From NCBI GenBank assembly GCA_030537455.1, contig JAUNMR010000009.1:1-47865 (forward strand): a stretch of DNA of 47,865 bases. Direction: 5' to 3'. Shown piece after piece: positions 1 to 47,865 of this stretch; within the stretch, counting starts at the first letter, position 1, and each line of letters begins with the position of its first letter. Position numbers and translations under genes: made by a program. The notes under the pieces were generated by a model that was not told the origin of the DNA, made no database searches, and saw only the letters and a list, made by a program, of their open reading frames with translations. Source of the DNA: Planctomycetia bacterium (lineage in GTDB: Bacteria > Planctomycetota > Planctomycetia > Pirellulales > Thermoguttaceae).

Positions 1-1
1 G

Positions 2-24
2 CGCCACGGGCTTTGCCCGTGGCG
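2..24. other. Short GC-rich hairpin at the window edge
   Basis: A perfect 9-bp stem (CGCCACGGG / CCCGTGGCG) encloses a 5-base loop and is followed by TAAAAAAA. It may be the end of a terminator or a dispersed hairpin belonging to a gene left of the window; the gene it serves cannot be seen. Confidence 0.4.
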
Positions 25-64
25 TAAAAAAACGCAGAGCGGGCGTGATAGCGGGTTGGTGGTT

Positions 65-93
65 TTGGTCGGTGGGTTAGCTAGGCGTATAAT
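65..93 (+). promoter_or_regulatory. Likely sigma-70 type promoter of the caspase/FGE gene
   Basis: TTGGTC (65-70) and TATAAT (88-93) are separated by 17 bases. This predicts a leader of about 200 nt before the GTG start at 299. The rest of 94-298 shows no gene; a weaker TACAAT lies at 210-215. Confidence 0.5.
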
Positions 94-298
94 AGGGCGT
101 CTGGGCGCTGAAGCGGCTGGTTCGTTTTATCCGGAGGCTGAATCGTTATCTTGGGGAAGATTTCTACATTTAATCCACTTGCCACGCTTTTAAATTTGCC
201 TAACCGTGGTACAATGGCGTGAAAGAACGTTGGCGTTTCGTTAGACGCTGGCGTGCAAGAACTAGGCGTCAGTTGACAAAGAAACAAAGAGGCTAGAC

Positions 299-3200
299 GT
301 GCAAGAGAATCGACACAGAAGCATAGCGGCGCTTTCGCTTTTTGCGTTAGGCTTGGCTGCATGTGGTATTCTTTTTGGTTTATCGAGCGTACGCGCGGCG
401 GGTCAGAGCGGCTCGAATGTTCGCGGCAAGGGTTTGGGGGACGCTAAGCCGATCGTTATTGAGGGGAAGGCGGACAAGGACGTGCATGTGACGTCCGGCT
501 GGAAGCTCTTTCTGGTCGGGACGAATCAATATGACAATATGGACGAGGAAAACGATCTTCACTATGCCGTCAAAGACGTAAAGGCCTTAGAGGAGCGGTT
601 TATTGAATTAGGCGTTCCTGCGACGAATATAACGATTCTCACTACGGGCGCACGTCGCAATTTGATTCCCAATAAGAGCAACATCGAATCGGCCTTTGAG
701 CGTTTTATTGCGAGTCTTAAACCAGGGGACTGTGCTTTTGTCTACCTGAGCGGTCATGGTTTTCGCTTTGAACGTGAAAAGCGCACTTACTATGCTCCCC
801 AGGACGTTGACGTAACGTCCAAGTCGTCAATTGAAGAAACGTCGATCTCAATTGACGATATGATGACCGCGTTGAACGATAGCGCCGCGAATCTCAAGTG
901 GATGACGGTCGACGCGTGTCGCAACGACCCGACGAAATATATGGACGACGAGCCGAATCCTGTTAATAAGGACATGAAGAGTATAGGCGTCGCCAAGGAC
1001 TGTATTGTCGACTCCTCTGGTCTTCCGAAAACCTTTATCTTTATGCAGGGCTGTGAAGACGGTCAGTGTTCGATCGAATCTCCGGAACTAGAGCAAGGTC
1101 TTATGACCTACTCGCTATTGGAGGCTCTTAGCTACGACGACAACCCGGTGGATCGGTCGGAACAGTTCGAAATAAAGCTGGTCGACCTTTTGAGCTACGT
1201 GCAGACGCGCACGGAGGAACTAGCGAGTCGTTGTCGCGACCGTTCGAATAAGCCGTGTGTCCAAAAGCCGGCGATAACCAATTACAGCCTTCAAAACGCG
1301 ACCTTTTTAAAGGATCTGCGTGTCGGTGGACTCACGCGCGACCAGTGGCAAGAGGTAAAGAACTTCGAAAACTATATTTCCAATGGCGATATCGAACGAG
1401 CAGAGGAATCCCTTGTAACGATCGCAGGTTTTTACCCAGAGGGCACGGCGTCGGAGAAATACAAGCAGCTCAATGAGAAGCTCCAGGAAGCGAAGCGTCA
1501 GCAGGAAGAGAACGACGAGTTAGCGAAGAAGAAGCAAAAGGCGGAAGAATTCTATACAAACGCGCAGACAGCGTTCAAGGCGAAGAACTTTGCGGAAGCG
1601 TTAACGTATATAGACGAAGCGATCAAACGAGTTCCGGATTCAAAATATAAGGAATTTCGTACAGACACGCTCAAAGTCGGCGTGACGGCGGCGGTTAAAC
1701 AGGCGATAAGCAACCGTGACTTTGAGAAAGCTGAAAGTTTGAATGAACTTTTGTCGGAGCTAGACGCGAATGCGGCGTCGAACTACGAGCGTCAAATAGC
1801 GGCATTGAAGCCGACTCCCCCCAAGCCGGAGACGTCGGTGACTCCCAATCCCCCCGTTACTCCAGACAAACCAAATCCGACGTCCCAGCCAGAGCCGATA
1901 GTAGATAACAGCGGAAACAAAGCGGGCGACCTTAAAACGCTGACAATCGCGGGGGTTAAAGTGAACTTCCGCTGGGCGCCAGCGGGAACGTTCCAGATGG
2001 GCAGTCCGGAGAGCGAGGTAGGACATTACGATGACGAGACCCAACACACAGTCACGCTAAGCAAGGGTTTCTGGATCGCAGAGACCGAAACGACGCAGGA
2101 ACTTTGGGAAGCGGTGATGGGTAAGAATCCCAGTTCTTTCAAAGGCGATAAACAGTTACCGGTAGATTATGTTAGTTGGGGGGCTTGCCAAGATTTTGTT
2201 GTGATACTCAACGCCAGTTACAGTAGCGCGTTGCCAAGTGGTTACAAATACGCCATGCCGACGGAAGCCCAGTGGGAATACGCTTGCCGCGCTGGTACAA
2301 CGACGCCTTTTAACTTCGGTTCCGTCCTAAACGGCGATAAGGCGAACTGCGACGGTAATTACCCATATGGCACAAGTACAAAGGGCGCATACAAAGAGAA
2401 GACGACGCCGGTGAAGAGCTATGCCCCGAATGACTGGGGGCTGTACGACATGCACGGCAACGTGTTGGAATGGTGCGCGGACTGGTTTGGCTCGGATTAC
2501 TACACGAGCTCGTCCGCCACGACTGACCCGGCGGGACCGGGGAGCGGCTCTTCCCGCGTCTTGCGCGGCGGCTCCGGGCGCGACGACGCCGTGTACTGCC
2601 GGTCGGCGCACCGGGGCTACTACGAGTCGGGGGACTGGAGCATCTACTTCGGGTTCCGGCTTGCCCTAGTCCGGGATTCTCAAGCGCAAGACGCTCAAAC
2701 CACAAACTCCACAACTGTGCAAAATTATCCTAGTGACTATGCTCCAGAAGTCACGGTCAAAGCGGGCGCCCTCAAAACGCTGACAATCGCGGGGGTTAAA
2801 GTGAACTTCCACTGGGCGCCAGCCGGAACGTTCCAGATGGGCAGTCCGACGAGCGAGAAATCTCGTAGCTCTAATGAGACGCAACACGAAGTTACGCTAA
2901 CGAAAGGTTTCTGGGTAGCAGAGACGGAAACGACGCAGGAACTTTGGGAGGCGGTGATGGGTAATAATCCCAGTCATTTCAATGGCGATAAACAGCTACC
3001 AGTGGAGCATCTTAGTTGGAACGATTGCCAAGAATTTGTTCAGAAGCTCAACGCCAGTTACAGTAGTGCGTTGCCAAGTGGTTACAAATACGCCATGCCG
3101 ACAGAAGCACAGTGGGAGTATGCGTGTCGTGCCGGTACAACGACGGCATATAACTTTGGTACAACGTGGGACAATAGCAAGGCGAATAACGGCTCATCGA

Positions 3201-3475
3201 CCAAGCCGGTGAAGAGTTACTCCCCGAATGACTGGGGTTTGTACGACATGCACGGCAACGTGAACGAATGGTGCGCGGACAGGTTTGACGAAGATTACTA
3301 CACGAGCTCGTCCGCCACGACTGACCCGGCGGGGCCGGAGAGCGGCTCTAACCGCGTCCTGCGCGGCGGCTCCTGGAGCCTCGACGCCGAGGGCTGCCGG
3401 TCAGCGATCCGGTTCAGCAGCACGCCGGAGTACCTGCGCGTCAACTGCGGGTTCCGGCTTGCCCTAGTCCGGTAG
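299..3475 (+). CDS. Secreted caspase-like protease with two tandem FGE/C-type-lectin-fold domains; likely DGR target
   Basis: The protein has 1058 aa and starts at GTG, with AAAGAGG seven bases upstream. The N-terminus is a signal peptide; LAAC with Cys22 could be a lipobox, or cleavage may follow VRAA near residue 34. Residues about 66-330 form a peptidase C14 (caspase-like) domain with both catalytic residues: His153 in SGHGF and Cys207 in VDACRND. A charged helical, TPR-like stretch (about 345-505) and a Pro/Thr linker follow. Two formylglycine-generating-enzyme-like domains occupy about 541-792 and 821-1058. Each keeps the fold motifs (MGSP, ETETTQ.LW, MPTEAQWEYACRAGT, GLYDMHGNV, RVLRGGS, GFRLAL), but the first cysteine of the FGE active pair is Asp or Leu, so sulfatase oxidation is unlikely. 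The last 47 codons of each domain show adenine-type hypervariation. My inference is a diversified ligand-binding tail attached to a protease effector. Confidence 0.9.
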   Translation: MQENRHRSIAALSLFALGLAACGILFGLSSVRAAGQSGSNVRGKGLGDAKPIVIEGKADKDVHVTSGWKLFLVGTNQYDNMDEENDLHYAVKDVKALEERFIELGVPATNITILTTGARRNLIPNKSNIESAFERFIASLKPGDCAFVYLSGHGFRFEREKRTYYAPQDVDVTSKSSIEETSISIDDMMTALNDSAANLKWMTVDACRNDPTKYMDDEPNPVNKDMKSIGVAKDCIVDSSGLPKTFIFMQGCEDGQCSIESPELEQGLMTYSLLEALSYDDNPVDRSEQFEIKLVDLLSYVQTRTEELASRCRDRSNKPCVQKPAITNYSLQNATFLKDLRVGGLTRDQWQEVKNFENYISNGDIERAEESLVTIAGFYPEGTASEKYKQLNEKLQEAKRQQEENDELAKKKQKAEEFYTNAQTAFKAKNFAEALTYIDEAIKRVPDSKYKEFRTDTLKVGVTAAVKQAISNRDFEKAESLNELLSELDANAASNYERQIAALKPTPPKPETSVTPNPPVTPDKPNPTSQPEPIVDNSGNKAGDLKTLTIAGVKVNFRWAPAGTFQMGSPESEVGHYDDETQHTVTLSKGFWIAETETTQELWEAVMGKNPSSFKGDKQLPVDYVSWGACQDFVVILNASYSSALPSGYKYAMPTEAQWEYACRAGTTTPFNFGSVLNGDKANCDGNYPYGTSTKGAYKEKTTPVKSYAPNDWGLYDMHGNVLEWCADWFGSDYYTSSSATTDPAGPGSGSSRVLRGGSGRDDAVYCRSAHRGYYESGDWSIYFGFRLALVRDSQAQDAQTTNSTTVQNYPSDYAPEVTVKAGALKTLTIAGVKVNFHWAPAGTFQMGSPTSEKSRSSNETQHEVTLTKGFWVAETETTQELWEAVMGNNPSHFNGDKQLPVEHLSWNDCQEFVQKLNASYSSALPSGYKYAMPTEAQWEYACRAGTTTAYNFGTTWDNSKANNGSSTKPVKSYSPNDWGLYDMHGNVNEWCADRFDEDYYTSSSATTDPAGPESGSNRVLRGGSWSLDAEGCRSAIRFSSTPEYLRVNCGFRLALVR
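2534..2674 (+). other. Candidate DGR variable region 1 (internal copy)
   Basis: This covers codons 746-792 of the caspase/FGE gene, the C-terminal part of FGE domain 1. It aligns without gaps to 3332-3472. The copies differ at 32 of 141 bases: 30 at codon positions 1 or 2, only two at position 3, and those two are A/G. Variable codons end in a fixed C or G, as expected when AAC- or AAG-like template codons are copied with adenine mutagenesis. The invariant frame (RVLRGGS, CRSA, GFRLALVR) matches known FGE-type DGR variable proteins. The segment is richer in GC than the genes around it. Confidence 0.75.
3332..3472 (+). other. Candidate DGR variable region 2 (C-terminal copy)
   Basis: This covers codons 1012-1058 and ends exactly at the TAG stop. 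It is the counterpart of 2534-2674, with the same invariant codons and substitutions confined almost entirely to first and second codon positions. Its 3' end (GGGTTCCGGCTTGCCC and on to the stop) is identical between the copies and would be the initiation-of-mutagenic-homing segment. A small hairpin follows at once, as in characterised DGRs, which favours this copy as the active acceptor. Confidence 0.75.
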
Positions 3476-3488
3476 CGTTACCTTCCGG

Positions 3489-3504
3489 GGGCGCGTAAGC
3501 GCCC
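3489..3504 (+). other. Hairpin just after VR2, DGR-style IMH cruciform
   Basis: GGGCGC-GTAA-GCGCCC forms a perfect 6-bp stem with a four-base GNRA-type loop, starting 13 bases after the stop codon. In the Bordetella phage DGR a hairpin with a GAAA tetraloop at the equivalent place stimulates retrohoming. There is no T-run after it, so it is not a terminator. Confidence 0.55.
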
Positions 3505-3550
3505 GCAGTATGGAGGCATAGGTTTGCGTACAGTTAACGGGAGCGTACCA

Positions 3551-3694
3551 ATCCACGTCAAAGGGCTTGGCGGAGCCAAGCCGGCGTGGATTGTGGACGC
3601 GGATACTACCAGCGCGGCGTCCTTTAAAAAATTTTTAGCAGGGGGTTCACCCCCCTGCTAAAAATTTTTCGCCTTTTCGCACCGCGAAAAGGCG
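3551..3694. repeat. Cluster of three strong hairpins
   Basis: (1) 3551-3591: ATCCACG/CGTGGAT encloses GGCTTGGC-GGA-GCCAAGCC. (2) 3627-3669: a 19-bp perfect stem (core AGCAGGGGG / CCCCCTGCT flanked by A and T runs) with a TTCAC loop. (3) 3670-3694: CGCCTTTTCGC-ACC-GCGAAAAGGCG. The second has A/T runs on both sides and could terminate transcription in either direction. The rest of the 608-bp gap up to 4083 holds no convincing gene; a 14-bp palindrome TTCCAGCGCTGGAA lies at 3787-3800. Confidence 0.7.
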
Positions 3695-4083
3695 CGCGTA
3701 AAAAAGCGCTGTAATTGATACAGTGGTTACAATTAATCAAATTGCATTGTGGAGCTATTATTTATTATACCACACAAATAAGGAAGTTCCAGCGCTGGAA
3801 AAAACTCTGGAAGGTCTTACCATGTTCGCCTATACGTGAAATCAAGTGATTTCCGTCAAGGTAGTCGCGACGAGACGCGCGAGGTAATTTGCCGCTACAC
3901 GACGCTTAGGCGCTGGCAGAAAAAGCAATACTCGACAGTTGCTGATCACAACTCTCTTCCGGTTACGTAAAGACGTTGCTTTGCAATTTCTTTCTCCCCA
4001 GTTGGTAGGGATCTTAATAAGAGGCAAATCTGCGTCAATGGAACTAGAATCTAGATTCTGTCGGGGACGGTTACGAAACCGCT

Positions 4084-4917
4084 TTAGTTCCCTTCGGACA
4101 TTTTACTTCCGATGTAAAAAGCGAGCACGCCAAAGGTTAGCGGCGTGCGACGCGTGGTTTTCAGACCGTTTTGCGCCATGGCGTCGAGGATGATTTGCGG
4201 CTTGTCGAATTGCTCCACGCTTTCGGGCAGGTATCGATACGCCTCGGCGTTGCTCTTGGAGACTTTCTGTCCGATCCACGGTAGAATGTGGTGAAAATAG
4301 AAATGAAAGATCGGCGCAAAGAGAGGAAATTTCGTTGGCGTAAATTCCAGAATCGCCACGCATCCGCCGGGTCGACAAACCCTCGCCATTTCCGCTATTC
4401 CCTTTTCTAGATCGACCATATTGCGTAGTCCAAAAGAGATTGTAACAGCGTCGAACGCGGCGTCGTCGAAAGGTAGCGCGCAACCGTCCGCTTCGAGAAA
4501 TTCCACCGTCTGTAGCGCGTTGGCGTCAGACGCGAGGTTGAATCTCTTGGCAACTTTTTCCCGCGCCAGAACCAGCATTTCCGGGGTAAAGTCGACGCCG
4601 ACCTGTCGTAACGTTCGCGACTTGTTGAAACCGCGTCGGCGCCATTGTCGGCGTTGCTCGATAATCACGTCCCCAGTGCCGGTGGCGACGTCAAGGGTCT
4701 GCAGAGGTCGCGACGCGTCAAGCGCCTGCACGACGTCCAAGCGCTTATAAACTTCCGCGACAAATCGTCGACGCCAGTATTTTGCCAGACCGACCGAGAG
4801 CAGATTATTGAGGAAATCGTACTTTGGCGCAATTTCCCCAAACATCTGTTGTACGCGCACGGCGGATTTGTCGACCTGCTTTTTTTGCTCGACTGTGGCT
4901 TCGGCGTCTTTTGCCAT
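4084..4917 (-). CDS. menG: Demethylmenaquinone methyltransferase (UbiE/MenG family)
   Basis: The 277-aa protein is a class I SAM-dependent methyltransferase that C-methylates demethylmenaquinone in the last step of menaquinone synthesis. The SAM motif LDVATGTGD lies near residue 75, the family signature SFGLRNM and ARVCRPGG in the middle, and the MenG-specific segment SKSNAEAYRYLPES toward the C-terminus. Length is slightly above the usual 230-250 aa because of a charged N-terminal extension of about 20 residues and a short insertion after the SAM motif. AAGGAA precedes the ATG. It is divergent from comB, with 159 bp between the starts, and no other menaquinone gene is in view. A UbiE role in ubiquinone synthesis is less likely in a planctomycete. 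Confidence 0.9.
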   Translation of the reverse strand: MAKDAEATVEQKKQVDKSAVRVQQMFGEIAPKYDFLNNLLSVGLAKYWRRRFVAEVYKRLDVVQALDASRPLQTLDVATGTGDVIIEQRRQWRRRGFNKSRTLRQVGVDFTPEMLVLAREKVAKRFNLASDANALQTVEFLEADGCALPFDDAAFDAVTISFGLRNMVDLEKGIAEMARVCRPGGCVAILEFTPTKFPLFAPIFHFYFHHILPWIGQKVSKSNAEAYRYLPESVEQFDKPQIILDAMAQNGLKTTRRTPLTFGVLAFYIGSKMSEGN

Positions 4918-4978
4918 CTGGATTTTTCCTTATAATACACTACCACGCTTGCGTTGTGTCATTCCGACTTGCGTCGCG

Positions 4979-5008
4979 TTGACGCGTCGGTTCAATGCAG
5001 GTTATTAT
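4979..5008 (+). promoter_or_regulatory. Promoter of comB
   Basis: TTGACG (4979-4984) and TATTAT (5003-5008) are 18 bases apart, about 70 bases before the comB start. This is one of the best -35/-10 pairs in the window. Confidence 0.55.
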
Positions 5009-5076
5009 AGCGCGCTTGAACGATTCGACCAGTCGCGGTCGGCGCGTTTCGACCTTTTGGGAAGGACGATTCCTTA

Positions 5077-5820
5077 ATGCGTATCGACGTATACCCATTG
5101 CCGGATATGGCGTACGATTTGCCGCTCGACGGCATTGCGATCGCAATCGACCAGCTTCGCGCGACCACGACGATAACCACGGCGCTTGCTAATGGCGCGC
5201 GTCGAGTGATTCCCTTTGAAACAGTCGACCAAGCTCTTCAAGCCAAGAGCGCTCTTCAGGCGACGCATTGCGCGTCAGAGCTTATTCTCGGCGGCGAGCG
5301 CGAGGGGAAATTAATTCCCGGTTTCGACCTGGATAATTCCCCGTGCGCCTATACGCGCGAGCGCGTGCAGGATAAGACTTTGCTCTTTACCACCACCAAC
5401 GGTACGCGAACGATTCTCGCGTGTCGCGGCGTTGTGCTTCTGGCGTCCTTTGTGAATCTCGACGCGGTAGTTCGACGCGTTCTGGCGGAAGATCGAGAAC
5501 TTCTTTCGATTCTCTGCGCTGGTACCGGCGGTAATTTTACCGAAGAGGATCTATTAGTCGCCGGAGCGCTGGTAGAGCGAATTTCTCGCGCGAAAGAGTC
5601 AGTCGATCTAAACGTTCAGGCGGAAGTATCGAGCGAACAGTGGCGCGTTGCGAGCGAACGACCGCTTGTGGAATCTTTGCGCGCGAGTCTGGGCGGTCGC
5701 AATTTGCGTCGCATTGGCTTGGACGCAGACGTCGTCTTTTCCTCCAACCTCAACGCCTTTGACGTCGTGGCGGAATTCCGCGTCGGCGAAGTGCGTTTGG
5801 AGCAATCCTTCACGGCGTAG
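5077..5820 (+). CDS. comB: 2-phosphosulfolactate phosphatase family protein (ComB)
   Basis: The 247-aa protein has the ComB signatures in order: IDQLRATTTI near residue 28, GGERE.KLIPGFDLDNSP near 72-90, TTTNGT near 107, and CAGTGGNFTEED near 150. In methanogens ComB dephosphorylates 2-phospho-3-sulfolactate on the way to coenzyme M. Many bacteria carry the family without coenzyme M, where the substrate is probably sulfolactate-related but unproved. No comA or comC is visible. The Shine-Dalgarno AAGGA (5062-5066) can pair with TCCTT (5071-5075) right before the ATG, giving a small hairpin that could damp initiation. Only 93 bp separate it from glyQS, so the two may be co-transcribed. Confidence 0.88.
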   Translation: MRIDVYPLPDMAYDLPLDGIAIAIDQLRATTTITTALANGARRVIPFETVDQALQAKSALQATHCASELILGGEREGKLIPGFDLDNSPCAYTRERVQDKTLLFTTTNGTRTILACRGVVLLASFVNLDAVVRRVLAEDRELLSILCAGTGGNFTEEDLLVAGALVERISRAKESVDLNVQAEVSSEQWRVASERPLVESLRASLGGRNLRRIGLDADVVFSSNLNAFDVVAEFRVGEVRLEQSFTA

Positions 5821-5913
5821 CGCAGTCAACCCCGACGCGCTAGCGCGTTTAGCGACGTTGAGACGCCTTGGCGTCGCAGTTATTTGACGTAATTAGCAAC
5901 AAGGAAACAAATC

Positions 5914-7560
5914 ATGCGGATGGAAGATTTAGTCGCGCTATGCAAACGACGTGGCTTCTTATTTCAATCGAGCGAAATCTACGGCGGTCTGAACGGTTTT
6001 TGGGATTACGGTCCGCTCGGCGTTCTTCTCAAGCGTAACGTTAAGGACGCGTGGTGGAATGATATGGTCGTCGGTCACAATGAAATGACGGTTCTGCCCG
6101 GCGCGCCTGGTAAGTTTGAAATGACTGGCTTGGACTGCTCGATTATTATGCATCCGCAAGTGTGGAAATGCTCCGGTCATTACGACCTTTTCCACGATTT
6201 CATGATCGACTGTCGCGAAACGAAGAAACGCTATCGTTTCGATCATATCAAAGGATCCTGGGTTAAAGGTCTCAAGCACGGAGAAAACGGCGCGCCGGCG
6301 AGCGAAGTTCGCGTCTTTGTGACCACAATTGAGACGGAACAAACACGTGAGGCGTTGGAACAGGCGGCTTTGAAATATTTCGGTCTGCGTAAAAAAGACG
6401 CCGCCTCCCTCGTTTGGGACGAAGACGTCGTGGGAATCGACTCCTTCCCGGACGGCGATTTCTCCAATGTTCTCGGACCGGACGCGAAGCATGTCGGCAC
6501 GTTGACGGAACCTCGCGAATTCAATCTTATGTTCAAAACGATAGTCGGCGCGCTCGGTAGCGACGACGACGCGTCCTTCCTTCGTCCGGAAACGGCGCAG
6601 GGAATTTTCGTCAACTTTAAAAACGTCGTCGATAGCACGCGCGTTCGCGTTCCCTTCGGCGTCGGTCAGATCGGCAAGAGCTTCCGTAACGAGATCACGC
6701 CTCGCAATTTCACGTTCCGTAGTCGAGAATTCGAACAGATGGAAATCGAATTCTTCTGCCATCCGAGCGAATCGGAAGCGTGGTATAAGTTCTGGCGCGA
6801 TCGTCGGTTCCAGTGGTACGTCGATATGGGTCTTGCGAGCGAGCGTCTGAGAATGCGCGAGCACGACAAGGCGGAACTGGCGCATTATTCTGTCGGCACC
6901 GCTGATATCGAATACGCGTTTCCGTTCCTTTCGGAGGGAGAATTCGGCGAACTGGAAGGCGTCGCGCACCGCGGTAACTTCGACCTTCGCTCCCACAGCG
7001 AAGGCAAATTGACGCGCGAAGGAGACGAACTGGTTCTGGAAAAAGACGCCAATGGCGTTCCGAAATGGCGCGGTAGCGGCAAGGATATGTCCTACTTTGA
7101 CGATCTTCGTAAAGAACGTTTTATTCCCCACGTGATCGAACCGTCCTCCGGCGCGGATCGCGCGACCCTGGCGTTCCTGTGCGAAGCCTATAAGGTCGAC
7201 TCTGCTCCGACCGCCGACGGTGGAAAAGAAGAAGAACGCGTCTATCTCAAACTCCATCCGCGCTTGGCGCCTGTCAAGGCGGCGATCTTCCCGCTGGTGA
7301 AAAAGGACGGTATGCCGGAGGTTGCCTCGGAAATTTATGGCGAACTCAAAAAGCGCATGTCGGTTCAATATGATGAGAAAGGCGCGGTCGGTCGACGCTA
7401 TCGTCGTCAGGACGAAATCGGCACTCCGTACTGCATTACCGTCGACGGTCAAACTCTGAAGGACGGTACGGTGACGCTACGCGATCGCGATACGCTCGAG
7501 CAGATTCGCGTAAAGAAAGACGACCTTCTCGCTGAACTGCAAGGGCGTATCGGTCGATAA
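5914..7560 (+). CDS. glyQS: Glycyl-tRNA synthetase, single-chain (alpha2) type
   Basis: The 548-aa protein is a class II aminoacyl-tRNA synthetase that charges tRNA-Gly in the cytoplasm. The N-terminus carries SSEIYGGLNGFWDYGPLG, diagnostic of the single-polypeptide GlyRS. Motif 2 lies around FRNEITPRNFTFRSREFEQME (about 250-272) and motif 3 around HVIEPSSGADRATLAFL (about 408-426), followed by the C-terminal anticodon-binding domain (KLHPRLAPVKAAIFPL onward). Length fits the archaeal/eukaryal-like bacterial form, not the separate GlyQ and GlyS chains. AAGGAAAC precedes the ATG. Codon use is typical of the neighbourhood. Confidence 0.95.
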   Translation: MRMEDLVALCKRRGFLFQSSEIYGGLNGFWDYGPLGVLLKRNVKDAWWNDMVVGHNEMTVLPGAPGKFEMTGLDCSIIMHPQVWKCSGHYDLFHDFMIDCRETKKRYRFDHIKGSWVKGLKHGENGAPASEVRVFVTTIETEQTREALEQAALKYFGLRKKDAASLVWDEDVVGIDSFPDGDFSNVLGPDAKHVGTLTEPREFNLMFKTIVGALGSDDDASFLRPETAQGIFVNFKNVVDSTRVRVPFGVGQIGKSFRNEITPRNFTFRSREFEQMEIEFFCHPSESEAWYKFWRDRRFQWYVDMGLASERLRMREHDKAELAHYSVGTADIEYAFPFLSEGEFGELEGVAHRGNFDLRSHSEGKLTREGDELVLEKDANGVPKWRGSGKDMSYFDDLRKERFIPHVIEPSSGADRATLAFLCEAYKVDSAPTADGGKEEERVYLKLHPRLAPVKAAIFPLVKKDGMPEVASEIYGELKKRMSVQYDEKGAVGRRYRRQDEIGTPYCITVDGQTLKDGTVTLRDRDTLEQIRVKKDDLLAELQGRIGR

Positions 7561-7621
7561 GCCTTAGTAAGCATGATTACCACAGCGCTTTTTTAACGCG
7601 TAGTCGTTTTCGGCGCGTCAC

Positions 7622-7652
7622 AGTCGCCGACGCCTTTTGTACGCCGGCGACT
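7622..7652 (+). promoter_or_regulatory. Hairpin directly upstream of the RBS of the 91-aa gene
   Basis: AGTCGCCG (7622-7629) and CGGCGACT (7645-7652) form an 8-bp stem ending three bases before the AAGGAG ribosome-binding site at 7655-7660. It could be the tail hairpin of glyQS or a 5'UTR structure; it lacks a clear T-run. Confidence 0.4.
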
Positions 7653-7666
7653 ACAAGGAGATTAAC

Positions 7667-7942
7667 ATGAAGCTCAATAGACCACAATCGGATGAGAACG
7701 CTCCACGACGCGCGTCTATGCTTGGCGTTGGTCTGGACGCGACAGACGGTCACACGCGTCTAACGCGCGGTAAGAATTTTACGCTAGTCGGCGGTAGTGA
7801 GCAGACTCACGAAGTCATGCAGGAAACGGCGGTGAAAGTGAACGAAAAACTTGAACGCCGTGGCAAAACCCTTGACGACGTGTCGCCTGAAGAGCTACGC
7901 GACGTGATCTACGACGTTGTGCAGAATATTCGACGCGACTAG
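7667..7942 (+). CDS. Small conserved-looking hypothetical protein (91 aa)
   Basis: I chose the ATG at 7667 because AAGGAG sits six bases upstream; a TTG ten codons earlier has no such signal. The protein is soluble and charged, without a signal peptide or membrane segment. The N-terminal half is polar and probably flexible. The C-terminal half (about residues 53-91) predicts helices and includes ETAVKVNEKLERRGKTLDD and a DVIYDVVQNIRRD end. I do not recognise the family. It sits between glyQS and a LarA-like gene, 42 bp before the latter, and may be co-transcribed with it. The strong RBS and ordinary codon use argue that it is a real gene. Confidence 0.75.
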   Translation: MKLNRPQSDENAPRRASMLGVGLDATDGHTRLTRGKNFTLVGGSEQTHEVMQETAVKVNEKLERRGKTLDDVSPEELRDVIYDVVQNIRRD

Positions 7943-7984
7943 CGTTACCGCTTACACATATGAAAAGGAAATAGGCGAACGATC

Positions 7985-9274
7985 ATGTCTTGGTTTGTAG
8001 AAGAGGGCGCGCTTTCTAGCGCTCGCGTTTTGGAATTAGCGCGCCGCGCGGCGGAAGAAGCGCGTGAAAGAATTTGTCGCAACCCCAAGCGCGTTTTGCT
8101 ATTGCCGCCCGATATTACGCGCGCGCATAGCGGCGCCGGTTGGATTACCGAAGAGCTTTATCATTATTTCAGCAATCTCGGCGCCGACGTCTATGTTATT
8201 CCCACGCTCGGTCAGCATCTTCCGCATACGCCGGAGCAAAACAAATGGATGTTCCACACGATCCCCGAGGAACGGATTCTCAAGCACGATTGGCGTAACG
8301 GCGCAACGCTCATTGGCGAGGTACCCGCGAGTTTTGTCAAGGACGTTTCCAATGGCAAGGCCGATTGGGCTATTCCCATTGCGCTCAATAGCGCACTGGT
8401 GAAGGAGAAGTGGGATCTGGTGATCAATGTCGGTCACGTAGTGCCTCACGAGGTTCTTGGTTTCGCCAACCATAATAAGAACTATTTCATTGGTTTGGGC
8501 GGTAAACCGACAATTTGCGCCTCGCACATGATGGCGGCATGTTGTGGAATTGAGAATAACCTCGGTAACCTCCTGACGCCATTGCGTCGTTGCTACAATA
8601 AGGCGGAAGAGGATTTCCTGGGCTTCTTACCGGATTGCTTCTTTGAAGTGACTATGGCGTATAACGACCAGGACGAATTGGTTCATACCGGCGTTTACGT
8701 CGGGGACGACCTTGACGTCTACCTTGACGCAGCGCGCGCTTCGCGTCGTCAAAACGTGACCATTACGCCGGCGCTCAAAAAGGTGGTCGCTGTTATGCAG
8801 GGCGACGAGTTCTATAGTACTTGGGTTGCTAACAAGGCGATCTATCGCACGCGCATGGCGATGGCGGACGGCGGCGAATTGCTCATAATCGCACCGGGTC
8901 TTAAGCGTTTTGGCGAACAGAGCGACGTAGACGCTCTGATTCGTGCATATGGTTATTCCGGGACGGAGAACGTCATGCGCTTGTGGCGAACCGAACCAGT
9001 TCTTCAGGATCTGACGCACGGAACAGCGCATTTGATCCACGGCAGTTCCGAGGGGCGTTTTAAGATCACTTATGCGCCTGGTCATCTCACGCGCGCAGAG
9101 ATCGAAAGCGTTTGCTTCGGTTACGCCGATCTGAACGAAACGCTCCAGCGTTATTCGCCCGATAAGATGAAAAACGGCTTTAACATCATGGAAGACGGCG
9201 AAGAGGTCTATTATATTAGCACGCCGAGCGCCGGGTTGTGGTCCACCGCGGAGAAAATGCAGGGACGCGACTGA
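7985..9274 (+). CDS. LarA-like (DUF2088) racemase/epimerase family protein
   Basis: The 429-aa cytoplasmic protein resembles nickel-pincer lactate racemase homologues. PDITRAHSG near residue 43 corresponds to the DHTR segment of LarA. GHVVPHEVLGFANHNKNYFIGLGGKPTI near 150-180 matches the LarA region that binds the cofactor and substrate. The family racemises or epimerises 2-hydroxy acids; LarA homologues act on lactate, malate or sugar acids, so the substrate is open. The pincer cofactor genes larB, larC and larE are not in the window, so they must lie elsewhere or the protein works differently. It ends 54 bp before a strong terminator, so it closes the plus-strand run that began with comB. 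Confidence 0.75.
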   Translation: MSWFVEEGALSSARVLELARRAAEEARERICRNPKRVLLLPPDITRAHSGAGWITEELYHYFSNLGADVYVIPTLGQHLPHTPEQNKWMFHTIPEERILKHDWRNGATLIGEVPASFVKDVSNGKADWAIPIALNSALVKEKWDLVINVGHVVPHEVLGFANHNKNYFIGLGGKPTICASHMMAACCGIENNLGNLLTPLRRCYNKAEEDFLGFLPDCFFEVTMAYNDQDELVHTGVYVGDDLDVYLDAARASRRQNVTITPALKKVVAVMQGDEFYSTWVANKAIYRTRMAMADGGELLIIAPGLKRFGEQSDVDALIRAYGYSGTENVMRLWRTEPVLQDLTHGTAHLIHGSSEGRFKITYAPGHLTRAEIESVCFGYADLNETLQRYSPDKMKNGFNIMEDGEEVYYISTPSAGLWSTAEKMQGRD

Positions 9275-9327
9275 GCTGTTCTCCAACGCTTATCGGGTTG
9301 AACGCCCTCTCTATGACAATCTTTCTG

Positions 9328-9362
9328 CCTCGTTGCGTTACCTTACGCGACGAGGTTTTTTT
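9328..9362 (+). terminator. Intrinsic terminator after the LarA-like gene
   Basis: An 11-bp stem (CCTCGTTGCGT paired with ACGCGACGAGG, including one G-U pair) with a six-base loop is followed by TTTTTTT. Confidence 0.85.
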
Positions 9363-9685
9363 GTCTTTCAAGTTTTATCAATTGACCAAGCGACTTTTTC
9401 TTTCTGAGGCGCTCAAAAGATTATTTCCACGGATTAGCCGTAATCATACCGACCAGTATCCGTTAGTAATATCTATAGAATTTTTATAGTAGCCTCAATT
9501 TTCCACGCGGTATTAGAGGTAATTTCATACTCTCCCTGGCAGCGCTAATAATCCAGTTGACGCCCTTTCAAGGACGCCCTTGTGTTATTTACGCTTGGCT
9601 TTAGCCTACGGATAGAACGACCAACCCGATGTGACGAACGCTAACGTTTTTTTCGACTGTCCCTACGCGCATAAAGGACGTCGAC

Positions 9686-9787
9686 ATGACGTATCTTGCG
9701 TTACTGTTGTTTTTTCTCATGTTATGTCGCATCCTACGGACGTTGGCTTTGGGGCGTCTTCCTGTTTTGCCTTGTACGTCGCGCTGA
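9686..9787 (+). CDS. Possible 33-aa hydrophobic small protein
   Basis: The reading frame starts at ATG 9686 with AAGGA at 9674-9678, seven bases upstream. It encodes a very hydrophobic N-terminal half (MTYLALLLFFLMLC) and then a basic, proline-containing tail. That is the pattern of a single-pass membrane peptide or small toxin-like peptide. It lies in an otherwise empty 604-bp gap (9275-9878), ends 91 bp before the second caspase gene and overlaps the -35 region proposed for it. The evidence is only the RBS and the composition, so chance remains possible. Confidence 0.3.
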   Translation: MTYLALLLFFLMLCRILRTLALGRLPVLPCTSR

Positions 9788-9788
9788 C

Positions 9789-9816
9789 TTGTGAGTTTCT
9801 TGACGACGGCTATAAT
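9789..9816 (+). promoter_or_regulatory. Promoter of the second caspase gene
   Basis: TTGTGA (9789-9794) and TATAAT (9811-9816) are 16 bases apart and 62 bases before the chosen ATG at 9879. Confidence 0.5.
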
Positions 9817-9878
9817 TCTATTCTAGAGCGCGCGGCGCATGAGCGCCATTGCAGTGGAAACCTTTGAGGACGATTGAA

Positions 9879-12578
9879 ATGCGATTCACCGAATTGAACC
9901 GAATCAATACCTGGCGCCATATATTCGCTTGCCTTGTGACGTCGGCGCTGTTCTTCACATTCTTCGTAAGTTTGTGTCACGCAGCCTCTCCCTTTTTGGG
10001 GGAAACAGGTAGTCTCGACGCCAGTTGGCGAGTCTTTCTGGTCTCGAGCGATACCTCGCCGTTCGAGGAGGGCGGTAAGGCGCAATTGGCGTCTAACGAC
10101 GTCGTAGCGCTTGCGCAATCTTTCCTTGACCTGGGCGTTCCCGGCGATGATATTACGGTCGTCAGTTCAAAATCAGTGAATAGTTGCCAAAATATAGGCG
10201 CTCCAACTAAAGAGAATATCGAGAGCGCATTTGAGACGTTTTGCGATTCCCTTCATCAGAGCGACGACGTCTTTGTCTATTTTTCCGGCTATGGCGTTCA
10301 GACGACGGAGACTTTCGAGTCTTTCTTTATTCCCGACGACGTTCAAGTCGGAGATTTAACGGAATTACGCGCCACAAGCGTTTCTCTCAATGAGGCGATT
10401 TCGCGCCTGATTGCCACGCCTGCGCGTTTGAAATGGTTCGCCCTGGACGTTTGTCGCGAGAATAAAACCATCGAATTATCCGAGTCTGACCAGGAGCAGC
10501 TCGTCGGTAGTTTCTTTATCGACGACGACGACTGGCCAGAAGAGTTTGTCTATCTTCAAGGGTGTGATAAGAATCAAGTTGCGATCGAATGGAACGCACA
10601 AGGTCACAGCCTCTTTGCGCTCGCGCTTTTGGCCGCGTTGCAAAGCGACAATAACCCTATCAATCTGAAAGACGAACCAGTTACGCTCGGTAGAATCCTC
10701 AACTACGTCAGTAACGAAACTTTGGAACTGGCGCAAAAATATTCTCGCGCCGAACGCAGACCCGTGCATAACTTACAGCCGTACTTTCGATTCGAAAGGG
10801 GAATCGACCGTACGCTTCTGCATGAATTTACCGTCGACGGCTGGTCGCGTGATGATCGCGAGTTGCTGGATTTCTTCGAAAAGGACGCTCTTGAGTTGCT
10901 CAAACAAGGTCAAGTCGATAAGGTCAACGACGTCTTCGAAGGGGTGACAAATCCAGACATTAAAGAAACCGAAGCATATCGTCATGTTAGCGTGGAGCTA
11001 GAGCGAGCGAAAGCGCACGCGGCGGTCGACACGGTTCGCAATCAGCGACGAGAACGCGCACAACGCGCTTACGATAATACACGTCAGGCTCTTAAAAACG
11101 ACGACCTGCTCGTAGCGCGTGAACAGATCGCACTTGCCGTTAAAGACGCGCCCGAAAAGACAGAATACCGTCAATTGCAAAATGACGTCGACCAACGCGT
11201 CGCGCGCGCTCGTTCCGACGCCTATAAGTCGGCAGTGCAAGCCTATCGCGAACAAGATTACGATCAGGCGGAACGTTATAATCGCATCGCATTGAGTTAT
11301 ACTCCCAATGACGAAACGCTCTTGAATTTGAAAGACCGAATTGCTAAGGGACGCGCTAAAGCTCAGAAAGAGGCGGAAGAGAATGATAAGGCGCTGGTGG
11401 ATAAACGTCGAGAGGCGGAAGAAGAATGTTACTTAGCGCGTACCAAGCTTTCTCGGGAGGACTATCAGGGCGCGCGCGAGCTCGTAGAGACCGCCGTGGT
11501 GAATTTCCCCGAGGACGAAAAGTACGCCGCCTTGTTGGACGAAATTGTAACGCGTCAAGAGGAAGCGGTTCAATCTGAATATCAGCAGGCGCTCATTGCA
11601 TTTGAAAGCGGCGATTTGACCGGCGCGGAAGAACGACTCGCGCGCGCGCTGACGATTAGCCCTGAGGATCAAGATTCTCTTAGTTTAAAGAAGCGCATTG
11701 CGAAAGCACGCGGCGTGGAGGAGCCGAGCGCGCCAGAACAAGAGAGCGAGCCGAAGCCGACCGTGCGTCAGCGTCCTCCACGTCAGCGTGGCGCCTCCTA
11801 TTCCGGTAACGCTGGCGACCTCATGATCAAGACGATCGCTGGGGTCGACGTGAAATTCCGCTGGTGTCCGCCTGGTGAGTTCCTCATGGGAAGTCCTCAA
11901 GAGGAAGAGGAAAGAAGTCCCAATGAAACCTTACACCGCGTCGTACTCACACGTGGTTTCTGGCTGGCGGAGACCGAAACGACCCAAGCGTTGTGGAACG
12001 CCGTTATGGGAGGTAATGCCAGTACGATCCGTGATCCGAAATTTCCCGTCGATTCCGTGAGTTGGTATGACTGTCGGAAGTTTATTGACATAATTAATTC
12101 GCGTAGCGAGTTCGACGAGCCGGGTTATATCTACGCGCTTCCCACCGAGGCACAGTGGGAATACGCGTGTCGCGCTGGCACACAGACGCCTTTTAGCTTT
12201 GGCGCGGAATTCGACTCCGCTAAAGCCAATTCCAACGGTCTCATTCCCTACGGCAATAAGACTAAAACCCGGTCGGTAGGACGTGCCACTGAGGTCGGTT
12301 CCTACCCCGCGAACCGATGGGGTTTGGTTGATATGCACGGAAACGTTTGGGAATGGACAAACGATTGGTATGAATATAACTACTACCAAACGAAGGACGC
12401 CGCAAAAGATCCGACCGGTCCCAGTTCCGGTTCCAATCGCGTTCTTCGTGGCGGCGGGTGGCTTAATTTTGCCAAAAATTCCCGTTCTGCCAATCGTTAC
12501 AGTAGTAATCCGTCCTACAGCGGCGTGCGTTTCGGTTTCCGTCTGGCGCTCGTTGACGACGCCACAGTGGCGCAATAG
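9879..12578 (+). CDS. Secreted caspase-fold/TPR/FGE-fold protein with degraded caspase dyad
   Basis: I chose ATG 9879 (GAGGA eight bases upstream) over an in-frame TTG at 9849, giving 899 aa. A signal peptide ends near FFVSLCHA. Residues about 48-310 form a caspase-like domain matching the gene at 299 almost motif for motif, but the catalytic His is Tyr138 (FSGYGV), while Cys192 (DVCREN) is kept. Residues about 340-620 form charged TPR-like helical repeats (KSAVQAYREQDYDQAERYN and similar). One FGE-fold domain runs from 646 to the end. In it both active cysteines are replaced (Asn and Ser after RVLRGGG). Its C-terminus uses ordinary codons and shows no DGR signature. It is a paralogue of the first gene, probably a catalytically dead partner, sensor or scaffold. 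Confidence 0.88.
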   Translation: MRFTELNRINTWRHIFACLVTSALFFTFFVSLCHAASPFLGETGSLDASWRVFLVSSDTSPFEEGGKAQLASNDVVALAQSFLDLGVPGDDITVVSSKSVNSCQNIGAPTKENIESAFETFCDSLHQSDDVFVYFSGYGVQTTETFESFFIPDDVQVGDLTELRATSVSLNEAISRLIATPARLKWFALDVCRENKTIELSESDQEQLVGSFFIDDDDWPEEFVYLQGCDKNQVAIEWNAQGHSLFALALLAALQSDNNPINLKDEPVTLGRILNYVSNETLELAQKYSRAERRPVHNLQPYFRFERGIDRTLLHEFTVDGWSRDDRELLDFFEKDALELLKQGQVDKVNDVFEGVTNPDIKETEAYRHVSVELERAKAHAAVDTVRNQRRERAQRAYDNTRQALKNDDLLVAREQIALAVKDAPEKTEYRQLQNDVDQRVARARSDAYKSAVQAYREQDYDQAERYNRIALSYTPNDETLLNLKDRIAKGRAKAQKEAEENDKALVDKRREAEEECYLARTKLSREDYQGARELVETAVVNFPEDEKYAALLDEIVTRQEEAVQSEYQQALIAFESGDLTGAEERLARALTISPEDQDSLSLKKRIAKARGVEEPSAPEQESEPKPTVRQRPPRQRGASYSGNAGDLMIKTIAGVDVKFRWCPPGEFLMGSPQEEEERSPNETLHRVVLTRGFWLAETETTQALWNAVMGGNASTIRDPKFPVDSVSWYDCRKFIDIINSRSEFDEPGYIYALPTEAQWEYACRAGTQTPFSFGAEFDSAKANSNGLIPYGNKTKTRSVGRATEVGSYPANRWGLVDMHGNVWEWTNDWYEYNYYQTKDAAKDPTGPSSGSNRVLRGGGWLNFAKNSRSANRYSSNPSYSGVRFGFRLALVDDATVAQ

Positions 12579-12632
12579 TCTGCCGTTGCGGATAGCTATC
12601 GAATACGCTAGTGTAATTTGTTTTAAAAAAGA

Positions 12633-12683
12633 AGCCGCCCGGCTCGCGACGTTTGACACGTCCTGAACCGGGCGGCTCTTTTT
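12633..12683. terminator. Bidirectional terminator between convergent genes
   Basis: AGCCGCCCGG (12633-12642) pairs perfectly with CCGGGCGGCT (12668-12677). CTTTTTG follows on the plus strand and, on the minus strand, TTCTTTTTT. It serves the second caspase gene and the glycosidase ending at 12770. Confidence 0.85.
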
Positions 12684-12769
12684 GTCGAAGAATGACCGGC
12701 GTCTACGCGCAGTCAGCTGATCGCTACGCTATCTATTGTGCGTCTAGGACTTCAATCAAATCAGAGATA

Positions 12770-15022
12770 TTAGAGCGGTCTTTTAAGACCTTCCCATTTG
12801 ACCTTCCATTTTGCAGGAAAACCGGGCGCTTGGTCGCCAGAAGACGGTTCCGGTAAGGGCGCTCCGTTTGCGTCTTTGGGCGCGTATTCGTCGTACCCGA
12901 CGCACATTCCGGCAATTGCGTAAAGCAAGCCGCCGTTGCCAGGCAGATAAGGGCCTTTACCGCCCCCGACGGCAGGTCCGCCGAGATTAACGCCGGAAAC
13001 GTCGTAAACGTTGCATACCGAATCGTTTAGTAGCATATCGACCGCCAGTTCGGGTCGACCGACACGCGAGGCGGCCATAGCGGTCCAGGGAAAGTCCCAG
13101 CCCCAGCAACGATTCCATTGCCAGGTTTGAATCGCGCGTTCAACGGAACGTTCGGTCGTCTGTTTATCGACGCCCTCAAGCGGCGGCAACATTCCGTAAA
13201 CACCAACCAGATCGGGATGCTCCCAGTTCCGCTTGACATAAGTGTCGGACCACTGTGCGGAGTGAACGTAATAGCCGTCCTTCTGTGGCAGTGGCGCAAG
13301 ATTGTCGCGAACCTTCTGCCAGTTTGCGTTTGGTTCTTCGCCCAAACGTACGCGCCACAGATTGGCATAGTCGAGCGCGAATCGCCAGTATGCCAAGTCG
13401 AAGACAGTGTCGACGGTGAATCCCAACTCACTCGGGGGCATGACAGGGTCAAGGTGATAAACGCCGTTTTCATCCTGTTTAGGATAGTCGGCGATGTGTT
13501 CGGCGGTCTGCTCGACGATATCTTGCCAACGCTCAAGTGTTTCGCGCGTCGGATTGCGTCGGTATTCCATTTCAGCAAAGAAGATCGGGTGCGGTTGTTT
13601 CCAAAGTAGCGCTAAATTCCCGACCCATGGAGCGGTTCGACCGTCCGGGGCAATTTCCTTTTGCCATTTGTATCCACGGTAGTCGAGTTGCCGCGCCAGT
13701 TCGCGAGCGCCGTCCTTGACGAAGTCGTAGATATTAATAGATTTATCGGCATACTGCGCGCGATCCCAAACGTACCAGTGTAGAATGTGCCACCATACCA
13801 TTTCCAAGTGAAACCGCCCGCTCCATGGGCATATCGCAATGAGACCGGACTCCGAGCAGGGCCAGTCGCCAGCGGCGTTACAGCCCATTTGGAATTGCGA
13901 GAGGACAATGCGTCGCTCCAACTCAAACCATCGTGGATCTTCACTCTCGGACAGATCGACCGCGCCGCCACAGCGCCAGAATTCTTCCCAACGTTCGCGT
14001 GATTCCTTTTCGACTTCGTCATAGCTCAAAGGGTCGGCGTCGCGTACGCTGTGATCGCAGGGCGAACCGACGTAAGAGCCGCCGTCAAAACAGATAGAGA
14101 TTTCCATTCTGTCGTCTTGGCGCGTGGGGGTCACAACGATCGCCGGTTCGTTCGCACGTTGTGACGTCGTGGCGCCTTGCGCGTCGACTCGTACGTCGTA
14201 GGAGAAATCGCCAATGACGCCACGACCGTAATCATTTTTGAGCGTACGCTCAAGAATGGCGGCGCTTTCGTCATGTACGCGGTTAGCACGAGTAAAGACA
14301 AAAGGCGTTTGGGGCGCTTTGTCGCCGAACAGACCAGTCCAGGCGCCATGATCGAGCGAAGGATAGGGCAGATCAAGTACGACGATGAGCGCGCCGTTGC
14401 GCACTAGCTTGGAATCGATGCATAGCGCGACGGTGGAGTCAAGGTTCTTTTCATTGCTTATACAGGTCGCCACGCGCACCGGAGCGCCGTCTATTTCAAA
14501 TTCTGCGACGTGCACGCCGGTCCATGGGTCAAGCGTTCTTTTGAGATTTTTGATATCTTCTGGTTTTAACTCTTGACCGTCGGCGCGTAAGAGTCTCGTG
14601 CGCGCAAGATTCATCTGGTGCGGGGACTGGCGAATCCAGTTATACAGATCGCCTTTATCCTTAGGGAAGGGGTCAGAGCCGGTCAGTCTTCCCGTGGCAA
14701 AGGTGCCGGTATCGAGAGCTTTTTCTCCAACGAACTTTTCGGGCAGCGCCTCGGAGAACCATCCCCAGTGCGAAAGGACGTCGCCACGAAAGGTTTGCAT
14801 ACCAGCGCCGTCGACGTTAAAAGATATATTGCCGTTCGCCACAGGTAGGAGCGCTTCTAACGCGTCGGTTTCGATCACATGACGCTCGACAATTGCGTGA
14901 CGGTCGAGCGGACGCTCAAGCTCTGCCGCAAGCGCTAAGTTTAGTGAAGGCAATACGAACGCGACAATGAGAATGAGCAAACTCGTGAATCGCGCCCAGG
15001 TTGAAAGCAATGACGTCGACAT
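12770..15022 (-). CDS. Secreted six-hairpin glycosidase (GH65/GH95-like)
   Basis: The start is the ATG at 15022, with AGGAG six bases upstream, giving 750 aa. A signal peptide (LILIVAFVLPSLNLALA) directs export. An N-terminal beta-sandwich-like half (about 30-300) has GNISFNVDGAGMQTF and LYNWIRQSPHQMNLART. An (alpha/alpha)6 barrel follows (about 320-740), with WPCSESGLIAICPWSGRFHLEMVWWH, PPSELGFTVDTVFDLAYW and CWGWDFPWTAMAASR. The pattern is that of clan GH-L or GH95-like enzymes acting on alpha-linked sugars; the exact family and substrate cannot be fixed by eye. It is the last gene of a three-gene minus-strand operon, 56 bp after the beta-propeller glycosidase. Confidence 0.75.
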   Translation of the reverse strand: MSTSLLSTWARFTSLLILIVAFVLPSLNLALAAELERPLDRHAIVERHVIETDALEALLPVANGNISFNVDGAGMQTFRGDVLSHWGWFSEALPEKFVGEKALDTGTFATGRLTGSDPFPKDKGDLYNWIRQSPHQMNLARTRLLRADGQELKPEDIKNLKRTLDPWTGVHVAEFEIDGAPVRVATCISNEKNLDSTVALCIDSKLVRNGALIVVLDLPYPSLDHGAWTGLFGDKAPQTPFVFTRANRVHDESAAILERTLKNDYGRGVIGDFSYDVRVDAQGATTSQRANEPAIVVTPTRQDDRMEISICFDGGSYVGSPCDHSVRDADPLSYDEVEKESRERWEEFWRCGGAVDLSESEDPRWFELERRIVLSQFQMGCNAAGDWPCSESGLIAICPWSGRFHLEMVWWHILHWYVWDRAQYADKSINIYDFVKDGARELARQLDYRGYKWQKEIAPDGRTAPWVGNLALLWKQPHPIFFAEMEYRRNPTRETLERWQDIVEQTAEHIADYPKQDENGVYHLDPVMPPSELGFTVDTVFDLAYWRFALDYANLWRVRLGEEPNANWQKVRDNLAPLPQKDGYYVHSAQWSDTYVKRNWEHPDLVGVYGMLPPLEGVDKQTTERSVERAIQTWQWNRCWGWDFPWTAMAASRVGRPELAVDMLLNDSVCNVYDVSGVNLGGPAVGGGKGPYLPGNGGLLYAIAGMCVGYDEYAPKDANGAPLPEPSSGDQAPGFPAKWKVKWEGLKRPL

Positions 15023-15078
15023 ATCGTCTCCTATGGGAAAATCGTGCGTCCAAAACAAAAGAACGTGACGTAAAGTTG

Positions 15079-16191
15079 TTATTTCAGCGGTTTAGAGGTC
15101 GCCAGAGCAATTGTGCGTCCCTGGTCGCCTACCGCGCAGTAGTAATGGTAGACGACGCCGTCGTATTTAACAACCCAAGGCTTGTGAGCAAAGGTTTTAT
15201 CGAATTCTTCCGACGGTTCGACCAGGTGGGCGCCGTCCCATTTACGCCAGTGCGCCAAGTCGCGAGAGACGGCAAAGGTATCGAACGCCTTAGGCTTCCA
15301 TCGATGCCCGAAATAGAACATGACCCAAAGGTCGCCAATTTTAACGACTTGCGGATCTCCGGAAATACCGACCTTATTGTCGACGACCGGACCGTCGCCG
15401 AATCGGCGCCAATGTATCAGGTCGTTTGAGACGGCAATTCCAATTCGTTCGACCGAAGCTCCGGACGCGACGGACTTTCCGTTGTAGAAGACGACAAAGG
15501 GGTATCCGAGCGTTTGGTCTTTGTCCCAAATGACGCTGGTTTTATACAATGTGGTTTTTTCGAACTCACGCGCGTCGGGGTCTTCCGGCGTCATAATGGG
15601 CTCTTCCAAGCGAGTCCATGGCTTTGGCGAGCTTGGGTCTTCGGTGTAAGCGAGTCCAATTTTCAAGGGGTCAGGTTCGTATCCCTTACCGGCGCCGCCG
15701 ATATAGGTGAACCAGTATTTTCCGTCGTAAGGTTCGATGTTATAGGAACCGCCGAAGTTATGGTCGATTAGCGCCGCGGAGGGGGAGCATTGCCATGCGT
15801 CCCAGCCAGTTTCACGGAAGGGCGCGACTGTGCCAAGCTTCTGCCAGTGGAGTAGGTCGTCGCTTTGAGCCAGGCGCGCAACGTAGCCGGTTTGACCGAC
15901 GAAACGTAGGTAGATCATATACCACTTGTCGTTGTGACGAAAGACAGTGGGGGAGTCGACCATGTCGCCGTCCTCTTGCGGTATGATTACGCCGTACTTA
16001 TAGGGCGTTTTAACCTGCTCATAGACGTTCGTCATATCCTCATCGGACACATTCGGCTCGAGCGTAAGGTCAACGGGAATGGGCTTTTGCTCCTGCGCTA
16101 GTATCGACGTTCCTAACCCGGCGGCGAGCGTTGTGAATGCGGCGCTCTTTAAGAAGACGCGTCGGGACGCGCTAACGATTGATTGCGGCAT
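15079..16191 (-). CDS. Tat-exported five-bladed beta-propeller glycosidase (GH43/GH32-like)
   Basis: I set the start at 16191, where AAGGAA lies six bases upstream; this gives 370 aa. An ATG 12 codons earlier lacks a ribosome site. The N-terminus is a twin-arginine signal (SRRVFLK, then AAFTTLAAGLGTSILAQ). The mature part shows repeated propeller blades: VDSPTVFRHNDKWYMIYL, LAQSDDLLHWQKLG, PYDGKYWFTYIGG, AVSNDLIHWRRFG, GDPQVVKIGDLWVMFYFG and VSRDLAHWRKW. Asp in VDSPTV and in SGDPQVV sit where acidic active-site residues occur in GH43/GH32/GH117-type propellers. Substrate is unknown. It lies between the HzsA-like gene and the six-hairpin glycosidase, with short gaps (61 and 56 bp). Confidence 0.75.
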   Translation of the reverse strand: MPQSIVSASRRVFLKSAAFTTLAAGLGTSILAQEQKPIPVDLTLEPNVSDEDMTNVYEQVKTPYKYGVIIPQEDGDMVDSPTVFRHNDKWYMIYLRFVGQTGYVARLAQSDDLLHWQKLGTVAPFRETGWDAWQCSPSAALIDHNFGGSYNIEPYDGKYWFTYIGGAGKGYEPDPLKIGLAYTEDPSSPKPWTRLEEPIMTPEDPDAREFEKTTLYKTSVIWDKDQTLGYPFVVFYNGKSVASGASVERIGIAVSNDLIHWRRFGDGPVVDNKVGISGDPQVVKIGDLWVMFYFGHRWKPKAFDTFAVSRDLAHWRKWDGAHLVEPSEEFDKTFAHKPWVVKYDGVVYHYYCAVGDQGRTIALATSKPLK

Positions 16192-16252
16192 ATTGAGTTC
16201 CTTCGTCGAAAGGAGTGTAATTGTCATGACTTAACAGAGTGAGAAGAGTGTC

Positions 16253-19200
16253 TTAACGCCAGGTCGAACCGATGAGTTCGTTGATCTGTAGATCGTTAAG
16301 CGTCTTCCCTTGTCGAATAGCGTCTTTGACAATTTCTTGTCTTTTGAGGAAATAATCATATCGAAGTTGTTGGTCAATCTCCACTTGCGCGACGGGCTGG
16401 AAGTTTTCGTCTTCGCCACGATCCTGCTGAGCTAGTCGTTCTTTTCCTTTGGTAATAATATCAAGGGCCTCGCGATATTCCGGACTTGAAAGCGCTTGAG
16501 CGGAACCCCAATGGTTGAGGCAAGGGGACAGTTCCGGTCGATCGAAGAGGATTGCTTCGGCGAGCTGTAGTCCTTTGAGTTGCACAAGTTCTTCCAAGCG
16601 AGCGGTTTCCTCTGTGGTCAAAGGGGAACGACCGTAGGGGTTGTCACGATATGCCGAGCCGTAAGACGGGTAATAGGGCGCGTTAATATCGATCCAAGTC
16701 ATGAGCGTTAGGAAGGCGTCAGGGTCGGAATTTTTATCGAAATACAGACCTAGTTCTTTGCGTTTGGCGTCGATATCCTTGTTATCGTGACCATTGAGGA
16801 CGACTTGCGCGAGCTTACTTTGGGTAGAGCCCCAAGCGTACGGCGGCAGAACGTTGTGAGGACCGGCGCCTGGGACCTTGACGAGCCCTTTGGAGCGAAT
16901 CTGCCAGTAAGAGAGGTTAAACGCGGGGTTGCGGTCGCCGGCGAGCAGGAGCTTTTCACCCGCTGGCTTGCCGTAGTCGTGGCACGCGACGCAGTACCGA
17001 TCGAAGATCGGCTGAACTTCTTGCGTGTAACTAAAGAGTCGATTAGAGACGCAATCGCTTTGCAACTGTTTGGCGTCGGCGACGTTAGCGGTGGAAAGCG
17101 CGAGCGAGTCGGGCGCGTCGAGTTTGCTTTCATGACAACCGACGCAGGCGTTTGTTTCGCCCGGTCGCGCCATGACGCCGCTACGCATCGACTGAATGAG
17201 CATTTTGTTTTCGTCGAGGAGTTGGAAATAGACGAACTTTTCCGCGGGCACGGCAAAGTACACGCTTCCGTCGTCATTGACGGGCACGACGCCGAGGACG
17301 CGTTTATTATTGAAATCGTCCCAAGCCATACCAGGCGCTTGTGTTCCGCTTCCTTGCCAGTTTTGCTCGGTCCAGAATCTCTTTTCGGGCGATTCCACGA
17401 CGCGGAGGTATTTTACCGCGCCATTGGGAACGTCTTGCATCTGGAAGCCTTCGTAGACGTTGGTAATGTGGAAGTATCCCTGGGCGTCGGCGAGGTCGAC
17501 ACGATTCGCAGGCGATTGCGGCGGATCGGTCGGCTCTAGTGGAATCGGGTCGAAGCAGCCTGGTTCGTCGGTATGGAAGAGGATCGCATCGCCGTCCTGC
17601 GTCAGGAGATAGAGTCCCATCTGTTCGTCGCGTGCGACTTGACCAGCGGCGAGGATATCGCCGTTTTCCAGCGGGTAGGGATCTTCATATTTTCTCGAGG
17701 TTTGCGTAAAGGCGTCGTATCGTATCGCTTCTTTAAACGGGTCGCTCGCGGGCGAGTCGTCGACCCAGTTAATCGCCTCCGAGGGCCAAGTCTGTAGGAC
17801 CGGCTTGCGTCCGTCTAACCCGAGTCGGCGGTCGATGAGCGCGACGGCGCCCCAGGGTCGGTCGTGACAAGAGCCCAGAACGCAGACAAAGACGGAATCG
17901 TCGTCGCAAGTCGGTTTGGCGTCGATCACTCCGCCAGGCGCCGCGGTGTTATTGCCCCAGAAGATCTCATGACGCGTTCCGTCGGGATTGGCGACCCAAA
18001 CTCCTTGCGCGTCGCCGAAGTTACGGTCGACGTATTCCCAACGGTCGTAGATAATACGGCCGTCAGACAGGAGCGAGGAATGCCCCTCAAAGAGCGTGCT
18101 TTTGCCGATTTGCTCGATATTTTCACCGTCGCGCGTCATTTTATAGAGATTGCACATAATGTGGCGATTGCACATGCAGTACTTCGGCTCGCGCGTGGAG
18201 GAGAAGACGATTTCTCCGGTCGGCAGGTAGATCGGGTCGATATCGGAAGCGCCTTTGATAAAGGTAAGTTGTCGGAACCCTTGGATTTTCGCGATATCCT
18301 CCGCAGAGGTTTCCGGCGTGATCACAATGGCGGGGCGTTGTAGATCAAGAGCCAGTTCAGCGATATGATAGTCGTCTTGTCGCGATTTTCTAAAGGAGAA
18401 GAGAACTTTTTTAGCGTCGAAGGAGAGGGTTGGGTCGCGCACAATTCCCTCGGGCAATTCCAATAGCGTTTGGACGGAGTCGGTCTGCTTGTCCCAGATT
18501 TTCAGGGCGCCGCCCCCCTGGAAGCTTCCTTCGTTGATTTCGCCTGCCTGGAAGATTGTCGCGGTGTTGTGATGGTCCGGGCGATACTGGCGTCTTTGGA
18601 CGTACAGGATTTTTTCCGGGAGATTGACCAAGGCGCGTTCGCGTCTTTCTTTTTCGAGTCGTTGCGCCTCTCGCGCCTTTTCTTCGAGGGCGTGACGGCG
18701 CGCTTGAGTGGCGTCAAGGTCGAGCGCGGCGTCGAGTTTGAAATCGTCGCAGCGAATGTGCGCCCAGGAACCGGTTGCTTGGTCAACGACGCGAATCACT
18801 GCGAGCTTGTCGCGATAGTTCGTGAGATCCCATCGGACTTCATCGAGCTTTTGATTGTCCTTACCTCGGACCACTAACACGGGCTGTGCGTCGTAGTTTT
18901 CATCGAGGAGCGCCAGTTCCACACGAACCTCCTCACGATTGCCAGCGCCGCCGACGAGAAAAGTTGCGCAGGAACCGGTAATGCGAAAGACCGGCGACTC
19001 GATAATACATAGAACCTCGTCCGTCGGATTCTCGGAGTCTGTCGTTTCCAAGGTGGTGAGGTAATATCGTCCCTGTTTGTCGTAGGGCGTGGCGTTATTG
19101 TGAAACTCTACGTTGCGATTCCCCAGAGGCTTACTATTATGCCCCTGAATGATCTGCCAGTTTTCCTGCTCAAGAGAGCCGGATTCAAAGTCGAAAGCAA

Positions 19201-19339
19201 GTGGCGCGACCTGCGAGGAGTCGGCGTTAGGCGCCTGCGCGAGCGTATGTTGCGACGTCGACGTCAGTAGGGTTAGAAGCAGAGCGAACGCGAGACATTT
19301 CGACGTACGGCGTAGGAAAATGAGTAAATTGCGGCACAT
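16253..19339 (-). CDS. HzsA-related secreted protein with two c-type haem motifs
   Basis: The chosen ATG at 19339 (GGGAG upstream) gives 1028 aa; an earlier in-frame ATG at 19366 is less likely. A signal peptide ends near TLAQA. Residues about 40-200 look like a carbohydrate- or ligand-binding sandwich. A beta-propeller with WD40/TolB-like blades follows (DPTLSFDAKKVLFSFRKS, DIDPIYLPTGEIVFSSTRE). It contains the unusual Cys cluster CMCNRHIMCNLYK, typical of proteins annotated as related to hydrazine synthase alpha subunit. Near the C-terminus are two CxxCH haem sites, CVGCHES and CVACHDYG. Many planctomycetes without anammox encode this family beside sulfatases or glycosidases; its reaction is unknown. 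It leads an operon with two glycosidases, suggesting periplasmic redox work on polysaccharide. Confidence 0.8.
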   Translation of the reverse strand: MCRNLLIFLRRTSKCLAFALLLTLLTSTSQHTLAQAPNADSSQVAPLAFDFESGSLEQENWQIIQGHNSKPLGNRNVEFHNNATPYDKQGRYYLTTLETTDSENPTDEVLCIIESPVFRITGSCATFLVGGAGNREEVRVELALLDENYDAQPVLVVRGKDNQKLDEVRWDLTNYRDKLAVIRVVDQATGSWAHIRCDDFKLDAALDLDATQARRHALEEKAREAQRLEKERRERALVNLPEKILYVQRRQYRPDHHNTATIFQAGEINEGSFQGGGALKIWDKQTDSVQTLLELPEGIVRDPTLSFDAKKVLFSFRKSRQDDYHIAELALDLQRPAIVITPETSAEDIAKIQGFRQLTFIKGASDIDPIYLPTGEIVFSSTREPKYCMCNRHIMCNLYKMTRDGENIEQIGKSTLFEGHSSLLSDGRIIYDRWEYVDRNFGDAQGVWVANPDGTRHEIFWGNNTAAPGGVIDAKPTCDDDSVFVCVLGSCHDRPWGAVALIDRRLGLDGRKPVLQTWPSEAINWVDDSPASDPFKEAIRYDAFTQTSRKYEDPYPLENGDILAAGQVARDEQMGLYLLTQDGDAILFHTDEPGCFDPIPLEPTDPPQSPANRVDLADAQGYFHITNVYEGFQMQDVPNGAVKYLRVVESPEKRFWTEQNWQGSGTQAPGMAWDDFNNKRVLGVVPVNDDGSVYFAVPAEKFVYFQLLDENKMLIQSMRSGVMARPGETNACVGCHESKLDAPDSLALSTANVADAKQLQSDCVSNRLFSYTQEVQPIFDRYCVACHDYGKPAGEKLLLAGDRNPAFNLSYWQIRSKGLVKVPGAGPHNVLPPYAWGSTQSKLAQVVLNGHDNKDIDAKRKELGLYFDKNSDPDAFLTLMTWIDINAPYYPSYGSAYRDNPYGRSPLTTEETARLEELVQLKGLQLAEAILFDRPELSPCLNHWGSAQALSSPEYREALDIITKGKERLAQQDRGEDENFQPVAQVEIDQQLRYDYFLKRQEIVKDAIRQGKTLNDLQINELIGSTWR

Positions 19340-19392
19340 ACCGGCGACTCCCAATGCGAGTAACAAATCAATCGGGCACGACGCCCTGTCAG

Positions 19393-19421
19393 ATTGTATC
19401 GTGCTGAGACGTCAAAATCAA
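19393..19421 (-). promoter_or_regulatory. Promoter of the HzsA/glycosidase operon
   Basis: On the minus strand TTGATT (19421-19416) and TACAAT (19398-19393) are separated by 17 bases, about 54 bases before the ATG at 19339. Confidence 0.5.
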
Positions 19422-19613
19422 GAATAGAGGGAACACGCTCCCAGGTTGCTATGCCGACACAGTTGCCATAGAAATAATCGTTAATATGGCTATATGGCGT
19501 TTATTTTGTGTAGTCTATAAAGATTGCCTGTTTTGTGTGTCTTGTTTGTGATGTAATACTGCGTTTATCTTACTGTCTAAACGTGGCTAGGATGGAAAAA
19601 GGAAATTTTTTCA

Positions 19614-19642
19614 TTGCGCGCAATGTGGAATCACAGTATAAT
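19614..19642 (+). promoter_or_regulatory. Promoter of mtnA
   Basis: TTGCGC (19614-19619), a 17-base spacer and TATAAT (19637-19642) lie 76 bases before the ATG at 19718. The position rules out an in-frame start at 19535, which would be upstream of this promoter. Confidence 0.6.
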
Positions 19643-19717
19643 GAACGCCGTTTAAGCTCGATATGTACGCATGTATGCGTTCATAGGTTCATCCCCTGGA
19701 AAGAAATTACCGACACT

Positions 19718-20881
19718 ATGTCCAACAGCACACATAAAACAATACCGCTAGCGTGGCGCGCGCCAGACGGGGCCAAGGCAGAACCTACGTTTGACGTGTT
19801 TCTCCGCGGATGGCTGGAGATGCTCGATCAGACCTTATTGCCTACTAAATTGACCTATTTGGACTGTCGTACGATCGAGTCGATTTGGGAGGGTATTAAA
19901 GCGTTACGTGTTCGCGGCGCGCCGGCGATCGGTATTGCCGCGGCCTACGGCGTGTGCGTTGGTATGCAGTCGTGTTTTCGCGACGTGGACGGAACTTATC
20001 GTACCCCTAGCGAGGAAGGGTTCTTCCGCCGCTTGGATGAGACGACGAAGTATTTAGCGACGAGTCGTCCGACGGCGGTGAATCTGTTCTGGGCGCTCGA
20101 TCGCATGAAATCGAAATGCGAGTCGTTGCGTGGTAAGCAGACGGTACAGGAGCTTGCAGTCGCCTTGCTTACCGAGGCGTTAGCGATCCATAGCGAAGAC
20201 ATAGAGCTGTGTCGCGCGATGGGTCGTTATGGCGCGGAACTCACACGCGACGGCGGAACTTATCTGACGCATTGTAACGCCGGCGGTCTTGCCACGGGTC
20301 AGTACGGCACGGCGCTTGCCGTTTTTTACTGGTCTCATGAGGAAGAGGGCAAGCGTATTCACGTCTACGCAGATGAAACGCGACCGCTTCTGCAAGGCGC
20401 AAGATTGACCGCGTGGGAATTGACGCAAAACGGCGTTGAGACGACGGTGATTTGCGATTCAATGGCGGCAACGGTTATGCGTCAAGGTAAGATCGACGCG
20501 GTCTTTGTCGGCGCGGATCGCATTACCAGCAACGGCGACACTGCCAATAAGATCGGCACTTACATGGTAGCGCTTTGCGCGCGTGCTCATAATATTCCCT
20601 TCTATGTCGTAGCGCCGCGTTCTACCTTCGACTTGACCCTTGGCGCCGGCGAGGAGATTCCCATCGAAGAGCGCGACGCGTGTGAAATCGGACATTGGTA
20701 CGGCAAACAGACCGCGCCGGACGAGGCGAAGTTCTATAATCCCGCCTTTGACGTCACGCCGGCAGAGCTTATCACTGGAATCGTAACGGAAAACGGTTTG
20801 ATTGCCCCGGTCACGTGCGAAATGATAGAGCAGGTCGTCGGGCAGAATCGCTTGGTTTCCGATATTAACAAAGACGTCTGA
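19718..20881 (+). CDS. mtnA: S-methyl-5-thioribose-1-phosphate isomerase
   Basis: The 387-aa cytoplasmic enzyme isomerises methylthioribose-1-phosphate to methylthioribulose-1-phosphate in methionine salvage. The signatures are complete: RVRGAPAIGIAAAYG near residue 67, HCNAGGLATGQYGTAL with catalytic Cys186, DETRPLLQGARLTAWEL near 220, and VGADRITSNGDTANKIGTY with catalytic Asp267. The C-terminus is PAELITGIVTENGLIAPV. These residues separate it from eIF2B-type homologues. Length is slightly above the usual 340-370 aa. No other salvage gene (mtnP, mtnK or mtnB) is nearby. The next gene starts 97 bp downstream on the same strand. Confidence 0.93.
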   Translation: MSNSTHKTIPLAWRAPDGAKAEPTFDVFLRGWLEMLDQTLLPTKLTYLDCRTIESIWEGIKALRVRGAPAIGIAAAYGVCVGMQSCFRDVDGTYRTPSEEGFFRRLDETTKYLATSRPTAVNLFWALDRMKSKCESLRGKQTVQELAVALLTEALAIHSEDIELCRAMGRYGAELTRDGGTYLTHCNAGGLATGQYGTALAVFYWSHEEEGKRIHVYADETRPLLQGARLTAWELTQNGVETTVICDSMAATVMRQGKIDAVFVGADRITSNGDTANKIGTYMVALCARAHNIPFYVVAPRSTFDLTLGAGEEIPIEERDACEIGHWYGKQTAPDEAKFYNPAFDVTPAELITGIVTENGLIAPVTCEMIEQVVGQNRLVSDINKDV

Positions 20882-20978
20882 AAGACGCGCGTTATCCACA
20901 AATAGTAAACAGAAAGAGAGTTCTTCGCGCGCCATAGTCGCAGATACGAGGTCGCGCAAGGCGCACAGCAGGTTTAGC

Positions 20979-21848
20979 ATGGCAAAGAATTACAAAGAGT
21001 ACAACGACCTTGGGGTGCGTTTTATCTATCCCAATAACTGGCAAATGCAGGCTCAGACTTGGGACAAAAATACCCACACAGTCTCCCTCGACAGTCCCGC
21101 CGGTAATTTTTGGGCTCTTGGTATCTATCCCTTGCAAGCGAACCTGGAGGAAATCGCTCAGTCGATTCTCCGTGAGATGTATTCGGAATACAGCGGTTTG
21201 GAGATCGAGGAGATCAAGCGTTACGTAGCGGAGCAGGAACTCAAGGGCTTTGAGATTAACTTCTTTTTCCTCGATATGGCGAGCGTTGCTCAAGCTCTTA
21301 TCTTTCGCGGGGAACGGAACGGTTACGTCATCTACTGGCAGACGCTCGATGATCTCGGCTCCAAGAGTGACGACGTGAGTTATCAGGACGTCTTTGACGT
21401 TGTGACGCACACGCTGATCGCGAACCTCACCGGCGTCGATATTGACTTCTGGGAAGAGGATGAACCGATGACGCCAGAAGAACTTCGCGCCGCTGAACAG
21501 GAGGAGGATCTGCTAGAACGTCAGCGTCGGCTCCGGCGCGCCGGTATTGCCTGGGAGGAACATGCGTGGCGTACCTTCAGTTCCGTGCATGATGTTCTTC
21601 AAACGTCGTCTAATGACGATGAGCATGACGACCCGGGCGAGTCTGTTAATGAACGTCTTAAGCCTTTTCTACGTGACGATTCAGGCAAAGCGTCGAAAAA
21701 ACGCGACGAGGATCCCGAGGATTACGACGAAGACTCGTTCGAAGAGGACGACGATTATAACGATTATAATCGTTATGACGACGATGAAGAGGACGAATAC
21801 TCGTACGACGATTATGACGACGAAGACGGTGAAGACGACGACGACTGA
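20979..21848 (+). CDS. Unknown protein with PsbP/DUF1795-like core and acidic tail
   Basis: The 289-aa protein has no signal peptide or membrane segment. Residues 1-150 look like a compact alpha/beta domain (YNDLGVRFIYPNNWQMQAQ, TVSLDSPAGNFWALGIYP, KGFEINFFFLDM, YVIYWQTLDD). It begins like the PsbP/Mog1/DUF1795 fold, which often opens with a phrase such as 'gvrf.yP..W'. That assignment is tentative. Residues about 155-225 are charged helices. The last 45 or so residues are almost only Asp, Glu, Tyr and Asn (EEDDDYNDYNRYDDDEED), a highly acidic disordered tail that might bind basic proteins or metal ions. It lies between mtnA and a sirtuin gene and is probably co-transcribed with the latter (42-bp gap). 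Confidence 0.75.
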   Translation: MAKNYKEYNDLGVRFIYPNNWQMQAQTWDKNTHTVSLDSPAGNFWALGIYPLQANLEEIAQSILREMYSEYSGLEIEEIKRYVAEQELKGFEINFFFLDMASVAQALIFRGERNGYVIYWQTLDDLGSKSDDVSYQDVFDVVTHTLIANLTGVDIDFWEEDEPMTPEELRAAEQEEDLLERQRRLRRAGIAWEEHAWRTFSSVHDVLQTSSNDDEHDDPGESVNERLKPFLRDDSGKASKKRDEDPEDYDEDSFEEDDDYNDYNRYDDDEEDEYSYDDYDDEDGEDDDD

Positions 21849-21890
21849 TCTTGGCGTCTGAGAACCAGTTCCGCCCAGAGGGTAACAATA

Positions 21891-22658
21891 ATGGACGAAA
21901 CGCAAGCGTTGAACAACGATTTTGAGGCCAGGTTAGATCGTCTTGTGACGATTTTGACACAGTCGCAACGCCTTGCGTTTCTGACCGGCGCGGGTATTTC
22001 AACCTCCAGCGGTATTCCCGACTTTCGTTCTTCCACGGGGATCTATCGTACGACGTCGGCCGAACTCTTTTCAATAGATTTTATTCAGACGCGTCCTGCG
22101 GAGTTCTATGCGCAATTTAAAGATTTCTACGATCTGATTAGTTCGGCGCGTCCCAATCGCGGGCATCTTGCGATTGCGGAACTCGAGCGTCTGGGTAAGC
22201 GCGTTGACGTTGTGACGCAAAATATAGACGCGCTCCATACACAGGCCGGGTCCACACGTGTGGCTGAGATTCACGGAACGCTTCGTACGGCGTCGTGTAT
22301 GGTTTGTGCTCGTCAATATCCTCGTGAGTATTTTCATGACGCCATGCTTCGCGGCGAGGCGCCGTTGTGCGAATGTGGCAATTTTCTCAAGCCAGACGTG
22401 ACGTTCTTTGGCGAGCCGTTGCCGGAGCGAGAATTTGCCAAAGCGCGTCGCGCTATGTGGGAAGCGCAGGCGCTTTTGATCGTAGGGACGTCGTTACAGG
22501 TCTATCCCGCCGCGGGGTTGCCACGCGACTGCGACGCCGGCGCGCCCTATATTGTGATTAATTACACCCCGACGTCATTGGATTATCAAGCGTCAATTGT
22601 CTTTCACGAGGCGATTGACGAGGTTCTCCCACGCGCTGTCGACCTTTTAAAGGCGTAG
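21891..22658 (+). CDS. cobB: Sir2-family NAD-dependent protein deacylase
   Basis: The 255-aa protein matches bacterial sirtuins in length and motifs. The NAD-binding loop GAGISTSSGIPDFRS is near residue 30, QNIDALH near 107 and the catalytic His in VAEIHGTL near 124. A zinc ribbon has CMVC and then CEC, one residue shorter than the usual CxxC in its second half, followed by LKPDVTFFGEPLP. VGTSLQVYPAAGLP and the C-terminal INYTPTSLD complete the Rossmann domain. It removes acetyl or longer acyl groups from lysines using NAD. Neither the Tyr/Arg pair of desuccinylases nor its absence can be judged reliably by eye. It follows the acidic-tailed protein by 42 bp. Confidence 0.92.
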   Translation: MDETQALNNDFEARLDRLVTILTQSQRLAFLTGAGISTSSGIPDFRSSTGIYRTTSAELFSIDFIQTRPAEFYAQFKDFYDLISSARPNRGHLAIAELERLGKRVDVVTQNIDALHTQAGSTRVAEIHGTLRTASCMVCARQYPREYFHDAMLRGEAPLCECGNFLKPDVTFFGEPLPEREFAKARRAMWEAQALLIVGTSLQVYPAAGLPRDCDAGAPYIVINYTPTSLDYQASIVFHEAIDEVLPRAVDLLKA

Positions 22659-22919
22659 GAGCTTCCCGGTCTGGAAGAACGCACAACTACGCTATAATTA
22701 TTATTTCTTTTGACGACTCTTCCGCGTTTTTAAGAGGTATTTCTTGCTCCGCGACAAACTTGTCCTTCTTTAACGACGTCAAAATTGTTCGTGAATGGTT
22801 CGAAAAAAGTGCAAAACTGCTCTGGACGCTTTTGAGAATCTTTGTTACCGTCCCCCTATCAAACGACACGAACAGCGTCTTATCCCGGTGATAGACGCTT
22901 TACGATTAGGAGGTCTGAA

Positions 22920-23165
22920 ATGGATTTCAACTTTTTCGAATGGATTCGCGAGGGCGTGAAACGCTCGGTTCTTCTTGGCGTTTCTGACGCAGTCGAGACG
23001 ATTGGCTCTCCTCAAGATCCCGAAGTGGCGCGCGATAAGATTATGTCGTTCCTGCAGGTAGAAACTCAGGAGTCAGAGTCTCCTAAGCGTCGTCGCGTGA
23101 CGTCTAGCGCCACGGGTCAGAAAAAACTTGGTCGTTCTATCAGCGATATTCATCCGACAAGCTGA
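22920..23165 (+). CDS. Small hypothetical protein (81 aa) with strong RBS
   Basis: ATG 22920 is preceded by a perfect AGGAGG (22908-22913), six bases away, so I prefer it to any earlier in-frame start. The protein begins MDFNFFEWIREGVKRSVLLG, a probable amphipathic helix. It continues with a helical segment (VSDAVETIGSPQDPEVARDKIMSFLQ) and ends in a basic, Ser-rich tail (SPKRRRVTSSATGQKKLG). There is no signal peptide. I do not recognise a named family, although the opening has the look of a lineage-conserved planctomycete protein. It stands alone after cobB: 261 bp separate them and a terminator lies 170 bp downstream. The 22659-22919 gap contains TATAAT (22693-22698) but no clear -35. Confidence 0.75.
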   Translation: MDFNFFEWIREGVKRSVLLGVSDAVETIGSPQDPEVARDKIMSFLQVETQESESPKRRRVTSSATGQKKLGRSISDIHPTS

Positions 23166-23334
23166 GAAAACGCATACAAAGAAATATAGCGGTGAACTCC
23201 ACACAAACTCGCACACGGTTCCAGCGAGAGCAGAGGGACGCACGGTTGCGTCTAGCATGAGCGTAAATGTTTTGGACTGCGTTTGCGCGCGCTGTAGTCG
23301 CCACGAAGGCGCGTTATCGTTGAGAATCAAACAC

Positions 23335-23388
23335 GGCGTCGTTAAGAGGATGATACGAGCTCTTAACGGCGCCGTTGTTTTTTTATTC
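23335..23388 (+). terminator. Intrinsic terminator
   Basis: GGCGTCGTTAAGAG (23335-23348) pairs along 14 bp, with one G-U, with CTCTTAACGGCGCC (23360-23373). An 11-base loop lies between them and GTTGTTTTTTTATT follows. It ends plus-strand transcription before the minus-strand GH51 gene. I see nothing else in 23166-23334. Confidence 0.85.
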
Positions 23389-23455
23389 GCGCACGAGTCT
23401 TGGCGTCACTGTGCGCTGGGGACGCAATCACAGTAATGGCGCGGGAAAGAAGATC

Positions 23456-25348
23456 TTATTTCACAGCGATTTCAAAGAGCGTCACGCTCAACGGCGCAAC
23501 TTTGACGCCCTTGTCAAGGTCGTCGTCGGTTTGCGTTTGTGCGATATCAATTTTTTGCGGCTGATCAGGATCGTTGTAATCCATGGCATTTTTCCCGATG
23601 ATTTCGTACTTGGTCGCGCCCTTGGCGAGCTGGAGTCCATTGACCTGGAAGTTAAAACTCGCCTCTTGTTCTGTCGGATTGACGATCGCAAGGGTTAGGG
23701 TCTTGCCGTCTTGAGTGAGCGCGGCGGCGACGTCGTAAGGAGCCTTGGCTTCGACCATGAGAGGTTGCACGCCAAAGTGATTGCGATAGAGCTTCAGTAC
23801 CAGACCGGTCGTTTCGAATTGCGCGCCGGTTTGCGAGGTCTTAATACAACCAATGACGTTCACCGTTTGCGCATAGTTCGCCATTTCATAGATATCGCTA
23901 TTGCGATAGTACTCATGTAGGCCGACCGCGACGCCCAAACCGTCCTTGACGAAATAACGCGTGCCAAGTTCACCGAAGACGTGAGGTCCGTACCAATAAT
24001 TCCATTCGTCCATTGCAATACGAATGTCTTTGCCCTTGAGTTGCGGAATATCTTGGCGGTACTTACGGTGCGCGTCCGCCACCTGGCGAATGCGATTTGC
24101 CAGTAGGCGAACGTGCTCCACGACGTCGCCTTTCTCTTGCGTATAAATGTGTTCGCTTAGTACGTCGATATGCTCAGCGCATTCGCGCAGAATGACTTCG
24201 TCCCATTTGCCCACGTCGCCGACACAGATGAGGCGTACGTTCGGATCCGCCTGGCGGAACGCGTCGACGAATTCATTATTCTTGAGAGCATACTGTTCCG
24301 TCGGCATGTGTCCGATCTGCCAGTTACCGAACATTTCATTTCCAATACACCAGTATCGCACGGCGTAAGGTTCGGCGTGACCGTTTTTAGCGCGATTTTT
24401 CCCCTCGGGGGTATCTGCCGCGCCGTTGACGTATTGCAGTTCCGCCAGCGCGGAATCGACTTGTCCAGAGCCGGTGTTCACGGCGATATCGGGTTCGGTT
24501 TGGATATGCTTGCAGAACAGCATGAATTCGTCGATTCCGAAGTCGTTGTGCTCAATTCCCTGCCACGCAGGGTTCTTTCGCGGCGGTCTCTTGTCTCTTG
24601 GACCGATTCCGTCTCTCCAATTGTACCCGCTCACAAAGTTGCCGCCGGGCCAACGATAGATCGGGGCGTTGAGTTCGCGCAGTAATGTCAACGTGTCGCG
24701 ACGCATACCGTCGATATTATCGGCGGGCATGAGCGAGACGGTTCCCAGTCTTGCTTCGCCCTTGCCGGTGAAGAGAATCGCCAAGGAGCCAAAGACTTTA
24801 CCGTCGGTTCCCGTCTTCGCACGGAAGGTAAAGGCGCGTTTGACGTAGCCGAGTTCGTCCTTTTCTGACGGCTCGCCCAGCGCGACCTCTTGTGTGTTAG
24901 CGCCGTTTCCGTAAGTCAAGCGCACGACGATTTTTTGGTTTTCTTGAGTCTTAGTCCAAATATAACCGACGTAATCGCGCCCCTCGACAAATTGCAGGTT
25001 CGCTTGTTCCACGCCGAAAACGTCGTCGTTGTCGCTATTCCATTTTGGGGACGCTTTCCCGACAAATGCGCCCTCTTTTTCATGTGCGAATTTCGCCTCG
25101 CCCACGAGTGACCACACGCCTAGCGCGGGCGCGTCATAGAATTTTCGGTCCTGCAACATTTCAGCCCAAATACCGCCGTAAATACAGCGTCCCAGGTGCT
25201 CAATGAATTGACCGTAGATGTAAGGCGAGATCGGTTCGGTCTGCGACGTCGCGTCGATAACGACCGTGGTCTCTTGAGCGCGCGTCAAACCGCCAGCGAG
25301 CGCAAGCGTATAGCAGAGCGCTAAGATAAAACGTTTGTAAATAGTCAT
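23456..25348 (-). CDS. abfA: Secreted alpha-L-arabinofuranosidase, GH51
   Basis: The 630-aa protein has a signal peptide (LALCYTLALAGGLTRAQ). The N-terminus ISPYIYGQFIEHLGRCIYGGIW is the GH51 hallmark. An inserted carbohydrate-binding-like segment lies at about 95-210. The TIM barrel carries YRWPGGNFVSGYNW, the acid/base Glu338 in CIGNEMFGNW and the nucleophile Glu448 in AMDEWNYWYG. A C-terminal beta domain (AALTQDGKTLTLAIVNPT) ends the chain. The enzyme releases terminal arabinofuranose from arabinan or arabinoxylan with retention. Extracellular or periplasmic location fits the operon with GH43 and GH127 enzymes, of which it is the last gene, 67 bp after the GH127 gene. Confidence 0.92.
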   Translation of the reverse strand: MTIYKRFILALCYTLALAGGLTRAQETTVVIDATSQTEPISPYIYGQFIEHLGRCIYGGIWAEMLQDRKFYDAPALGVWSLVGEAKFAHEKEGAFVGKASPKWNSDNDDVFGVEQANLQFVEGRDYVGYIWTKTQENQKIVVRLTYGNGANTQEVALGEPSEKDELGYVKRAFTFRAKTGTDGKVFGSLAILFTGKGEARLGTVSLMPADNIDGMRRDTLTLLRELNAPIYRWPGGNFVSGYNWRDGIGPRDKRPPRKNPAWQGIEHNDFGIDEFMLFCKHIQTEPDIAVNTGSGQVDSALAELQYVNGAADTPEGKNRAKNGHAEPYAVRYWCIGNEMFGNWQIGHMPTEQYALKNNEFVDAFRQADPNVRLICVGDVGKWDEVILRECAEHIDVLSEHIYTQEKGDVVEHVRLLANRIRQVADAHRKYRQDIPQLKGKDIRIAMDEWNYWYGPHVFGELGTRYFVKDGLGVAVGLHEYYRNSDIYEMANYAQTVNVIGCIKTSQTGAQFETTGLVLKLYRNHFGVQPLMVEAKAPYDVAAALTQDGKTLTLAIVNPTEQEASFNFQVNGLQLAKGATKYEIIGKNAMDYNDPDQPQKIDIAQTQTDDDLDKGVKVAPLSVTLFEIAVK

Positions 25349-25415
25349 ATAGCGTTCCTTTTATTTGAGGATAGGAATTTATTGTATGCTTAGAGGCGTT
25401 CGCCTCATATGCGTA

Positions 25416-27824
25416 TTATTGCGCGTCGTCGATAAAGAGCTTCAGGTCGTTTTTATCGACCACGCGCGCTTCAAAGAGACCGCCGACCATCGCACGGTCG
25501 ACGGACTCCATACGAATGCGTAAAGTCGTTCCCTTCGACGGTTTCGGTAGTTCGTAGACGTCAAAGAAGAATTTTCCAGGTCGATCGTGCAGGAGTTTGC
25601 GCTGCCCGATCTGCTTGCCGTCGGCGAGGATTTTGAAGTTGCGATTGCCACTTTCGTCGCCCCAATACGTAGCGAGTAGTCGGCAATCTTTTTCGGGATC
25701 GACTTTCAGATCGAATTCGAAGTAACCGTCTGTGGCGTCGCGCCATTTGCGACCGCGGTATTCCCCGTGGTTGGTGTTGACGCCGTCGAAGTTTGCGTTG
25801 CGTTCCGCTTGCATTTCACCGGGCTGAAAGAAGTCAATTGTGGCGGCTTGGCGTTTGAGGCGCAATTCACGCGCTTGGGCGATTTCCTCTTGTCGGGTCT
25901 GCCAACGCTCGGGCGTAGCGTATTCGAAATACAATGCGTATCTCTCCTGGTCGCAATAGAAAGGAATTAACTCTACTGGCTTCGGCTCAGTTGCGGTAAG
26001 CGTAACTTTCTTAGGCAATTCGAAGAAAGACGTCGTCTGGAAAGCGTCTGGGGCAAGGAAGGCTTCCGGCGATTTCTCCTCGCTCACGATCGTCGGTATG
26101 ACAATCGCATTGGGCGCGTCGTCAAGTTCATCAACAGACGCGACCAGAGTTTGTTCAGTCGAGCCGAGCACGGCGCAGTAGAGGATCGGTCCGCGACGTA
26201 GCGTGACGAGGTTCGGATCGTCTTGCGGCGATTCGATTTGCCAGCACGCTTGCAGTGGGAAGTCGATCTGACGCGTGCCGATCTGCCATTCATCGCCCAG
26301 TAGCACGTATCCGTCGTCGTCGACCTTGAGGTCGGCGTCGTCGTCAAGTTTGCAATTACAGGGAATGCGCGCTTTTATAGAGAGTTTTTGAGGCTTTTGG
26401 GCGCAGATAATGAATTTACCGTCCCCCTGCAACGTTACTGAGAGCTCTTTCTCTTGCCACGTCAGGGTCGACGGTATCATGAGATTGACGTAAAGCGTTT
26501 CCTCGTTGCCATTTTGACTGTGGTAATAGATCTCCGTGTTGTACTGGGCATGGTTCTCCATGCCAGTACCGTGACAGCACGTCCAAGTGTGCTCGCGGTC
26601 GGAGTATGTGCGGAAGGATCCGGTCTGAAGCGGGACGTAGTAGGTATAGAGTTTCTCGGGGTCGTCGCTGTGATTGAGCGAGGCGAGAATATGGTTATAA
26701 AGCGCGCGTTCAAAGAAGTCGATATATCGCGGATCGCCTGTTCTTTCGTAGAGCAACTGTGATAAGTGTAGCATATTATATGAGTTGCAGGTTTCACAGG
26801 TGTTTCCGTTGAGTCTTGCCGCGATAATATTCGGTTCGCCAAAATGTTCATTCATGGAGTTTCCGCCAATTGCGTAGCTGTGGCATTGGACGACCCTCTT
26901 CCAGAAGAACTCCACGGTCTTTTCGGCGTCGAGCGTGTCCTCGACGTCGTGGAGTTGCGCGCGTCTGGCCAATCCGATGAGTTTCGGAAATTGCGTATTC
27001 GCATGTTTTCCCGCGAGCTGATCCTCTTGTCGACGCAACGGATCCAGGATAGCGGCGTGATAGAACCGATCCCCTTGACGCAGATATCTTTCGTCGCCAG
27101 TGGCGGCGTAAAGGTTGTAATAAGCGTGGTTTGTACCGCCATGTTCGCACGCGAGCATCTTTTGCATCTGGTCATAATTCAGCTCAGCGAGCGTGTCGAT
27201 TCCCCAGTCTCCCAGACGTTTGGCAACGACCAGCGCCGTTTCGTCGTCGCAGTATCGATATGCGTCGAGTAGTCCAGCGAAGATTTTGTGTAGAACGTAC
27301 CAGGGCACCCACAGACCGTTGAGGTCAAAGCCCTGAGAGCGGATATCGCCATGCGCTATCTGATCAAAAACCTCGAAATAACGCTTATCGCCCGCTAAAA
27401 GACCGGAACCGCTTGTGGTTTGGATCTGGTCGAGTTCCGAAACGATGTAAGCGGCGCGCTCTTTAAAACGTTCGTCGCCCGTGGCGGCGTAACTCTTCGA
27501 TACCGCAGAGAGATAATGACCAAGAGAATGACCCGCGATAGATTGTGACTCCCATCCCTCGTAGCGAAGAGCTTTCGGCTCCAGACCGGCGTTTTCACGT
27601 AGGCGCGAGAGCAAACGGTCGACGTCAACGGAAAGAAGATATTGTGAATTCTTGTCTTGCGCGTCCTTGAAGGGACTGGGCAGAAGTTTTACGGCGCTAG
27701 GCGCAAAAGGCTCGACCTTACGATCGGCGGCGATTATATCATCAAACGCGCGCACGACTTGTAGAGTTGCGGTCAGGCTTATCGCCAGTACGACGCAGAC
27801 GATTAATACGCGTCGAATAGTCAT
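25416..27824 (-). CDS. Secreted beta-L-arabinofuranosidase-like enzyme, GH127 (DUF1680)
   Basis: The 802-aa protein has a signal peptide ending near VVRAFD. An (alpha/alpha)6 barrel spans about 45-420, with GHSLGHYLSA, WVPWYVLHKIFAGLLDAY and GGTNHAYYNLYAATGDERYL. The metal-linked active site of GH127/146 is visible: Glu344 and Cys346 in CETCNSYNMLHLSQ, then Cys416-Cys417 in TCCHGTGMENH. This spacing is very close to that of HypBA1, where Cys417 is the nucleophile. A long beta-sandwich tail ends in a DUF4986-like or galactose-binding-like segment. Members cleave beta-arabinofuranosides such as those on hydroxyproline-rich plant glycoproteins or pectic side chains. It is the middle gene of the GH43-GH127-GH51 operon. 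Confidence 0.88.
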   Translation of the reverse strand: MTIRRVLIVCVVLAISLTATLQVVRAFDDIIAADRKVEPFAPSAVKLLPSPFKDAQDKNSQYLLSVDVDRLLSRLRENAGLEPKALRYEGWESQSIAGHSLGHYLSAVSKSYAATGDERFKERAAYIVSELDQIQTTSGSGLLAGDKRYFEVFDQIAHGDIRSQGFDLNGLWVPWYVLHKIFAGLLDAYRYCDDETALVVAKRLGDWGIDTLAELNYDQMQKMLACEHGGTNHAYYNLYAATGDERYLRQGDRFYHAAILDPLRRQEDQLAGKHANTQFPKLIGLARRAQLHDVEDTLDAEKTVEFFWKRVVQCHSYAIGGNSMNEHFGEPNIIAARLNGNTCETCNSYNMLHLSQLLYERTGDPRYIDFFERALYNHILASLNHSDDPEKLYTYYVPLQTGSFRTYSDREHTWTCCHGTGMENHAQYNTEIYYHSQNGNEETLYVNLMIPSTLTWQEKELSVTLQGDGKFIICAQKPQKLSIKARIPCNCKLDDDADLKVDDDGYVLLGDEWQIGTRQIDFPLQACWQIESPQDDPNLVTLRRGPILYCAVLGSTEQTLVASVDELDDAPNAIVIPTIVSEEKSPEAFLAPDAFQTTSFFELPKKVTLTATEPKPVELIPFYCDQERYALYFEYATPERWQTRQEEIAQARELRLKRQAATIDFFQPGEMQAERNANFDGVNTNHGEYRGRKWRDATDGYFEFDLKVDPEKDCRLLATYWGDESGNRNFKILADGKQIGQRKLLHDRPGKFFFDVYELPKPSKGTTLRIRMESVDRAMVGGLFEARVVDKNDLKLFIDDAQ

Positions 27825-27866
27825 GAGCGAAGTCTCCCAAGTTATAAATAGCGTTAAAACAAGGAG

Positions 27867-29552
27867 TTAATTATCAATACGGAAATAATCGAAATCAACG
27901 TAACCACCGACCGATTCGGTCGCCTGGTTATAGAGCGCGAAACGATAGCCGGTAAAGTGGGGCAAAGTGTATACCATTTTCAAGTCCGCGCCAATGGAAC
28001 GCCATTGTTTTCCATCGACGCTCCAGAAGAAGCGCGCGAAATCGGCTTGGCGCTGAAAGTCGCATTCGGCCTTGAAGTAGAGCGTTTGCACGCCGGACTC
28101 AAGTTCAATTTCCTCGTTGACCTTGACCTGGTCTTCTTCTAAACGCTGCTGTAAAACCGCTTCGCGTTGGACAACGTATAGTTTATTCTGTCGTTTTTCC
28201 ACCTCGACGCAACCGTATTTACGTTGGAAGAGGGACAACCCGGCACGGTCGCCCTCGAGCATATTAGCGGCGTCGAGTTTGATTTGCGCGTAGCATGTTG
28301 GACCGAAGACGCGCTGCGTTAGGATATTTCGCGTTTGTTGTAGATTTTGATCGACGCGAGAGGTTCGCAGTCTCAACCAGCCCGGGCGCTCGTGTAGCGA
28401 CCAGTTCTTCATGTCAGGGTAATGGTTCCATTGCCATGCCAGCGGTAGCGCGTCGCGTGGATACTCCGGTTCGTCCTTTTGAGCGTTTTGAGCCAGACGT
28501 TGCAGTAGCGCGTCGTCACGTTGAAACTCATCGCTGTGCACGATATTGCCAAGAGGTTTGGCGTCACGCGGTACATTGAGGGTTTCAGGGGCTTTGCCGT
28601 CGACGCCAACGATCGGGACGTCGTTATCCCACTTCACAGGCATAAGATAGGGAATGCGCCCGACCGCGCCGGCGTCACGGAAGAAGATCGCCGCCCAGGA
28701 TCCGTCAGAGCATTCTAGTAGCGAACCTTGCGCAATTCCACGATCTTTAAAGAGAACCGAACCGGTATACGGACCGCGAATGGAGTCGGCAACGTGGACG
28801 ATTTCTGTGCGCATATCGCCCTGAGGCCAGGTGATATTGCAGAGGTAATATTTGCCGTTGCGTTCAAAGATTTGCGAGCCCTCGGCGTTTAGACCGATGC
28901 GACCGCCGGCAACCGCCCCAGCGTTTCGCACAATGACCTCGTCAATTCCGTTGGGCTGGAAACCTGTAAGGTCTTTTTTTAGTTCCGTTAGGCGAAGATT
29001 TCCGTTGCCGTAGATCAAATAGGGCGTGTCGTCTTTATCGAAGAAGAGCGAGCAGTCGTGGCACATCGGCTTGAATTTGCGCATCTTCCATTCTCCGTCG
29101 ACGGTAGGACTGGAGTAGATATAGGTATAACCGGTCGTACCGGAGAAGACCGCGAGGTAGAATTGACCGTTGTGGAATCGCAGAGAGCTGGCCCAAGTTC
29201 CGCGACCATAGGCGTGTTTGCCATTGAGCAGTTGCAGTTCATCCTCGGTTGGAACTTGATAGTCGACGTACCCCACAATATTCCAATTTACCAGGTCGCT
29301 CGACTGCATAATCGGCACGCCGGGATAGTAGAACATTGTGGTGGAACTCATGTAGTACTGGTCCGCGACGCGTAGCGGAGCGACGTCGGGCACGTCAGCC
29401 CATATCATGGGATTATGCGCGTTTTCCTCTTGTGCTGACGACGTTGCGACGAGCGCGCTCAGTACTATTGCAAATGCAAGGGATAGCGTTAAACGTCGCA
29501 TGGACGTCATGGTAAGGTCAGACGCGACGTGTCGTTCAATTGTCGTGCACAT
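27867..29552 (-). CDS. Secreted GH43 beta-xylosidase/arabinofuranosidase
   Basis: The 561-aa protein starts at ATG 29552 with AGGAG six bases upstream. An unusually long n-region precedes the hydrophobic core LSLAFAIVLSALVATSSAQ. Residues about 45-330 form the five-bladed propeller: MIWADVPDVAPLRVADQYYMSSTTM with the catalytic base Asp, CHDCSLFFDKDDTPYLIYG with the pKa-modulating Asp, and GSQIFERNGKYYLCNI with the acid Glu. Residues about 370-561 form a concanavalin-like GH43_C2 sandwich (QWNHYPDMKNWSLHERPGWLRLRT, QRVFGPTCYAQIKLD) that often shapes the active site of exo-xylosidases or arabinosidases. It leads the operon, 42 bp before the GH127 gene. Confidence 0.9.
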   Translation of the reverse strand: MCTTIERHVASDLTMTSMRRLTLSLAFAIVLSALVATSSAQEENAHNPMIWADVPDVAPLRVADQYYMSSTTMFYYPGVPIMQSSDLVNWNIVGYVDYQVPTEDELQLLNGKHAYGRGTWASSLRFHNGQFYLAVFSGTTGYTYIYSSPTVDGEWKMRKFKPMCHDCSLFFDKDDTPYLIYGNGNLRLTELKKDLTGFQPNGIDEVIVRNAGAVAGGRIGLNAEGSQIFERNGKYYLCNITWPQGDMRTEIVHVADSIRGPYTGSVLFKDRGIAQGSLLECSDGSWAAIFFRDAGAVGRIPYLMPVKWDNDVPIVGVDGKAPETLNVPRDAKPLGNIVHSDEFQRDDALLQRLAQNAQKDEPEYPRDALPLAWQWNHYPDMKNWSLHERPGWLRLRTSRVDQNLQQTRNILTQRVFGPTCYAQIKLDAANMLEGDRAGLSLFQRKYGCVEVEKRQNKLYVVQREAVLQQRLEEDQVKVNEEIELESGVQTLYFKAECDFQRQADFARFFWSVDGKQWRSIGADLKMVYTLPHFTGYRFALYNQATESVGGYVDFDYFRIDN

Positions 29553-29619
29553 GGTCTTCTCCTGAGGATTTACTGCAGACGAATCAAATATTGTTGGCGT
29601 GATGGAACGCTATCAAACT

Positions 29620-29647
29620 AGAGTAGTAATCAGGCGCGCGACGTCAA
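29620..29647 (-). promoter_or_regulatory. Tentative promoter of the GH43-GH127-GH51 operon
   Basis: On the minus strand TTGACG (29647-29642) and TACTCT (29625-29620) are 16 bases apart, about 70 bases before the GH43 start. The -10 is weak, which would fit a promoter needing an activator. Confidence 0.3.
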
Positions 29648-29687
29648 ATAAAAAGTACGCAAATTAATGTCGCTTTTGCGCAACGAC

Positions 29688-29723
29688 GACGTTATGCTCT
29701 TTATACAAAGATTGCATAACGTC
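29688..29723. promoter_or_regulatory. Long inverted repeat upstream of the arabinosidase operon
   Basis: GACGTTATGC (29688-29697) and GCATAACGTC (29714-29723) are perfect 10-base arms separated by 16 bases that contain a further CTTT-ATAC-AAAG. It lies about 41 bases upstream of the proposed -35. It could be an operator for a dimeric regulator. There is no T-run, so a terminator is unlikely. Confidence 0.5.
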
Positions 29724-29804
29724 ATGGAACAGAAATGTTTCTATTGATTAAAGAGACAAAGTAGAAATAGACGAATCGGCGACAGGCTTGAGTCAAATTG
29801 AGAG

Positions 29805-29841
29805 CAAAAAAGAACGCGCGCGAGGTACGAATCGCGCGCGT
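29805..29841 (-). terminator. Terminator of the SH3-repeat gene
   Basis: A 10-bp stem (ACGCGCGCGA / TCGCGCGCGT) with an eight-base loop is followed, on the minus strand, by TTCTTTTTT. It lies 37 bases beyond the stop codon. Confidence 0.85.
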
Positions 29842-29877
29842 GGGAAGATTATAATAGAAGTATAAGTCTTGTTACGG

Positions 29878-32358
29878 TTACTTTTGCAAGTAGACAGAGG
29901 AGACGATGATGAGTTTATGCGCAACTCCGTCGATCGTAACGGAACCGGTAGAGCCTTTAACGCCGACTTTCTGACCGAGGAGTCGGTCGAGCGCGACGTT
30001 CTTTTGTGGGTCCAGATAGGCGATTACGGCGAAAGAATCCTCGCCAGGGGCAAGTAGCGCGTATTTTGGCGCGCCGTCTTGCGCTTCAGGGGTTGCGATG
30101 AGTATGCCGTTGGCGTCGAAATGATCGTAAGATTGCGCAGTTGTCGGGACAAAGGCTCCAATCTGACGTTCATGTCGTTCTTCGGGGGTTCTATTCTTGG
30201 GCTCTTCATTAGAGACGGCTCGCACCGGCGCGTTCTGACGCGACGCGTCCAGATTCTGAGCATTGACGAGCGCGTTGAGGTCAGCGGCGCGAGTCGTGGT
30301 TGCGTCGTGCGTTTTGACGCCGGTAAGCGGCGCTTGAAAGACGAGTGTTTCGTTGGCGATTTGCCCAGCGGGTTCGGGCTTATTCGGCGCGTTTGCAAGA
30401 GCCGTCTGCGACGTGGTAGTGGCAGAGTCGGGGGAAGGCGTTTTGGGCGCGCGTTGCGCTAGTTCGGACTGTCGCGCGTTTTCCCGCAGTTTGGCGTTCG
30501 CTCGACTACTCGGGTTATAATTTGCCACGGCGTAATTTGGCGGCGGTACGATCGCATGCGCAGTAGGCGGAATGATTGAAGGCAGTCTCGCGGGATTGAC
30601 TCTTTCGGTTTTCGCGACGTCATTTGCGGCCAGACGCGCTTCTTTAGCACGACCGCGGAAGGGCGAGTTAGCGCTGGAGAAAGCGAATCCGAGTCGGGAT
30701 TTGTTTGTAGCGACTTGCCGCGCGTCGTTCATAGCGTTGGGAGCGAGCGCGATCGATTCTCCCTCGGTCTGACGCGGCGTCTGTGTCGCGCCGAAAGTAG
30801 GACTGCCAACGCCCTGCCAGAGATAGGGCTCGAATCCCTCGCCGGACTCTGGATAATAGCCGTTTGGCGCTGTAAAGGAGTCGTTCGGCCACGGCTGATA
30901 ATAGCCGTTTTGAGGCGCTTCGCCGTACGGTATGCCGTTTTGTGGGACGTAGCTTTGTGGCGCCACGTTTTGCGGAACGCCATAGAACTCGCCAGAATAG
31001 GGAGTTACCGCGTCTGGAAATTGTGACGTCGCCCCGGTGTATTGGTCGATAACGCCCGGGAATTGACTTGTCGCCACAGGGTATGGGTTCGTGGCGTTAG
31101 GATACTGAGCTGAATTTTCCGGCACATAGGGGCGGTTAATGAGCGCGGTATTCATTCCGGAATTTGCGGAATTAAAAGTAGCGGCGCGACCGCCGTTTTG
31201 TTCGTCGGTTAGCGCAGAGACGCCATTAGGATCGTTCCAGACGAGACTACCGTCGGTATTGTGTAGCGCGATAGGGCGCGCGTCGGGCGGTAACTGACTG
31301 AGAATTTCCTGTGAATAGGCGCGAGGCGTTTGGTTTTGTTCGCTCTGAGCGTCTTGTGCGCTATTACTACCGTAACCGCCGTTATTGACGCGTTCTTCGG
31401 GATATCGCGGAGCGTCTTGACTCGGTTCGCTCGCGCGTTTGTTTAGGCGGTTCTTCTCGTATTTCTTAATGCCGTCGTAGATCGACTGTACGAGGAAGCG
31501 GTCGTCGTCATTTTCGGCGGAATCGAAGAGAACTTCGGCACGTTTGGCCAGTTCGTTGAGGCGCTCTTGCGTGACGTCGTCGCTCTGCATCGTTTGCATA
31601 GCGTCGGCGTTTAACTTAGCGAGGCGCTGTTTAAAAGATTGCGCGGAGTTGGCTTGGCTTGAGGCGTTCGAGGTTTGCGCATTGAGCGCGGTAGAGCTAT
31701 GTGCGTCGTGCGCACGCGCAACCGTCGCAAGGTATTCCTCTTGTGTTGTGAGCTTAGACGGTAATTTTTCCAGAGCGCCGTCTTGTACGAGCGATTCTGC
31801 TTTAATCCAGCGGAATTCCCCCGACGGTGGGGAGATTTTGTACCACTGGGAACCGTCGGGCAACGAGACTTTTCCGAGGAGCTTTAGCTTTTGATTGTGC
31901 CTCAGTCCGACCTGGACAATAGTACTTTGTGCGGGTGAGTCCGCTCCCACGCGCGCGGGGGCGACTTTGCCATTGGGCGAGTTGACGTAACCGGTGGAGT
32001 CGTCGACGACTCGTACGAACTTTGCATTAACCCACGAGAAACTGCCATAGGGGGGACGAATTGCACAGAACCCTTGTGCGTTTTTGAAATAAATTTCTAC
32101 GTAACGGTCTCGTAGAACTGAGCCGGTCTGATAGGCTTCGGTGGAAGCGCTCGCGTAGACGGGCGCGACCTGCTCCGCCACGGGAATCGAGAAAAAGACG
32201 ATATGCGCCGTATTGCCAGAATCTTGAGCGTTGACGCACGCACATGTGGTCAATAGCGCCGCACAGACGCCCAGCGTAAGACATAGGCGTAAAAGGGACG
32301 CGCCATATTCGCGTCGCTTTGCGTTCTTATGACGATTTGTACGTGTGGTAGTCTTCAT
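29878..32358 (-). CDS. Secreted SH3-domain protein with long low-complexity region
   Basis: The 826-aa protein has a basic n-region and signal peptide (LCLTLGVCAALLTTCACVNAQ; lipobox-like TTCAC). Two bacterial SH3-like domains follow: about 45-120 (VAPVYASASTEAYQTGSVL and GFCAIRPPYGSFSWVNAKFV) and about 130-200 (VQVGLRHNQKLKLLGKV and WYKISPPSGEFRWIKAESL). A helical stretch lies at about 240-305. Residues about 320-740 are disordered and rich in Asn, Gln, Pro, Tyr and Ala, with degenerate repeats around ATSQFPGVIDQYTGATSQFP. A small folded C-terminus (about 745-826) ends in TGSVTIDGVAHKLIIVSSVY. The SH3 pair suggests binding to cell-wall or envelope peptide; the function is unknown. Confidence 0.75.
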   Translation of the reverse strand: MKTTTRTNRHKNAKRREYGASLLRLCLTLGVCAALLTTCACVNAQDSGNTAHIVFFSIPVAEQVAPVYASASTEAYQTGSVLRDRYVEIYFKNAQGFCAIRPPYGSFSWVNAKFVRVVDDSTGYVNSPNGKVAPARVGADSPAQSTIVQVGLRHNQKLKLLGKVSLPDGSQWYKISPPSGEFRWIKAESLVQDGALEKLPSKLTTQEEYLATVARAHDAHSSTALNAQTSNASSQANSAQSFKQRLAKLNADAMQTMQSDDVTQERLNELAKRAEVLFDSAENDDDRFLVQSIYDGIKKYEKNRLNKRASEPSQDAPRYPEERVNNGGYGSNSAQDAQSEQNQTPRAYSQEILSQLPPDARPIALHNTDGSLVWNDPNGVSALTDEQNGGRAATFNSANSGMNTALINRPYVPENSAQYPNATNPYPVATSQFPGVIDQYTGATSQFPDAVTPYSGEFYGVPQNVAPQSYVPQNGIPYGEAPQNGYYQPWPNDSFTAPNGYYPESGEGFEPYLWQGVGSPTFGATQTPRQTEGESIALAPNAMNDARQVATNKSRLGFAFSSANSPFRGRAKEARLAANDVAKTERVNPARLPSIIPPTAHAIVPPPNYAVANYNPSSRANAKLRENARQSELAQRAPKTPSPDSATTTSQTALANAPNKPEPAGQIANETLVFQAPLTGVKTHDATTTRAADLNALVNAQNLDASRQNAPVRAVSNEEPKNRTPEERHERQIGAFVPTTAQSYDHFDANGILIATPEAQDGAPKYALLAPGEDSFAVIAYLDPQKNVALDRLLGQKVGVKGSTGSVTIDGVAHKLIIVSSVYLQK

Positions 32359-32454
32359 TCTTCTGTGCGGTCTAACGACGCGTACGTCTTTTTAGGCTCA
32401 TTGTAAGCGACGCCTAACTATCTTGTGGATAGGCTGTGCGCAACGATTTTGAGG

Positions 32455-32483
32455 ATTATAGAGACAGTTTAAAATAGGCGCAA
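32455..32483 (-). promoter_or_regulatory. Promoter of the SH3-repeat gene
   Basis: On the minus strand TTGCGC (32483-32478), a 17-base spacer and TATAAT (32460-32455) match the mtnA promoter hexamers exactly. The predicted leader is about 90 nt. Confidence 0.55.
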
Positions 32484-32539
32484 GATCATTTTTCAACCGG
32501 TAAAACAGGCGTGTTGTATCGTTTTGAATCGACGCCCCC

Positions 32540-32568
32540 CTGACTTGTAACCGCGCCGGCGGTATACT
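32540..32568 (+). promoter_or_regulatory. Promoter of tsaB
   Basis: CTGACT (32540-32545) and TATACT (32563-32568) are 17 bases apart and 59 bases before the start codon. Confidence 0.45.
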
Positions 32569-32627
32569 AATCGAAAGACCCGGGCGCGCCGATCTGTCGA
32601 CGCCCCGTTTAGACAAGGACATATTGT

Positions 32628-33446
32628 ATGAAGCTCTTGGCGATAGAAACAACCGGCGTGTCCGGCTCGGTGGCGTTGAGCGTTGACGGCGTGATCGTGA
32701 AGTCTTTGACGCTTGATACGGAGCGTCGTAGCGCACAGACCCTTGCGCCAGCGATTTCTGATATTTTGGGCGAGGTCGGCTGGAACTCTAAGTCAATCGA
32801 GGCGGTAGCTCTTGCGATCGGTCCCGGTTCTTTTACCGGTTTGCGCGTCGGGGTTGCCACGGCGCAACTTTTTGCCTGGGCGGTGAACGCGAAGGTTTTG
32901 GCGATCGATACTCTCGACGTAATTGCGGCGCAACTGCATCATTCGCCGAGCGTGGAGCGCGATAGGGTCGTTTCCATCGGTCTAGACGCACAGCGCGGGG
33001 ACGTTGCCGTTCGGGAATACTGGCTTGGTCAAGACGCTCCCTGGCGCATTACACGCGCGTATCGAATAGAATCGTGCGCCGCTTGGTTAGATCTGTCGCG
33101 CGCGTTTCCTTATTCGTCTGTTTCACGTTCTGAATTTGCCGCGGCAAGCGTACCGGAGCTACTCAGGGACGAGAGCGTTCTGACTCGACTCTTCGCGGCG
33201 TCTAAGTCGGAGTCGCTCTTTTGTGGCGACACGCTCCAACGCGCAAAGCAGAAGGGTCTGGCGACTGAGGCACATTTGTTAGCGGCGCCGGAATTTCAGC
33301 ACGCGAGCGCCGAAGGCGTTTCGCTTGCAGCGTGGCGTCGGATTGAAAAAGGCGATTTTGACGATTATGCGCAATTATTACCTGTTTACACTCGTCTGGC
33401 AAGCGCGGAAGAGAAGAGAATTGCTAATCTCGCGAAGAATCGTTAA
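32628..33446 (+). CDS. tsaB: tRNA threonylcarbamoyladenosine biosynthesis protein TsaB
   Basis: The 272-aa ASKHA-fold protein begins MKLLAIETTGVSGSVAL and has the TsaB signature AIGPGSFTGLRVGVATAQ near residue 65, followed by VNAKVLAIDTLDVIAAQ. TsaB is the non-catalytic partner that, with TsaD and TsaE, transfers threonylcarbamoyl to A37 of ANN-decoding tRNAs. The C-terminal half is longer and less conserved than in E. coli (231 aa), as is common. ATG 32628 follows AAGGA by six bases. It stands alone, divergent from the SH3-repeat gene; no rimI or tsaD is adjacent. Confidence 0.9.
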   Translation: MKLLAIETTGVSGSVALSVDGVIVKSLTLDTERRSAQTLAPAISDILGEVGWNSKSIEAVALAIGPGSFTGLRVGVATAQLFAWAVNAKVLAIDTLDVIAAQLHHSPSVERDRVVSIGLDAQRGDVAVREYWLGQDAPWRITRAYRIESCAAWLDLSRAFPYSSVSRSEFAAASVPELLRDESVLTRLFAASKSESLFCGDTLQRAKQKGLATEAHLLAAPEFQHASAEGVSLAAWRRIEKGDFDDYAQLLPVYTRLASAEEKRIANLAKNR

Positions 33447-33526
33447 TTGACGTACTATTTATATTTTGGACGTGCGATATTATTCCAACTGCTCAAGGGA
33501 AATTGACATTTAAAGATATTAAGCTC

Positions 33527-33554
33527 TTGCAGAGATTGTCAATAAAACTATAAT
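33527..33554 (+). promoter_or_regulatory. Promoter of cysC
   Basis: TTGCAG (33527-33532) and TATAAT (33549-33554) have a 16-base spacer. The predicted leader is just under 100 nt. Nothing else was seen in the 210-bp gap. Confidence 0.5.
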
Positions 33555-33656
33555 GAAAACAACTATTGGCAAACGTCGTGTCTTTGCAGGCGCGCGTTTA
33601 TTTTTATAACGTTTAGACAAGGCGCGAGATTTTTCTCGCTATTAAGGCAGAAGAGT

Positions 33657-34313
33657 ATGAGTTCCCCTGACGTTGAGGTCTACTGGCACGAACATGCGAC
33701 GTCGCGTTCCGAGCGCGAAAAGTTGAATGGCAACCGTGGTTGTATTCTTTGGTTCACCGGCTTAAGCGGTAGTGGCAAGAGCACGATTGCGAATGTGGTG
33801 GATCACAAACTTCATGAAATGGGCAAGCACAGCTTTGTCCTCGACGGCGACAATGTGCGTCATTCTTTGAACGCTTCGCCTCAAATCTTGGAATCTCGCG
33901 GATACTCTGCGTCCTTTGGCAAACGTTTCGGTCTTGGTTTTTCCGCCGAGGATCGTGAAGAGAATATTCGTCGTATCGGCGCGGTCTCGAAACTCTTTGT
34001 CGACGCCGGTATTATCGCCTTGACCGCCTTTATTAGTCCGTATCGTAAGGATCGCGACGCCGTTCGCGCCGTCGTTGATCAGGGCGATTTCTATGAAATC
34101 TACGTCAACACCCCGCTGAAGGTCTGTGAAGCGCGCGATCCCAAAGGTCTCTATAAGAAAGCGCGCGCCGGTCAAATTAAGGGTTTCACCGGAATCGACG
34201 ATCCCTACGAAGCGCCGATCGCGCCCGATCTGACGCTCGACGCCTCTGAGAATTCTGCGGAAGAACTCGGCGACGAAGTCGTGTATTTCCTTCGTACTCG
34301 CGGCGTTATCTGA
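33657..34313 (+). CDS. cysC: Adenylylsulfate kinase
   Basis: The 218-aa enzyme phosphorylates adenylylsulfate to PAPS with ATP. The P-loop GLSGSGKST is near residue 36, FVLDGDNVRHSLN near 62 and the ENIRRIGAVSKLFVDAGIIALTAFISPYRKDRD block at about 103-136. GLYKKARAGQIKGFTGIDDPYEAP closes the substrate site. Between the DNVRHSLN and GFSAEDREENIRR motifs lies an insertion of about 18 residues (ASPQILESRGYSASFGKR) absent from typical CysC. No ATP sulfurylase or PAPS reductase is nearby, so PAPS may feed sulfation or sulfate assimilation encoded elsewhere. Confidence 0.92.
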   Translation: MSSPDVEVYWHEHATSRSEREKLNGNRGCILWFTGLSGSGKSTIANVVDHKLHEMGKHSFVLDGDNVRHSLNASPQILESRGYSASFGKRFGLGFSAEDREENIRRIGAVSKLFVDAGIIALTAFISPYRKDRDAVRAVVDQGDFYEIYVNTPLKVCEARDPKGLYKKARAGQIKGFTGIDDPYEAPIAPDLTLDASENSAEELGDEVVYFLRTRGVI

Positions 34314-34359
34314 GCCAGCGACTCGTGTAAAACGCGCGTCTATTTTTGAACAATCAGCG

Positions 34360-34396
34360 ACAACGCGTTTGGTCTGGTCTAGAACAAACGCGTTGT
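34360..34396 (+). terminator. Terminator-like inverted repeat after cysC
   Basis: ACAACGCGTTTG (34360-34371) pairs perfectly with CAAACGCGTTGT (34385-34396) around a 13-base loop; TGTGTCATAAG follows. The T-run is poor, so efficiency is uncertain. Confidence 0.5.
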
Positions 34397-34449
34397 TGTG
34401 TCATAAGCGTTGTTTTTCTGAAAAAAACGCCATTTTGGACGTGTATTTC

Positions 34450-34478
34450 TTTCCATGAGCGCGCGCGTCTGGTATACT
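34450..34478 (+). promoter_or_regulatory. Promoter of xylA
   Basis: TTTCCA (34450-34455) and TATACT (34473-34478) are 17 bases apart. The leader before ATG 34591 would be about 105 nt. Confidence 0.45.
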
Positions 34479-34590
34479 TCAGTTGCGACGCTTGGCGCTT
34501 TGCTATCGCTTGGCGCACGCCATTAAAATAAAATGTTCCCGTGACGCGAGTCTTCGCGTCCATTTTTGACCTATGAAGGAGATTTATTCA

Positions 34591-35904
34591 ATGGTCGCTT
34601 TTCCAGAAGTTTCTAAGATTCAATACGAAGGTCCAGATTCTAAGAATCCACTCGCGTTCCGCTATTACAATCCCGATGAGGTCGTGGAAGGTAAAACGAT
34701 GAAGGAACACCTTCGTTTTTCCTGCGCGTTCTGGCACACCATGCGCATGAACGGCGCCGATCCCTTTGGCGCTCCGACCATGCTTCGTCCCTGGGACGAC
34801 GGTTCCGATTCGATCGAAAACGCGCAAAAACGCGTTCGCGTCTTCTTTGAATTTCTGGAGAAGACTGGTCTTCAGTACTACGCGTTCCACGATCGCGACG
34901 TCGCGCCGGAAGGCAAAACATTCGCGGAATCTTGCAAGAACCTCGACGAAGTCGTCAAGATTTTCAAAGAGGAATCGGAACGCACCGGCATTACGATGCT
35001 GTGGGGAACGGCGAATCTATTTGGCAATCCTCGCTTTATGCATGGCGCAGCGACCAGCTGTAACGCCGATGCGTTCGCATACGCTGCGGCACAGGTCAAA
35101 AAGGCGTTGGAAGTCTCAATGGAACTGAAAGCGCAAGGCTATACCTTCTGGGGCGGGCGTGAAGGTTACCAGTGCATCTGGAATACCAATATGAAGCGCG
35201 AAACCGAACACCTTGCCGCCTTTATGCATATGGCGGTCGACTACGCGAAGGAAATCGGCTTCACGGGTCAGTTCTACTTCGAACCGAAACCGAAGGAACC
35301 GACGAAGCATCAGTATGACTTCGACTGTGCGGCGTGTATTAACTTCCTTCGCGCCTACGGTTTGGACAAAGACGTCAAGATGAATATCGAGACGAACCAT
35401 GCGACTCTTGCCGGTCATAACGTGGAGCATGAAATGGAATACGCCGCGAGCCAAGGTTTCCTCGGTTCGGTCGACGCGAACGCCGGCGATATGCTCCTTG
35501 GTTGGGATACCGACCAATTCCCGACCGACGTCTATATGACGACGAAGATGATGTACGTTCTTCTGAAGTACGGCGGCTTCACCACGGGCGGTCTTAACTT
35601 CGACGCGAAAGTTCGTCGTGAAAGCTTCGAACCCCTCGACCTGTTCTACGCTCATATCGGCGGTATGGACGCGTTTGCCAAGGGTCTTAAGAACGCCGCG
35701 GCTATGCGCGCTTCCGGTGAATTTGACGCGCTCTTGAAAGAACGTTACGCCTCTTGGGACAGTGGCGTCGGCGCTGAAATTGAAGCGGGTAAACACACCT
35801 TTAAGACCCTCTTCGATTACATGATGAACAAGGGCGAAATCACCCCGAACGCTAGCGGTCGTCAAGAGTTGGTTGAGAACATGTTCAATCGCTTCATGTT
35901 CTAA
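34591..35904 (+). CDS. xylA: Xylose isomerase
   Basis: AAGGAG (34576-34581) directs initiation at ATG 34591, giving 437 aa; an in-frame ATG six codons earlier overlaps the RBS. The TIM-barrel enzyme converts D-xylose to D-xylulose with two divalent metals. Motifs of the longer class II enzymes are complete: [13 protein letters not shown] with catalytic His, [25 protein letters not shown] with metal-binding Glu and Lys, [10 protein letters not shown], and [19 protein letters not shown]. The regular length and clean RBS suggest strong expression. No xylulokinase or transporter is adjacent; it probably serves the pentoses released by the GH43 and GH51 enzymes encoded 5-11 kb away. Confidence 0.96.
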
Positions 35905-35975
35905 GAGTTTGCAACTGAGACTTGTTAGATTCCTGTCCCGCGATTTTTTTTGCTTGGGGCAGGTTTGGTTTCCGG

Positions 35976-36006
35976 CGCGCCTCATTGATTTGAGGCGCGT
36001 TCTTTT
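35976..36006 (+). terminator. Terminator of xylA
   Basis: CGCGCCTCA (35976-35984) pairs with TGAGGCGCG (35991-35999) around a six-base loop, followed by TTCTTTT. It ends immediately before the kinase ribosome-binding site GGGAGG (36007-36012), so read-through may help supply the kinase. Confidence 0.8.
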
Positions 36007-36020
36007 GGGAGGCATGCGTT

Positions 36021-39000
36021 ATGGCAAGCGACTCGTCATTAGTTCCTAATAACGATTCACGTTTGCATTCCGATGCGCGCGAATCGTCGCACACACATGA
36101 CACGTACGACGCGCCTGTGGAGTCGAACGCATCCTCCGCACGCGACGTAGACTCCGGCGCTGAACACAACGCACTCGACTCTGGCGCCTCTACCACTGCG
36201 TCGTTGGGTCGCGTCATTGCCTCTCGTGACGCCTCTTGGCAAGGCGTTGCGCTCTCCCATGGCGAACAGGCGATCTATTCCGACCAGACCGACGACCTGG
36301 ATACGGTAATCTCCACGCGTAGCCTTCGCGGTTCCTCTCACGTCGCTACTACGACTCATGAGTCAGATAACGACGACGAGGAAGAAAAACTTAAGCCCGG
36401 TTCGAACTTCGGTCAGTTTAAGATCGTTCGTTATATCGGCGGCGGAGGCATGGGGCGCGTCTATGAAGGAATCGACCGCGACCTGGAACGCAAGGTCGCT
36501 ATTAAAGTACTTCCACGGCGCCGCGCGCAAGACGCCGCGACTGTCGCGCGCTTTCTCAATGAAGCGAAATCCTCTGCGCGTTTAAATCATGAAAATATCG
36601 CTCAGGTCTATCTTTCCGGCAATGTCGACGGCGTGCCTTATATTGCCTTTGAATTTGTCGAGGGAACCAACCTACGCGATTACGTACGCGAACATGGCGC
36701 TATGGAGCTTTCCGAGGCGGTCGATTACGTTCTGCAAACGGCCGATGCGCTCGGTCACGCCGCGTCCAACGGCGTCACGCACCGCGACGTTAAGCCGTCT
36801 AATATTATAGTAACGCCCCAACGCCGCGTTAAACTCATCGATATGGGCTTGGCGCGCCTACTACGTACCGACGTCTCTGACGACCTGACCGAAAGCGGTA
36901 TGACGCTCGGTACCTTCGATTATATTTCTCCGGAGCAAGCGCTCGACCCGCGTACCGCAGACGCACGTAGCGACGTCTACTCCCTCGGATGTACCTTTTA
37001 CTTCATGTTAGTCGGCGCGCCTCCCTATCCCGAGGGGACGATGTTGCAAAAGTTACTGCAGCATCAAGGCAATAAGACGCCCGACGTGCGTGAGGCGAAT
37101 CCCAATATCCCCGTGGAAATCGCGGCGGTTATTAAAAAAATGATGGAAAAGGATCCCGCCGATCGATATCAGAACGCGGAGTCGCTCATCGCCGATTTAC
37201 TTTCCATCGCCGATCTCCTCGGATTAAGATTAAGCGAACACTCTTCTTATGAGGATCGAACTACCGCCTCCGGCGCCAAACGACGCTCGCCTTGGCGGTT
37301 CGTGCCAGGCGTCTGCGCGGTACTAGCGCTTTTGGCGTGTGTCGGGTATCTCTATTCACCGTCCAATCGTGGCGACGTTGTGCTACCGCAAATCACCAGT
37401 CCTGTTGTTGTTATCCCCCCCTCTCAAGAGAATACGCCGGAGGAAACGACGACCGGGTCGGATACGAGCGGTTCCGGCGCTCAAAATCTCGCCGAAACGA
37501 CTGGCTCCGGCGCAGCGTCGACGACCGAGTCGAACGGCGCGACGCCCTATGAGGTCGGACGTGTCTACGACGCAGAAGCGCTCGACGCGTTCTACGCTCG
37601 TGCTTATGGCGTCCCTGTGGAAAAGAACGCAACGTTGCCCGCGGACGACGCTCGTGATTTGGTTCGTGGCTATCTTCAGGACGGCGACTCTTTTGGCACG
37701 ACGCAACGCGTCGCCTTTGCCTGGCGCGCTTTCGCAGTGGAACCTAGCTTCGAAACGCGCGCGCTCGATCGCTTGCAAGTCATGTCGCCGGAGGATGGCG
37801 AGTCCCTCGCAGTTTCTCGCGCGTACAACAGCTACATGGCGACGCCGCCGCGTCCTGACGTCCCGAGCGCTAGCGGCGTTCTTCAGGAAGAACTTCGCGT
37901 TGTCGACGGGGTAGGCGAGCGCGCGAATAGTTATGCGACGCTCCAGGCGGCGTTGGCGAATGCGTCGTCGCGCGATTCAAGCGTCGCCCTAAAGATTGAA
38001 TTGAAATACAACGGCGCGGTCTCTACCCCACCGATTGAATTTGTCGACCGTAAAGTCGAAATCTTTGCCTCTGCCGGCTATCGTCCGATCCTTCGGTTCA
38101 AACAGCCAGAAACCGCCAACGGGGGTTGGGGTGAGAGAATGTTCCTCCTTAATCGTTCGGAACTGACGTTACGTGACGTTATAATAGACTTTACCGTTCC
38201 TTCGCAGGACGTCGTAGCGTCGGAGTGGTCGGTCTTTGAATCGGTCGGCGCCTCCTCGTTGGCGATTTATAACTCGTCGCTGACCGTCTGCAATATGAAT
38301 ACGGAAGACTCTCGCGTCTTTACCGCGCCGCTGCACTCCAACGTGTCCTTCTTTCGCACGTCTATTCAGACGAACCTCATGGACGGCATGACGTCATATG
38401 TTACGCAGGATCCACGTTCTCTTGACGAATTGTCTGAGCAGGGTTTCCACGTGCGACTGGAGAAGGTTCTCGCTCGTGGAGAGGCGTCTCTTGTGAGTTC
38501 AGAAACTTATGGCGATCGTTATGAGCTGGTCGATTGTGGCGTGAACGTTTCCGGCGCAATTCTTCATTTCACCTGTGACGCGCGCGAGTGTCACAGCAAC
38601 GTCTTTTCGCTAATAGCGGAACATTCTCTTCTGGTTGGACGCGCCTGTTTAACGCGTATAGACGCCGAAGACTCCACAGAGCAGAATTTACCGTTCGAAC
38701 TGAATCTGGATCATTCGATCGTCTGTCTGCACGACCATCCTCTGACGCTTGTGAACGCGTCCTGGGAGGTCGACGGCTCGGCGCTTCTGAGTAATCAAAA
38801 GCTCAATAGTCTGATTCTCTTCGACGTTTCGGCGTTGGCACGTTTGCGTTCCAGTCGTGCGCAGATCTATCGTGATCTGGCGCTAGAGGAAGATTCCACG
38901 CGCTATCATGCCACTCGTCTGAGCGATCTGAGCGTGAACGCATATCAGCAGATCGAAAGTATTCCTCCTCATCTGTTTTCGATCTATGATTTTTCGAACT

Positions 39001-39110
39001 GTCTTCTTAATCCGATCTTTGCGTCGTCGAGTTTGTCGACGATCGGTCGTGAAATTGCTGAACAGATTCGTCAGGAATTCCTGGAATCTTTCCCAGAACA
39101 GGTCTTTTGA
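36021..39110 (+). CDS. Transmembrane Ser/Thr protein kinase (PknB-like)
   Basis: The 1029-aa protein starts with GGGAGG eight bases upstream. Residues 1-125 are polar and Ser/Asp/His-rich. The Hanks-type kinase domain spans about 133-400: GGGGMGRVYEG glycine loop, VAIKVL lysine, HRDVKPSN at about 254-261 and DMGLARL in place of DFG, as often in planctomycetes. APE corresponds to SPEQ, and DARSDVYSLGCTFYFMLVGAPPYP follows. A single membrane helix lies at about 426-446 (FVPGVCAVLALLACVGYLY). The outer part of about 580 residues has a Thr/Ser/Gly-rich linker and then a region with beta-helix-like spacing (SELTLRDVIIDFTVP, SSLAIYNSSLTVCNM). It may sense an envelope signal. The FHA-sigma-54 activator gene follows, 170 bp away. 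Confidence 0.9.
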   Translation: MASDSSLVPNNDSRLHSDARESSHTHDTYDAPVESNASSARDVDSGAEHNALDSGASTTASLGRVIASRDASWQGVALSHGEQAIYSDQTDDLDTVISTRSLRGSSHVATTTHESDNDDEEEKLKPGSNFGQFKIVRYIGGGGMGRVYEGIDRDLERKVAIKVLPRRRAQDAATVARFLNEAKSSARLNHENIAQVYLSGNVDGVPYIAFEFVEGTNLRDYVREHGAMELSEAVDYVLQTADALGHAASNGVTHRDVKPSNIIVTPQRRVKLIDMGLARLLRTDVSDDLTESGMTLGTFDYISPEQALDPRTADARSDVYSLGCTFYFMLVGAPPYPEGTMLQKLLQHQGNKTPDVREANPNIPVEIAAVIKKMMEKDPADRYQNAESLIADLLSIADLLGLRLSEHSSYEDRTTASGAKRRSPWRFVPGVCAVLALLACVGYLYSPSNRGDVVLPQITSPVVVIPPSQENTPEETTTGSDTSGSGAQNLAETTGSGAASTTESNGATPYEVGRVYDAEALDAFYARAYGVPVEKNATLPADDARDLVRGYLQDGDSFGTTQRVAFAWRAFAVEPSFETRALDRLQVMSPEDGESLAVSRAYNSYMATPPRPDVPSASGVLQEELRVVDGVGERANSYATLQAALANASSRDSSVALKIELKYNGAVSTPPIEFVDRKVEIFASAGYRPILRFKQPETANGGWGERMFLLNRSELTLRDVIIDFTVPSQDVVASEWSVFESVGASSLAIYNSSLTVCNMNTEDSRVFTAPLHSNVSFFRTSIQTNLMDGMTSYVTQDPRSLDELSEQGFHVRLEKVLARGEASLVSSETYGDRYELVDCGVNVSGAILHFTCDARECHSNVFSLIAEHSLLVGRACLTRIDAEDSTEQNLPFELNLDHSIVCLHDHPLTLVNASWEVDGSALLSNQKLNSLILFDVSALARLRSSRAQIYRDLALEEDSTRYHATRLSDLSVNAYQQIESIPPHLFSIYDFSNCLLNPIFASSSLSTIGREIAEQIRQEFLESFPEQVF

Positions 39111-39178
39111 CGACATTATTTCCGCATCCTCCTGACGTCGCGCGCGCTTCTAACGTAAGGCTCCGCTAGGGTCGAAAC

Positions 39179-39206
39179 TTGCAAATCGGTCGCGACTGGC
39201 TATAAT
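39179..39206 (+). promoter_or_regulatory. Promoter of the FHA/sigma-54 activator gene
   Basis: TTGCAA (39179-39184) and TATAAT (39201-39206) are 16 bases apart, 75 bases before ATG 39281. No sigma-54 type (GG/GC) promoter was seen here. Confidence 0.5.
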
Positions 39207-39280
39207 AGCGCTAACGCGTTGTTGCGCCTGGCTTCGCGTGGGAATTGATAGGCGTTTTCATCTTGGATAGCATAGTCGCA

Positions 39281-40738
39281 ATGGTCGAGAAACTAGAAAT
39301 TGTTTGTTTTCATAACGGCGCTCCGACAGTCGCCTTCTTTTTGAGACCGGAACAGCCCACGACAATTGGGCGAGCTATTGAAAATGTCGTTACGCTTAAT
39401 GACGAGCGATGCAGTCGCTTTCATGCCACAATTGAACAACGCGACGGAAAATGGCGACTGTTTGATCTTAATAGCCGTAATGGCACGATAGTCGACGGCG
39501 CGACTGTCTCTGGGAGCGTTGAAATCTTTGTCGGCTCGAAAATCCAAATTGGTCGCGAGCTGCTTCTGATTGCGCCTCAACGTGATTTTAGCGAAGCGGT
39601 CGATCCGAACGACGCGCAGAATACCTCGCGCGCGTCCAATTTCGATTTCTTTCGACGTGAGAACGAATTAACCGCCTACCTTGACTGCGAACGTACAGAG
39701 AATCGCAGATTGCGCAATCTTTTGGGACAGAATTCTCAAATGATCGGCGCCTCTCCTCTCATGCGCGCGGTCGATAAGTTGATCGATCGTGCGGCGCGTT
39801 CTAAGGCAACGGCGTTGATTCGCGGCGAGAGCGGCGTCGGTAAAGAACTCGTGGCGCGCGCCATGCATGAACGTAGCGCGCGACGCTTGGGACCGATGGT
39901 GTGTCTTAACTGCGCGGCCTTCTCAGAGAACCTTCTCACGAGCGAGCTTTTCGGTCATGAGAAGGGCGCTTTTACCGGCGCGCTTGAGACTAAGATCGGG
40001 AAATTCGAAGCGGCCGACGGCGGTACGATCTTTTTGGACGAAATCGCGGAAATGAACCCCGGATTGCAAGCAACTTTCTTGCGCGTGCTCGAAGGCGCGA
40101 CTTTCGAACGCGTCGGAGGTAATAAGCCAATTTCCGTCGACGTGCGCGTGGTCGCCGCGACGAACCGTAATCTCGAAGAAGAGGTGCGCGCCGGTCGCTT
40201 TCGTAGCGACCTCTATTTCCGTCTGCGCGTCTTAGAAATCAACGTTCCCCCTCTACGCGAACGTCAGGGCGACGTTGATATTTTGGCGGATTATTTTCTC
40301 GATAAGTTCTCTCAGGAGACCGGTCGTCGTTACCTTGGTTTTTCGCCGGAAGCGCGCGCGACCCTCAATGCGTACCGCTGGCCCGGGAATGTGCGCGAGC
40401 TTAAAAATATCGTGGAGCGCGCCGTGCTCATGGGCAATCCCCCGACGATTAACAACGTTGACCTCATGACGTCCGCGCTCGGATCTGTCGCGCGACCGGC
40501 GAAGCCAGAAGCGTCTGACGAAGCCCCCGGGAATGATTCCGCTCCCTCAGAAGCGCCGCGCGCAAAGAAGACGAGCGCCGAAGAATTTGAGCCAATGACC
40601 CTCAAAGACATGGAGAGTCGTCTCATTTTGCAGACGCTCAATCATTTTGCCTGGAATAAAAGCAAGTCTGCCAAAGCGTTAGGGATCGAACGCACAACGC
40701 TCGACCGGAAGATCGCGCTTTATAATCTATCGCGATAA
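39281..40738 (+). CDS. FHA-domain sigma-54-dependent transcriptional activator
   Basis: I chose ATG 39281 (485 aa); TTG codons upstream are possible and there is no clear RBS. Residues about 5-100 are a forkhead-associated domain (TIGRAIENVVTLND, SRFHATIEQ, DLNSRNGTIVDG) that should read phosphothreonine. The AAA+ domain (about 150-385) has GESGVGKELVARAMH near 181, the sigma-54 contact loop GAFTGAL near 229, GGTIFLDEIAEM and RWPGNVRELKN. A linker is followed by a Fis-type helix-turn-helix (NKSKSAKALGIERTTLDRKI). It activates RNA polymerase-sigma-54 at unknown targets. FHA in place of a response-regulator receiver implies control by a Ser/Thr kinase, and one is encoded directly upstream. Confidence 0.92.
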   Translation: MVEKLEIVCFHNGAPTVAFFLRPEQPTTIGRAIENVVTLNDERCSRFHATIEQRDGKWRLFDLNSRNGTIVDGATVSGSVEIFVGSKIQIGRELLLIAPQRDFSEAVDPNDAQNTSRASNFDFFRRENELTAYLDCERTENRRLRNLLGQNSQMIGASPLMRAVDKLIDRAARSKATALIRGESGVGKELVARAMHERSARRLGPMVCLNCAAFSENLLTSELFGHEKGAFTGALETKIGKFEAADGGTIFLDEIAEMNPGLQATFLRVLEGATFERVGGNKPISVDVRVVAATNRNLEEEVRAGRFRSDLYFRLRVLEINVPPLRERQGDVDILADYFLDKFSQETGRRYLGFSPEARATLNAYRWPGNVRELKNIVERAVLMGNPPTINNVDLMTSALGSVARPAKPEASDEAPGNDSAPSEAPRAKKTSAEEFEPMTLKDMESRLILQTLNHFAWNKSKSAKALGIERTTLDRKIALYNLSR

Positions 40739-40780
40739 TCCCTGGTCATAGCGACCAAGGGAGTTCTATATTTTAATTCA

Positions 40781-40814
40781 CGCGCGCGTGAGAGTGTAGG
40801 CGCGCGTTTTCTTT
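40781..40814 (+). terminator. Terminator of the FHA/sigma-54 activator gene
   Basis: CGCGCG (40781-40786) pairs with CGCGCG (40801-40806), followed by TTTTCTTT. A second imperfect hairpin (CCTGGTC / GACCAAGG) lies just upstream at 40741-40760. The rest of the 347-bp gap to 41085 is AT-rich and I could not fix a promoter. Confidence 0.65.
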
Positions 40815-41085
40815 AGGTATTGTCGTCTGGAACCAGTATGTTGTCACTGACGTGTTAAATACGTCAAAATGTATTGATTATATCAGTAGTAACAGGTTGG
40901 TTTGTTCATCGGGATCTCCTTTTTTTGTAGTTAGTTATAGCTATAGCAAATATCAGGAAATATTTGAAAAAAAGTAGTTTTAAAATCAAATAAGTTTAAT
41001 AGGTATTTTGCGCTTTGACGATTGTAGTGACATATCCCACTTGGCGATAGAGACAAGCACAATTAGAAACAAGTTAACGAAGCCA

Positions 41086-42684
41086 ATGATGAAAAAGACA
41101 AGTTTTAAACATGTCGCTCTTTGGTGCGCATTATTTGGAGTCTGTTACGCAGGGATTGCGACAGACGCGTTTACTTGGGGACAATCGCCTAGCGTTTATA
41201 GCGCGCAAGGATCGCGTGCTCAAAGCGCAGGTTCAGGCGTTAGTCTTCCTAGTGTCTCGCAGAATCCTTCCCCCGCATATTCAGGCGCGGTTGTCTATGC
41301 GACTACCGAATCGCCCTATGCGTCTCATTCAGACGTTTTTCTGTCCGACGTGGAAATCACAGCGGTTCAGGCTACGAATGACGAGGACGCAGGCGCGGTT
41401 AGTTCCGATCCTCTTGAGAATCTGCAACGTCAGTTAGAGGAATTGCAGAAGACGACGGAATCTTTGCAGAAGAGCTTTGACGACGAGAAGGCGAAAAACG
41501 CTAAGAAAAATACTCCGGGTTCTGCTTTCAATACGAAGATCGCTGGTCAGGCGCGCGCCGACGCGGTTTTCGTTTCTCAGGACGACGTCTCTCGTGAGAA
41601 TCTTGGGGACGCGGAGAATACGATCGGCTATCGCGATATTCGTTTAGTCGCCTCCGGTTCTGGTCACGGAGTCTTTGAATACGCCTGTGGTTTCAAGTAC
41701 ACGGGCAATGTTACGCTTCTAGACGTTTGGCTCCGAGTGAAAGACACGAAGTACTTCGGCGACCTCGCTTTCGGGCATTACTTTGTTGAATTGGGTATGG
41801 AGAGCGTGGAAGCGAACTATGATCGCGTCTTTGCCATGCTCGACGAGAACTCCACGTCCTTCTGTCCCGGTCGTCGTCTTGGTATTTCGGCGACCTACTT
41901 CGACCAAGATCGTCAATCTCGCGCCTTCTTCGGCGCCTTTGCCGCTAATAGTCTCTCGACTTCACCGCATCGTATTAATAACGACGACCCCGGTCTGATT
42001 CTTAATACTCGTTTGACAAGCGCCCCGATCCTCGTGGAAGACGACAACGGCTTCGTACAAGAGGTTCTACACTTCGGCGGTAGCTACATGTGGGTTAGTC
42101 CGACTGATACCAATTCGTGGAACTTTAACTCCCAAGGTCTCGGCTGGTCTGGTACGAACCCCTACTTCCTAACCGGTAAAGTTCCGCTCGACGGTCGCTC
42201 CTACAGCGTTGCTAATCTCGAGACGGCGTGGCAACGCGGCGGCTTTGCCGCAACGGCTGAAGGTTACTTTTCCAGTGTCTCCGACGGCGGTGGCAACGCC
42301 TATGGAACCTCCATTGCCACTCGCTGGATGCTTACGCCCGGTTGCACGCGCTCCTATGTTAAACAGACCGCGCGCTTCGGTACGGTCAAGATGTCGGACG
42401 ACGCGCTCTTTGTCGACTACCGTAATCGTATAATCGGTCAGAACTTCGGCGCGTGGGAAGCGGTTGCTAAGTGGCAGTGGACCGAAGCGGAAGACCTTAA
42501 GAACTTCGACGGTACTGCCGGTCAGGTTAATCGTTTGACGACTGGTTTTAACTGGTTCTGGAACGAACAGACCTTCTGGACCTTTAACTGGGAACACGCG
42601 TTCGTCAATTCCGCGAAGAGCGGTAAGGCGAAGGAAAAAATGGACTTTGACACACTCGTCGTGCAAGGCTCGATCCGATTCTAA
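41086..42684 (+). CDS. OprP-like outer-membrane porin
   Basis: Starts at 41086 and 41089 (ATGATG) are both plausible and give 532 or 531 aa; the RBS is weak. A signal peptide (KHVALWCALFGVCYAGIATDAFTWG) is followed by a polar linker. A short coiled coil at about 110-145 (LENLQRQLEELQKTTESLQKS) may anchor to peptidoglycan or form a trimer stalk. The remaining 380 residues look like a beta-barrel of the phosphate-selective porin O/P family: QARADAVFV, IGYRDIRLVASGSGHGVFEYACGFKY, LAFGHYFVELGMESV. The last strand ends in Phe (DTLVVQGSIRF), the usual outer-membrane barrel end. Solute specificity cannot be told. It could be a target of the preceding sigma-54 activator, but no -24/-12 site was found. 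Confidence 0.82.
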   Translation: MMKKTSFKHVALWCALFGVCYAGIATDAFTWGQSPSVYSAQGSRAQSAGSGVSLPSVSQNPSPAYSGAVVYATTESPYASHSDVFLSDVEITAVQATNDEDAGAVSSDPLENLQRQLEELQKTTESLQKSFDDEKAKNAKKNTPGSAFNTKIAGQARADAVFVSQDDVSRENLGDAENTIGYRDIRLVASGSGHGVFEYACGFKYTGNVTLLDVWLRVKDTKYFGDLAFGHYFVELGMESVEANYDRVFAMLDENSTSFCPGRRLGISATYFDQDRQSRAFFGAFAANSLSTSPHRINNDDPGLILNTRLTSAPILVEDDNGFVQEVLHFGGSYMWVSPTDTNSWNFNSQGLGWSGTNPYFLTGKVPLDGRSYSVANLETAWQRGGFAATAEGYFSSVSDGGGNAYGTSIATRWMLTPGCTRSYVKQTARFGTVKMSDDALFVDYRNRIIGQNFGAWEAVAKWQWTEAEDLKNFDGTAGQVNRLTTGFNWFWNEQTFWTFNWEHAFVNSAKSGKAKEKMDFDTLVVQGSIRF

Positions 42685-42743
42685 TTCTCCCGCGGTTTGA
42701 CTGTGAAATGCTAGACGATGGGCAGTCGTCCAGCGTGAAAAGC

Positions 42744-42783
42744 AATAGGCGCTTTATCCAAATGGGTAGGGCGCCTATTTTGT
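42744..42783 (+). terminator. Terminator of the porin gene
   Basis: AATAGGCGC (42744-42752) pairs with GCGCCTATT (42771-42779) around an 18-base loop, followed by TTTGT. The group II intron begins about 25 bases further on. Confidence 0.75.
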
Positions 42784-42808
42784 ATGGCGGCATGTTTCGA
42801 ATTCTTGG

Positions 42809-43354
42809 TGACAGTTCCCAGGAGCGTCGTTACCGACGAATCTGATAGCGACTTGCAAGCTGCACGTTGTGAGGCGTGGGAGAGAGGAAGCATTAGCGAA
42901 ACCGTGACTCCACGAACAGAAACCTGACGCCAAGGCGTTTCAAGCAGATGGACCGACCAAAGACGTCAAAGATCCAAAAAGACAACCGTAACCTTGAGTC
43001 GTAAAACATAAGGGTAAACGGGGGAAAGGTTCGGCGCTTATCTCGCGAGGTCTCATTGGCGGTTCCACCGTAGTAATAATGAAAAGTCTGCAGAGTTCGT
43101 CGTAGACGACGTAAGCCGCGATGAACCGAACATTGTAATGTGTGATCATAGCGTATGTCTCTTTGACGCGTCTGACAGCAGGAAGGGTAAAACGTATATT
43201 AGCAGATACAGCGTTGCTAGGGCGAGATAAACTATAAAGAACGCAAATGAAGAAAACACACAGAACGTTAAGTTCTGATATTACGTGAACCGCCGTATGC
43301 CGAGCGACGCTTACGGCGGCGTCTGAGGGGGGAGGAGAACTCCCCCTACTCGAT
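42809..43354 (+). mobile_element. ORF-less group II intron (about 546 nt)
   Basis: The 3' end has the classic domain V/VI layout. GTGAACCGCCGTA pairs with TACGGCGG (stem 43290-43297 / 43312-43319). A G-run/C-run hairpin of domain VI (43325-43351) follows, with an unpaired A at 43348, and the element closes CTACTCGAT. Upstream are phrases typical of bacterial group II domain I-III: GTTGTGAGGCGTGGGAGAGAGG, GCGAAACC...GAACAGAAACCTGACGCC, CTTGAGTCGTAAAACATAAGG and CTTATCTCGCGAGGTCT. The 5' end at GTGAC (42809) is set by distance from the GAACAGA motif and is less certain. Domain IV is short and lacks a reverse transcriptase, so movement would need a helper protein. The domain V loop departs from GNRA, hinting at some decay. 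Confidence 0.75.
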
Positions 43355-43598
43355 TTCTTATCATACGATGCTTTTCTATCGACCTTTGCAACTCCATCGC
43401 GCTGAGTGGGTAATTTACGCGCAAAGAAATGTGTGTCTTAGAGGAAAAGTGAAAAAGAGCTCAATTCGATTTAAGAGCAAGGTTAAAATATGCCGATTTT
43501 AATACAAATAAGACTTTTACAAGTTAAAACAAATGTTTTGGCGGCGCTGACAGCGCTGATTGTATGATCTTGCTGTCTTCTGCGGAAACGAGCGTGAC
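43355..43598 (+). other. Non-coding stretch before the TolC-like gene
   Basis: This AT-rich stretch holds a short inverted repeat GCGCTGACAGCGC (43545-43557) and TATGAT (43563-43568). I could not match a good -35, so the promoter of the TolC-like gene remains unplaced. Confidence 0.4.
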
Positions 43599-45722
43599 AT
43601 GAAACACACCTGGAATATAAACGTCAAACACACGCGTAATGACGCGTCTGTTAAGCGGCGTGACCGGAGCGTACGAGCGGCGATTTCTATCGTGCTACTC
43701 GGGCGACTTCTATTGGGAACGTCCTTTCTAGACGCACAAGAGAATGATAGAATGGCACGGTCGATTTATGCGGCGCCCGCTAGTGTAGCGCCCATCGACT
43801 GGAACGAATTCTCAATGACCGAGGAGGAGTCGACCGACGAACTTGTGAGCGCTCCCTCGCCACGCGCAAACGCGCCTTCCGTACGACCAAGTGGGATTGC
43901 CGTGCGTAACGTGCCGGCTCAACGATCTAGCGCTCAACATCGCGTGAGTCGCGCCCCGTCGACGATACCGAAAGCCGCCGCTAATACGCGCGTGGCGTCC
44001 TCTTCAGCCTACGCAACGCCTCCACGTTCGCACACATCGCCCTATGCTAACGCGATTCAAACTTCCGCTCAATCGTCTGTATCTGTAACAAACGATTCTA
44101 CGTCGTCTATTGCGACGCCTCAATCTTCCGCATCTCCCGCTACAATAGTCGCCACAACGACGCTTGCGTCGGTTCAAACGCCAGCAAACGCTACGGCGTC
44201 GGTTCAGATTCCACGAGTCGCCGCGCCTGTGGTCGCTGTGCCTGCGACGCCTGTGCGAACTGAGGAGCAGGTCACGCGTGTAAATCTCACGCGCGCTAAC
44301 ACAGAGTTCGTCGCGTCGCGGCTAAGCGTTGCGCCGACCAGCGCTCGCGTGGCGCAGCAGGCGTCGAGCGCTGAATCCTTGACGCCACAGAACAGCACGA
44401 GCTCTGCACAAACGTACCTGGAGACGCTTGAGGACGCTACGTCGATCGCTCTTGCCCAGAGTCGTACGCAACGCGCTTTAGCTCTGAAACGCGGCGCGTC
44501 GCAGTCCATGACTCAGGCGGCGACGTCGTTGCGCAATCCTAAAATTAATAATTCGACAGCTTACGTCGGTATGCTCAATAAACCGACCGAGGTCTCGGAG
44601 GTGGATCTGTCCAATGCGCTTTCCGGCGTTGTTGGTTCGTTACCGCCCTCTATGGCGTCCTTGATCAGCCCGGCCTTGGCTTCGTTTCCGACGCAATATC
44701 AGATTGACACGCCCTTATGCGATCGTAACTTTGTGACCACGACCACTTCGGTGACGATTCCGATCTACCTTGGCGGACGTGTGAACGCGCTCACGCGCGA
44801 GGCCGAAGCGTTGACGCAAGCGGTAAGCGCCGGGATTGAGGTTGGCGAGCAGCACGTAAAATACGAAACGTCCGAAGTCTACTTTATGGTATTGCGCACG
44901 CGTCAGTTACGTCAGGTCGCGATTGAGGCAGTTCAGACGGCGCAGAGCCATCTCCAGGACGCGGAGCGTATGGAAAACGTCGGTATGCTCACGCGTAACG
45001 CCGTGCTCGCGGCACAGGTTGCCGTTAGTGAAGCTCAGCAAATGGAACTGCGCCTAGCCAATGCCCAGGAACTTGCCGAGGCGACCTATAACCGCGTCTT
45101 GTGGCGACCGCTCGATACGCCCGTGGCGATCGCAGAGGTCGATACCGTTATGCCATTAGGGGAATTAGAAGAACTGACCCAAACTGCCCTGCGTACGCGT
45201 TCAGAACTGCAAGCTCTCAGCGCTCAGACCCGCGCACTCCAAGCTCATGTTGATACTGTGAAGGCCGACGTACGCCCGCAAGTGGCGGCGATTGGCGCAT
45301 ATTCCTACTTCGAAAATAGTCATCTCAAAGATAACTCCAACGCCACCGCAGCGATCGGCGTCACTTGGACGCCCTTCGACGGCGGCGTGAGTCGCGCACG
45401 TCAGAATGCGGCGCGTCAGGAAGCGCTCGCCACCACGCGTCTGCGCGAAGAAGCCGAGTCTGGCGTCAGACTACAGGTACGTCAAGCCTGGCTAGCGGAA
45501 AAGGAAGCGCGCGAACGCGTACAAGTGGCTCAAACCGCATTGGAACAGGCGCAAGAGAATTACCGCGTAACCTCCCGCGCGTTCCAAGAGGGACTGCTCA
45601 ACCACACCGAAGCGCTCGACGCCGCGACAATGCTGACAGCAGCGAAAAGTAACCTTGCCAACGCCAAATACGACGCTATCTTGGCGACCCAGCGTCTCAA
45701 GCATGCGGTGGGCGTGCTGTAA
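43599..45722 (+). CDS. TolC-like outer-membrane efflux protein
   Basis: The chosen ATG at 43599 gives 707 aa. A basic n-region and hydrophobic core (AAISIVLLGRLLLGTSFLDAQ) form a long signal peptide. Residues about 45-270 are Ser/Thr/Ala/Pro/Val-rich and probably disordered, an extension absent from standard TolC (about 450-490 aa). From about 275 on it shows the two outer-membrane-efflux repeats: ATSIALAQSRTQRALALKR, TTSVTIPIYLGGRVNALTREAEALTQ, then AIGVTWTPFDGGVSRARQNAARQEA and long coiled-coil helices to EALDAATMLTAAKSNLANAKYDAILA. It should be the outer-membrane channel of a type I secretion or RND-type efflux complex; no membrane-fusion or inner-membrane partner is in the window. Confidence 0.88.
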   Translation: MKHTWNINVKHTRNDASVKRRDRSVRAAISIVLLGRLLLGTSFLDAQENDRMARSIYAAPASVAPIDWNEFSMTEEESTDELVSAPSPRANAPSVRPSGIAVRNVPAQRSSAQHRVSRAPSTIPKAAANTRVASSSAYATPPRSHTSPYANAIQTSAQSSVSVTNDSTSSIATPQSSASPATIVATTTLASVQTPANATASVQIPRVAAPVVAVPATPVRTEEQVTRVNLTRANTEFVASRLSVAPTSARVAQQASSAESLTPQNSTSSAQTYLETLEDATSIALAQSRTQRALALKRGASQSMTQAATSLRNPKINNSTAYVGMLNKPTEVSEVDLSNALSGVVGSLPPSMASLISPALASFPTQYQIDTPLCDRNFVTTTTSVTIPIYLGGRVNALTREAEALTQAVSAGIEVGEQHVKYETSEVYFMVLRTRQLRQVAIEAVQTAQSHLQDAERMENVGMLTRNAVLAAQVAVSEAQQMELRLANAQELAEATYNRVLWRPLDTPVAIAEVDTVMPLGELEELTQTALRTRSELQALSAQTRALQAHVDTVKADVRPQVAAIGAYSYFENSHLKDNSNATAAIGVTWTPFDGGVSRARQNAARQEALATTRLREEAESGVRLQVRQAWLAEKEARERVQVAQTALEQAQENYRVTSRAFQEGLLNHTEALDAATMLTAAKSNLANAKYDAILATQRLKHAVGVL

Positions 45723-45782
45723 GGTTTCGTGTCGAAACAACCTGTCATTTGAGACGGCGAAGATAACCTTCTATCGACAAAT

Positions 45783-45824
45783 AAAAGACCAAAGCGTGTC
45801 GTGCTAAGGCGCGCTTCGGTCTTT
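45783..45824. terminator. Terminator of the TolC-like gene
   Basis: AAAAGACC (45783-45790) pairs with GGTCTTTT (45818-45825 region), extended inward by AAGCG/CGCTT after one mismatch. A- and T-rich flanks allow termination in either direction. Confidence 0.75.
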
Positions 45825-45960
45825 TGTGTTAATGATATTATACTATATGCCTAGAATAAAAAGTTAAATCATTTATGCTCGGAAAATAGATCCATTACGA
45901 GTTAATCTGTTTGTGATTTCTTATAAGAAGAGTATGAAAGCGGTAGTTGTGTCTTGTAGA

Positions 45961-46015
45961 TAATTAAAAATTTTTTAATTAATAAGTTGAATCAAAGCGC
46001 GCGTTTGGTTATAAT
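45961..46015 (+). promoter_or_regulatory. Promoter of the DUF1559 gene with an AT-only palindrome upstream
   Basis: TTGAAT (45987-45992), a 17-base spacer and TATAAT (46010-46015) make a strong promoter. Directly upstream, TAATTAAAAA (45961-45970) and TTTTTAATTA (45972-45981) form a perfect AT-only inverted repeat, placed like an UP element. The leader is about 110 nt and no other gene was seen in 45723-46128. Confidence 0.6.
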
Positions 46016-46128
46016 GAGAGTATACATGGTTCCAGCTGACGTCCTTTTCGTATACTGGCGAAGGTTGGTTGTTAGTACTTCGGCTATTGAGTTCTCTTCG
46101 AGTTCTCGTGACTTACTTAGGAGTAGCC

Positions 46129-47214
46129 ATGAAACGAATTCTTCGCACCAAACCGTGCGTTACGCATGGTTTTACGCTAGTAGAGTTACTAGTTGTCATT
46201 GCTATTATTGGCATTCTTATTGGTCTTTTACTTCCAGCAGTTCAGGCGGCTCGTGAAGCGGCGCGTCGTATGCAATGCACTAACAATCTGAAGCAGATTG
46301 GTTTGGGTTTGCATAATTATCACGACGTCCAGCGCGGTCTTCCCGCGATGCGCAGCGGTAATCCACGTGGCGCCGCGACATTCGCAGGCAACAATCGTAC
46401 AAGCTGGCGCGTGTGGCTCCTTCCTTACATGGAACAGCAAGCGCTTTACGACTCGATGATGCAGTCTGCCAATGGCGCTTATGACGCGGTCGACCCTTGG
46501 ACAAAGACGTTTACCGGTTATCTTTGTCCCAGTTGTGGCGGACCGGATCAATCTCCGAACGACAACCCGACTCAGACAGTTGGTATTGCGGACTACTACG
46601 CCTTTATGGGCGACCGTCCCTATCGTTCAGTAGTTGGCGGCACCTTAACGTCTGGCTCTATGGTCTCTGGCGTTTTTGGGTTTGAGGCATGGATTACTCT
46701 TGCCGCGATTACCGACGGTACGAGTAATACGATGGGCATTTCCGAAGGTATTCGTCCCACCGCAGTAGCGAGTTTCGGCGACTGTGTGACCAAACCTGGT
46801 TCCACCGGTTGGAACCCCGCAAACCTCACGCCGCTGTTCAATCGTTCCACCCATTCTTATCTTTCAACCTGTGGAACCTTTAAATCCTACGGCGTGCTTC
46901 GTGGTTTCCGCGCTTGGGACGGCGTTATTCTTTTCAGCGGTTTGACCGCGTACACTCCGCCCAACAGCGTGCTTGTTAGCGACGGCACCGCGCACACCGG
47001 TAGTCAGTTTGCACTCGCGCCGACTAGTCGCCATTCCGGCGGCGTGAACGTCTGCATGATGGACGGCTCGATTCGCTTTGTTTCCGATACGGTTGATTGT
47101 GGCAATCAGTCAGCCGGATGCCGCGGTTACCCCGATATTGCAACGGCGAGTCCCTATGGCGTTTGGGGCGCGATGGTGACCAAAGCCGCGGGCGAAACGG
47201 TTTCTTCGCTCTAA
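46129..47214 (+). CDS. DUF1559 prepilin-like protein
   Basis: ATG 46129 follows TAGGAG by five bases, giving 361 aa. The N-terminus has a type IV prepilin signal: basic MKRILRTKPCVTHG, then FTLVELLVVIAIIGILIGLLLPAVQAAREAARRMQ, with cleavage expected between Gly14 and Phe15. The DUF1559 phrase CTNNLKQIGLGLHNYHD follows at once, and the C-terminal SRHSGGVNVCMMDGSIRFVSD is the usual H-X9-DG signature. This family is greatly expanded in Planctomycetota and forms pseudopilin-like surface or envelope proteins of unknown role. It is followed, 38 bp later, by a small lipoprotein, a common pairing. Confidence 0.95.
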   Translation: MKRILRTKPCVTHGFTLVELLVVIAIIGILIGLLLPAVQAAREAARRMQCTNNLKQIGLGLHNYHDVQRGLPAMRSGNPRGAATFAGNNRTSWRVWLLPYMEQQALYDSMMQSANGAYDAVDPWTKTFTGYLCPSCGGPDQSPNDNPTQTVGIADYYAFMGDRPYRSVVGGTLTSGSMVSGVFGFEAWITLAAITDGTSNTMGISEGIRPTAVASFGDCVTKPGSTGWNPANLTPLFNRSTHSYLSTCGTFKSYGVLRGFRAWDGVILFSGLTAYTPPNSVLVSDGTAHTGSQFALAPTSRHSGGVNVCMMDGSIRFVSDTVDCGNQSAGCRGYPDIATASPYGVWGAMVTKAAGETVSSL

Positions 47215-47252
47215 ATCGTTGAACGAACTTATCGACGCCAAGGAGTCCTTGT

Positions 47253-47741
47253 ATGTTGAAACGCTTTGTATTTCTCACGGTTCTTTCACTGGCGCTTTGC
47301 TGTACCGTGACCACAGGTTGTGGAAAAAATAAACACGGTACTGTGCCTGTGACCGTTACGGTTACCTATAACGGTAAGCCCGTCGATGAAGCGGTCGTCG
47401 TCTTTACTTCGGAGACAACTGGCGATTTCTCCAGTGGCGCCACGAATAAATCGGGCGTCGCGAAATTGTCAGCCTACGAACCGAATGACGGCGCTAAGCC
47501 CGGCGTGTATGTCGTGACAATTGATAAGTCCGAACTGAAGGAAGAGCGCGATCCAAACGACCCCATGGGCGATCGCATTCTCAAGTCGGAAACCATTTTC
47601 CACATTCCTGCGGTTTATGGCAATGTTAAGACGTCCGGTCTGACCGCTGAGGTTGTCGAAGGTAAAAAGAATTCGTTTGTGTTTAATCTTGACGATTCCA
47701 ATCCTAACGAAGTTGTGCCCAATGAGTTTAGTATTGAATGA
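47253..47741 (+). CDS. Lipoprotein with carboxypeptidase-regulatory-like fold
   Basis: The 162-aa protein starts at ATG with AAGGAG nine bases upstream. The signal peptide ends in a lipobox TTGC (Cys23), so the mature protein is lipid-anchored. PVTVTVTYNGKPVDEAVVVFTS and SGATNKSGVAKLSAYEPNDGAKPGVYVVTIDK have the strand pattern of the transthyretin-like/carboxypeptidase-regulatory fold, typical of small planctomycete proteins encoded next to DUF1559 genes. It probably acts as an envelope structural or binding partner; no enzyme motif is present. Confidence 0.85.
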   Translation: MLKRFVFLTVLSLALCCTVTTGCGKNKHGTVPVTVTVTYNGKPVDEAVVVFTSETTGDFSSGATNKSGVAKLSAYEPNDGAKPGVYVVTIDKSELKEERDPNDPMGDRILKSETIFHIPAVYGNVKTSGLTAEVVEGKKNSFVFNLDDSNPNEVVPNEFSIE

Positions 47742-47791
47742 TCTCATTTGCCTCTTCTGAATAGTTCAGGCTCCAAATGAATTAAACGTCG

Positions 47792-47829
47792 AGACGACGC
47801 CAGCGCAACGAAGCGCCTGGCGTCGTCTT
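47792..47829 (+). terminator. Terminator after the lipoprotein gene
   Basis: AGACGACGCCAG (47792-47803) pairs with CTGGCGTCGTCT (47817-47828), with CGC/GCG continuing inside after one bulge. The T-run is only two bases. TATAAT at 47831-47836 may belong to a promoter for a gene beyond the window. Confidence 0.65.
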
Positions 47830-47865
47830 GTATAATATAGTAAGTCGTTGATTGACGTTGCTTTG

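Follow-up and report, generated by a model that had tools for sequence, protein, structure and literature searches.

Domain organization of the caspase-like protein

The window analysed here, a 47,865-nucleotide stretch of planctomycete DNA, contains near its start a long gene whose product combines a caspase domain, a helical linker and two FGE-sulfatase domains. The features of the locus, including the variable regions (VRs), are as follows.

299..3475, + strand: caspase-helical linker-FGE-FGE protein, probable DGR target; 1058 aa, GTG start as listed
299..400, + strand: hydrophobic N-terminal segment (h-region residues 14-25, ...SVRAAGQ), predicted from hydropathy only to be a signal peptide or membrane anchor
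512..1267, + strand: caspase domain, Peptidase_C14 PF00656, residues 72-323
755..757, + strand: codon of His153, putative catalytic histidine, in LSGHGF
917..919, + strand: codon of Cys207, putative catalytic cysteine, in VDACRND
1337..1807, + strand: helical linker with a weak TPR match (TPR_2 under its cut-off; helices 347-503)
1976..2665, + strand: FGE-sulfatase domain 1, C-type-lectin-like
2543..2663, + strand: VR1, match to the 121-nt template core with mismatches at 22/33 template adenines and 6/88 other bases
2816..3463, + strand: FGE-sulfatase domain 2
3341..3461, + strand: VR2, match to the 121-nt template core with mismatches at 18/33 template adenines and 4/88 other bases
3489..3504, + strand: inverted repeat GGGCGC-GTAA-GCGCCC, candidate DGR target hairpin, 3' of the stop codon
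29..139, strand not assigned: ~110-nt repeat common to contigs C16, C79, C43 and C83, close to contig ends

Both the caspase fold and a putative catalytic His/Cys pair were found in the protein, and the dyad of His153 and Cys207, described as intact in the initial annotation, is present at these residues. The protein is predicted from its sequence to be exported; the h-region and the AAGQ motif are also present in the paralogues C79, C83b and C78b. The fold predicted for FGE domain 2 most closely resembles that of TvpA, a DGR variable protein already known from Treponema denticola, in agreement with the C-type-lectin target fold proposed earlier. In an alignment of domain 2 to FGE 6muj, only one of the two cysteines that we take to be catalytic in 6muj has a counterpart; because of this single active-site counterpart, an enzymatic role of domain 2 was set aside. 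PADLOC assigned only a generic caspase model to the protein and generic RT models to the reverse transcriptase (RT) described below.

Variable regions, template and reverse transcriptase

A gap-free alignment of 2534-2674 with 3332-3472 spans 141 nt and contains 32 differences, of which 17, 13 and 2 fall at codon positions 1, 2 and 3. The two third-position changes are A/G at 2536 and G/A at 2605, and 20 of the last 40 codons are changed, including one run of 12 consecutive codons. Our recount of these segments is identical to that of the initial annotation, with 30 of the differences in codon positions 1 or 2, both third-base differences of the A/G type, and the same changed codons and 12-codon block. 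The near-identity that it had reported just upstream did not hold: 2401-2533 and 3199-3331 show 15 differences, spread 5/4/6 over the codon positions, and this stretch is therefore less skewed than the variable segment, yet not near-identical. At non-adenine template sites, the third bases of VR1 and VR2 differ at 0/39 positions, as against 46/196 in the flanking domain (Fisher p 1.1e-4), which places the pattern beyond chance. Within the 121-nt template core, 24 of the 30 VR1-VR2 differences fall on template adenines.

An AAC-rich template, an HRDC gene and a DGR-type RT are located together on C16, a 3.2-kb contig of the same genome. The RT is a 335-aa frame adjoining the template, and the RT and HRDC frames are both open. 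A genomic template repeat, a DGR reverse transcriptase and Avd had been anticipated from the window; the template and the RT are indeed present on C16, whereas the accessory gene encodes an HRDC domain (PF00570, E 8.2e-6) and not Avd. Alignment of the RT with those of four relatives reveals an invariant PIG...SQFFAN and the DD of the YxDD motif; the signature IGxxxSQ is typical of DGR reverse transcriptases. The best solved structure is 8ub7 (E 9.5e-42; the next at 5e-16), which we take to be the BPP-1 DGR RT. The skew of mismatches toward template adenines gives a Fisher p of 4.7e-11 for VR1 and 3.3e-9 for VR2, and rewriting by a DGR is likely because both VRs match the C16 template except mainly at adenines. 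It counts against this explanation that the template and the targets reside on different contigs of a draft MAG. The assembly order was sought at nine ends of seven contigs, several of which share a repeat of ~80-94% identity, and no exact joining overlap was found among these ends. The source planctomycete is likely an inhabitant of the animal gut.

The one template matches several genes of the caspase family in the genome. Further clean VRs are present on C43 (two, Fisher p 8.8e-7 and 2.2e-7) and on C78 (one, 1.7e-8), and the non-adenine mismatches of the five clean VRs, including VR1 and VR2, amount to 4-9/88. The VRs of C79 and C14 possess 16-20/88 such mismatches, and their third-base homogenization among themselves is not significant in a comparison that left out C83b and the C43 rows (stops in the flank); this is a counterpoint to the DGR explanation. 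The regions C79_a, C79_b, C14 and C83b look decayed and were therefore no longer regarded as live targets. On C43, the FGE genes are separated or interrupted by a stop. In a control paralogue at 9849-12578, mismatches occur at 18/33 template adenines and 33/88 other bases (p 0.10), and at codon positions 1-2 alone the figures are 17/32 and 8/49 (p 1.1e-3).

The pattern GGGCGC-GTAA-GCGCCC occurs at five sites in the genome, four of them directly after a terminal VR; the hairpin is situated ~27-31 nt 3' of the template core in C77 VR2, C78, C79_b and C14. It is absent after C79_a, both C43 regions and VR1, past which the reading frame continues. Its stem of 6 bp with loop GTAA is in contrast to the phage DGR consensus of 7-10 bp and GRNA. 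Both the missing hairpins and the stem and loop unlike those of phage speak against the DGR explanation. A further point against it is that 3489..3504, folded as DNA, reaches a z of only -2.05. An inverted repeat of different sequence in a similar placement was observed at 12 of the 20 relatives' loci examined, and the GC-rich hairpin is absent after the internal VRs of the relatives L194 and L208.

Template and variable pairs in related genomes

Two relatives of the same genus, G015 and G010, both possess templates and caspase targets of their own. These two genomes, as well as G024 and G034, contain their own template/variable pairs beside the RT, with 0 non-adenine mismatches in the best 60 nt. 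An HRDC gene is found in G015, G010 and G024 and, by locus, at L058, L059 and L060. A caspase and a variable FGE domain share a single ORF in L094, L117 (two), L132 (two), L093, L192, L198 and L202, and the L093 target joins a TIR domain to them. By their equal lengths, L092 and L094 are identical to the contigs G010:C23 and G024:C342, and they are therefore not independent of the G010 and G024 analysis. At 17 relatives' loci, the templates TR15 or TR0 were the best match in all. Among 60 related genomes, with the window genome counted and many of them incomplete, only 7 gave an RT match at E<=1e-20. The template-base control over 80 RT loci gave A 61, C 0, G 13 and T 10; the G-keyed and T-keyed pairs are a further counterpoint to the DGR explanation.

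Comparison of L192 with L202 reveals an amino acid identity, per 100 columns, of 29-53% in the first 700 of 800 alignment columns and 77% in the last block. Their VRs differ at 19/30 template adenines versus 2/87 other sites (p 2.6e-12), and 23 differences are found in the 117 nt directly upstream of the VR. L192 and L193 (97.8% nt) form the only near-identical pair, and the identity of their VRs at 116/117 bases weighs against the DGR explanation, though an RT was not found in the L193 genome. Compared as a strain-like pair, the two showed no surplus change in the VR. The last 120 residues were searched against 5.8 billion proteins, with only the 7998 candidates with most words in common being scored; of the 2115 matches, the 120 listed include no variant from the same species, and the best identity among those listed is 61%. 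Nor were same-species variants present among the 120 listed of 6353 matches to the full-length protein, two of those listed being encoded on contigs C79 and C78 of the genome that contains the window.

Proposed mechanism and competing explanations

We consider it probable that a DGR rewrote both VRs, and the variable FGE domains would be changeable sensors for the attached protease. Copying of the template RNA would introduce errors at adenines, and the resulting cDNA would take the place of the VR, a step that the hairpin behind the last domain may aid. Once the domain had been duplicated, the internal VR1 was likely rewritten as well, through homing of lower efficiency or through exchange with a terminal copy. 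Ligand recognition would fall to the two lectin-like domains, the ligand being perhaps a phage, a rival cell, or a host or food glycan or protein; binding could gather the caspase domains or lift inhibition, and a target would then be cut in the envelope or extracellularly. In this model ligand binding would switch the protease, the site of action would lie outside the cytoplasm, and the DGR would still be active at present. As one template matches several genes, a cell would hold a repertoire. A more far-reaching picture, offered tentatively and in our estimate rather doubtful, is an antibody-like repertoire of secreted two-armed receptor-proteases, in which the binding tips of a whole family of exported caspases would be altered again and again from a single template. 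The last domain, with its homing hairpin, would be the hot spot, the inner domain would be a more slowly changing archive of earlier solutions, and recognition outside the cell would lead directly to proteolysis without a cytoplasmic relay.

DGR-diversified orthocaspases of cyanobacteria and tandem variable domains are already in print; the comparisons that follow draw on parts of the papers cited. The cyanobacterial DGR proteins with an orthocaspase-like N-terminus and a C-terminal CLec domain have the same pairing of caspase-type peptidase and DGR-diversified lectin-like domain, together with remote targets and paralogues, as observed here; DGR targets in that group are described as lying for the most part in the cytosol, although there is some evidence that they can be membrane-located or secreted (PMC7517822). 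The present system differs: its source is a planctomycete, the protein is predicted to be exported, the accessory gene is of HRDC type, and each chain carries two variable FGE domains. The T. denticola DGR and TvpA (PDB 2y3c) resemble it in the FGE-type fold, FGE being a CLec fold, in the HRDC accessory gene, and in one template serving several distant, exported targets (export being predicted here); TvpA-like targets are FGE proteins for which the portion of the paper at hand mentions no protease domain, whereas the present protein has a caspase (PMC4891356). Thiohalocapsa PB-PSB1 likewise has variable CLec/FGE domains, some of them in tandem, which are linked to peptidase effectors and interpreted as sensors of antigens; some of its targets lie outside the cytoplasm, and one combines a TIR domain with a caspase-like CHAT domain (PMC10907252). 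Most of its targets act together with MoxR or STAND NTPases and with effectors encoded separately (PMC10907252), in contrast to the single polypeptide of protease and sensor observed here. The same domain pair occurs in prokaryotic metacaspase-FGE-sulfatase proteins, 33/671 sequences of a survey that took FGE as an enzyme and, in the part available, leaves DGRs unmentioned (PMC3501461). Bordetella phage BPP-1 has the RT, template, variable repeat and downstream inverted repeat in common, and differs in Avd instead of HRDC, in the phage target mtd and in its hairpin (PMC3240598). A planctomycete caspase DGR was not found in the literature searched, with most subscription journals outside its scope.

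It is very improbable that no retroelement is involved and that the paralogues diverged in the ordinary way or under positive selection on exposed loops. Selection on a binding surface could change codon positions 1 and 2, and the control paralogue does show a skew at these positions. Nevertheless, the fixed third bases of VR1 and VR2, the 2/87 non-adenine differences between VRs of species whose proteins diverge over most of their length, and the presence of a template and an RT all argue against it, and the template match refutes it for VR1 and VR2, given that C16 is this organism's. Somewhat short of an even chance is the explanation that VR1 is no homing target and that its variation was copied from terminal VRs by gene conversion or paralogue domain exchange. 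The GC-rich hairpin is missing after VR1, C79_a, L194 and L208, and also after C43_b, and the third of three tandem VRs in Thiohalocapsa varied oftener than the first two at some sites (PMC10907252). This is in contrast to the adenine changes of VR1, the most of the five clean regions, and to its differences from each of the other four at 19-25/33 adenine sites, because of which no sampled copy is the source of VR1.

The DGR may also be genuine and mostly a relic, its VRs rewritten in the past and now nearly frozen, with duplication and recombination driving the evolution of the caspase family. The decayed VRs, the stop in the C43 FGE genes, the single base that separates the L192 and L193 VRs and the scarcity of RT matches among the related genomes would fit this, but the open RT and HRDC frames, the low non-adenine mismatch of five VRs, the homogenized third bases of VR1 and VR2 and the intact hairpin after VR2 make it unlikely. 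It is possible, though not favoured, that the variable FGE domains select the substrate of the caspase or attach the protein to surfaces, rather than sensing an invader and switching the protease; TvpA-like lipoproteins may have a comparable role. This targeting role is consistent with TvpA as the closest structure and with the lipoprotein signals on most T. denticola targets (PMC4891356), and no adapter or NTPase partner was recognised, without a Pfam scan of the neighbours, among the listed frames of at least 80 aa adjoining the gene. Against it, caspase-like or TIR DGR targets elsewhere have been interpreted as conflict sensors (PMC10907252), and the L093 target unites caspase, TIR and variable FGE.

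With the sensor reading preferred, one predicted exported chain unites a caspase with a lectin-like fold and a variable domain of DGR type. Two questions become testable: does a DGR sensor control a protease directly, and does the hairpin after the last domain decide which tandem VR is rewritten? An affirmative answer to the second would explain the uneven tandem-domain activity reported for Thiohalocapsa. The likely rewriting by the element would let one protease gene family change its recognition, an immune-like property described so far mainly from other bacteria. We also note that the pairing of a caspase with a DGR-type variable domain is found elsewhere in Planctomycetota, in a Spartobacteria MAG and in a Desulfobacterales genome, the taxa being as named in the records.

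Template, reverse transcriptase and variable segments

The draft genome (83 contigs, 3.73 Mb, 90.7% complete) holds a single RVT_1 match, which is situated on the 3232-bp contig C16. The search of the genome proposed in the initial annotation, for a template repeat and a diversity-generating retroelement (DGR) reverse transcriptase, located both on this contig:

C16 189-872, HRDC gene
C16 1009-1998, reverse transcriptase
C16 about 2284-2424, AAC-rich repeat (template)

The features compared with the template lie in the window, at the start of contig C77:

299-3475, plus strand, caspase-like gene (caspase domain, helical linker, two FGE-sulfatase domains)
2543-2663, VR1, core of the variable segment in the first FGE domain
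3341-3461, VR2, core of the variable segment in the second, terminal FGE domain
9849-12578, second caspase paralogue, the control for adenine skew

Over the full 141 nt, VR1 differs from the template at 38 positions, 25 of them adenines, and VR2 at 31, 20 of them adenines; more than half of the non-adenine mismatches fall within the first 6 and the last 13 nt. In the 121-nt core, mismatches are concentrated at the 33 template adenines rather than the 88 other bases, both in VR1 (22/33 v 6/88, Fisher p 4.7e-11) and in VR2 (18/33 v 4/88, Fisher p 3.3e-9). This concentration, together with the template and reverse transcriptase on C16, bears out the earlier DGR interpretation of the two segments. 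DGR membership is well supported, and the best reading is that VR1 and VR2 were rewritten from the C16 template. Export, a ligand, protease switching and present activity of the caspase-FGE system are what we would infer.

The two segments of gene 299-3475 look, as claimed, like DGR variable repeats, with 32 differences over 141 nt, distributed over codon positions 1/2/3 as 17/13/2, and 20 of the last 40 codons are changed, including one block of 12 consecutive codons. The description of the upstream sequence as nearly identical was too strong; it carries 15 differences with a weaker codon-position skew (5/4/6). None of the 39 non-adenine third bases differs between VR1 and VR2, against 46/196 in the flanking domain (p 1.1e-4), which argues that the segments were rewritten and not just conserved.

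The control paralogue yields 18/33 v 33/88 (p 0.10) against the template core. At codon positions 1-2 alone it has an excess at adenines too (17/32 v 8/49, p 1.1e-3), and the third-base test therefore weighs more: the fixed third bases changed relative to the template number 2/39 in VR1, 2/39 in VR2 and 25/39 in the control. The catalytic-histidine position of this paralogue reads SGYG (His to Tyr), its cysteine motif is DVC, and its FGE end has no clean template match; it is possibly a pseudo-caspase.

Other targets in the genome

Candidate variable regions were drawn from the 13 sites of a 21-nt pattern search and the 30 FGE-sulfatase matches of the 3.7-Mb genome, which also has 12 caspase matches. 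Besides VR1 and VR2, three regions are clean, two on contig C43 (C43_a, 16/33 v 6/88; C43_b, 19/33 v 9/88) and one on C78 (17/33 v 4/88). Four others, C79_a, C79_b, C14 and C83b (15-23 of 33 v 16-28 of 88), look decayed; third-base homogenisation was not seen among the C79 and C14 regions, as expected for decayed copies. The third-base contrast of the C77 regions against C78 is weak (p 0.22 for VR1, 0.046 for VR2) because the flanks are similar to each other.

The genes on C77, C79, C14 and C83 form a single family of the caspase-linker-FGE type. On C78 the variable frame begins at the contig edge, where only the caspase end is visible, followed by linker and FGE, and the C43 frames, split by a stop, are without a caspase part on their contig. 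Each of these target genes sits on a very short contig or close to the end of its contig; the caspase/FGE genes are probably arrays broken by assembly. C77 (window 29-139), C16, C79, C43 and C83 share a repeat of ~110 nt close to their ends, a likely cause of the breaks. An AT-flanked inverted repeat (AAAAATTTTTAGCAGGGGG...) is present at window 3627-3684, after the caspase gene, and at 10-74 of L001, the start of the DGR contig.

Inverted repeats downstream of variable regions

Phage DGR targets require a downstream GC-rich inverted repeat, with stems of 7-10 bp and GRNA loops, 4-34 bp away (available text of PMC3240598); a 2026 reconstitution describes the hairpin as important, not strictly required (available text of PMC12875486). 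GGGCGC-GTAA-GCGCCC lies 3' of VR2 and of the C78 region, with variants 3' of C79_b and C14, and these account for four of the five GGGCGC-N3-9-GCGCCC sites in the genome. Folded as DNA, the hairpin has a z of -2.05 (10/200 shuffles equally good), so that the fold alone is modest evidence and its position is the stronger point. No GC-rich inverted repeat was found after VR1, C79_a, C43_a or C43_b.

A similarly placed inverted repeat of other sequence occurs in 12/20 relatives' loci examined. Of the 20 loci, 17 have the end of the gene no more than about 10 codons past the variable region, and the repeat is present in 11 of them; it is missing from L194 and L208, the two loci whose frame continues. 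L201, with the repeat, stands outside this division by frame. We infer that homing is directed mainly at the terminal domain, internal domains being rewritten with lower efficiency or through exchange. The tandem variable regions of Thiohalocapsa, whose activity is uneven according to the available text of PMC10907252, agree with this.

Relatives and published systems

Orthocaspase-CLec DGR targets have been published from cyanobacteria (PMC7517822). The available portions of further reports describe variable CLec domains in tandem and sensors linked to peptidases (PMC10907252), several variable regions in a single frame (31/271 multi-region DGRs; PMC6642488), an HRDC accessory gene and multi-target exported TvpA proteins (PMC4891356), and metacaspase-FGE proteins (33/671; PMC3501461). 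Single elements are thus all in print; the combination not found in the literature searched, as far as its text was available, is a planctomycete family that shares one template and consists of self-contained caspase receptors which carry two variable domains and are predicted to be exported.

Among 60 related genomes, the reverse transcriptase was found in 7, the window genome counted. Template and variable region adjoin it in G015, G010, G024 and G034, the first three also having an HRDC gene. Both DGR targets in G034 are large kinase-nSTAND1-FGE proteins (L061 1565-7774 and 12220-16476).

Loci L192 (G015) and L202 (G008), from other species of the genus, encode caspase-FGE proteins with hydrophobic N-termini. 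Their residue identity is 29-53% per 100 columns over the first 700/800 alignment columns and 77% in the last block, which contains the variable region. Here 19/30 template-adenine sites differ versus 2/87 others (p 2.6e-12), and the 117 nt directly upstream hold 23 differences. The apparent rewriting signal is stronger in these species. Counting against it, the variable regions of L192 and L193 (97.8% identical) differ at 1/117 bases, with no sign of recent change; the reverse transcriptase was not found in G017, the genome of L193, in the 60-genome search.

A species-collection scan yielded 549 relatives, of which the best 80 loci were used. A template-variable pair occurs in 62 of these 80; keyed per base on a single strand, the counts are A 61, C 0, G 13 and T 10, and the pair alone is no proof since G- and T-keyed pairs also occur. 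Nine of the best 80 have a caspase frame, and a single protein combining caspase with variable FGE is encoded by six frames in four loci.

Loci with caspase and variable FGE in a single protein (best 80 loci)
L093, 5088-7364; Thermoguttaceae, goat reticulum; caspase, TIR and variable FGE, without hydrophobic N-terminus
L094; Pirellulales; caspase and variable FGE
L117, 5469-7436 and 10073-11938; Spartobacteria MAG; two caspase-FGE targets, hydrophobic N-termini
L132, 4319-6562 and 10275-12254; Desulfobacterales HSG2; two caspase-FGE targets with PEGA, hydrophobic N-termini

L117 and L132 indicate that the caspase-FGE DGR pairing is not limited to Planctomycetota. In L092, a caspase frame (676-2607) and a variable FGE frame (2611-3588) share the reading frame with a stop codon between them. 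This locus belongs to the same-genus relative G010 (Thermoguttaceae, goat rectum), and the habitat of the window organism is therefore likely the gut.
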